A stretch of 33,143 nt of DNA from Acidobacteria bacterium RIFCSPLOWO2_12_FULL_67_14b (lineage in GTDB: Bacteria > Acidobacteriota > Vicinamibacteria > Vicinamibacterales > UBA2999). The notes beneath the pieces are model-generated. The model was given only the letters and a program-made list of their open reading frames with translations. It was not told where the DNA came from and did not search any database. Positions 1-33,143 of the stretch are shown here, one piece after another; position 1 is the stretch's first letter; each line of letters begins with the position of its first letter. The stretch lies in NCBI GenBank assembly GCA_001768615.1, contig MELE01000111.1:2284-35426 (forward strand), read 5' to 3'. Position numbers and translations under genes: made by a program.

Positions 1-352
1 CCAGATCCTCCGGCGACTCGATCATCAGCCGGCGCGTGCCGCTGTGTAGCCCGATCGCATGACCTTCATCCGCGATCCGCCTGACGATCGGCGCGGTATC
101 GGTCCCGATGTGGTCGTCGATCAGAAAGAACGTCGCCTGCGCGTCGGCCTCGCGCAGCGCGTCGAGCAGCGGCGGCGTCCAGTCCGGATTCGGCCCGTCG
201 TCGAACGTCAGGTAGATCGACGGCGCGTCGCCCGGCGGCGCCGTCACGTGCCACACCGACTTCGCGGGCTTGAACGCTTCGAGCAGGAACGGGAACGGCG
301 CCGTGTGCGCCAGCCCGACGATGGCGGCGGCCAGCACGATGAAGACGAACAC
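1..352 (-). CDS. Polysaccharide deacetylase (NodB-like), N-terminal part, cut by window edge
   Basis: Translating the minus strand from a GTG at 352 gives an N-terminal hydrophobic segment (FIVLAAAIVGLAH), then a NodB-type carbohydrate esterase core: YLTFDDGPNPDWTPPLLDAL (motif 1, metal and catalytic Asp), ATFFLIDDHI and GHAIGLHSGTRRLM (motif 2). About 117 codons are visible; the gene continues past base 1. Known members remove N- or O-acetyl groups from cell-surface or other polysaccharides. The usual second metal-binding His of motif 2 (H-[ST]-x-x-H) is Arg here, so activity or metal binding may be altered. The GTG was chosen because an in-frame stop lies at 362-364 and a TAGAAT box sits 6 nt upstream with no Shine-Dalgarno. 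The family is clear; the substrate is unknown. Confidence 0.85.
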   Translation of the reverse strand, partial: MFVFIVLAAAIVGLAHTAPFPFLLEAFKPAKSVWHVTAPPGDAPSIYLTFDDGPNPDWTPPLLDALREADAQATFFLIDDHIGTDTAPIVRRIADEGHAIGLHSGTRRLMIESPEDL

Positions 353-389
353 GAGATCATTCTATTGGACCGCCTGATAAACTGAGACC
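353..389. promoter_or_regulatory. Back-to-back leaderless promoters (deacetylase / GSDH)
   Basis: On the minus strand TAGAAT (359-364) lies 6 nt before the deacetylase GTG. On the plus strand TAAACT (378-383) lies 6 nt before the GSDH GTG at 390. The two -10 boxes are separated by 13 bp and face away from each other. Neither start has a Shine-Dalgarno. The arrangement predicts transcription starts at or next to the start codons; no convincing -35 boxes are seen. Confidence 0.45.
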
Positions 390-1802
390 GTGACCATGCA
401 CGCATTTCGCAGCCTCGTTGCCGCCCTGCTCGTCGCGTCGCCCGTGTGGGCCCAGGGCATCACCGATCCCTTTCCGACGCCGATCAACACCGCCGAGGGC
501 GTGATCGCCGTGAACTTCGCGGAGTTCGCCACCATCCCGGACGTGCCCGGCGGCGAAGCGCCGCGGATGAACACGCTGGTCGACGAGCCGGGCACGCGCC
601 GGCTGTTCGTCCACACCATGCGTGGCCCGATCTACAGCGTCAGCTACGATGGCAAGACCGTCTCGGAGTATCTCGACATCAACGCCGCGGCGTGGGGCGT
701 CAGCGTCAACTTCGCCGGATCCGAGCGCGGCTTCCAGAGCCTCGCCTTCCATCCGCAGTTCGCCCAGCGCGGCACGCCGGGCTACGGCAAGTTCTACACG
801 CACACCGACACCAGCAACATGACGCCGAAGGCCGACTTCCTGCCGAGCGGCGCCGGTCACACCCACGACACGGTGTTGCTCGAGTGGACGGCGAAGAATC
901 CGGCGGCCGCCGCCTACGACGGCGCGGCACCGCGCGAGCTGTTCCGCGCCGCGCATCCGTTCGGCAATCACAACGGCGGCCAGATTGCGTTCAACCCGCT
1001 CGCGCGCGCCGGCAGCCCCGAGTTCGGGTTGCTCTACGTCGGCTTCGCCGATGGCGGCAGCGGCGGCGACCCGTACGGCCACGGACAGAACCTCAACTCG
1101 GCCTTCGCGAAGATCCTGCGGATCGATCCGCTGGGCAAGAACAGCGCGAACGGGCAGTACGGCATCCCGGCCTCGAACCCCTTCGCCAACGACGGCAAGG
1201 ACGACACCCTCGGCGAGATCTACGCCTACGGCGTCCGCAATCCTCAGCGCTTCTCGTGGGACGCGAAGACCGGCCGCATGTACGTGGCCGACATCGGCCA
1301 GAACATCGTCGAAGAGATCAGCCCCGTGACCGCCGGCGCCAACCTGGGCTGGAACAAGTGGGAGGGCAGCTTTACCTACCAGGGTCGCGAAGGCGTCGGC
1401 ACGGCGAACCAGCGTGGGGATGCGGCCGTCGTCTATCCGATCGCCGAATACGATCACCGCGATCCGCTGTTACAGCGCGTCGCGATCACCGGCGTCTACG
1501 TTTACCGCCAGAACGCGGTCAAGGCGTTGAGCAACAAGCTGATCTTCGGCGACAACCCGAGCGGCGAGATCTTCTACGTCGATGCCGACAACCCGCCCAA
1601 GGGCGGGCAGGACCCGATCCGCCGCATCCTGTTCAGTGACAAGGGCACGTCGAAGACGCTGCTGCAACTGATCCGCGAGAAGAACGCGGCCGCCGGCAAA
1701 CCGGCGGCGCCGCGGGCCGACCTCCGGCTCGGGATGGGACCGGAGGGTCAGTTGTTCGTCATGAACAAGCGCGACGGCGTCATTCGGGTGATCGTGCCGT
1801 AG
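390..1802 (+). CDS. PQQ-dependent sugar dehydrogenase, glucose/sorbosone dehydrogenase family
   Basis: 470 aa. A signal peptide (residues 1-22, ending in VWAQ) is followed by a six-bladed beta-propeller of the GSDH type. Diagnostic stretches are RGFQSLAFHPQF, HNGGQIAFNP (His near residue 193, matching the catalytic His region of soluble glucose dehydrogenase), LLYVGFADGGSGGDPYGHGQ, LRIDPLG, EIYAYGVRNPQRFSWD, YVADIGQNIVEEI and GANLGWNKWEG. Characterised members oxidise aldoses or sugar-like alcohols in the periplasm with PQQ and pass electrons to the respiratory chain. The start is GTG 390, 6 nt after TAAACT; ATG 396 is the alternative and would leave the signal peptide intact. The 3' end overlaps tadA on the other strand by 23 bp. 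Substrate and actual PQQ use are not shown by the sequence. Confidence 0.9.
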   Translation: MTMHAFRSLVAALLVASPVWAQGITDPFPTPINTAEGVIAVNFAEFATIPDVPGGEAPRMNTLVDEPGTRRLFVHTMRGPIYSVSYDGKTVSEYLDINAAAWGVSVNFAGSERGFQSLAFHPQFAQRGTPGYGKFYTHTDTSNMTPKADFLPSGAGHTHDTVLLEWTAKNPAAAAYDGAAPRELFRAAHPFGNHNGGQIAFNPLARAGSPEFGLLYVGFADGGSGGDPYGHGQNLNSAFAKILRIDPLGKNSANGQYGIPASNPFANDGKDDTLGEIYAYGVRNPQRFSWDAKTGRMYVADIGQNIVEEISPVTAGANLGWNKWEGSFTYQGREGVGTANQRGDAAVVYPIAEYDHRDPLLQRVAITGVYVYRQNAVKALSNKLIFGDNPSGEIFYVDADNPPKGGQDPIRRILFSDKGTSKTLLQLIREKNAAAGKPAAPRADLRLGMGPEGQLFVMNKRDGVIRVIVP

Positions 1803-2256
1803 ACGGCCGGCGTTCCTTGAAGAACTCCTGGATGAGGGCCCGGCACTCGTCCTCGAGCACCCCGCCGACGGCCTCGAGCCGGTGATTGAGCCCGGCCAGC
1901 TCGGTCGCGCGCGTCATCGACACGATCGCGCCCGCATTCGGCTCGGTCGTCCCGTAGACCACCGTGGCGATGCGCGCGTGGATCATCGCGCCCACGCACA
2001 TCAGGCACGGCTCCACGGTCACGTACAGCGTGGCGCCGGTCAGCCGGTAGTTGCCGGCCCGCGCCGCAGCGGCGCGCAGCGCCACGACCTCCGCGTGCGC
2101 GGTCGGGTAGTGCGCGCCAATCGGGTGGTTGTAGCCCGATCCGATCACGACTCCGTCGAGCACGACGACGGCGCCGATCGGTACTTCGCCGGCCGTACGT
2201 GCGCGCGCCGCCTCGTGCAAGGCGGCGCGCATGAAGGTCTCATCGACCGCGGCCAT
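1780..2256 (-). CDS. tadA: tRNA adenosine(34) deaminase TadA
   Basis: About 158 aa. It makes inosine at the wobble position of tRNA-Arg(ACG), whose gene is also in this window (8844-8920). The zinc deaminase signature is complete: TAHAEV (His ligand and catalytic Glu) and EPCLMCVGAMIHARI (two Cys ligands). EVPIGAVVV, NYRLTGATLYVT and the C-terminal DECRALIQEFFKERR match bacterial TadA over its full length. The start ATG 2256 (MAAVDETFMRAAL) fits the family; a GTG at 2277 would add seven residues. CATGAT lies 6 nt before the ATG, a weak version of the leaderless layout. The gene is convergent with, and overlaps, the GSDH gene. Confidence 0.95.
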   Translation of the reverse strand: MAAVDETFMRAALHEAARARTAGEVPIGAVVVLDGVVIGSGYNHPIGAHYPTAHAEVVALRAAAARAGNYRLTGATLYVTVEPCLMCVGAMIHARIATVVYGTTEPNAGAIVSMTRATELAGLNHRLEAVGGVLEDECRALIQEFFKERRPSTARSPE

Positions 2257-2305
2257 GGCGACATCATGGCACGTCACGGCTGGGGGTGTCAGACTGGCAA
2301 CGTGT

Positions 2306-2824
2306 TCAACGAACGGTCGGGAAGCCGTGGGCGCCCGTCTCGCCCGCGAACTGGAACTCGAGGAACACCTGCATGGTGTCGCCGTTCGAGGCCAGGACCA
2401 CGTTGCCCGCCGTGGAGGGTGGGCGGTCGAGGTGAACGCAGTGGAACGTCACCACGGGCTTCGTCCGGTCGTCGAACGCATAGATGAACGTGCAAGGTTC
2501 GCCGCGCGCCATCCGATCGTTGTCGTGTTCGATGACGTACTGGCCCTGGAGGATCTGCCTGCCGACCATGACCGGGCGGTGGAACCACACGACGGTCGCC
2601 TGGCGCGCCGGCGTCCGCGCGGGTGATGGCGTGAGTTGATCCATGCTCAGGAGAACGTCAACAGCGTTGGCTTCCGCCATGGCGACCTGATCCTGGCAGC
2701 ACGGCATGTCGCAACAGGCCTTGGCGGCCTTCTCACCACAACAACCGGCATCGGCGGCGACCGCCGCCGGTGAAGCGAGCAACAATCCCGCGAGTCCGAC
2801 GAACGCGAGCATTCTGAAATGCAT
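2306..2824 (-). CDS. Secreted Cys-rich protein of unknown function
   Basis: 172 aa. A clear signal peptide (MHFRMLAFVGLAGLLLASPA, cleaved near AVAADA) is followed by a cluster of paired cysteines at about residues 28-44 (CCGEK, ACCDMPCCQ), a Pro/Thr linker, and a compact predicted beta-rich domain (VVWFHRPVMVGRQILQGQYV, CTFIYAF, VVTFHCVHLDRP, VFLEFQF). The Cys doublets resemble metal-binding peptides and could bind copper, zinc or similar metals in the periplasm; this is inference. GGAGG stands 7 nt before the ATG. I do not recognise a named family. The gene is divergent from the TPR gene. Confidence 0.7.
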   Translation of the reverse strand: MHFRMLAFVGLAGLLLASPAAVAADAGCCGEKAAKACCDMPCCQDQVAMAEANAVDVLLSMDQLTPSPARTPARQATVVWFHRPVMVGRQILQGQYVIEHDNDRMARGEPCTFIYAFDDRTKPVVTFHCVHLDRPPSTAGNVVLASNGDTMQVFLEFQFAGETGAHGFPTVR

Positions 2825-2984
2825 AGGAGAACCTCCGCTCTGCGGGACATCAAGCGAGAAGCGTGCCGTCGGGCTTGCGATGAAATCGGGCCGCTTTCCG
2901 CGCGTTTCGGCCCGCGTCGCGCGGAAGAATCCCTGAATCGCGGAAAATCACGCAGCCGTTGGTAAGATGAGCGCGGAGGATTTG

Positions 2985-4595
2985 ATGATCGCTCGTTCCT
3001 GTCGTCTCGCGGCTCTCTGTCTGTGTTGCCTCACAGCCGGCTCCTCCGCGAGCTGGGCTCAAGAGAGTCACCTCGACACCCCCGGAGAAGTTCCCAAGTA
3101 CGTCAGAGATCCCATTCCCCTCTTCACCACCGGCCTCGGGCCGTTCAAGCGGCCGATTTCATCCAGGAACGAAGAAGCGCAGGCCTTTTTCAACCAGGGC
3201 TTCCAGATGATGTACGCCTTCGCGCGGCTCGACGCCGTGCGATCGTTCCGCGAAGCGTGGAAGCGCGATCCCGATTGCGCGATCTGCTATTGGGGCGAGG
3301 GCTGGGCCTGGGGCTCGTACCTGAACGGGCCGATGTCGGCCGACCAGTCGCCGTTCGCGTATGCCGCCACCCGCAAGGCGATCAGCCTCAAGGACAAGGC
3401 CACGCCGAAGGAACGCGCCTTCATCGACGCGCTCAGCGTCCGCTATGTCAAGGACTTCGACGTCAAGACGCGCAAGGACCAGGACCAGGCCTACGCCGAC
3501 GCGATGAAGAAGCTCGCGGAACAGTTCCCCGACGATCTGGATGCCGTCACGTTGTACGGCGACGCGCTGTTCCTGCTCGAGCCGCGCCGCGGCACGCGCG
3601 ACGTCAACGCGCCCAATATCAAGCGGCTGCACGCCGTGCTGGAATCGGTGCTCAACAAGGATCCGAAGCACCCCGGCGCGTGCCATTTGTACGTGCACGC
3701 GACCGAGTCCACCGTGAAGCCCGACAAGGCCGTGTTCTGCGCGGAATACCTGGGCAAGACCATTCCGGGCGCCAGCCACATCAACCACATGCCATCGCAC
3801 ACCTGGAACGAGGTGGGCCGGTGGGGTGATTCGGTGCGGGCCAACCTCGACGCGTGGCATTCCGACCTGAAAGCCGACGCCGGCGAGGGCTTCGCGATCT
3901 ACCCCGATCACAACCTCCACATGCTGCTCTACGCGGCGTCGATGGATGGACAGGGCGCCGTCGCCACGCAGGCCGGACGGGATTACACGAAGCGGACCAG
4001 CGACACGATGTACCAGGTGCTCACGCTGATTCGATTCGGCCGGTTCGACGAAGTGGTGGACGTGACCAAGCGCCCGGAGCGCGAGATCCCCGCCGCGGCA
4101 TTCGACTTCTCGCAAGGCTACGCGAAGCTGAAGCTCGGCGAGCCCGAGTTCGCGAAAGCGTACCTCGCCAAGGTGAAGAAGACGGCCGAGACCTCCAAGC
4201 AGGAATTCCGCACCCACCCCGCCGCCCGACTGGTCGGCGTGCTGGCCGGCATTCTCGAGGGCGAGATCGCCAGAACTGCCGGCGATTTGCCCGGTGCCAT
4301 TGCAAAATTCGAAGAAGCCGTGCAAAAAGACGATGAGATGGACTACGACGAGCCGGAGCCGCTGCCCTTCCCCGCGCGTCACTGGCTGGGCGCGGCACTG
4401 CTCGAGGCCAAGCGGCCCGCGGATGCGGAGCGCGTCTACCGTGAAGACATCAAGGACCATCCGCACAACGGCTGGTCGCTCCTTGGGCTGCAGCAGGCGT
4501 TGAAAGCCCAGGGGAAAACGGATCCGGAGGTGGATGCCGACCTGGCGAAGAGCTGGTCGCGTTCCGACACCTGGATTCGCTCGTCGCGGTTTTAG
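2985..4595 (+). CDS. Secreted TPR-repeat protein
   Basis: 536 aa from ATG 2985. The signal peptide is CLCCLTAGSSASWAQ-like at its end. TPR-type helices begin near EEAQAFFNQGFQMMYAFARL and SFREAWKRDPDCAICYWGEGWAWG, and further repeats follow through the C-terminus (LPGAIAKFEEAVQKDDEMD, WLGAALLEAKRPADAERVYR, HPHNGWSLLGLQQALKAQGK). TPR proteins are protein-protein interaction scaffolds; no catalytic domain is visible. The start is set by GGAGGA at 2975-2980, four bases before the ATG; an upstream ATG at 2967 lacks one. TAAGAT at 2963-2968 could be the -10 box, giving a leader of only about 10 nt. The role is unknown; the family type appears as a lone gene here. Confidence 0.85.
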   Translation: MIARSCRLAALCLCCLTAGSSASWAQESHLDTPGEVPKYVRDPIPLFTTGLGPFKRPISSRNEEAQAFFNQGFQMMYAFARLDAVRSFREAWKRDPDCAICYWGEGWAWGSYLNGPMSADQSPFAYAATRKAISLKDKATPKERAFIDALSVRYVKDFDVKTRKDQDQAYADAMKKLAEQFPDDLDAVTLYGDALFLLEPRRGTRDVNAPNIKRLHAVLESVLNKDPKHPGACHLYVHATESTVKPDKAVFCAEYLGKTIPGASHINHMPSHTWNEVGRWGDSVRANLDAWHSDLKADAGEGFAIYPDHNLHMLLYAASMDGQGAVATQAGRDYTKRTSDTMYQVLTLIRFGRFDEVVDVTKRPEREIPAAAFDFSQGYAKLKLGEPEFAKAYLAKVKKTAETSKQEFRTHPAARLVGVLAGILEGEIARTAGDLPGAIAKFEEAVQKDDEMDYDEPEPLPFPARHWLGAALLEAKRPADAERVYREDIKDHPHNGWSLLGLQQALKAQGKTDPEVDADLAKSWSRSDTWIRSSRF

Positions 4596-4599
4596 CGCG

Positions 4600-4619
4600 T
4601 AATCTGCGTCTAATCTGCG
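4600..4619. repeat. Short direct repeat TAATCTGCG x2
   Basis: TAATCTGCG occurs at 4600-4608 and again at 4611-4619, spacing 11 nt, just after the TPR stop codon. It is one of several short-period degenerate repeats in intergenic positions of this window. Confidence 0.6.
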
Positions 4620-4663
4620 GGCTAGGCGCGGATCTTGCTAACCGAAGCAGGAGGGAGTGCACC

Positions 4664-5047
4664 ATGTACCTCTTGCTTCGGTTACTCATCAACGCCGGCG
4701 CGCTCTGGGCGGCCACCACGCTCGTGGCCGGCATCTCGTTTACCGGCGACCTGCCCCGATTCCTGGTCGTCGCGCTCGTGTTCGGCCTCCTGAACGCCCT
4801 GGTCCGGCCGATCCTCCTCCTGTTGTCGTTGCCGCTGCTGATTCTCACGCTGGGCTTGTTCACGTTCGTGTTGAACGCCGCGATCCTGATGCTGCTCGGC
4901 GCGCTGTCGGAGGGCCTCGGCCTTGGTTTCCACGTCGCCGGGTTCTTCCCGGCCTTCGTCGGCGCGCTCATCGTCACGGTCGTCAGCTTCCTGCTGTCGG
5001 TCTTCGTCAAGTCGGGCAACGACAAACAGACGGTCGCGCGATCGTGA
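4664..5047 (+). CDS. Phage holin family (DUF/PF04020-like) membrane protein
   Basis: 127 aa with four hydrophobic segments (about residues 3-25, 32-52, 55-82 and 90-117) and a short basic tail. The pattern RLLINAGALWAATTLVAGI, FGLLNALVRPILLLLSLPL, LGLFTFVLNAAILMLLGAL matches the widespread four-helix 'phage holin family / Mycobacterium 19-kDa-like' membrane proteins, which despite the name are chromosomal and functionally undefined. AGGAGG at 4649-4654, 9 nt before the ATG, fixes the start. It ends 24 bp before the PQQ dehydrogenase, which seems to have its own promoter. Confidence 0.85.
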   Translation: MYLLLRLLINAGALWAATTLVAGISFTGDLPRFLVVALVFGLLNALVRPILLLLSLPLLILTLGLFTFVLNAAILMLLGALSEGLGLGFHVAGFFPAFVGALIVTVVSFLLSVFVKSGNDKQTVARS

Positions 5048-5058
5048 GGGCGCGGCCG

Positions 5059-5070
5059 TAGAATGACGGC
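5059..5070 (+). promoter_or_regulatory. Leaderless -10 box for the PQQ dehydrogenase
   Basis: TAGAAT (5059-5064) is followed by six bases and then the ATG at 5071, with no Shine-Dalgarno between them. The geometry puts +1 at the start codon. Confidence 0.45.
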
Positions 5071-6987
5071 ATGGCCAAACGCCGAGCCGCCCTCGCCGCC
5101 CTCTGCATCGCTGCCCTCTCCGCCACGACCGTGGCGCAGCAGTGGCCGCACTACGCCGGCGATCAGGCCGCGTCCCACTACTCGCCTCTCGATCAGATCA
5201 CCGCCGCGAACGTCGGCAGGCTCGCGGTGGCCTGGGAATGGAGGCCGAACGAAAAGGTGCTGCCCCAGTTCGGCACCTGGCCCGGCGCCTTCCAGAACAC
5301 GCCGCTGATGATCGACGGCGTGCTCTACGTCAGCACGCCCTACAACCAGGTCGCCGCGCTCGATGCGGGCACCGGCAGGGAACTGTGGCGGTTCGATCCG
5401 AAGGTCTACGAAGACGGGCAGCCTCCGAACGGCCAGGGCTTCGCGCATCGCGGCGTGGTGGCGTGGCGTGACCCCTCGACTTCGCTCGGGGCAGGTGGCG
5501 ACCGCCTCCGCATCTTCATCAACGCGCGCTACAAGCTGATCCAGCTGGACGCGAAGACCGGGCAGCCCGTCGACGGCTTCGGCAAGGGCGGCACGGTCGA
5601 CCTCAGCGAGGGCCTGGTCTGGGCCATCAACAAGAAGCACTACACCAACACCTCGCCGCCCATCATCTACAAGGACCTGATCATCGTCGGCAACGGCGTC
5701 GGCGATCGGCTCACCTACAAGAACGATCCGCCTGGAGACGTCCGGGCATTCCATGCCCGGACGGGAAAACTAGTGTGGAAGTTCAACACCATCCCGCAGC
5801 GCGGCGAGTTCGGCAACAACACCTGGGATGGCGGCTCGTGGCAGTTCACCGGGCACACCAACGTGTGGGCGCCGATGAGCGTCGACGTGCAGCGGGGGCT
5901 GCTCTACATGCCGGTGAGCACGCCGAGCAACGACTATTACGGCGGGCGAAGGCCCGGCCAGAACCTGTTTGCCGAATCGATCGTCTGCCTCGATGCGAAT
6001 ACCGGCGCCCGCAAGTGGCACTTCCAGATCGTGCATCACGGCCTGTGGGACTACGACCCGGCCTCGGCGCCGAACCTGGTGACGATCACGGTGGACGGCA
6101 AGCGCATCGACGCGGTGGTGCAGCTGACCAAGCAGGGATGGGCGTTTGTCTTCGATCGCGTGACGGGCCGCCCGGTGTGGCCGATCGAGGAACGCGCGGT
6201 CCCGCGCAGTGACGTGCCGGGCGAAGCCTCGTGGCCGACACAGCCCTTCCCCACGCGGCCGCCCGCGTTCGAATCCCAGGGCGTGACCCTGGACGATGCG
6301 TTCGATGCGACGCCGGCGCTCAAGGCCGCGGCGCAGGCCGAGCTGAAGAAGTACCTGCTGGGGCCGATCTACACCCCGCCATCGATGCAGGGCACCGTGG
6401 CGCTGCCGGGGGTGTGGGGCGGCGCCAACTGGGGCGGCGGCGCGTTCGATCCGGACACCGGGCGCCTCTACGTGAAGACGACGCGCAGCCCGGCGATCTT
6501 CAAGATGGAGCCGTTCGACAAGAGCCGGCAGCCGGCGGATCGCCTCGACGAAGTCGATGCCGAGTACGTTCAGCGCAGCCCCTCGTCGTTCGTGGACGGC
6601 GTGCCGATCCTCAAGCCGCCGTACGCGCACCTGGTGGCGATCGATCTCAATCGCGGCGAGATCGCGTGGAAGGTCCCGTTCGGCGACGCCCCGGACCTGC
6701 GATCGGCTCCGAAGTTGAATGACGTGCCACTTCCCGACCGGCTCGGCGCCGCCGGACCGCCCGGCGCCATCGTCACCAAGGGCGGCCTGATCTTCGTCGG
6801 CGGCAACGACGTGGCCCTCTCCGCGTTCGACAAGGCCACGGGCCGCGAGCTCTGGCGGCACGGGCTGCCGCGGCAGGCCACTGCCACGCCGATGACGTAT
6901 CTGGCTCCGGACGGCCGCCAGATGATCGTGATCGCGACCGGCCGAGGCGAGGACACGGCCCTCGTCGCCTTCTCCGCGCCAAGGTAG
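5071..6987 (+). CDS. PQQ-dependent dehydrogenase (quinoprotein, eight-bladed propeller)
   Basis: 638 aa. The signal peptide ends near TTVAQQ. The body is a membrane-glucose/alcohol-dehydrogenase-type PQQ propeller with repeated tryptophan-docking motifs: AALDAGTGRELWRFD, LIQLDAKTGQPVDGFG, RAFHARTGKLVWKFNT, VCLDANTGARKWHFQ, HGLWDYDPASAPNL, GAFDPDTGRLYVKTT, AIDLNRGEIAWKVPFGD and SAFDKATGRELWRHGLP. Family members oxidise alcohols or sugars in the periplasm. There is no C-terminal haem c motif (CxxCH), so electrons must pass to a separate partner or to quinone. Residues about 134-142 (DPSTSLGAG) are encoded by a dispersed repeat, described separately. The stop codon lies within the GTAG edge of a palindromic repeat. 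Substrate unknown. Confidence 0.9.
   Translation: MAKRRAALAALCIAALSATTVAQQWPHYAGDQAASHYSPLDQITAANVGRLAVAWEWRPNEKVLPQFGTWPGAFQNTPLMIDGVLYVSTPYNQVAALDAGTGRELWRFDPKVYEDGQPPNGQGFAHRGVVAWRDPSTSLGAGGDRLRIFINARYKLIQLDAKTGQPVDGFGKGGTVDLSEGLVWAINKKHYTNTSPPIIYKDLIIVGNGVGDRLTYKNDPPGDVRAFHARTGKLVWKFNTIPQRGEFGNNTWDGGSWQFTGHTNVWAPMSVDVQRGLLYMPVSTPSNDYYGGRRPGQNLFAESIVCLDANTGARKWHFQIVHHGLWDYDPASAPNLVTITVDGKRIDAVVQLTKQGWAFVFDRVTGRPVWPIEERAVPRSDVPGEASWPTQPFPTRPPAFESQGVTLDDAFDATPALKAAAQAELKKYLLGPIYTPPSMQGTVALPGVWGGANWGGGAFDPDTGRLYVKTTRSPAIFKMEPFDKSRQPADRLDEVDAEYVQRSPSSFVDGVPILKPPYAHLVAIDLNRGEIAWKVPFGDAPDLRSAPKLNDVPLPDRLGAAGPPGAIVTKGGLIFVGGNDVALSAFDKATGRELWRHGLPRQATATPMTYLAPDGRQMIVIATGRGEDTALVAFSAPR
5471..5495. 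repeat. Dispersed repeat inserted in frame in the PQQ dehydrogenase
   Basis: The segment has the core CTCGACTTCGCTCGGGGCAGG and near-palindromic ends (CCCC...GGGG). It is read in frame as DPSTSLGAG, between WR and GDRLRIFINARYKL of the propeller. The same core, degenerate, occurs at 20969-20993 inside nadA. From general knowledge, very similar CTCGACTTCGCTC repeats are scattered in many GC-rich bacterial genomes. Confidence 0.65.
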
Positions 6988-7009
6988 AGGCGGGTCTTTA
7001 GACCCGCCT
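6984..7009. repeat. Palindromic repeat, CTTTAG-core family (copy 1)
   Basis: GTAGA followed by an 8-bp perfect stem GGCGGGTC (6989-6996), loop TTTA, and GACCCGCC (7001-7008). The stop codon of the upstream gene uses its TAG. It has no T-tract, so it is not a typical intrinsic terminator, though it could form an RNA hairpin. Related copies lie at 8765, 13394 and 19846. Confidence 0.75.
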
Positions 7010-7026
7010 ATTCAAGGAGCTCGACG

Positions 7027-7416
7027 ATGATCGACCGCTACACGAAGTTCGTGCTCACCGTGATCGCGCTCACGCTCGGCTATCTGTGCGTCGTCTTCAC
7101 GCCCCTGCCGGCGGCAAGTGCGCAACAAAACACGCTCCGCCCGGGCGAGCCGACCGGGCCGGTGCAGGCCGTGATCGTCGGCTGGCGCGTGCCGGCAGGC
7201 GAATCCATTCCCGTCACCCTCGTGCGTCCGGCGCAGGTCACGGTCGTGGAACCGGTTCAAGTCCGGGGCACGGTGACCACCGAGCGCAGCTCCGGCGCCG
7301 CCGATCGCGTGGTGCTCGTGGGGTGGGAGGAGGGCGCGGTGCGCGAGAAGATGGTCAGCCCCATGCGGGCCATCACCGCCGTGTCGCCCGGCTTTCCGGT
7401 GACCATGCAGAAATAA
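7027..7416 (+). CDS. Small exported protein of unknown function
   Basis: 129 aa. An N-terminal hydrophobic segment (residues 8-30, FVLTVIALTLGYLCVVF) with an AASAQQ end could be a signal peptide or an uncleaved anchor. The rest is a short beta-rich domain (VQAVIVGWRVPAGESIPVTL, VTVVEPVQVRGTV, VVLVGWEEGAVREKMVSPM). AAGGAG at 7014-7019, 7 nt before the ATG, supports the start. I do not recognise a family; nothing points to a catalytic role. Confidence 0.65.
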   Translation: MIDRYTKFVLTVIALTLGYLCVVFTPLPAASAQQNTLRPGEPTGPVQAVIVGWRVPAGESIPVTLVRPAQVTVVEPVQVRGTVTTERSSGAADRVVLVGWEEGAVREKMVSPMRAITAVSPGFPVTMQK

Positions 7417-7534
7417 GAGCGGCAACCCACGACCCAACCGGGCCGACACAAGACCCTAATGTGGCACCCCCCGGCCTCGATGCCGGCTTGTCGCGACCGC
7501 CACCTTGGGTTTGTCGTTGCTGAGTCTCGAAACC

Positions 7535-7549
7535 TGGCACTGGCAGTGC
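7535..7549 (+). promoter_or_regulatory. Candidate sigma-54 (-24/-12) promoter
   Basis: TGGCAC (7535-7540), five bases, then GTGC (7546-7549). The invariant GG and GC are separated by the required ten bases; only the first T of TTGC differs. A start near 7561 would give a leader of about 28 nt containing the Shine-Dalgarno of the EF-hand gene. This is a motif match only; no enhancer site was identified. Confidence 0.4.
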
Positions 7550-7588
7550 GGGGCACAGGTTATGCAGCCGAATGCCGCGGAGGATTCT

Positions 7589-8746
7589 ATGTACCGCGCA
7601 TTCGTGACACTTTCATTCCTGGCTCTGTCGTGGGCCCCCGCCCTTCTCGCGACGGTTGACACCACGCAAGCCCGGCCCGCGCAGATGCGATTCGAGGCGA
7701 TGGACCGCAACCGCGACGGCGCGATCTCCCGCGACGAGTGGCAGGGATCCGCGCGTTCGTTCCAGGTCCACGACTGGAACGGCGATGGCATCCTGTCGGG
7801 ACAGGAAGTCCGCGTCGGCGCCCTGCGCAACTCCAATTGGGAAGAAGCCGACCACGATCCGACCCGAGCCGAGCGGTTCCTCAGTTGGACGGCCGCCGGC
7901 TTCACCAACCTCGACCACAACCGCGACCGCCGGATCACGGCCGACGAGTGGCACTACGACATGGAGACGTTCCGGCGCGTCGATCGCAATCGCGACAACC
8001 GGCTGAGCCAGGCCGAGTTCCTCGGCGGCGACATGGACGATGACCGCGGCGACAGCTTCGACGATCTGGACGTCAACAACAACGGCCGGGTGGAGCGTGC
8101 GGAATGGCACGCCGGCGCCGCGGCGTTCACGGTGCTCGATCGCAACCGCGACGGCGTGTTGAGCCGCTTCGAGGTGGTCGGCACCCAGGACACGACCGGC
8201 GACACCTTCGATCGGTTTGCGCAGCTCGACTACGACCGCAACGGCACCATCGCCCGCAACGAGTGGCACTGGTCGCTCGGCAGCTTCACGACCCGCGACC
8301 TCGATCGCAACGGTGTGCTCTCTCGCCGCGAGTTCGACGTGTCGGGCGGTGCGCCGGCGACGGCGACCAGCGCCGGGTCGCGCTCGGTGCGCGTGAATTC
8401 ACAGGCGCGCTGGACCGACGCCGGCCTCGACATCCGCGCCGGCGACACGATCACGTTCGATGCGAGCGGCACGATCCAGATGAGCGACAACGCCAACGAC
8501 ACGGCGACGCCGGCCGGCTCGCGCACCGGCCGCCGCGCGCCGGACGCGCCGATTCTCAACCAGCTTGCGGGCGGATTGATTGCCCGCATCGGCGACTACG
8601 GGTATTCGATCTGGATCGGCGACCGCCGCTCCATCGTCGCGCCGGTCGGCGGACGCCTGTATCTGGGCGTGAACGACGATCACCTGCCGGACAATAACGG
8701 CGAGTTCCTCGTTACCGTCGGCGTCGCGGGCCGCACGCTGCGGTAG
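7589..8746 (+). CDS. Secreted EF-hand protein with C-terminal PA-IL/LecA-like lectin domain
   Basis: 385 aa. A signal peptide (MYRAFVTLSFLALSWAPALLA) is followed by eight EF-hand-type 12-residue loops, for example DRNRDGAISRDEW, DWNGDGILSGQEV, DRNRDGVLSRFEV and DLDRNGVLSRREF; some have substituted ligand positions (DHNRDRRITADEW). The last ~115 residues (W-T-D-A-G-L-D-I-R-A-G-D-T-I onwards, then GGLIARIGDYGYSIWIG, LYLGVNDDHLPDNNGEFLVT) resemble the calcium-dependent galactose lectin PA-IL/LecA, including the ND...NNG calcium/sugar loop. It probably binds calcium and glycans outside the cytoplasm. ATG 7589 has CGGAGGA four bases upstream; the longer reading from 7505 adds 28 residues without signal character. 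Confidence 0.85.
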   Translation: MYRAFVTLSFLALSWAPALLATVDTTQARPAQMRFEAMDRNRDGAISRDEWQGSARSFQVHDWNGDGILSGQEVRVGALRNSNWEEADHDPTRAERFLSWTAAGFTNLDHNRDRRITADEWHYDMETFRRVDRNRDNRLSQAEFLGGDMDDDRGDSFDDLDVNNNGRVERAEWHAGAAAFTVLDRNRDGVLSRFEVVGTQDTTGDTFDRFAQLDYDRNGTIARNEWHWSLGSFTTRDLDRNGVLSRREFDVSGGAPATATSAGSRSVRVNSQARWTDAGLDIRAGDTITFDASGTIQMSDNANDTATPAGSRTGRRAPDAPILNQLAGGLIARIGDYGYSIWIGDRRSIVAPVGGRLYLGVNDDHLPDNNGEFLVTVGVAGRTLR

Positions 8747-8764
8747 GGCAACGCATAGGCATAC

Positions 8765-8794
8765 GGCGGTGTAGGGCGGAACTTTAGTTCCGCC
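8765..8794 (+). repeat. Palindromic repeat, CTTTAG-core family (copy 2)
   Basis: A GGCGGTGTAG lead is followed by GGCGGAAC (8775-8782), TTTA and GTTCCGCC (8787-8794). All 30 bp recur exactly, in inverted orientation, at 13394-13423, on the other side of the tRNA-Arg-bounded segment. The stem differs from copy 1 at two positions on each side (GT/AC against AA/TT), preserving pairing. Confidence 0.8.
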
Positions 8795-8842
8795 TTCTCC
8801 GTCGTCGCCAGCCATTCTCCTGTGCTAAAATTAAAAGTCTGT

Positions 8843-8920
<78 letters not shown>

Positions 8921-9033
8921 AACTCCTTCCGGATCAATTACTTCCACGGACGAGCCCATTTCCCGATGGGCGCGTCATTAAGAATTTGGGTCATGTCCGG
9001 CAAGTCCCACGCCCTCAACAAGTTACAGATCAT

Positions 9034-9057
9034 CTCAGTAACGCGCGTTACCACTGA
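9034..9057. repeat. Inverted repeat in island left end
   Basis: CTCAGT (9034-9039) and ACTGAG (9052-9057) flank an inner perfect palindrome GTAACGCGCGTTAC (9038-9051). It sits about 60 bp before the toxin gene. It may be a protein-binding site or an RNA hairpin; the function is unknown. Confidence 0.5.
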
Positions 9058-9069
9058 GTGAACAATTCG
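9058..9069 (+). repeat. Candidate integrase arm-type site, left
   Basis: GTGAACAATTCG at 9058-9069 recurs exactly at 13231-13242, followed there by a second GTGAACAAT. Both lie within about 200 bp of the 46-bp repeats, inside the island, as arm sites of tyrosine recombinases usually do. A partial copy (GTGAACAA) is at 9749. Confidence 0.35.
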
Positions 9070-9084
9070 ATTTGACCTCCGTCT

Positions 9085-9112
9085 TTGACGTAGTCCGTCA
9101 ATGACGTATAAT
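9085..9112 (+). promoter_or_regulatory. Sigma-70-like promoter and operator of the toxin-antitoxin pair
   Basis: TTGACG (9085-9090), a 16-bp spacer and a perfect TATAAT (9107-9112). The inverted repeat TGACG-N5-CGTCA (9086-9100) overlaps the -35 and spacer, and a third TGACG follows at 9102-9106, directly against the -10. This is a natural place for antitoxin binding and autorepression. The -10 is 7 nt before the toxin GTG, so the transcript is probably leaderless. Confidence 0.65.
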
Positions 9113-9119
9113 CTCCTCG

Positions 9120-9434
9120 GTGACGTTCGTCGAGACGAAGCTCTTCACGGAGTTGGTGCTGGACTATCTCTCCGATGACGAATACGCCGCCATGCAGCAG
9201 TTCCTGGTGGTGAATCCCGAAGCGGGGGACGTCATTCCTGGCTCGGGAGGGGTTCGAAAGCTTCGGTGGGGCGTCGCCGGTCGTGGCAAGCGAGGTGGCC
9301 TGCGCGTGATCTATTTCTTGCGACTGCGCAAGGACGAAGTCTGGATGCTGACGCTGTACGCCAAGAACGTCGCCGACAACATTCCTGCGAAGGTATTGAA
9401 GAAGATCAAGGAGGAGATCGATGCCGAAGGATAA
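9120..9434 (+). CDS. RelE/HigB-family toxin
   Basis: 104 aa with the full pattern of HigB2/RelE-type mRNA interferases: FVETKLFTELVLDYLSDDEY, NPEAGDVIPGSGGVRKLRW, GLRVIYFLRLRKDEVWML, LYAKNVADNIPAKVLKKIKEEI. Such toxins cleave mRNA at the ribosome and are neutralised by the antitoxin encoded next door. The GTG start agrees with the family N-terminus and has no Shine-Dalgarno. The gene overlaps the antitoxin gene by 14 bp. The toxin-first order is the HigBA arrangement. Located in the tRNA-Arg-bounded island, where it could stabilise the element. Confidence 0.88.
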   Translation: MTFVETKLFTELVLDYLSDDEYAAMQQFLVVNPEAGDVIPGSGGVRKLRWGVAGRGKRGGLRVIYFLRLRKDEVWMLTLYAKNVADNIPAKVLKKIKEEIDAEG

Positions 9435-9693
9435 GCGGAATATCGGCCAGGAGATTCTCGAGGGCATCCGTCAACTCAAGCGAGGCGAACACGGACGCGT
9501 GGTGAAAGTGCCGTCGGTCACTCGTATCCGCGAAAAAACCGGTCTTTCGCAACCTCTATTCGCCGCACTACTTGGAGTGTCAGTGCGCACCCTTCAGGAA
9601 TGGGAGCAAGGTCGTCGTGCACCGTCTGGCGCAGCTCGAACATTGCTGCTCGTCGCGGAAAGAAATCCTCGCGCACTCCTTGACGTTGCTTAG
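9421..9693 (+). CDS. XRE-type helix-turn-helix antitoxin (HigA-like)
   Basis: 90 aa. The C-terminal half is a Cro/C1-type HTH: VTRIREKTGLSQPLFAALLG, VSVRTLQEWEQGRRAPSGAA. The N-terminal ~35 residues (MPKDKRNIGQEILEGIRQL) would contact the toxin. It starts at an ATG inside the toxin's 3' end, preceded by AAGGAGGAG, so translation is probably coupled. It is expected to bind the TGACG repeats upstream of the operon. Confidence 0.88.
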   Translation: MPKDKRNIGQEILEGIRQLKRGEHGRVVKVPSVTRIREKTGLSQPLFAALLGVSVRTLQEWEQGRRAPSGAARTLLLVAERNPRALLDVA

Positions 9694-9922
9694 AATCTAA
9701 GGCCCGTTTCCACAGGGCGAGTCCGCGAACTCTCGGTCTGGGCCGCCCGTGAACAACGTGGAGCAGGCGCCGAAGAAGGGAATATCCGGGGGCGGATTCT
9801 CTCTTTCAGTGCCATCGCAGCCAGCGTCACTTACCTTTCCATCCCCTGACATCATTAGGACGAAGCTTTCGACCCTGATTCAGTAATCTGGCGCGCCGAT
9901 CGGAAGAGTAATCAGGCCACGA
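9694..9922. other. Non-coding stretch between antitoxin and ADOP gene
   Basis: 229 bp between the convergent antitoxin and permease genes. Apart from a short GCCC...GGGC inverted repeat soon after the antitoxin stop and a GTGAACAA copy at 9749, I see no gene, RNA or terminator in it. Confidence 0.5.
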
Positions 9923-12418
9923 TCATCTTGCGCGTAGCGTCTGCATCGGATCCACACGCATAGCCTTTCGGGCCGGAGCAAACACAGCTGCAGCGGCCAC
10001 TCCTAGCAGGATCATTGCCACGGCGCCAAAAGTGAGGGCACTCGGAGGCTCGACGAAGTCCAGCGCCGCGATCAACACCCGAGTCAACACGGTTGCCGCG
10101 AAGACGCCTATCAATAGGCCGCTACCGACGAGCGCGATGGCGCCCTTCACAACGCCGACGACAATCAACATCGGGCTGGCTCCAAGCGCGAGTCGCACAC
10201 CGAACTCGTGCGTGCGCTGCGCCACGCCATACGCCAACACCCCATACAAACCAATCGCGATCAGCGCGACTCCGAGGCTGGCGAAGAGCGACAGCAGGAA
10301 CGTCGTGAAACGCTGGGTCGCCACAGTTTGGCCGATGCGCTCCTGAAGCGTTCTCACGTCGTAGATGGCCAGCTCGGGATCGGCAGCACGGACGACGCGG
10401 CGGACCATCTCGGGAACCGCGTCAACAGCACCCGCCGCTCGGACCACGATGTGAGGCGTCGTGATCAGTCCGTGTGCGTGCGGAACGTACATGGCTGGAG
10501 CTGGCGGCTCGATGAGCGTTTGCTGCTTGATATCGCTGACCATCCCGACGATTTCGCGCCAGGGCGTTTCAGCCTCGGTGGTACTCAGCCCTGGTTTTAT
10601 GCGCTTGCCGATCGGATTCTCACCTGGGAAAAACTGGCGCACGAAACTCTCGTTGACGATCGCTGTTCGCGGCGCGGCTTCGTTGTCTCCAATCGTGAAT
10701 TCTCGTCCCAGCCTGATCGGAATCCGCATGGCCTTAAAATAACCGGGGCTAATGAACGCAAAGCCTGCGCTGAGACGGGCGCCTACGGGCACACCGGCGC
10801 CGGGCAACTCGAGGCTCAATGAAAATCGCGGGCCGCTCATGGGCAGCGGACCAACAATGGCGGCACTCTCAATTCCCGGCTGCCCGGCCAACTCCGACAG
10901 CAATCCGTCGTAGAACTCGACTTGCTTGGCGAAGGGATACCGGCTGTCGGGCAGAGTCACCCTCATGGTCGAGACCGTCGCGACGTCGAAACCGGGATCA
11001 GTCCGACTGAGCCGGTCGAGGCCGGTAATCACGAGCATCGCGCCCGCGAGCAGCACGGCGCCTACGGCGGTTTCGATGACGATCAAACCGCTCAACCAAC
11101 AGCGCTGAGAGCGAGATCCACCCGACGTGCGCTCGGTTCCCATGTCCGCGCGCAGGTCACCGCGAGTCGCGCGGAGCGCCGGCATCACGCCCACGATTAG
11201 GGAACACAAGCCGGCAACCAATGCGGTATAGGTCAATACCACCGTGTCGATCGATACGTCCTGTAGCCCGCGGACTTCGCGCGGCGCAAGGGTGACGAGC
11301 AGATCGAGCGACCACCAGGCGATCACGATCCCGCCGATTGCGGACGCGACGGCGATTGCGGCTGACTCGGCCATCAGGAGCCGGATCACTCGTGAGCGGG
11401 ACGCGCCAAGCGCCACACGGAGAGCGAGCTCGGGCTGACGCGTCACGCCACGAGCCGTCATCAGGTTGGCCAGGTTGACGCAGGCAATCAACAGCACGCA
11501 GCTCACCGCGGCCAATAGCAGCAATAACGGCGCTCGCGTACTCCCAACGATCACGTCGTGCAGCGTCGCCACTACGGTACCCCGGTGGCGGTGGTCTGCA
11601 GCCTGGTCTTGAGCGAGCGCAGCGGCGAAGCGGCTGAACTCCGCTTGCACATTCGCGAGCACCACGCCCGGTTTCATGCGCCCGACGGCCTGAAGAAAGT
11701 GCGCACCGCGCTGGGCGGTCATCGGCGTGTCGCCCGGCGCTTCCACGCGCGCGTCCTCCGCGACCGTGACCCACAACTCAACGGGCGGAGACACCAGTGG
11801 GAACCTGAAACCGGCCGGTGTGACGCCGATGATCGTGAAGCTGCGGCCGTTTACCGTAACGGCGCTGCCGACCGGCTTCGCGACGTCGCCGAAATAGTTC
11901 CGCCGAAACTCTTCACTGATCACCACGACATCCGAACCGACGCGCTCCTCTTCTTCGAGAAACGTCCGGCCGTCGGACGGTTCGACGCCGAGGGTCGTAA
12001 GCAGGTTGGCCGAGACCACCGCGCCTGGCACATGCCGGGAAGGCCCGCGGCCGGTGACCGTGAAGTCGGTCGTGTGATAGCCGGCCAGGGAGACCAGCGT
12101 TTGCGTGTCGCGACGCCAATCGACGACGTCGGGCCACGATGCGGACAGCGGTCGCGGGTTCGGGAGGCGGAGGTCTGTTTCGTTGACCGCGATCAAGTGC
12201 TCGGGCGCCCCGAACGGCAAGGGCCGAAGCACGACCGCCAGTACGATGCTGAACATTGCGGTGTTTGCACCGATGCCGAGACTGAGGGTCAGGATCGCGG
12301 CCACGCTAAAGGCCCGCGCCTTCCACAGCGCGCGCCTTGCGTAGTTCAGGTCCTGCCAGACCTGTTGAATCGAGGTCCAGCCCCACATGTCGCGCACCGT
12401 TTCCTGAATAAGGAGCAC
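9923..12418 (-). CDS. ADOP-family ABC transporter permease (MacB/FtsX-like), 5' end frameshifted
   Basis: 831 aa in the intact frame. It is a duplicated MacB-like permease: TM1 at ARAFSVAAILTLSLGIGANT, a large MacB-type periplasmic domain, FtsX core 1 (LLLLLAAVSCVLLIACVNLA, with ELALRVALGASRSRVIRLL), a second TM and periplasmic domain (LSGLIVIETAVGAVLLAGAM), and FtsX core 2 (GVALIAIGLYGVLAYGV, EFGVRLALGASPMLIVVGV). No ATPase domain is present; these 'orphan' permeases are abundant in Acidobacteriota and their substrates are unknown. The GTG at 12418 is only the first start in this frame. Homologous N-terminal sequence (FGN, then EQAARAARRE) continues upstream to about 12465, where one base is missing relative to the true start at 12564. 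Confidence 0.85.
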   Translation of the reverse strand: MLLIQETVRDMWGWTSIQQVWQDLNYARRALWKARAFSVAAILTLSLGIGANTAMFSIVLAVVLRPLPFGAPEHLIAVNETDLRLPNPRPLSASWPDVVDWRRDTQTLVSLAGYHTTDFTVTGRGPSRHVPGAVVSANLLTTLGVEPSDGRTFLEEEERVGSDVVVISEEFRRNYFGDVAKPVGSAVTVNGRSFTIIGVTPAGFRFPLVSPPVELWVTVAEDARVEAPGDTPMTAQRGAHFLQAVGRMKPGVVLANVQAEFSRFAAALAQDQAADHRHRGTVVATLHDVIVGSTRAPLLLLLAAVSCVLLIACVNLANLMTARGVTRQPELALRVALGASRSRVIRLLMAESAAIAVASAIGGIVIAWWSLDLLVTLAPREVRGLQDVSIDTVVLTYTALVAGLCSLIVGVMPALRATRGDLRADMGTERTSGGSRSQRCWLSGLIVIETAVGAVLLAGAMLVITGLDRLSRTDPGFDVATVSTMRVTLPDSRYPFAKQVEFYDGLLSELAGQPGIESAAIVGPLPMSGPRFSLSLELPGAGVPVGARLSAGFAFISPGYFKAMRIPIRLGREFTIGDNEAAPRTAIVNESFVRQFFPGENPIGKRIKPGLSTTEAETPWREIVGMVSDIKQQTLIEPPAPAMYVPHAHGLITTPHIVVRAAGAVDAVPEMVRRVVRAADPELAIYDVRTLQERIGQTVATQRFTTFLLSLFASLGVALIAIGLYGVLAYGVAQRTHEFGVRLALGASPMLIVVGVVKGAIALVGSGLLIGVFAATVLTRVLIAALDFVEPPSALTFGAVAMILLGVAAAAVFAPARKAMRVDPMQTLRAR

Positions 12419-12464
12419 GTTGCCGAACTCGCGGCGGGCGGCCCTGGCGGCCTGCTCCGGTGAC

Positions 12465-12564
12465 TGCCGCGGTCAATGCGATCCTGAACGGCCAATTCGA
12501 GGTGGCTGCGGAGCTCATCGCTCAGGTCGGCATCCTGCCCTCGTCGCCATAGGAGCCACTTCAT
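12465..12564 (-). pseudogene. Frameshifted N-terminus of the ADOP permease
   Basis: From ATG 12564 the frame reads MKWLLWRRGQDADLSDELRS then HLELAVQDRIDRG, the usual ADOP N-terminal cytoplasmic segment. It then leaves the family sequence. Adding one G (one C on the plus strand, near 12465) restores ESPEQAARAARREFGNVLLI and joins the long frame. The ATG overlaps the padR stop as ATGA, so padR and the permease were one operon. This is either a real one-base deletion or a sequencing error. Confidence 0.75.
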
Positions 12565-12920
12565 GACTCACTCGACCGCGCGCGGCTGAGAACCCCAGCA
12601 ATGGCCATCGACATCTGTTCCCACTTCGCCCGCTCGCCCGCGAGACGACGCCGACCACGCGGCGTCAGGCGATACGCACGCGTCCGCTGCTTCTTGTCAG
12701 AGACCGCCCACTGCCCCCGGATCAGCCCCTCTCGCTCGAGCCGGTGCAGCGCTGGATAGATCGACCCGGCGTCGACGTGGAGCACGTCGCCGGAATGCAA
12801 GCGGATCGCCTGACTCAGGCCGTACCCATGACTCGGCCCCCAGCGCAATTGCTCCAGGATCAGCAGGTCCAACGTGCCTTGCAGCAGCTCGATCTGGTTC
12901 TTGTGTCGCTTCGACGCCAT
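12561..12920 (-). CDS. PadR-family transcriptional regulator
   Basis: 119 aa from ATG 12920 (MASKRHKNQIELLQGTLDLL). The winged-helix core is complete: LILEQLRWGPSHGYGLSQAI, VDAGSIYPALHRLEREGLIR, and the wing KKQRTRAYRLTPRGRRRL. Repressors of this kind usually sit directly upstream of ADOP or ABC permease genes and control them. The longer reading to 12947 begins inside a palindrome and is less likely. The start codon lies at the edge of that palindrome, so autorepression is probable. The stop overlaps the permease start by 4 bp (ATGA). Confidence 0.9.
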   Translation of the reverse strand: MASKRHKNQIELLQGTLDLLILEQLRWGPSHGYGLSQAIRLHSGDVLHVDAGSIYPALHRLEREGLIRGQWAVSDKKQRTRAYRLTPRGRRRLAGERAKWEQMSMAIAGVLSRARSSES

Positions 12921-12966
12921 GGATATAGACATTCTATGCCCATGCATAGAGACTGTCTATATCCAT
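12919..12966. promoter_or_regulatory. Long palindromic operator at the padR start
   Basis: A perfect 13-bp inverted repeat, ATGGATATAGACA (12919-12931) and TGTCTATATCCAT (12954-12966), encloses a second one, CTATG (12934-12938) and CATAG (12945-12949). On the minus strand it contains TAGAAT and ends at the padR ATG. Its symmetry and place fit a double PadR dimer site covering the promoter. No -35 was assigned. Confidence 0.65.
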
Positions 12967-13334
12967 AACGATCCGAGCGAGCGGAAGGTTCCTTCACACA
13001 CGAGACTGGTGGGCTTGACGCGCTCAACCGCTACTTGGTCGGCACGGTGGGCGGTCAGATATCGCCATCGAGGATTGGCTTCGTCAATCCCAGCGAGCGC
13101 GTCTCCCAAGTCTCGCTCGCATCGAGAGGATCAAGGAAGATTCGTGAGAGCTGCAGGGGCCTTGGTCAGCGGCCGTTTCTCGCGAGAACTCGGACGAATC
13201 TGCTAGAGTTCGCGTCTGTTTGGCCGGGCCGTGAACAATTCGTGAACAATCCGCTCCCGAATACCAGGTAATAGCGGGCTCTTAGTAGGGGCTAAACCAA
13301 CGAAGAACCTCCGAGAAATAACACCTGCATCAAC
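12967..13334. other. Non-coding right end of the island
   Basis: 368 bp between the padR operator and the right attachment repeat. It contains the direct repeat GTGAACAATTCGTGAACAAT (13231-13250). Reading frames here give no recognisable protein; specifically I looked for an integrase remnant and did not find one. Confidence 0.5.
13231..13250 (+). repeat. Candidate integrase arm-type sites, right
   Basis: GTGAACAATTC then GTGAACAAT as overlapping direct repeats about 85 bp inside the right 46-bp repeat. The first copy, extended to GTGAACAATTCG, matches 9058-9069. Confidence 0.35.
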
Positions 13335-13380
13335 CTACGAACCAGGAGGTCGCACGTTCGAGTCGTGCTGGGCGCACCAA
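13335..13380 (+). repeat. Attachment-site-like direct repeat, right copy (3' half of tRNA-Arg)
   Basis: Identical to 8876-8921. It begins in the anticodon loop, so it cannot make a tRNA; the acceptor 5' strand and D arm are missing. Confidence 0.85.
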
Positions 13381-13393
13381 TTGATTCGACGGT

Positions 13394-13423
13394 GGCGGAA
13401 CTAAAGTTCCGCCCTACACCGCC
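13394..13423 (-). repeat. Palindromic repeat, CTTTAG-core family (copy 3, inverted)
   Basis: Exact inverted copy of 8765-8794, only 13 bp outside the right attachment repeat. GCCCTACAC is then repeated (13411-13419 and 13421-13429), a partial tandem copy of the tail. Confidence 0.8.
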
Positions 13424-13443
13424 CTACACTGCCGCGCAATGAC

Positions 13444-15255
13444 CTACGGTGCGCCGCTCCCGCGCTGGAGGCCATGACCGAGCGGGAACAGCCCAGGCAG
13501 TGCGATCGGCAGCTTCCCTGAAATCGCAATCTCTCCCGCAATCGCGCGCACCGCGGAACGCTCCGCGTGATCCGAGAAGTCATAGGTCAGCAGCAACGCC
13601 GGCGCCTCGGGCAGGCCCATCGCGGTGTACGGGTTCCCGAACAACACCGTGACGAACGGCTGGGCGCGGCGTTCGCTCCCGCGGGCGATGTCGCGCAGCA
13701 ACGCCTCGACCTGGGGCTCGAGATCCAGCCGCCCGCTGCCGGAAGAGGCGCGCACGAACACGCCGGCGATCACCGCGTCGTACTTCGCGGCCATCGCGCG
13801 GACCAGGTCCAGCTCCGACGGCGTCGTCCGATCGGAAATCTCGAACGACTCGGTGGCCGGCCACCGCGACCGCAGCTCCGGAATCATCGTCCGGCTCGGC
13901 GCCGCGATGCGCCAGCCCGAGGGATAGTCGAGCACGGACAGGTACAACACGCTGCCGGTCCCGGGCGTCGGCAACGGCACGCTCGCGCGCGCGTCCTTGA
14001 TCAGCGTGACGGCGCGATCGCTGACCTCGCGCGCCACCCCTTCGTGCGCGCGGCCGCCGAGCGCGATCGCCACCGATTCGAGGTTCACCGCGCGCACGCG
14101 ATGCAGCCCGAGCCGCGCCTTGGCCTCGAGAATGCGGCGCACGGAGCGCTCGACCTGCGCCCGTGGAAGTTCGCCGCTCTTGACGGCGCCAACCATCGCC
14201 GTCACCGCCACCGCCGAATCCGGCGAATCGAGAATCACGTCGACCCCCGCCGTCGCCGCCCGCACCGCGGCCTCGCCCGGCGGCAGCATCTTCGCGATCG
14301 CCGCCATCTTCATCGAGTCGGAATAGACGAGCCCGTCGAAGCCCATCTCGCCTCGGAGCAGGCCGCCAATCACCTTCGCGCTGAACGTGGCCGGCCCCTT
14401 CTCGGGATCGATGGCCGGCAGCTCGATGTGCGCCACCATCACGCCGGCCGCGCCGGCGGTGACGCCGGCCCTGAACGGCGGCAGCTCGACGGCATCGAAG
14501 CGCGCGCGGGGATGCGGAATGATCGGCAGCCCGAGATGCGAGTCGACATCGGTGTCGCCGTGCCCCGGAAAATGCTTGAGCGTGGCGAGCATGCCGGCGT
14601 CCTGCACGCCCCTCACCCAGCCGGCCACCATGGCGCCGACGCGCGCGGGATCCTCGCCGAACGATCGGATGTTGATCACCGGGTTGCGCGCGTTGTTGTT
14701 GACGTCGGCCACGGGGCCGAAGTCCACGTGCACGCCCATGGCCCGGCTCTCGGCGCCGGTGATCTTCCCCGCTTCGTAGGCCAGCCGCGGATCGCCGGCC
14801 GCGCCGAACGCCATGGCCCGCGGGAACTTCGTCGCGCCCGAAATGCGCATCCCCGGGCCCCACTCGAAATCGGACGAGGTCAGGAGCGGAAGCGCCGACA
14901 CCGACTGCAGCCGGTTGAGCAGCGAGGCCAGCTCCATCGGCTGCCCGAGGATGATCGGCGAGTAGGTCGGGTTGAGCATCACCTGCGGCACCGGCTCAGT
15001 GCCGCCGAAGGCGATCACGCCGCCGATGTGCGACTCGTGAATCAGCTTCACCAGCGCGTCGTACGCCGCCGAATCACTACTGACGTAGGTGGAGTTGAGC
15101 GGGGCGAAGACCATCTGCCCGACCAGTTGCTCGAGGGTCAGCTTCCTGAGCGTCGCCTCAACCCATTGCTGAGCGGCCTTGTCGAGCGGCGCTTGCGCAA
15201 CCCCATTCAGACTGAGTAGCGCCACAACTGCGAAGGCCGCAATCGCCCGTTGCAT
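13444..15255 (-). CDS. Glycoside hydrolase family 3, NagZ/beta-N-acetylhexosaminidase-like
   Basis: 603 aa. A signal peptide (to about residue 21, GVAQA) is followed by a GH3 TIM barrel. The KHFPGHGDTDVDSHLGLP loop (residues 227-244) carries the Asp/His dyad typical of NagZ-type enzymes, and YSDSMKM holds the likely nucleophile Asp313. A C-terminal alpha/beta sandwich domain of ~200 residues follows (YLSVLDYPSGWRI, FVTVLFGNPYTAMGLPEAPAL), so it is longer than cytoplasmic NagZ (~340 aa) and is periplasmic or secreted. It probably releases N-acetylhexosamine from muropeptides, chitin fragments or glycans. TAGGAT lies 6 nt before the ATG with no Shine-Dalgarno. Divergent from moaB. Confidence 0.9.
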   Translation of the reverse strand: MQRAIAAFAVVALLSLNGVAQAPLDKAAQQWVEATLRKLTLEQLVGQMVFAPLNSTYVSSDSAAYDALVKLIHESHIGGVIAFGGTEPVPQVMLNPTYSPIILGQPMELASLLNRLQSVSALPLLTSSDFEWGPGMRISGATKFPRAMAFGAAGDPRLAYEAGKITGAESRAMGVHVDFGPVADVNNNARNPVINIRSFGEDPARVGAMVAGWVRGVQDAGMLATLKHFPGHGDTDVDSHLGLPIIPHPRARFDAVELPPFRAGVTAGAAGVMVAHIELPAIDPEKGPATFSAKVIGGLLRGEMGFDGLVYSDSMKMAAIAKMLPPGEAAVRAATAGVDVILDSPDSAVAVTAMVGAVKSGELPRAQVERSVRRILEAKARLGLHRVRAVNLESVAIALGGRAHEGVAREVSDRAVTLIKDARASVPLPTPGTGSVLYLSVLDYPSGWRIAAPSRTMIPELRSRWPATESFEISDRTTPSELDLVRAMAAKYDAVIAGVFVRASSGSGRLDLEPQVEALLRDIARGSERRAQPFVTVLFGNPYTAMGLPEAPALLLTYDFSDHAERSAVRAIAGEIAISGKLPIALPGLFPLGHGLQRGSGAP

Positions 15256-15267
15256 GACGCCATCCTA
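15256..15267 (-). promoter_or_regulatory. Leaderless -10 box for the GH3 gene
   Basis: On the minus strand TAGGAT (15262-15267) is followed by six bases and the ATG at 15255. No ribosome-binding site lies between. Confidence 0.45.
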
Positions 15268-15271
15268 ACAA

Positions 15272-15423
15272 ACACGGGTTCAGGGTTCACAGGTTTCAAG
15301 GGTTCACGGTTCATCAGGTTCACGGTTCAGGGTTCACGAGTTTCAGGATTCAAGGCCGGCGCGTCCAGGAGAGCACCCTTGAACCTGGTGAACTTTGAAC
15401 CGGTGAACTGTGAACCGTGAACC
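15272..15423. repeat. Heptameric GGTTCAC repeats in inverted arms
   Basis: The left half (15278-15352) is a degenerate run of GGTTCA-type 7-nt units. The right half (15378-15423) runs as the complement (TGAACCTGGTGAAC and so on to GTGAACC), with about 25 bp between. The whole intergenic space of the divergent GH3 and moaB genes is built from it. Confidence 0.75.
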
Positions 15424-15430
15424 CACGCCG

Positions 15431-15442
15431 TATAATCGACCG
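15431..15442 (+). promoter_or_regulatory. Leaderless -10 box for moaB
   Basis: A perfect TATAAT (15431-15436) is followed by six bases and then GTG 15443. No Shine-Dalgarno is present. The -35 region falls inside the GGTTCAC repeat; the nearest fit (GTGAAC, 15410-15415) is weak. Confidence 0.55.
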
Positions 15443-15946
15443 GTGAGCAGTGCCGAGCACAAGGCGCAGGGGCCGGGCCGCGTCCGGGTCTTCGTGGTCA
15501 CCGTCAGCGATACACGGACCGACGCCGACGACACGTCCGGCCGCGCGATTGCCGGGCTGCTCGAGTCGGCCGGGCACCAGGTCACGGGCAAGGCGATCGA
15601 GAAGGACGAGCCGGCGCGCGTCGCGGAACTGGTGCGCCAGCAGGCCGCAATCGCCGACGTCGACGTCATCATCACGACCGGCGGCACCGGCCTCTCCAGC
15701 CGCGACAGCACGTTCGAGGCCGTCGACGCGCTGCTGCAGAAGCGGTTACCCGGATTCGGCGAGCTGTTCCGGATGCTCAGCTATCACGACATCGGGCCGG
15801 CGGCGATGCTGAGCCGCGCGTGCGCGGGCACCATCGGCAAGGTCGTGGTGATCTCGTTGCCAGGCTCGGAGGCCGCCGTCCGGCTGGCCATGACCAAGCT
15901 GGTGATTCCCGAACTGGCCCACCTCGTTCAGCAGACACAGAAGTAG
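15443..15946 (+). CDS. moaB: Molybdenum cofactor biosynthesis protein MoaB/MogA family
   Basis: 168 aa. MoaB/MogA proteins adenylylate molybdopterin before metal insertion. The fold is complete: VFVVTVSDTRTDADDTSGRA, IAGLLESAGHQV, DVDVIITTGGTGLSSRDSTF, LPGFGELFRMLSYHDIGPAA, MLSRACAGTIGKVVVISLPG and the C-terminal LAMTKLVIPELAHLVQQ. The SYHDIG and 168-residue length fit MoaB better than MogA. GTG 15443 was chosen because of the TATAAT 6 nt upstream; the longer reading from 15410 is encoded by the repeat. moeA follows, so this is a two-gene cofactor operon. Confidence 0.93.
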   Translation: MSSAEHKAQGPGRVRVFVVTVSDTRTDADDTSGRAIAGLLESAGHQVTGKAIEKDEPARVAELVRQQAAIADVDVIITTGGTGLSSRDSTFEAVDALLQKRLPGFGELFRMLSYHDIGPAAMLSRACAGTIGKVVVISLPGSEAAVRLAMTKLVIPELAHLVQQTQK

Positions 15947-15952
15947 GGGTAA

Positions 15953-16008
15953 GCTGAAAGCCGATGGCTGAGAGCCGAGAGCTGAAAGCTGAGAGCCGAG
16001 AGCTGATG
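15953..16008 (+). repeat. Eight tandem heptamers GCYGARA at the moeA start
   Basis: Exactly eight 7-nt units (GCTGAAA, GCCGATG, GCTGAGA, GCCGAGA, GCTGAAA, GCTGAGA, GCCGAGA, GCTGATG). Units 2 and 8 each contain an ATG, at 15964 and 16006, both in frame with moeA because six units make 42 nt. Confidence 0.85.
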
Positions 16009-17211
16009 AGGCCGATCAAGGACACGATTCCGCTGGAGGAAGCGCGTGCCTTGATCGACCAGGCGTCGGCGGCGATCGAGCGCCGCGAGCGTGTGCCGCT
16101 GATGGACGCCAACGGCCGCGTCAGCGCCGCCGACGTGGCCTCCACACGCGATGTGCCGCCGTTTTCGCGCGCCGGCATGGACGGCTATGCGGTCATGGCC
16201 GACGACACGTTTGGCGCCAGCCGCTACGAGCCGAAAACGCTTCGCGTGATCGAGAAGGTCTACACCGGACAAGTGCCCTCGGTCCGCGTCCAGCCGGGCA
16301 CGGCCGTCGAAATCGCCACCGGCGCGCCGATGCCCGAGGGCGCCGATGCGGTCGTGATGGTCGAGGAAACCGAGAAGGCCGGCGACCGGGTCCGCATCCT
16401 GACGCCGGTCTATCCCCGACAGAACGTCGGCCGCCAGGGCGCCGACATCGTCATCGGCCAGACGGTAATCACGAGCGGCGACGTGCTGAACCCGAGCCGC
16501 ATCGGCGCGCTGGCCGCGCTCGGCGTCGGCGACGTCGAGGTCTTCGAGAAGCCGACGGTGGCGATCCTGTCGACCGGCAACGAGATTGTCGATCCGGGCA
16601 CGGAGCTCAAACCCGGACAGATCTACGACATCAACAAGTTCACGTTGAGCACGATCATCCGCGAGCACGGGGCCATTCCGAAGCCGTTCGCCACCGCGCA
16701 AGACACCATCGAGGCGCTGGAACGCGCTATCGACGCCGGCGTCTCCTGCGACGTGCTCGTGTTCTCGGGCGGCAGCTCCGTCGGCGAGCGCGATTTAATC
16801 CTCGACGTGATCCGCCGCAAGGGCGAGATCCTGTTTCACGGCATCGCCGTGAAGCCGGGCAAGCCCACCGTGTTCGGCACCATCCACGGCAAGCCGATGT
16901 TCGGCATGCCGGGCTACCCCACGTCGTGCCTGTCGAACGCCTACCTGCTGCTCGTGCCCGCGCTCCGCCGGATCGCGCGGCTGGGCCCGCGCCATCTCGC
17001 CACGGTCTCGCTGCCGCTCGGCCAGCGCATTGTCTCGACCACGGGGAGGCACCAGTTCTATACGGTGCGGATCGTCGATGGCCAGGCGATGCCGGCGTTC
17101 AAGGCGTCGGGGGACATCACGTCGATGTCGGCCGCCGATGGCTACATCGAGATCCCGGCGCAGACCGACATCGTCGAGAAGGGCGAGACGGTGGAGGTGA
17201 GACTCTTCTGA
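16006..17211 (+). CDS. moeA: Molybdopterin molybdenumtransferase MoeA
   Basis: 401 aa from ATG 16006. MoeA inserts molybdate into adenylylated molybdopterin. Motifs: VPPFSRAGMDGYAVMADD, EIATGAPMPEGADAVVMVEE, VAILSTGNEIVDPG, QIYDINKFTLS, FSGGSSVGERDL, GIAVKPGKPTVFG and MFGMPGYPTSCLSNAY, then the C-terminal domain IV (GRHQFYTVRI, SGDITSMSAADGYIEIP). The alternative ATG 15964 would prepend MAESRELKAESREL, which is pure heptamer repeat and absent from the family. It follows moaB by about 60 bp. Confidence 0.95.
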   Translation: MRPIKDTIPLEEARALIDQASAAIERRERVPLMDANGRVSAADVASTRDVPPFSRAGMDGYAVMADDTFGASRYEPKTLRVIEKVYTGQVPSVRVQPGTAVEIATGAPMPEGADAVVMVEETEKAGDRVRILTPVYPRQNVGRQGADIVIGQTVITSGDVLNPSRIGALAALGVGDVEVFEKPTVAILSTGNEIVDPGTELKPGQIYDINKFTLSTIIREHGAIPKPFATAQDTIEALERAIDAGVSCDVLVFSGGSSVGERDLILDVIRRKGEILFHGIAVKPGKPTVFGTIHGKPMFGMPGYPTSCLSNAYLLLVPALRRIARLGPRHLATVSLPLGQRIVSTTGRHQFYTVRIVDGQAMPAFKASGDITSMSAADGYIEIPAQTDIVEKGETVEVRLF

Positions 17212-17303
17212 TCTCAGATCGCAGATTGCGGATTGCAGATTGATTGCAGATCCTCGATCGGCGATCTGCAATCGATCTGCAGTCTGAGATCTGCGATCTG
17301 AAA
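17212..17303. repeat. Heptameric ATCTGAG/ATTGCAG repeats forming inverted arms
   Basis: The whole gap between convergent moeA and the DUF4870-like gene is a 7-nt-period repeat (ATCTCAG, ATCGCAG, ATTGCGG, ATTGCAG...), whose second half is its approximate complement (GCAATCGATCTGCAGTCTGAG...). A related copy lies at 27980-28109. It can fold into a long imperfect hairpin and may end transcription from both sides; that is inference. Confidence 0.75.
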
Positions 17304-17304
17304 T

Positions 17305-17703
17305 CTAGATAGCCCTATGGTCGCGCAATCGCAGCCATCCCCTGGCGATCCGATAGATCGCCCAGATGCCGAGGATGAAGAACCCCACCGCCCAGATCGC
17401 CAGGCCGACGACGACGATCAGGAGCAGGCCGCCGAGCAGGAAGACGAGACAGGACCACGCGAACGCATACCAGAAAGTCCGGATCTGCCAGGTGAAATGC
17501 GACTCGAGCCAGGTGCCCCGGGCCTCGCCGCGCTTCACGTAATTGATGATCACGGCGACGATCGACGGCCATCCGAACACGAAGGCGCCGATCACCGTCG
17601 AGGCGCCGAACGCCCCGATGGCCAGGCCCAGCGCGTGCAGCGCGTAGGTGACGTGGGTGACCGTGATGAGCGAAGGATCGGGCTGCTCAGAACCGGATGA
17701 CAT
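17305..17703 (-). CDS. DUF4870-like four-helix membrane protein
   Basis: 132 aa with hydrophobic segments at about residues 17-38 (ALHALGLAIGAFGASTVIGA), 40-54, 76-100 (FWYAFAWSCLVFLLGGLLLI) and 101-120 (VVGLAIWAVGFFILGIWAIY). The central KRGEARGTWLESHFTWQIRTF matches the DUF4870 / Tic20-like family of small inner-membrane proteins. The function is unknown. ATG 17703 overlaps the end of the outer-membrane barrel gene by 17 bp on the same strand, so translation is likely coupled. Confidence 0.8.
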   Translation of the reverse strand: MSSGSEQPDPSLITVTHVTYALHALGLAIGAFGASTVIGAFVFGWPSIVAVIINYVKRGEARGTWLESHFTWQIRTFWYAFAWSCLVFLLGGLLLIVVVGLAIWAVGFFILGIWAIYRIARGWLRLRDHRAI

Positions 17704-19153
17704 TATCAATCCCCCATACCGTGAGTCGTGAATCGGCGAAGATGCCCTTCACCACGTCGCCGGCCCACATCGTGCCGGCGTAGCCGTTCACCGACCAGTA
17801 CTTCCTGATCGGGATCTCGACGGTGCCTTCGAGCACCGTGCCGAGCGACGAGGCCCCCCTGGCGGCGCGTCCCGAGAAGCCGAAGAAGCGCCCGGTGCTC
17901 GCCGTGGCGCCGCTGCCCTGATACCAGAGATCGGATCCGCTCGCAAGCGATACCCGATGTAGATCCAGACGAGCCTTGACCCGGCCGGGTTCAACCAGCG
18001 CCTGCACGAACGCGTCGCGCAGGTTCATCTGCGCGTAGACGGCCGACAGCGCGTACTTCCTGGAGGAGGGCAACATCTGGAAGAACGTGCCGTGCCGGTC
18101 GTCGAGCGGGTCGCCGTCTCCGGAGGCGAACAGGTAGCCGGCGCGGATCCACGGCCGCCACGGCGCCCGCGTCCATCGGTGGCCGGCTTCCGCGGCCAGG
18201 CTGGCGGCGCGATGGGGCTGGCCGTACCAATCGCCGAATTCGCCCGCGGCCCAGACGACCGTGTCGAGCTCGCCCGCCCGGGTCGCGGCCACGCGCGCGT
18301 GGGACCCGCCGACGGCGGCCACCGTCACATCGACCGGACGATCGATCGACTGCGTGTTGTCCACCACCGCGGCCGACGCCCGCCGATCGCGATAGACATG
18401 GGCGAACGCCTGCCACTCCGTCGGCGACGACGACTTGCGTGTGAACGTGGCGCCCGCGACCTGCACCTTCGGCATCGAAAGGTTCGCGGACTCGTCGTAT
18501 CCCCCCTGCGTCGCCACGAACGCCGACGAGGTGACGTGCCAGGCCGGACGATCCACGTCGACCCGCAGGCCGTCGAACCGGCGCTCGTACAACGACCACT
18601 CGAAGCCGCCAATCAGGCGCGAGTGCAAGCGTTCGCGCTTCAGCGTCTCGAGGGCCGGAAAGGCCGAGGCGTATTCGCCGCCCGACGTGTAGCGCATGCG
18701 TCCGAGCGTCGCGGACATTCGCTGGTCTCGCGTCTTCGCGCGAAGCGTGAGCTCGCTCAGGTAGAGCTGGTAGCTGTAGCGCACGCCGACGGCGGCAAAG
18801 TAGAACGCGCCGGCACCGAGGCCGCCGGGGCCGATCGCCGTGGTCGGCAGGTTCTCCAGGCGCACGTAATTGAACGCGCCAGACAGATCGAAGCGCGTGC
18901 CTTCGACGCGGACCCCGAGCTCGGAGCGATCGCCGAGGTAAAAGTAGGTCGGATCGGCAAGCGGATCCAGCGTCAGCGCGAGCGGATCGACTTTGGGTTG
19001 GAAGTAGGACCACGACTCGATACGCGTGACGTTCGAGAGCGTGCCGGTGACCTTCGGCGAAGCGTCCTGCGCCAGTGCGGGCGGACAAAATGAAACCACG
19101 AAGGCCACGAAGGCCACCACGAAGATCACGAAACCATCCTTGGGTCTGTCCAA
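17687..19153 (-). CDS. Outer-membrane beta-barrel, alginate-export-like
   Basis: About 488 aa from TTG 19153. After a signal peptide (DGFVIFVVAFVAFVVSF, cleaved near ALAQDA) the protein is almost all amphipathic strands with aromatic ends (VRYSYQLYLSELTLRAKTRD, SRLIGGFEWSLYERRFDGLR, VWGIDNVIRF) and finishes in Phe, as outer-membrane barrels do. ATLGRMRYTSGGE, the RAGYLFASGDGDP and HGTFFQMLPSSRKYA stretches resemble the alginate-export/porin family. The substrate is unknown. The signal peptide is encoded by one arm of an intergenic repeat (19092-19201). No ATG or Shine-Dalgarno supports the start; the frame stays open into sodA to 19330, but TTG 19153 gives a normal signal peptide. Confidence 0.75.
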   Translation of the reverse strand: MDRPKDGFVIFVVAFVAFVVSFCPPALAQDASPKVTGTLSNVTRIESWSYFQPKVDPLALTLDPLADPTYFYLGDRSELGVRVEGTRFDLSGAFNYVRLENLPTTAIGPGGLGAGAFYFAAVGVRYSYQLYLSELTLRAKTRDQRMSATLGRMRYTSGGEYASAFPALETLKRERLHSRLIGGFEWSLYERRFDGLRVDVDRPAWHVTSSAFVATQGGYDESANLSMPKVQVAGATFTRKSSSPTEWQAFAHVYRDRRASAAVVDNTQSIDRPVDVTVAAVGGSHARVAATRAGELDTVVWAAGEFGDWYGQPHRAASLAAEAGHRWTRAPWRPWIRAGYLFASGDGDPLDDRHGTFFQMLPSSRKYALSAVYAQMNLRDAFVQALVEPGRVKARLDLHRVSLASGSDLWYQGSGATASTGRFFGFSGRAARGASSLGTVLEGTVEIPIRKYWSVNGYAGTMWAGDVVKGIFADSRLTVWGIDNVIRF

Positions 19154-19201
19154 AAGAGGCTTCGCGTCCTTCGTGGTGATCTTCGTGGCCTTCGTGGTCT
19201 C
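19092..19201. repeat. 9-nt CCACGAAGG repeats in inverted arms (copy 1)
   Basis: The left arm (19092-19136) runs GAAACCACGAAGGCCACGAA and on. The right arm (19167-19201) is its approximate complement (CCTTCGTGGTGATCTTCGTG...), with a ~30-bp loop. On the minus strand the left arm is read F-V-x-F-V and forms the signal peptide of the barrel protein. Copy 2 is at 27066-27180. Confidence 0.8.
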
Positions 19202-19221
19202 TGTTGTGTCCAGGTGGCTCG

Positions 19222-19824
<603 letters not shown>

Positions 19825-19845
19825 GAGAATCTCCTGTCAGCCACG

Positions 19846-19869
19846 TAGAGGCTGGTCTTTAGACCCGCC
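19846..19869. repeat. Palindromic repeat, CTTTAG-core family (copy 4)
   Basis: TAGA then GGCTGGTC (19850-19857), TTTA and GACCCGCC (19862-19869). It differs from copy 1 (6984-7009) by a single T that breaks one stem pair. It sits between nadA and sodA and its edge coincides with the nadA stop codon. Confidence 0.7.
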
Positions 19870-21011
19870 TAGTGAATCGACAACATCCGATCTAGCGCGA
19901 TCTTAGCCCACTTCTTTTGCTCGTCCGGCACGACGATTTCATTGACGACCTCACCGTCCACCAGGGCATCGAGCACCCAGAGCAGGTGGTTCGGCGACAC
20001 GCGGAACATCGTCGAGCACAGGCAGCCGAACCGGTCGAGCGAGACGACGGTCTTGGCCGGCGCCACCTCTTCCGCCAGGCGATGCACGAGGTGGACCTCG
20101 GTGCCGACGGCCCAGATGGAGCCGGCCGGGCTCTCGCGCACGGACTTGAGGATGTGTTCGGTCGAGCCGCTGTCGTCGGCCGCCTGCAGCACGTCGAACG
20201 GCACTTCGGGGTGCACGATCACCCTGATCCCGGGATGCTCGCGGCGGACCTGTTCGATCTGCGCCGCGGTAAAGCGGACATGGACCGAGCAGTGTCCTTT
20301 CCAGAGAATCAGCGACGCGCGCTCGATCTGGTTCCTGGTCAGGCCGCCGAACGGCTCGTGCGGATCCCACACCACCATCCGATCGAGCGGCACGCCCATC
20401 CGCCACGCCGTGTTGCGGCCCAGGTGCTGATCGGGCAGGAACAGGATCTTCTCCTTCCGCTGCCACCCCCACGCGAGCGACGCGGCCGCGTTGGCCGAGG
20501 TGCAGATGCCGCCGCCCTGCTCGCCGACAAACGACTTAATCGACACGGCGGAGTTGATGTAGGTGATCGGCACGACGCGCGAGGCGAGGCCGAGCTGCTG
20601 CAGCTCCGCCCAGCACGTCTCGAGCTGATCGGGCGCGGCCATGTCGGCCATCGAGCATCCGGCCGCCAGGTCGGGCAGGATGATCTTCTGATGCGGCAAC
20701 GCGAGCACGTCCGCGCTCTCGGCCATGAAGTGCACGCCGCAGAAGACGATGTAGTCGGCGCGGGGATGCCTGGCGATTGAGCGCGCGAGCTTGAACGAGT
20801 CGCCGGTGTGGTCGGCGAAGCGGATGACCTCGTCGCGCTGGTAGTGATGCCCGAGGATGACCAGCCGATCGCCCAGGGCGGCGCGGGCTGCGGCAATCCG
20901 CAGCGCCATCTCGTCGTCCGGCAGGTTGAGGTAGGCCTCCGGCAGCGGCTGGCGCTCGCGGATGGAGGCCTTCTCGACTTCGTTCAGGACCGGTAGAAAC
21001 GTCGTCGTCAT
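19869..21011 (-). CDS. nadA: Quinolinate synthase NadA
   Basis: 380 aa. NadA condenses iminoaspartate with dihydroxyacetone phosphate to quinolinate in NAD synthesis, using a [4Fe-4S] cluster. Motifs: LVILGHHYQRDEVIRFADHT GDSFKL, IVFCGVHFMAESADVL, LPDLAAGCSMADM (C119), WKGHCSVHVRF (C241), VHPEVPFDV and DRFGCLCSTMFRVSPNHLLW (C330/C332); the three usual cluster cysteines are present. The N-terminal residues ~6-16 (LPVLNEVEKAS) are encoded by a degenerate dispersed repeat. nadB and nadC are not in the window. No Shine-Dalgarno or close -10 was found. Confidence 0.95.
   Translation of the reverse strand: MTTTFLPVLNEVEKASIRERQPLPEAYLNLPDDEMALRIAAARAALGDRLVILGHHYQRDEVIRFADHTGDSFKLARSIARHPRADYIVFCGVHFMAESADVLALPHQKIILPDLAAGCSMADMAAPDQLETCWAELQQLGLASRVVPITYINSAVSIKSFVGEQGGGICTSANAAASLAWGWQRKEKILFLPDQHLGRNTAWRMGVPLDRMVVWDPHEPFGGLTRNQIERASLILWKGHCSVHVRFTAAQIEQVRREHPGIRVIVHPEVPFDVLQAADDSGSTEHILKSVRESPAGSIWAVGTEVHLVHRLAEEVAPAKTVVSLDRFGCLCSTMFRVSPNHLLWVLDALVDGEVVNEIVVPDEQKKWAKIALDRMLSIH
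20969..20993. repeat. Degenerate dispersed repeat in the nadA N-terminus
   Basis: Core CTCGACTTCGTTCAGGACCGG, aligned with the repeat inside the PQQ dehydrogenase (5471-5495; CTCGACTTCGCTCGGGGCAGG). Read on the minus strand it encodes PVLNEVEKA. Confidence 0.5.
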
Positions 21012-21119
21012 GTGTCGCTTGTGAAACTTTTCTCAATCGCCGGACGCGAAAAGACCAAACTCCATTCACGGCTATCGCCTTGGTGAAGTCTGGCCTGATG
21101 ACAGTTTAACAGATCCTGC

Positions 21120-21205
21120 CGGGCTCCGGGCGCCGGGCGCCGGGATCCGAAAAGGCTCTTACGGAGCCCCGAGCCCGGCCAGCGGAGCCCGGCCGTACGG
21201 GGTCG
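21120..21205. repeat. Heptameric CGGGCTC repeats at and beyond the mqnE 3' end
   Basis: CGGGCTC, CGGGCGC, CGGGCGC, CGGGATC (21120-21147) run in register, then after about 20 bp the complement AGCCCCG, AGCCCGG, CCAGCGG, AGCCCGG (21165-21192) continues into the end of mqnE. The rest of the 147-bp gap upstream of nadA shows nothing else. Confidence 0.65.
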
Positions 21206-22298
21206 GTACACGCACCACGTTGTAGAGCGTGTCCCGCTCGATCGGCTCCCGCCCGGCGTCGCGGATCAGCTGCTCGATGTCGTCGGTCGACAGCGCCGTC
21301 GGCGTCGACGAGCCCGCCATGTGGTAAATCGTCTCTTCCTGCACCGTGCCGTCCAGGTCGTCGGCGCCAAACCACAACGCCGTCTGCGCCACCTCGACCC
21401 CGCACGAGATCCAGTACGCCTTGATGTGATCGACGTTGTCGAGCACCAGCCGCGCCACCGCATGCACCCGCAGCGTCTCGCTGGCCGAGGGCGGCGGCAG
21501 CTTCCGCATCTGGTTGTTGTCGGGATGAAACGCCAGCGGAATGAACGCCTGCAGCCCGCGCGTGTCGTCCTGCAGCGCCCGCGTCTGCAGCAGGTGATCG
21601 ACGCGTTCTCCGATCGTCTCGATGTGCCCGTACAGCATCGTCACGTTCGTGCGCATCCCCAGCCCGTGCGCCAGCCGATGGATCGACAGGTAGCGCGGCC
21701 CGTCGCACTTGTCGTGGCAGATCTTCTGCCGCACCCGCGCCGCGAAGATCTCGGCGCCCCCGCCCGGCAGCGAATCGAGGCCGGCCTCCTGCAACTCGAC
21801 CAGCACCTGGCGATCGCTCTTGCCGTAGTGATCCGCGAAGAACGCGATCTCGACGGCGGTGAAGCACTTCAGGTGGATCCCCGGACGGATCCGCTTCAGC
21901 CCGCTCAGCAGGTCCGTGTAATAGCTGAACGGCAGCTCCGGATGCAGCCCGTTGACGATGTGGACTTCGGTGAGCGGCTGGTCGCCGCGCTGGCGCAGCT
22001 TGGCGAACACCTGCTCGAGCGTCATCGTGTGCGCGCCCGGGTCGCCGGGCTTCAGGCGCGCGAACGAGCAGAACAGGCACGACGCCTCGCAGACGTTGGT
22101 CGCCTCGAGCCGGAGGTTGTGGTTGAAATAGGTGCGGTCGCCGTGACGCCGCTCGCGTTCGCGGTTGGCGATCCAGCCGAGCGCCAGCAGGTCCGGCGCC
22201 TCGAACAGCCTCACGCCGTCGTCGAACGACAGCCGCTCGCGCGCGTCGACCTTGTCGGCGATGTCGGCGAGCCCGGCGGTCCGCAACCGTGTGCGCAT
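21159..22298 (-). CDS. mqnE: Aminofutalosine synthase MqnE (radical SAM)
   Basis: 379 aa. MqnE makes 6-amino-6-deoxyfutalosine in the futalosine route to menaquinone. The radical SAM motif is C70-x3-C74-x2-C77 (NVCEASCLFCSFARL), followed by EVHIVNGLHPELPFSYYTDL, HLKCFTAVEIAFF, LPGGGAEIFAARVRQKI, GLGMRTNVTMLYGHIETIGE and AFIPLAFHPDNNQMRKL, which fit MqnE rather than MqnC. No other mqn genes are in the window. It starts 7 bp after yjbQ and probably shares its mRNA. The last ~11 residues (GRAPLAGLGAP) are written by a heptamer repeat. Confidence 0.9.
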   Translation of the reverse strand: MRTRLRTAGLADIADKVDARERLSFDDGVRLFEAPDLLALGWIANRERERRHGDRTYFNHNLRLEATNVCEASCLFCSFARLKPGDPGAHTMTLEQVFAKLRQRGDQPLTEVHIVNGLHPELPFSYYTDLLSGLKRIRPGIHLKCFTAVEIAFFADHYGKSDRQVLVELQEAGLDSLPGGGAEIFAARVRQKICHDKCDGPRYLSIHRLAHGLGMRTNVTMLYGHIETIGERVDHLLQTRALQDDTRGLQAFIPLAFHPDNNQMRKLPPPSASETLRVHAVARLVLDNVDHIKAYWISCGVEVAQTALWFGADDLDGTVQEETIYHMAGSSTPTALSTDDIEQLIRDAGREPIERDTLYNVVRVPTPYGRAPLAGLGAP

Positions 22299-22305
22299 TG
22301 TTTCC

Positions 22306-22806
22306 CTACGAGATGCCCCAGACCTGGGCGCGCACGGTGCGCGCGCGCGGGCCGTCGAGCTCGCCGAGGATCACCCGCTGCCAGCGGCCGAGCACCAGCT
22401 CGCCGCCGCTGATCTGCATGGTCAGCGAGTGCCCCAGCAGCATCGCCCGCAAGTGCGCATCGGCGTTCTGCCGGTCGCAGTCGGAATGCTCCGGGTCGTT
22501 GTGCAGGTAGTACTTGTCGCGCGCCACCGTGTCTTCCAGAAACTTCCGGATGTCGGCGTCGAGCGCCTTCTGCGACTCGTTGATGAAGACGGTGCAGGTC
22601 GTGTGCATCGACCAGAGCGAGACCATGCCCTCGCGCACGCCCGCCTTGCGCACGTACGCCATCACCCGATCGGTGATGTCAATCAGCTCGATCCGATCGC
22701 GGGTCTCGACGTCGAGTGTTTCGCCGTGGATCACCAGCCCGCCAGCGGCCGACACCACCTTTGCCACCGGGGCGTCGCGCGCGGTCACGATCGAACGCCT
22801 GCTCAT
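22306..22806 (-). CDS. yjbQ: YjbQ/UPF0047 family protein
   Basis: 166 aa from ATG 22806. The small single-domain UPF0047 fold is complete: GMVSLWSMHTTCTVFINESQ, HNDPEHSDCDRQNADAHLRA, LLGHSLTMQISGGELVLGRW, QRVILGELDGPRARTV. E. coli YjbQ has weak thiamine-phosphate synthase activity in vitro; the true role is unclear. An alternative start is TTG 22818, directly 6 nt after TACAAT; GAGGAG lies 12 nt before the ATG, too far for a good Shine-Dalgarno. Co-oriented with mqnE and divergent from the B12 operon. Confidence 0.88.
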   Translation of the reverse strand: MSRRSIVTARDAPVAKVVSAAGGLVIHGETLDVETRDRIELIDITDRVMAYVRKAGVREGMVSLWSMHTTCTVFINESQKALDADIRKFLEDTVARDKYYLHNDPEHSDCDRQNADAHLRAMLLGHSLTMQISGGELVLGRWQRVILGELDGPRARTVRAQVWGIS

Positions 22807-22824
22807 GTGTGCCGCCAACTCCTC

Positions 22825-22843
22825 ATTGTAACAATGCTACAAT
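22825..22843. promoter_or_regulatory. Symmetric divergent promoter, yjbQ and B12 operon
   Basis: TACAAT occurs on the minus strand (22825-22830, towards yjbQ) and on the plus strand (22838-22843, towards the riboswitch), 7 bp apart and part of a near-palindrome ATTGTAACAATGCTACAAT. The plus-strand box would start RNA near 22850, just ahead of the riboswitch. No clear -35 was found for either. Confidence 0.45.
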
Positions 22844-22854
22844 CCTAACCTCAA

Positions 22855-22993
22855 CCGACGCGTACCCGGGCAGGCAGGGAAGTTGGGTGCAAAGCCCACA
22901 CGGTCCCGCCACTGTGAGCGGTCACGATCCGCGAGTCAGGAAACTGCCGGTCCAAGGGGCATGTCCACTTCAGGCGCGCGAGACGCCTGGGAG
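22855..22993 (+). promoter_or_regulatory. Cobalamin riboswitch
   Basis: It contains the conserved core in order: GGGAAGTTGGGTGCAAAGCC, ACACGGTCCCGCCACTGTGA, and the B12 box AGTCAGGAAACTGCC (22934-22948). Downstream, CAGGCG (22971-22976) and CGCCTG (22984-22989) form a stem whose last base joins the Shine-Dalgarno GGGAG (22989-22993) of btuB, so the expression platform probably controls translation. B12 binding should turn the operon off. Confidence 0.92.
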
Positions 22994-22999
22994 ACGACC

Positions 23000-25288
23000 A
23001 TGACTGCTGCACTCCGTCCGCTCACGCGGACTTTCGTTGCGTTCTCTCTCCTTTTCTTCATCGGCTCTTCCGTGGCGGCGCAAGCTGCATCCCAACTCAC
23101 CGGCCGCGTCGTCGACCCGGACGGCAAGCCCGTCGCCCATGCCGAGGTCGTGATCAGCGGATCGACCGCGGCGCCGCAGCGCGTGCTCACCAACGCCGAC
23201 GGCGCGTTCGAGGTGCCGGCGCTGCCGGCGGGCCGCTACGACCTCCGCGCCGGCGCGCCCGGACTCGTGGCCGACGCCGTGGCCATCACCGTCACCGACG
23301 GCTCGCCCGCCACCGCCGACATCACCCTGCGCGTCAGCGCGATCAGCGAGACGCTGGTCGTGTCGGCCTCGCAGATCGACCAGCCGCTGTCGCGGACACC
23401 CGACAGCGTCACGGTGATCGCCGGCCGCGAGCTCGAAGCGCGCCAGCAGTTCACCCTCGGCGCGGCGCTGCGCTCGGTGCCGGGCCTCACCGTGCAACAA
23501 AGCGGCGGCCCCGGCACGCTGACCTCCCTCTTCACCCGCGGCGGCGAGTCGGACTTCACGCTCGTGCTCGTGGACGGCGTCCGCGCCAACGCCTTCGGCG
23601 GCGGCATCGACCTGTCGCAGGTGCCGCTCGAGAACGTCGAGCGCATCGAGGTGGTCCGCGGCCCGCAGAGCGCGTTGTACGGATCGGACGCCATCGGCGG
23701 CGTCGTGCAGGTGATCACGCGCAGCGGCGGCCGGCCCTCCGCCACGGCCCACGTTGAAGGCGGCAGCCGCGACATGCGCCGCGCGTCGGGCGCCACCACC
23801 GGCGAGGTCAACGGCCTCCGCTGGCAGGCGGGCGCCAATTACTTCGAGGACGCCGGCTTCACCGGCCGGGCCGCCAACGGGCAGACCGTGAGCAATGACG
23901 CTGCGCGGGAGTCGCAGGTGTCGGCGTCACTGGGCTGGCGTCAGGCCTCGAGCGGCACCGACATCCAGGGCTCGGCGTCGTATGTCGGCACCGACCGCGG
24001 ATCGGCGGGCCCGTTTGGATCGGATCCCGCGGGGCGCTTCGCCGGTGTCGATACGGTCTCGCGCGGCACGACCCGGCGCGCCGGCGGCGGGCTCCGCTGG
24101 GTGCAGCCGTGGTTCGGCGCCGGCAGCCGCGTGCGCCAGCGCGTCGAGTTCGACGCCGCCGACTACGACCTCACCTTCAGGAGCCGGTTCGGGACCTCCG
24201 AGGGCAACACGCACCGGGTGCACGCGCGCGTGCAGACCGACATCGCCGCCAACGCCGCCTTCGGCTTCTCGGGCGGACTCGAGTGGCTGGGCGAGCGCGG
24301 CGGCAGCACGTTCATCACCGCCGGCACGAGCGGCGAGGTGCCCGTCGAGCGCGGTGTGCTCGGCCTGTTCGGCGAAGGGCGCTGGAACGCCGGGGATCGC
24401 GCGACCATCACCGCGGGCATCCGGGGCGAGCGCATCACGCGTGACGCCCTTCCGGGCGACCCGAACGAGTTCTCGCCGCGGCCTGACTTCCCCGATGAAA
24501 CCATCACCTCGGTGAACCCCAAGATCGCGGCCGCGTTCCTCGTGAGCGGAGCGTCACCGGCCAGCGGCGCGCGGGCGTGGACCCGGCTGCGCGGCGCGTT
24601 CGGCACGGGCATCCGTCCGCCGGACGGGTTCGAGATCGCCTTCACCGACAACTCGGGGTTGAAGCCCGAGCGGAGCACGAGCGGCGAGCTCGGCGTCACG
24701 CAGGCCCTGGCCGGCGGCGCGGTGCAGCTCGATGCCACGGCGTTCCTCAACCACTACACCGACCTGATCATTTCGGTCGGCCGCGCGTTTGCGGGCGTCA
24801 GCCGCTATCGCACCGACAACATCTCGAACGCGCGCGCCCGTGGCGTCGAGGCCTCGGCCGCGGCGCGCGTGGGACCGGGCGTGGACATCCGCGCGGCCTA
24901 TACGTTTCTCGACAGCGAGATTCTGGCCGTCAGCGGCGCCGTCACCGCACAAGCGCCGTACGCCGTCGGCGACGCGCTCCTCCGTCGTCCGCGCCACCAG
25001 GGCTCCCTCGATGCCGCGTGGACGCGTTCGCAGGCGAGCGCGTTCGCGCAGATCACGATTCGCGGCAAGGCGCTGGATGCCGAGCCGGCATTCGGTCCTT
25101 CCGGCGGCCTGTATCAGAACGAGGGCCATACGGTGGTGAACGCCGGCGGCGCGTGGAAACCCGTCCGCGCGGTCGAAGTCTTCGCGCGCGTGTTGAACCT
25201 GTTCGATCGCGGCTACGAAGAAGTGCTGGGCTACCCGGCCCCGGGCCGGACCGCGTACGTGGGTGCCCGCTTTGCTGTGGGCCGATAA
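23000..25288 (+). CDS. btuB: TonB-dependent vitamin B12 receptor BtuB-like
   Basis: 762 aa. A signal peptide (to about residue 25, VAAQAAS) is followed by a carboxypeptidase-regulatory-like Ig-type domain (QLTGRVVDPDGKPVAHAEVV to ~residue 105), which is extra relative to E. coli BtuB. The TonB plug comes next (SRTPDSVTVIAGRELEARQQ, LVDGVRANAFGGGIDLSQVP, VERIEVVRGPQSALYGSDAI GGVVQVITR), then a 22-strand-type barrel ending in YVGARFAVGR. It takes up corrinoids across the outer membrane. Substrate assignment rests on the cobalamin riboswitch and the BtuCDF genes that follow. ATG 23000 follows GGGAG by 6 nt; reading further upstream enters the riboswitch. It overlaps btuD by 26 bp. Confidence 0.92.
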   Translation: MTAALRPLTRTFVAFSLLFFIGSSVAAQAASQLTGRVVDPDGKPVAHAEVVISGSTAAPQRVLTNADGAFEVPALPAGRYDLRAGAPGLVADAVAITVTDGSPATADITLRVSAISETLVVSASQIDQPLSRTPDSVTVIAGRELEARQQFTLGAALRSVPGLTVQQSGGPGTLTSLFTRGGESDFTLVLVDGVRANAFGGGIDLSQVPLENVERIEVVRGPQSALYGSDAIGGVVQVITRSGGRPSATAHVEGGSRDMRRASGATTGEVNGLRWQAGANYFEDAGFTGRAANGQTVSNDAARESQVSASLGWRQASSGTDIQGSASYVGTDRGSAGPFGSDPAGRFAGVDTVSRGTTRRAGGGLRWVQPWFGAGSRVRQRVEFDAADYDLTFRSRFGTSEGNTHRVHARVQTDIAANAAFGFSGGLEWLGERGGSTFITAGTSGEVPVERGVLGLFGEGRWNAGDRATITAGIRGERITRDALPGDPNEFSPRPDFPDETITSVNPKIAAAFLVSGASPASGARAWTRLRGAFGTGIRPPDGFEIAFTDNSGLKPERSTSGELGVTQALAGGAVQLDATAFLNHYTDLIISVGRAFAGVSRYRTDNISNARARGVEASAAARVGPGVDIRAAYTFLDSEILAVSGAVTAQAPYAVGDALLRRPRHQGSLDAAWTRSQASAFAQITIRGKALDAEPAFGPSGGLYQNEGHTVVNAGGAWKPVRAVEVFARVLNLFDRGYEEVLGYPAPGRTAYVGARFAVGR

Positions 25289-26060
25289 CGTCTCGTTTCG
25301 CTATGCGGCCGGCGGGCCCCTGGTGGTCGACGGCGTCACCGTCCGCCTCGCGGACGGGGCGCTCGCCGGCATCCTCGGCCCGAACGGGTCCGGCAAGACC
25401 ACGCTGCTGCGGCTGCTGAGCGGCACGCGACGGCCCACGTCCGGCCGCGTGCTGCTCGGCAATCGGCCCATGGATCGCCTGTCGCGGCGCGAGGTTGCCC
25501 GGCAGATCGCGGTCGTGCCGCAGGAAACCGAGCTCGCGTTCGAATACAGCGTGATCGAGATCGTCCTGATGGGCCGCCATCCCCACCTCGGCGTGTTCAC
25601 CGTCGAGGGCCCGGAAGACATCCGGATTGCGCAGGAGGCCCTCGCCGCCACCGGCACGGCCCACCTCGAGCGCCGGCCCTTCCACGAGCTGAGCGGCGGC
25701 GAAAAGCAGCGCGTCGTCATTGCCGCGGCGCTGGCGCAGTCGGCCGACCTGCTCCTGCTCGACGAGCCGACGGCGTCGCTGGATCTCGGGTATCAGCTCG
25801 ACATCTCCTCGCTGCTGCAACGGCTGAACCGCGACCACGAAGTGACGATGGCGATCTCGACGCACGATCTGAACCTGGCGGCGGCGATTTGCCGCGAACT
25901 GATCCTGATGCGTGACGGCCGCGTGCTGGCGGCGGGTCCCACCGAAGAGGTGCTGACGTCGGACAACGTGCGCCGGCTCTACGACGTCGAAGCCGACGTG
26001 CACGTCAACGACGACACCGGCCATATGACCGTGGTTCCGGTGAGACGGATCGCGCGATGA
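25263..26060 (+). CDS. btuD: Vitamin B12 ABC transporter ATPase BtuD-like
   Basis: 265 aa of the FecCDE/BtuCDF class. Walker A GPNGSGKT (39-46), Q-loop VVPQETE, signature LSGGEKQ (142-148), Walker B LLLLDEPT (162-169) and switch His200 (AISTHDLN). It drives corrinoid import through BtuC. The GTG start lies inside the btuB 3' end; the stop overlaps the btuC start as ATGA, so translation is coupled. Confidence 0.93.
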   Translation: MPALLWADNVSFRYAAGGPLVVDGVTVRLADGALAGILGPNGSGKTTLLRLLSGTRRPTSGRVLLGNRPMDRLSRREVARQIAVVPQETELAFEYSVIEIVLMGRHPHLGVFTVEGPEDIRIAQEALAATGTAHLERRPFHELSGGEKQRVVIAAALAQSADLLLLDEPTASLDLGYQLDISSLLQRLNRDHEVTMAISTHDLNLAAAICRELILMRDGRVLAAGPTEEVLTSDNVRRLYDVEADVHVNDDTGHMTVVPVRRIAR

Positions 26061-27058
26061 ACGTCCGGCGCCGCATGATCACCGTGGTGTCCGCCTACGC
26101 GGTGTTCGCGGCGGCGGTGATGGTGTGGGCGCCCACCGTCGGCAGCACGGACATCTCCCTGTCGAAGGCCTTCGACCGGTCGATCCCATGGGACCAGAAC
26201 GTGGACGCGCAGATCTTCTTCGTCGCGCGCTTGCCGCGCGTGCTCTCCGGCGCGATCGTCGGCGCCAGCCTGGCGTCGGCCGGCGTGGTGCTGCAGGCCA
26301 TGTTGCGGAACCCGCTGGCCACGCCGTTCACGCTCGGTGTCTCGGCGGGCGCGGCGCTGGGGGCGATGATTGCGATTGCCATCGGCCTCGACCTCGGCGC
26401 GATGGGCGTGTCGTCGGTGCCGATCGCCAGCTTCGCCGGCTCGCTCGTCGCCATCGCCATCGTCTACTTTCTCGCCTCCTCGCAGAAGCGCGGGCTCTCG
26501 ACCAACGTCCTGCTGCTCGCGGGCGTCACGCTCAACTCGTTCTTCTCGGCGCTGATTCTCTTCGTCCAGTACATGGCGGACTTTACCCAGTCGTTCCGCG
26601 CGGTGCGCTGGCTGATGGGGGATCTCGACGTCGGCAGCTACAGTCCGATCCTCGCCGCCATCCCGTTCATCGTCGCGGCCTTCGCGGTGTTTGCCATCCT
26701 CCCGCGCACGCTCAACCTGTTGACGATGGGCGAGAACGTGGCGGCGGCAAGGGGCGTGGAGGTCATCCGGGCGCAGCGGTGGGCGTTTCTCAGCGCGTCG
26801 CTCGCCACCGGCGCGGCGGTGTCGCTGGGCGGACCGATCGGCTTCATCGGGATCGTGGTGCCGCACCTGGTGCGGTTGATGGTGGGATCGGATCACCGGA
26901 TCGTGCTGCCGGCCGCGACGCTGTTCGGCGCGGCGTTTACGGTCCTGTGCGACCTGACGGCGAGGACGATCATGGCGCCGATGGAGTTGCCGGTGGGGAT
27001 CATCACAGCCCTGATCGGCGGGCCGTTCTTTCTCTGGCTGTTGGTGAAGAAGTCATGA
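26057..27058 (+). CDS. btuC: Vitamin B12 ABC transporter permease BtuC-like
   Basis: 333 aa, FecCD family with about nine to ten membrane segments. Conserved stretches: RLPRVLSGAIVGASLASAGV, LQAMLRNPLATPFTLGVSAG, AALGAMIAIAIG, GLSTNVLLLAGVTLNSFFSA, RAVRWLMGDLDVGSYSPIL, GPIGFIGIVVPHLVRLMVGS DHR and ELPVGIITALIGGPFFLWLL. It starts in the btuD stop (ATGA), and its own stop overlaps the btuF start (ATGA at 27055). Confidence 0.93.
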   Translation: MNVRRRMITVVSAYAVFAAAVMVWAPTVGSTDISLSKAFDRSIPWDQNVDAQIFFVARLPRVLSGAIVGASLASAGVVLQAMLRNPLATPFTLGVSAGAALGAMIAIAIGLDLGAMGVSSVPIASFAGSLVAIAIVYFLASSQKRGLSTNVLLLAGVTLNSFFSALILFVQYMADFTQSFRAVRWLMGDLDVGSYSPILAAIPFIVAAFAVFAILPRTLNLLTMGENVAAARGVEVIRAQRWAFLSASLATGAAVSLGGPIGFIGIVVPHLVRLMVGSDHRIVLPAATLFGAAFTVLCDLTARTIMAPMELPVGIITALIGGPFFLWLLVKKS

Positions 27059-27969
27059 CATCAAACGAAACCACGATGAGCACGAAGAGAACCACGAAGG
27101 CCACGAAGCCATGTTTGTACTCAAGAGGTCTTGGTTTCGTGTTCTTCGTGATGATCTTCGTGATCTTCGTGGTCTCGTTTCAGGCGCAGCGCCCGCAGCG
27201 GATCATCTCGCTGGTCCCCGCCCTCACCGAAATGCTCTTCGCCATCGGTGCGGGTCCGCAAGTGGTGGCGGTGAGCAGCTTCGACGAGTACCCGCCGGAG
27301 GCGACGAAGCTTCCGCGCGTGGGCGCGCTGCTCGATCCGGACACCGAGCGCATCATCTCGCTCACGCCGGACCTCGTGGTCACCTACGGCAGCCAGGTCG
27401 ATCTGCAGGCGCAGATGAAGCGCGCCGCCATCACGACCTTCGACTACCGCCACGGCGGCCTGGCCCACATCATGACGACCATGCGGGAGCTCGGCGCGCG
27501 CACGGGCCACGTGGCCGAGGCGGAGACCGCCGCCACCGGCATCGAAGTGCGGATAGCGGCCGTGCGCGCCCGGGTGGCGGGCAAGCCGCGGCCGCGGGTC
27601 TTGCTGGTGTTCGGCCGTGAGCCCCGGTCGCTGCGCAACATCTACGTCAGCGCGGGCCGCGGGTTCCTGCACGACATGCTGGAGGCGGCCGGCGGGCAGG
27701 ACGTGTTCGCGGACGCGGACCGCGAATCGATCCAGGCCACGACCGAGCACATCCTGGCGCGGGCCCCGGATGTGATTCTCGAATTGCGATCGGAGAACAT
27801 CCCGGACGAGTCGGCCCTTCGAGAAGAACTCGGCCCGTGGGGGCGGCTCGCATCGGTGCCGGCCGTGAGGAACAAGCGCGTGATCCTTCTCACGGGGCAG
27901 GCGGTCACCGTCCCCGGACCGCGCGTCGCCGATGGCATCGAGCGGATGGCGAAGGCCCTGCACCCATGA
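27055..27969 (+). CDS. btuF: Vitamin B12-binding periplasmic protein BtuF-like
   Basis: 304 aa. After an unusual 45-residue leader the class III binding protein begins at QRPQRIISLVPALTEMLFAI, continues VGALLDPDTERIISLTPDLV, LLVFGREPRSLRNIYVSAGR, FLHDMLEAAGGQDVFADADR and ends ILLTGQAVTVPGPRVADGIE. The leader has a long basic n-region (KRTTKATK) and a hydrophobic core (GFVFFVMIFVIFVVSF, residues 27-42) encoded by a 9-nt repeat arm, see 27066-27180. Start options are ATG 27055 (overlapping the btuC stop) and ATG 27076; both precede the core. It delivers corrinoids to BtuCD. Confidence 0.9.
   Translation: MTSNETTMSTKRTTKATKPCLYSRGLGFVFFVMIFVIFVVSFQAQRPQRIISLVPALTEMLFAIGAGPQVVAVSSFDEYPPEATKLPRVGALLDPDTERIISLTPDLVVTYGSQVDLQAQMKRAAITTFDYRHGGLAHIMTTMRELGARTGHVAEAETAATGIEVRIAAVRARVAGKPRPRVLLVFGREPRSLRNIYVSAGRGFLHDMLEAAGGQDVFADADRESIQATTEHILARAPDVILELRSENIPDESALREELGPWGRLASVPAVRNKRVILLTGQAVTVPGPRVADGIERMAKALHP
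27066..27180. repeat. 9-nt CCACGAAGG repeats in inverted arms (copy 2)
   Basis: The left arm (27066-27110: CGAAACCACGA...GGCCACGAAGCC) and complementary right arm (27134-27177: GGTTTCGTGTTCTTCGTGAT... to CTTCGTGGTCTCGTT) flank a short loop, the same layout as 19092-19201. It lies inside the start of btuF: the left arm is read as the basic region, the right arm as the hydrophobic core. Confidence 0.8.
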
Positions 27970-27979
27970 ACCGTCGATC

Positions 27980-28109
27980 TCAGCTGGCAGATCTCAGATC
28001 TCAGATCGATTGCAGATGGCAGAACGGTGGATTTCCGCGGCGAGCCAATGCCGAATTCGAACTTCTGCAATTGATCTGCAATCTGAGATCTGCGATCTGC
28101 AATCGACAG
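27980..28109. repeat. Heptameric ATCTGAG/ATTGCAG repeats (copy 2)
   Basis: The left arm (27980-28025, including CAGATCTCAGATCTCAGATC) and the complementary right arm (28064-28109, CTTCTGCAATTGATCTGCAA...) are related to 17212-17303, with a non-repetitive centre of ~40 bp (GGATTTCCGCGGCGAGCC). It fills the 150-bp gap between btuF and the DUF71 gene. Confidence 0.75.
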
Positions 28110-28119
28110 CCTGAGAAGC

Positions 28120-28794
28120 ATGAAGATACTGATTAGCTGGTCGACGGGCAAGGACTCCGCGTGGATGCTGCACATGCTGAAACAGCAGCATCCGGGCGCC
28201 GTCGCGGGCCTGCTCACGACCACGAACCAGGCCTTCGACCGCGTGGCGATGCACGCCGTCCGGCGCGAGCTGCTCGAGGCGCAGGCCGGGGCCGCCGGGC
28301 TCCCGCTGCACATCATGCCGCTGCCGTGGCCGTGCTCGAACGAGGAGTACGAGAAGCGGATGGGCGCGGCCGTGACGGGATTTGTCGCGAACGGGTTCAC
28401 GCACGTCGCCTTCGGCGATCTGTTCCTTGAAGACGTCCGACGCTATCGGGAGGAGCGGCTGGCGGGGTCGGGGCTCGAGCCGATCTTCCCGATCTGGAAG
28501 ACGAAGTCCACGGCCGATCTGGCGCAGGACATGATCGCGGGTGGGTTGCAGGCACGGTTGACCTGCATCGACCCCCGACAGCTCGACCGCCGCTTCGCCG
28601 GCCGCGCCTTCGAAAAGGCGCTGCTCGACGAGTTGCCGGCCGCCGTCGACCCGTGCGGCGAGAACGGCGAGTTCCACTCGTTTGCGTTCGCCGGGCCGAT
28701 GTTCGATCATCCGATCGCCATCCGCGTCGGCGAGGTCGTCGATCGCGACGGGTTTGTGTTTGCCGATCTGGAGCCGCGGGGTGTGGTATCCTGA
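28120..28794 (+). CDS. DUF71/COG2102 ATP-binding protein (Dph6-like, possible B12 salvage)
   Basis: 224 aa. An ATP-pyrophosphatase PP-loop at the N-terminus (ILISWSTGKDSAWMLHML, the family's SGGKDS variant) is followed by the family's C-terminal signature DPCGENGEFHSFAFAGPMFD. VAFGDLFLEDVRRYREERL and FPIWKTKSTADLAQDMI are also typical. The eukaryotic/archaeal relative Dph6 amidates diphthine. Bacteria lack diphthamide, and published comparative genomics predicted that a bacterial branch of DUF71 acts in B12 salvage. The position directly behind btuBDCF and its riboswitch agrees with that. The start ATG 28120 has no strong Shine-Dalgarno (GAGAAG nearby). Exact reaction unknown. Confidence 0.85.
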   Translation: MKILISWSTGKDSAWMLHMLKQQHPGAVAGLLTTTNQAFDRVAMHAVRRELLEAQAGAAGLPLHIMPLPWPCSNEEYEKRMGAAVTGFVANGFTHVAFGDLFLEDVRRYREERLAGSGLEPIFPIWKTKSTADLAQDMIAGGLQARLTCIDPRQLDRRFAGRAFEKALLDELPAAVDPCGENGEFHSFAFAGPMFDHPIAIRVGEVVDRDGFVFADLEPRGVVS

Positions 28795-28822
28795 CTAGTA
28801 AGGAATCTACATAGAGGTAAGG

Positions 28823-29065
28823 ATGCCGAGTTCCCTGATTACCGCCAAGGGCCAAACCACCATTCCGAAGGCCATCCGCGACCGGTTGGGCGTCGAGCCC
28901 GGCGACCGGGTGGACTTCGTCGTCCAGGACGACGGCACCGTCACCGTCGAACCCGCTGTCCATGGCGTGATCCCCCTGAAGGGCCTGCTCGCCGCAAAGC
29001 GCCAGCCCGCCGTCAGCGTTGACGCGATGCACGCGGCCATTCGCAAGCGCGCGGCCGCACGATGA
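28823..29065 (+). CDS. vapB: AbrB/MazE-type antitoxin (VapB)
   Basis: 80 aa. A swapped-hairpin AbrB domain (SSLITAKGQTTIPKAIRDRL, GVEPGDRVDFVVQDDGTVTV) is followed by a short basic tail that should wrap the toxin. GAGG at 28814-28817 precedes the ATG. The last 4 bp overlap vapC (ATGA). The pair sits within the B12 gene cluster, which it seems to interrupt. Confidence 0.9.
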   Translation: MPSSLITAKGQTTIPKAIRDRLGVEPGDRVDFVVQDDGTVTVEPAVHGVIPLKGLLAAKRQPAVSVDAMHAAIRKRAAAR

Positions 29066-29457
29066 TCGGCCTCGACACCAACGTGCTCGTTCGTTACCTC
29101 GTGCAGGATGATGCGGCGCAGGCCAGGCTGGCGTCGGCCGCCATCGAATCCGCGGCCGGGCGCGGCGAACGGATGCACCTGACCGCCGTGACCCTGTGCG
29201 AGCTGGTGTGGGTGCTCGAGTCCGCCTACCATCGGGCGCGGACGGACGTGGCCCTGGCGTTGCAACAGATTGTCCGCACCGCGGACTTCGACATCGAACA
29301 CGTCGACCACGTCCGCAAGGCCATCGAGTGGTACAAGTCCACGCCGGCCGATTTCGCGGATGCACTCATCGGGCTCATCAACGAGGCCGCCGGGTGCGCC
29401 CACACCCTCACATTCGACCGTTCGCTCAAGCGGATGCCGCATTTCAAGGTCATCTGA
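29062..29457 (+). CDS. vapC: PIN-domain ribonuclease toxin VapC
   Basis: 131 aa. PIN domain with the acidic site in place: D5 (MIGLDTNVLVRYL), E47 (TLCELVWVLES), D97/D100 (PADFADALIG) and D119 (TFDRSLKRM). VapC toxins cleave RNA, often tRNA or rRNA; VapB blocks the site. Starts in the vapB stop codon. Its TGA stop (29455-29457) forms CTGA with the possible start of the next gene. Confidence 0.92.
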   Translation: MIGLDTNVLVRYLVQDDAAQARLASAAIESAAGRGERMHLTAVTLCELVWVLESAYHRARTDVALALQQIVRTADFDIEHVDHVRKAIEWYKSTPADFADALIGLINEAAGCAHTLTFDRSLKRMPHFKVI

Positions 29458-30242
29458 GCCTCTACCCTCGCCGCATCGTCTGCCTGACTGAAGAGACCAC
29501 CGAGACCCTTTACCTGCTCGGTGAAGGCGATCGCGTGGTCGGCATCTCGGGCTACACGGTCCGCCCGGAGGCGCGGCAGAAGCCGAAGATCTCCTCGTTC
29601 CTGCACGCCCGCTACGAGAAGATCGAGGCGCTCGAGCCGGACCTCATCCTCGCCTTCTCGGATCTGCAGGCCGACATCACCACCGATCTGGTGAAGCGTG
29701 GCTACCCCGTCTTCACCTTCAACCAGCGCAGCGTCGCCGGGATCCTCCAGATGATCCGCGTACTCGGCGGCATTGTCGGCGTGGCGGACAAAGCGGAGGC
29801 GCTCGTGCAGCAATTCGAGCGCGGACTCGACGACATCCGCGCGAGCGCCGCCACGCTGCCGCGACGGCCGAAGGTGTTTTTCGAGGAATGGTACGACCCG
29901 CTGATCAGCGGCATCCGCTGGGTCGAAGAACTCGTGGAGATCGCCGGCGGCGACCCGATCTTCCCCGAGTTGAACAAGGCCGGCCTCGCCAGGGACCGCA
30001 TCGTCACGAGCGAGCAGATCATCGCCCGCGCACCGGAGGTGATCATCGGATCGTGGTGCGGCAAGCCCGTGCGCGCTGAGAAGATTGCGGCGCGGCCCGG
30101 ATGGAGCGACGTGCCCGCCGTCAGGAACGGGCACATCTACGAAGTGAAGTCGACCTACATCCTGCAGCCGGGGCCGGCCGCCCTCACCGAGGGCGTGCGG
30201 CGGCTCCACGACGTGATCCGTCACGCCGTCGCCTCGCGATGA
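29454..30242 (+). CDS. Second BtuF-like cobalamin-binding protein, no signal peptide, start unclear
   Basis: About 260 aa in the open frame. Class III binding-protein fold: RRIVCLTEETTETLYLLGEG, DRVVGISGYTVRPEARQKPK, EKIEALEPDLILAFSDLQAD, TFNQRSVAGILQMIRVLGG, FFEEWYDPLISGIRWVEELV, IIGSWCGKPVRAEKIAARPG, GHIYEVKSTYILQPGPAAL. The mature fold starts within a few codons of the vapC stop and there is no signal peptide. In frame there is no ATG, GTG or TTG nearby: CTG 29454 (overlapping the vapC stop) is the closest candidate, and GTG 29394 deep in vapC the next. Either CTG is used, or VapBC insertion removed the original 5' end. It may bind corrinoids in the cytoplasm, or be exported only with a lost leader. 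Confidence 0.75.
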   Translation: MSLYPRRIVCLTEETTETLYLLGEGDRVVGISGYTVRPEARQKPKISSFLHARYEKIEALEPDLILAFSDLQADITTDLVKRGYPVFTFNQRSVAGILQMIRVLGGIVGVADKAEALVQQFERGLDDIRASAATLPRRPKVFFEEWYDPLISGIRWVEELVEIAGGDPIFPELNKAGLARDRIVTSEQIIARAPEVIIGSWCGKPVRAEKIAARPGWSDVPAVRNGHIYEVKSTYILQPGPAALTEGVRRLHDVIRHAVASR

Positions 30243-30294
30243 CAGGCCGCCCGGCGCTCGATGCGCTACAGTAGTTTGCCGTGGGCTTTCTGGG

Positions 30295-31638
30295 ATGCGC
30301 ATAGTCATTGTCGGCGGCGGGCAGGTGGGGTCGGCCCTGGCGCGCGCCCTGGCCGCCGGCCACGAAGTGTTCGTGATCGATGACGATCCGGTGGTGGCCG
30401 ACGCTTTCACGACGCTCGACGTGGAGTTCATCCACGGCAGCGGCACCAGCGAAAGCGTGCTGGCGCGGGCCGATGTCAAGAAGGCGCAGTTCTTCGTGGC
30501 GTGCACGGGGTTGGACGAGGTCAACGTGGTGGCCTGCGCGATTGCCAACCGCATCGGCAGTCCCGAGACCATCTGCCTGGTCTCGCGCGCCGACTTCATC
30601 TCCGAATCAGGCAAGGCCGAGGGCCTTGAACAATTCGGCATCAACCGCGTGCTGTGGCCCGAGGCGCAACTCGCCGCCGACATCGAGCAGGTGGTCATCG
30701 CCCCTGGCGCCATCGACGCCGAGGCGTTCGCCGGCGGCATCGTCCGGCTGCTCGAGTATCGCCTCGAAGCGGGGTCGAGGCTGACCGCGGCGCCGCTCGG
30801 CGCCCTGCACCTGCCGCGGGGCTCGCTGATCGTCGCGGTGAAGCGCGGCGGCAGGCTGTTCGTGCCGCGCGGCACCACGCACCTGGCGGCCGGCGACAAG
30901 ATCATCCTCATGGGCACGCCCGACGCGATGCACGAGGTGGAGGCGATCGTGCACCCCGGCGGGAAGGGCGGGCGCCAGCAGGTCACCATCATCGGCGGCG
31001 GCGACGTCGGCCTGCAGGTGGCCGAGCGCCTCGAGAAGTCGGACGCGGTCAACGTCCGCATCATGGAGCGCGACCCCGTCCGCGGCGCCGTGCTCGCCGC
31101 CAGGCTCACGCGAACGCTCGTGCTCAACGGCGACGGCACGGACCTGGAGTTCCTGGAGTCCGAGAACGTCGGGCGCAGCGACGTGCTGGTATGCGTGATT
31201 GACAACGACGAGCGCAATCTGCTCGCGTCGCTGCTCGGACGCCAGCTGGGCGTGCCGAAGATCATCACCCGCGTCAGCCGCCCCGGCAACCTGCGGCTGT
31301 TCGAACGCGTCGGCATCGACGTGGCGCTGTCGGCGCGGGGGGCGGCTGTCGCGTCGATACTCCACCAGATTTCCGGCGGCAGCTCGAGCCTGCTCGCGGT
31401 GCTCGAGCACGGCGAGGCGCGCGTGCTGGAGCTGACGGTGTCGCCGCGGTTCCAGGCCCGCGAGCTGAAGCGCATCGGCACGCCGGAGGATGTGATCGTG
31501 GCGGCGATCCTCCGCGACGGGCGCGCGATCGTGCCGCGCGGCGACGACCGCGTCGAGCCGGGCGATCGCATCCTGGTGTTCTCGACCGGCGAGGCCGTGG
31601 AGCGTGTGCAGGCGTACTTCGGCGGCACCGGCGGCTGA
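30295..31638 (+). CDS. trkA: Trk potassium uptake regulator TrkA
   Basis: 447 aa, the duplicated form. RCK-N 1 starts at MRIVIVGGGQVGSALARALA (GxGxxG nucleotide site) with acidic D-D at HEVFVIDDDP; RCK-C 1 lies around LHLPRGSLIVAVKRGGRLFV PRG; RCK-N 2 starts at VTIIGGGDVGLQVAERLEKS; RCK-C 2 covers IVAAILRDGRAIVPRGDDRV EPGDRILVF. It forms the cytoplasmic gating ring of TrkH and senses NAD(H)/ATP. TACAGT (30267-30272) may be the -10; there is no clear Shine-Dalgarno. trkH follows after 22 bp. Confidence 0.95.
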   Translation: MRIVIVGGGQVGSALARALAAGHEVFVIDDDPVVADAFTTLDVEFIHGSGTSESVLARADVKKAQFFVACTGLDEVNVVACAIANRIGSPETICLVSRADFISESGKAEGLEQFGINRVLWPEAQLAADIEQVVIAPGAIDAEAFAGGIVRLLEYRLEAGSRLTAAPLGALHLPRGSLIVAVKRGGRLFVPRGTTHLAAGDKIILMGTPDAMHEVEAIVHPGGKGGRQQVTIIGGGDVGLQVAERLEKSDAVNVRIMERDPVRGAVLAARLTRTLVLNGDGTDLEFLESENVGRSDVLVCVIDNDERNLLASLLGRQLGVPKIITRVSRPGNLRLFERVGIDVALSARGAAVASILHQISGGSSSLLAVLEHGEARVLELTVSPRFQARELKRIGTPEDVIVAAILRDGRAIVPRGDDRVEPGDRILVFSTGEAVERVQAYFGGTGG

Positions 31639-31660
31639 TCGCCGCGAGGCTGAGACTGTC

Positions 31661-33143
31661 ATGCGCCTGTCCCTGGTTGTCCATGTCTGCGGCCTGTTGA
31701 TCCGCGTCTTCGGCCTGATGTTCCTGGCGCCGCTGGCGCTGGCCCTCGCCTATCGCGAGTTCTCCGACGCAGCCGGGTTTGCGGTGTCCGGCGCGTTCAC
31801 GGTGGCGACCGGCCACGCCATGCGGCGCGCCGGAGGCGTGCCGGCCGAAACGGCGGTGGAAGGCATGCGCCGCGTCGAAGGACTCGCGGTGGTGTCCACG
31901 GCCTGGCTCCTGATTGCGCAGTTCGCGGCCCTGCCGTACATGTGGGCCGGCATGGGGCCCATCGACGCGCTGTTCGAGTCGATGTCGGGGCTGACCACGA
32001 CGGGCGCCACGGTGATTCGCGACTTCTCGCAGGTCGGCCGCGCGATGTTCTTCTGGCGATCGCTCACGCAGTGGCTCGGCGGCATGGGCGTGATCGCGCT
32101 GTTTGTGGCCGTCCTGCCGCGGCTGGCCATCGGCGGGCGCGAGCTGTTCTTTGCCGAGGCCCCCGGTCCCGACGACGAGAAGGTGAGCCCGCAAATCCGG
32201 CGCACGGCGGCCATGCTGTGGCGCCTCTATGCCGGTCTCACGCTGCTCCAGGTCATCGCACTGTGGGTCGTCGGATTCAGCCTCTACGACGCGGTGTGCC
32301 ACGCGTTCACCACGCTCGCGGCCGGCGGCTTCTCGCCGCACCCGCTCTCGATTGCGGGCTACCAGAACCCCGCCGCCGAGTGGGTGATCATCGTCTTCAT
32401 GTTCCTCGCGGGGGCCAACTTCGCGCTGCAGTACCGGGCGCTCACGCGGCGCGACTTCAGGATCGTGGCGCGCGATGAAGAGATACGGGCCTACACGGGT
32501 ATCGTGATCGCCGCCACCGTGGTGCTGGTGTTCGTACTCGGCGGCACCATGGCGATCGGCGACAACGTGCGCACGTCGTTGTTTCAGGTGCTGTCGATCG
32601 TGACCACGACCGGGTACGCGAGCGTCGACTTCCAGCTCTGGAACGACCAGGCGAAGGTGGTGCTGCTCGGCCTGATGTTCATCGGCGGGTGCGCCGGATC
32701 CGCCGGCGGCGGACCGAAGGTGGTGCGCCACGTGCTGCTGGCGAAGTTCACGCTGCAGGAACTGCGCCGCACGCTGCACCCGCGCGCCATCCTGCCCGTG
32801 AAGCTCGGCGGGCGCGTGGTGCCGCCGACCGTGCTGCAGGGCGTGATCGTGTTCTTCCTCTTCTACATGCTCACGTTCGCCGTCTGCTCGTTCATCGTAG
32901 TGCTGCTCGGCGCCGACATCGTCACCGGCATCTCGGCCACCGCCGCCACGCTCGGCAACGTCGGCCCGGGGTTCAACCAGGTTGGGCCGATGGGTCACTT
33001 CGCGGACCTGCATCCGGTCAGCCGCATCGTCCTCACGCTGGCGATGTGGATCGGCCGGTTGGAAGTGCTGACCGTGCTGGTGATCCTGCGGCCGGAAGCC
33101 TGGCGGTCCGGGCGGTGGTCGGCCGACAGCGCGCGGCCGGCCG
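31661..33143 (+). CDS. trkH: Trk potassium transporter TrkH, cut at the window edge
   Basis: 494 codons visible with no stop before the window ends; the usual length is ~480-500 aa, so little is missing. All four pore loops of the K+ channel-like fold are present: ESMSGLTTTGATV, FTTLAAGGFSPH, LSIVTTTGYASVDF and TAATLGNVGPGFN, each with its filter glycine. The extra FFWRSLTQWLGGMGVIALFV and GGCAGSAGGGPKVVRHVLL stretches are family hallmarks. It imports K+ under TrkA control. ATG 31661 is 22 bp after the trkA stop. Confidence 0.95.
   Translation, partial: MRLSLVVHVCGLLIRVFGLMFLAPLALALAYREFSDAAGFAVSGAFTVATGHAMRRAGGVPAETAVEGMRRVEGLAVVSTAWLLIAQFAALPYMWAGMGPIDALFESMSGLTTTGATVIRDFSQVGRAMFFWRSLTQWLGGMGVIALFVAVLPRLAIGGRELFFAEAPGPDDEKVSPQIRRTAAMLWRLYAGLTLLQVIALWVVGFSLYDAVCHAFTTLAAGGFSPHPLSIAGYQNPAAEWVIIVFMFLAGANFALQYRALTRRDFRIVARDEEIRAYTGIVIAATVVLVFVLGGTMAIGDNVRTSLFQVLSIVTTTGYASVDFQLWNDQAKVVLLGLMFIGGCAGSAGGGPKVVRHVLLAKFTLQELRRTLHPRAILPVKLGGRVVPPTVLQGVIVFFLFYMLTFAVCSFIVVLLGADIVTGISATAATLGNVGPGFNQVGPMGHFADLHPVSRIVLTLAMWIGRLEVLTVLVILRPEAWRSGRWSADSARPA

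Follow-up and report, generated by a model that had tools for sequence, protein, structure and literature searches.

How do two exported proteins encoded 8 kb apart come to start in copies of the same repeat, and does this reflect a recurring process? The question arises from a window of 33,143 nt (the whole stretch of DNA analysed, from contig MELE01000111.1 of Acidobacteria bacterium RIFCSPLOWO2_12_FULL_67_14b), in which the initial annotation had noticed that an outer-membrane barrel gene and btuF use one repeat family in their signal peptides. The answer reached here is that a hairpin repeat lying behind stop codons has probably entered downstream genes and become part of the signal peptides of exported proteins. 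The features concerned are listed in Table 1.

Table 1. Positions in the window of the repeat copies, the adjoining genes and other features mentioned in the text.
Feature	Positions	Strand	Remarks
Outer-membrane barrel gene	17687..19153	minus	PF13372 Alginate_exp match
Predicted barrel signal peptide	19070..19153	minus	MDRPKDG-FVIFVVAFVAFVVSF-CPPALA, then Q; TTG start
Barrel hydrophobic run	19088..19132		
Element arm 1, barrel copy	19092..19135		minus reading gives most of the barrel hydrophobic run
Element loop, barrel copy	19136..19157		contains in-frame TTG 19153-19151 (minus)
Element arm 2, barrel copy	19158..19201		minus reading TTKATKITTKDAK, same open frame as barrel
Fe/Mn superoxide dismutase (SOD) gene	19222..19824	minus	upstream of barrel; stop 20 bp before element
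btuC-like permease (FecCD)	26057..27058	plus	upstream of btuF
btuF-like periplasmic binding protein	27055..27969	plus	PF01497
Element copy 2, at btuF	27067..27176		same family as barrel copy
Cobalamin riboswitch (Rfam RF00174)	22855..22965		start of 22883-25288 reading frame, upstream of btu genes
Short-unit family GATCTGCAATC	17210..17305 and 27967..28107		inverted copies
Short-unit family GGTTCACGG	15277..15423		inverted copies
Short-unit family AGCTGAAAGC	15952..16000		
Small palindrome GGCGGGTCTTTAGACCCGCC	6984..7015 and 19845..19876		two copies
Small palindrome GGCGGAACTAAAGTTCCGCC	8762..8794 and 13394..13426		two copies
46-nt repeat	8876..8921 and 13335..13380		identical copies 4.5 kb apart
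tRNA gene	8844..8917		overlapped by first 46-nt copy

The product of the barrel gene is AlgE-like by domain match (PF13372 Alginate_exp, 3.1e-17). The whole segment 19092-19201 at its start is a single hairpin repeat copy of about 110 bp made of CACGAAG units, in which two inverted arms, 84% complementary, enclose a loop of 22 nt; as RNA this copy is predicted to fold to -83.1 kcal/mol (shuffles: mean -33.5, sd 3.9). Translation of the minus strand from the TTG in the loop gives DRPKDGFVIFVVAFVAFVVSFCPPALAQ, and the in-frame peptide ahead of the mature part of the barrel is MDRPKDGFVIFVVAFVAFVVSFCPPALAQ. This translation, together with the paired arms, bears out the original observation that the gene reads a repeat arm in frame as its hydrophobic run. 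The arm had been placed directly before the ALAQ cleavage site; it does precede the site, but stands three residues off, with CPP between. If translation begins upstream in the SOD gene, arm 2 would be read as the n-region. The second protein, a Peripla_BP_2 (PF01497, 1.5e-33), is unrelated to the barrel, as had been stated, and its gene does have the same arm-loop-arm layout: the btuF-copy arm at 27133-27176 is 86% identical to barrel-copy arm 2, and the copy folds to -60.0 kcal/mol (shuffles -30.5, sd 3.6). Here the ATG of btuF (27055) overlaps the stop codon of btuC (TGA 27056-27058) and the entire element follows in frame within btuF, reading MTSNETTMSTKRTTKATKPCLYSRGLGFVFFVMIFVIFVVSFQAQ. 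The name btuF fits the cobalamin riboswitch found upstream of the btu genes. By eye, the btuC/btuF junction looks as if it collects repeats: in G005 (L167) an array of GGCTTGGGG short units occupies the signal-peptide region of btuF behind the btuC stop, and other hairpins or short-unit arrays lie in this same region in G009 (L180), G020 (L177) and G025 (L179), with the units GGCGAGCC/GGCTCGCC, GCGCGAACCC/GGGTTCGCGC and GGTGGCACAGGTCT/AGACCTGTGCCAC, respectively.

The element is about 110 bp long, and 12 aligned copies gave a model (profile R1) of about 108 positions. One arm carries CACGAAG units behind GAAAC, the other arm is its mirror, and the loop between them is variable. In the aligned copies the distance from unit to unit is mostly 9 or 12 nt, with some copies deviating; both values are divisible by three, so that an arm is able to stay in one reading frame. 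Copies differ from one another by entire steps of 9 and 12 nt. The 7-nt units hardly vary, the two-base spacers are variable, non-covarying and unpaired, and a covariation test for a selected RNA structure failed, two-sided change being found in only 1 of 34 pairs. CCACGAAGG occurs five times in the window (0.27 expected), a number reached by none of 100 shuffles, and in the genome from which the window comes (the own genome, G000; 5.31 Mb in 258 contigs) there are 83 + 84 matches to the unit pair CACGAAGNNCACGAA versus 0 + 2 for the reversed pattern. Profile R1 produced 93 rows at E<=0.01 in this genome, mostly one place on both strands; its matches to both window copies (E 3.4e-22 to 6.3e-20) arise by construction, as both are among the 12 model copies. 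With the own genome counted each time, R1 has hits in 21 of 40 genomes of relatives and, under stricter filtering, in 36 of 297 from the phylum. The element is thus a short, multi-copy, inverted-repeat structure, as in a MITE-like mobile repeat, and filled and empty sites have diverged (judged by eye only). Two other identities were considered and rejected. A REP (a palindrome of 20-40 bp) does not accord with a model of 108 positions, and neither a GTAG nor a CGTC tag is present at the ends of the element, whose consensus is AGAAACC / GGTTTC; a known RNA family was rejected as the Rfam gathering thresholds give only a tRNA and the cobalamin riboswitch, elsewhere in the window.

The element usually lies behind a stop codon and not in a signal peptide. 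The own-genome loci that were fetched cover 159 of the 167 unit-pair matches (8 lie outside them) and hold 65 clusters, and junction types were assigned with a simple purpose-built gene finder. Among 58 typed junctions, 40 are tandem, 18 convergent and none divergent, whereas control gaps of at least 60 bp in the same genome (n=113) comprise 69 tandem, 11 convergent and 33 divergent junctions (p=2e-7). Divergent junctions are similarly scarce in congeners (2/69, p=0.0016) and in two other genera (1/56, p=0.026), and clusters deep within predicted genes number two in each of these three sets. The median distance from the element to the nearest stop codon in the own genome is 8 bp, and 44 of the 58 lie 0-20 bp away. 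Of the traits of a terminator, the hairpin and the position behind the stop were seen, while T-containing tails are only short; by default the element would seem to serve as a 3' hairpin.

Against this background, signal peptides derived from the element were counted at gene starts and at orthologous loci in the genus, whose draft assemblies range from 20 to 410 contigs. In all there are 19 genus instances in five protein families, or 20 with one in another genus (G020), and at all five genus loci some relatives are without the element. Four own-genome genes begin in or before an element: the barrel gene, btuF, a PQQ-propeller gene (L090, PF13360) and an M55 peptidase gene (L109, PF04951). At the barrel locus, the element is present in six of the eight genus genomes that have the gene, own included (G000, G001, G004, G005, G006 and G008; the gene is absent from G002), always behind the SOD stop, ahead of the mature part and in one and the same F-V frame. 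At the corresponding site in G003 and G007 the element is lacking, and a short hydrophobic run without the repeat overlaps the end of the SOD gene. At the btuF locus it is present in five of nine (G000, G001, G002, G004 and G008; G006, where a contig end falls inside the element, was excluded from the count), the start overlapping the btuC stop (ATGA or GTGA) and the element following in frame, in G004 as MTTKDTKKKITKHTNLLGLVFFVSFVGTFVSFVVAFQT; btuF has an ordinary signal peptide at the same start in G003, G007 and the outgroups G014, G017 and G039. The PQQ-propeller locus has it in three of five (G000, G001 and, decayed, G007; none in G002 and G005), and in G001 the arm is frame-shifted, reading LRVLRV and then FVVVFFV. 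The M55 locus has it in two of three (G000 and, decayed, G008; none in G002), and an amidohydrolase locus (PF01979) has the CACGAAG element in three of five (G001, G004 and G007; none in G003). The own-genome amidohydrolase start (L300, G000:C20) has, in the same place, an unrelated CGCAGAT/ATCTGCG hairpin that reads MTQITKPGPQMTPITQIKRRDGFLKNLICVICVICGPGGLIGVISGQQ and folds to -79.9 kcal/mol; elsewhere in 0.40 Mb of own-genome loci there are three CGCAGAT-type unit pairs and none of the reversed pattern. Of 38 gene starts printed within 45 bp of 75 clusters in the congeners, 10 belong to element signal peptides (4 barrel, 3 btuF, 3 amidohydrolase), the remaining 5 congener cases being picked up by searching for orthologues. 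In two other genera, 24 gene starts that face an element include one clear and one ambiguous case, both in G020 (15 starts), with none among the nine starts shown for G013. The clear case is a SpoIID-family gene (PF08486) with ATGA followed by the element, reading MTTPRRPRRPRRSRTVLGIFVCFFVSFVVPVSPQA. In the ambiguous one, an M16 peptidase gene (L308) that was excluded from the count, ATGA is followed by the element in another frame, giving a long Arg-rich n-region (PRRPRRSRRSR) before a native-looking h-region. Also outside the count, an array of CCCCAAGCC in the G006 barrel gene (L139) reads EPSPQASKPPSPPA just after the cleavage site, at the mature N-terminus. The recurrence suspected from the window alone is therefore upheld by these 19 instances in five families and the one in G020, but it is by local coincidence that two cases fall within 33 kb, given four cases among the 65 clusters of the fetched own-genome loci. 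The refutation named beforehand, that close relatives share a signal peptide free of the repeat, is not borne out: the element is in the same frame in six of eight genomes, and only G003 and G007 have the short hydrophobic run in its place.

In the tree the element-free pair G003 and G007 is nested inside the genus, so that gain and loss look alike; the shared element could stem from a single old insertion followed by one loss, or have been gained twice. The signal peptides of the barrel and the amidohydrolase in G003 contain TTCGTG stretches (TTCTTCGTG and AACTTCGTGGTGGCG, respectively), which may be remnants or seeds of the element. If they are seeds, short F-V stretches of a native signal peptide could have grown in place by slippage and arm copying, a course that would also suit the differences between copies by whole units. 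We consider this alternative to insertion unlikely, since the same long two-armed form with GAAACC/GGTTTC ends recurs at many non-coding sites behind stops and the barrel loop is, by eye, alike in six species; the G003 stretches could equally be remnants of a deletion.

A more sceptical reading would have the element be solely the 3' hairpin of the upstream gene (a terminator or mRNA stabiliser), the downstream reading being incidental and the proteins mis-started or decaying. The position of most own-genome copies just behind stops and the strong folding of both window copies would be expected on it, but each mature part is intact and still recognised as a member of its family, and a usable downstream start is missing or lies within the conserved part. 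Past the cleavage region the next in-frame start comes after 45-67 codons in five of the six barrel genes (8 in the sixth) and after 6-57 codons in the other 14 genes, at btuF inside the conserved domain; a true start downstream of the repeat, which had been set as a refutation, was thus not borne out. The frame, moreover, is open in all 19 genus instances despite changes of length, although this is no independent test, as an intact gene in part demands an open frame. We therefore regard the hairpin-only reading as improbable. That a G+C-rich genome coding F and V as TTC and GTG, both among its ten most coding-enriched codons, has simply made hydrophobic signal peptides that resemble the repeat is scarcely credible in view of the inverted second arm, the genome-wide copies and the element-free orthologues, and for the window copies it is refuted by the paired arms.

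The proposed entry of the element into signal peptides was compared with several controls. In the own genome 33 gene starts face an element no more than 160 bp away; the four of them that lie in or before it all belong to genes with a signal peptide or of an exported family, as opposed to 8 of the 29 others with a signal peptide of their own (4 and 29 genes, one-sided Fisher p=0.012; whether a protein is exported was decided by eye). It should be noted that the exported status of the M55 and amidohydrolase families was taken from the signal peptides of orthologues, and the M55 case in this test rests on signal peptides themselves. Genes with a start called in the element but an ordinary ATG after it were reassigned by eye and not counted (C176, C47:14253, C9 and C205 in the own genome; L217, L222 and L254 in congeners), and the N-terminal membrane anchors of C124 and C77:22789, which are among the 29, were not taken as signal peptides. 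When each strand of the element was scored for a start codon with a hydrophobic run after it and no stop before the end of the element, GTG codons within arms being accepted as starts, 63 of 76 own-genome and 47 of 102 congener strands passed, against 64 of 3560 dinucleotide shuffles and 38 of 562 other intergenic 100-mers; adding a net-positive n-region left 12/76, 14/102, 30/3560 and 22/562, respectively. Hydrophobicity was compared over 12-residue windows, whose mean Kyte-Doolittle values are 2.52-3.59 (median 2.98) for all 20 element peptides, inside or above the range of 2.23-3.16 (median 2.57) for 15 hand-picked native ones. An h-region of at least 10 residues, as in a Sec signal peptide (type I), is present in all 20, and net charge before it is at least 1 in 16, with the uncertain starts taken as chosen; the four without net positive charge are the barrel peptides of G000, G001 and G005 and the PQQ peptide of G000, for which an ATG farther upstream would contribute Arg residues. 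By eye, the barrel, PQQ, M55 and amidohydrolase genes have A at -1 before Q, with A/V/T/L/I at -3, and the motif is weaker at btuF and SpoIID. The element peptides are predicted to work as secretion signals.

The start codon of the barrel gene is uncertain because the hairpin is very stable and the TTG is hidden in it. On the folding model, a stem-loop enclosing the TTG should hinder initiation there, which leaves two possibilities: translation begins within the SOD gene and ribosomes read on into the element, or initiation at the TTG is weak. An in-frame TTG occurs in all six genus genomes with the barrel element, and its distance from the SOD stop is 2 mod 3 in all six species with lengths from 41 to 68 nt; the constancy of this remainder despite the varying length suggests that the first arm is, or was, translated too. 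The barrel frame is open upstream into the SOD gene in five species. In G004 a stop closes it just before the element, so that there the TTG is the farthest upstream start possible.

Given its position, frame and recurrence, the orthologous loci with and without it and the lack of a good downstream start, we propose the following course of events. A multi-copy, mostly non-coding hairpin repeat would land a few bases behind a stop codon and, where the downstream start overlaps or abuts that stop (ATGA/GTGA) or lies inside the preceding gene, would enter the next reading frame. Such arrangements are common: in the own-genome loci 60 of 217 tandem pairs have a gap of 10 bp or less, 24 of them a 4-bp overlap. 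The spacing in threes would usually hold the entered frame in register; the arm read first, as T-T-K (or P-R-R), would provide a basic n-region and the arm read second, its reverse complement, as F-V-x, a hydrophobic h-region. In front of an exported protein the element would replace the native signal peptide, the cleavage region (A before Q) being retained, and might be tolerated because this N-terminus is cut off and only charge and hydrophobicity are needed, both of which the arms could provide. In front of a cytosolic protein it would spoil the N-terminus, and selection would presumably remove the insertion. It is possible, though we offer this tentatively and with some doubt, that hairpin repeats in general are ready-made signal peptides and a repeatable bacterial route to replacing or creating them, as arms that are reverse complements with frame-keeping spacing supply basic and hydrophobic segments, and their tendency to lie behind stops would bring them to the N-termini encoded downstream in tight operons; the occurrence of two unrelated repeats in the same place at the amidohydrolase gene, CACGAAG in G001, G004 and G007 and CGCAGAT in G000, would fit this wider view.

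Other short-unit repeat families and small palindromes lie in the window (Table 1). Because the first of the identical 46-nt copies overlaps a tRNA gene, the second may be left over from a tRNA, in which case the DNA between the copies would be an integrated stretch.

Rickettsia palindromic elements (RPEs) occur at various places in many, mostly cytosolic, proteins. They are described in PMC2229807 as palindromes of 105-146 bp in frame within protein genes (Ogata 2000); the CACGAAG element differs in being mostly non-coding, and its counted cases lie at the N-terminus of exported proteins. REP or RAYT-associated palindromes are likewise multi-copy and extragenic, with proposed roles in termination and mRNA stability, but they are 20-40 bp long, and the title of PMC3733652 names GTAG and CGTC tags for them, as against about 110 bp of CACGAAG units and GAAACC/GGTTTC ends here. 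A closer likeness is to the RU-2 / YAPL and RU-1f repeats of enterobacteria (Delihas 2007), small intergenic inverted repeats with open frames joining genes (PMC2759123, PMC2229807). At YPO1552 the predicted signal peptide consists in part of RU-2, and its homologues elsewhere have unrelated signal sequences; a few more loci with predicted signal peptides or membrane helices are mentioned there. This is the same kind of event, an inverted-repeat element supplying a predicted signal peptide; among the matches listed in a literature search covering few subscription papers, it was the one direct precedent found. For the RU repeats a single locus with an exported protein was worked out, most of the others being small predicted genes, whereas the CACGAAG element is found in five conserved families in a genus and one elsewhere, with element-free orthologous sites, 7-nt units, entry at stop/start overlaps and a second repeat family. 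Judged by sequence comparison, what we describe is a recurrent, comparatively supported variant of a repeat-to-signal-peptide event with published precedents.

One practical consequence is that gene-calling software may put the start of an exported protein in the wrong place beside such repeats. To our knowledge, the origin of new targeting signals is poorly documented. The element would represent a concrete, repeated source of such signals at several loci, with bearing and free relatives side by side, and as relatives with and without it are available at the same loci, the origin step is directly testable.
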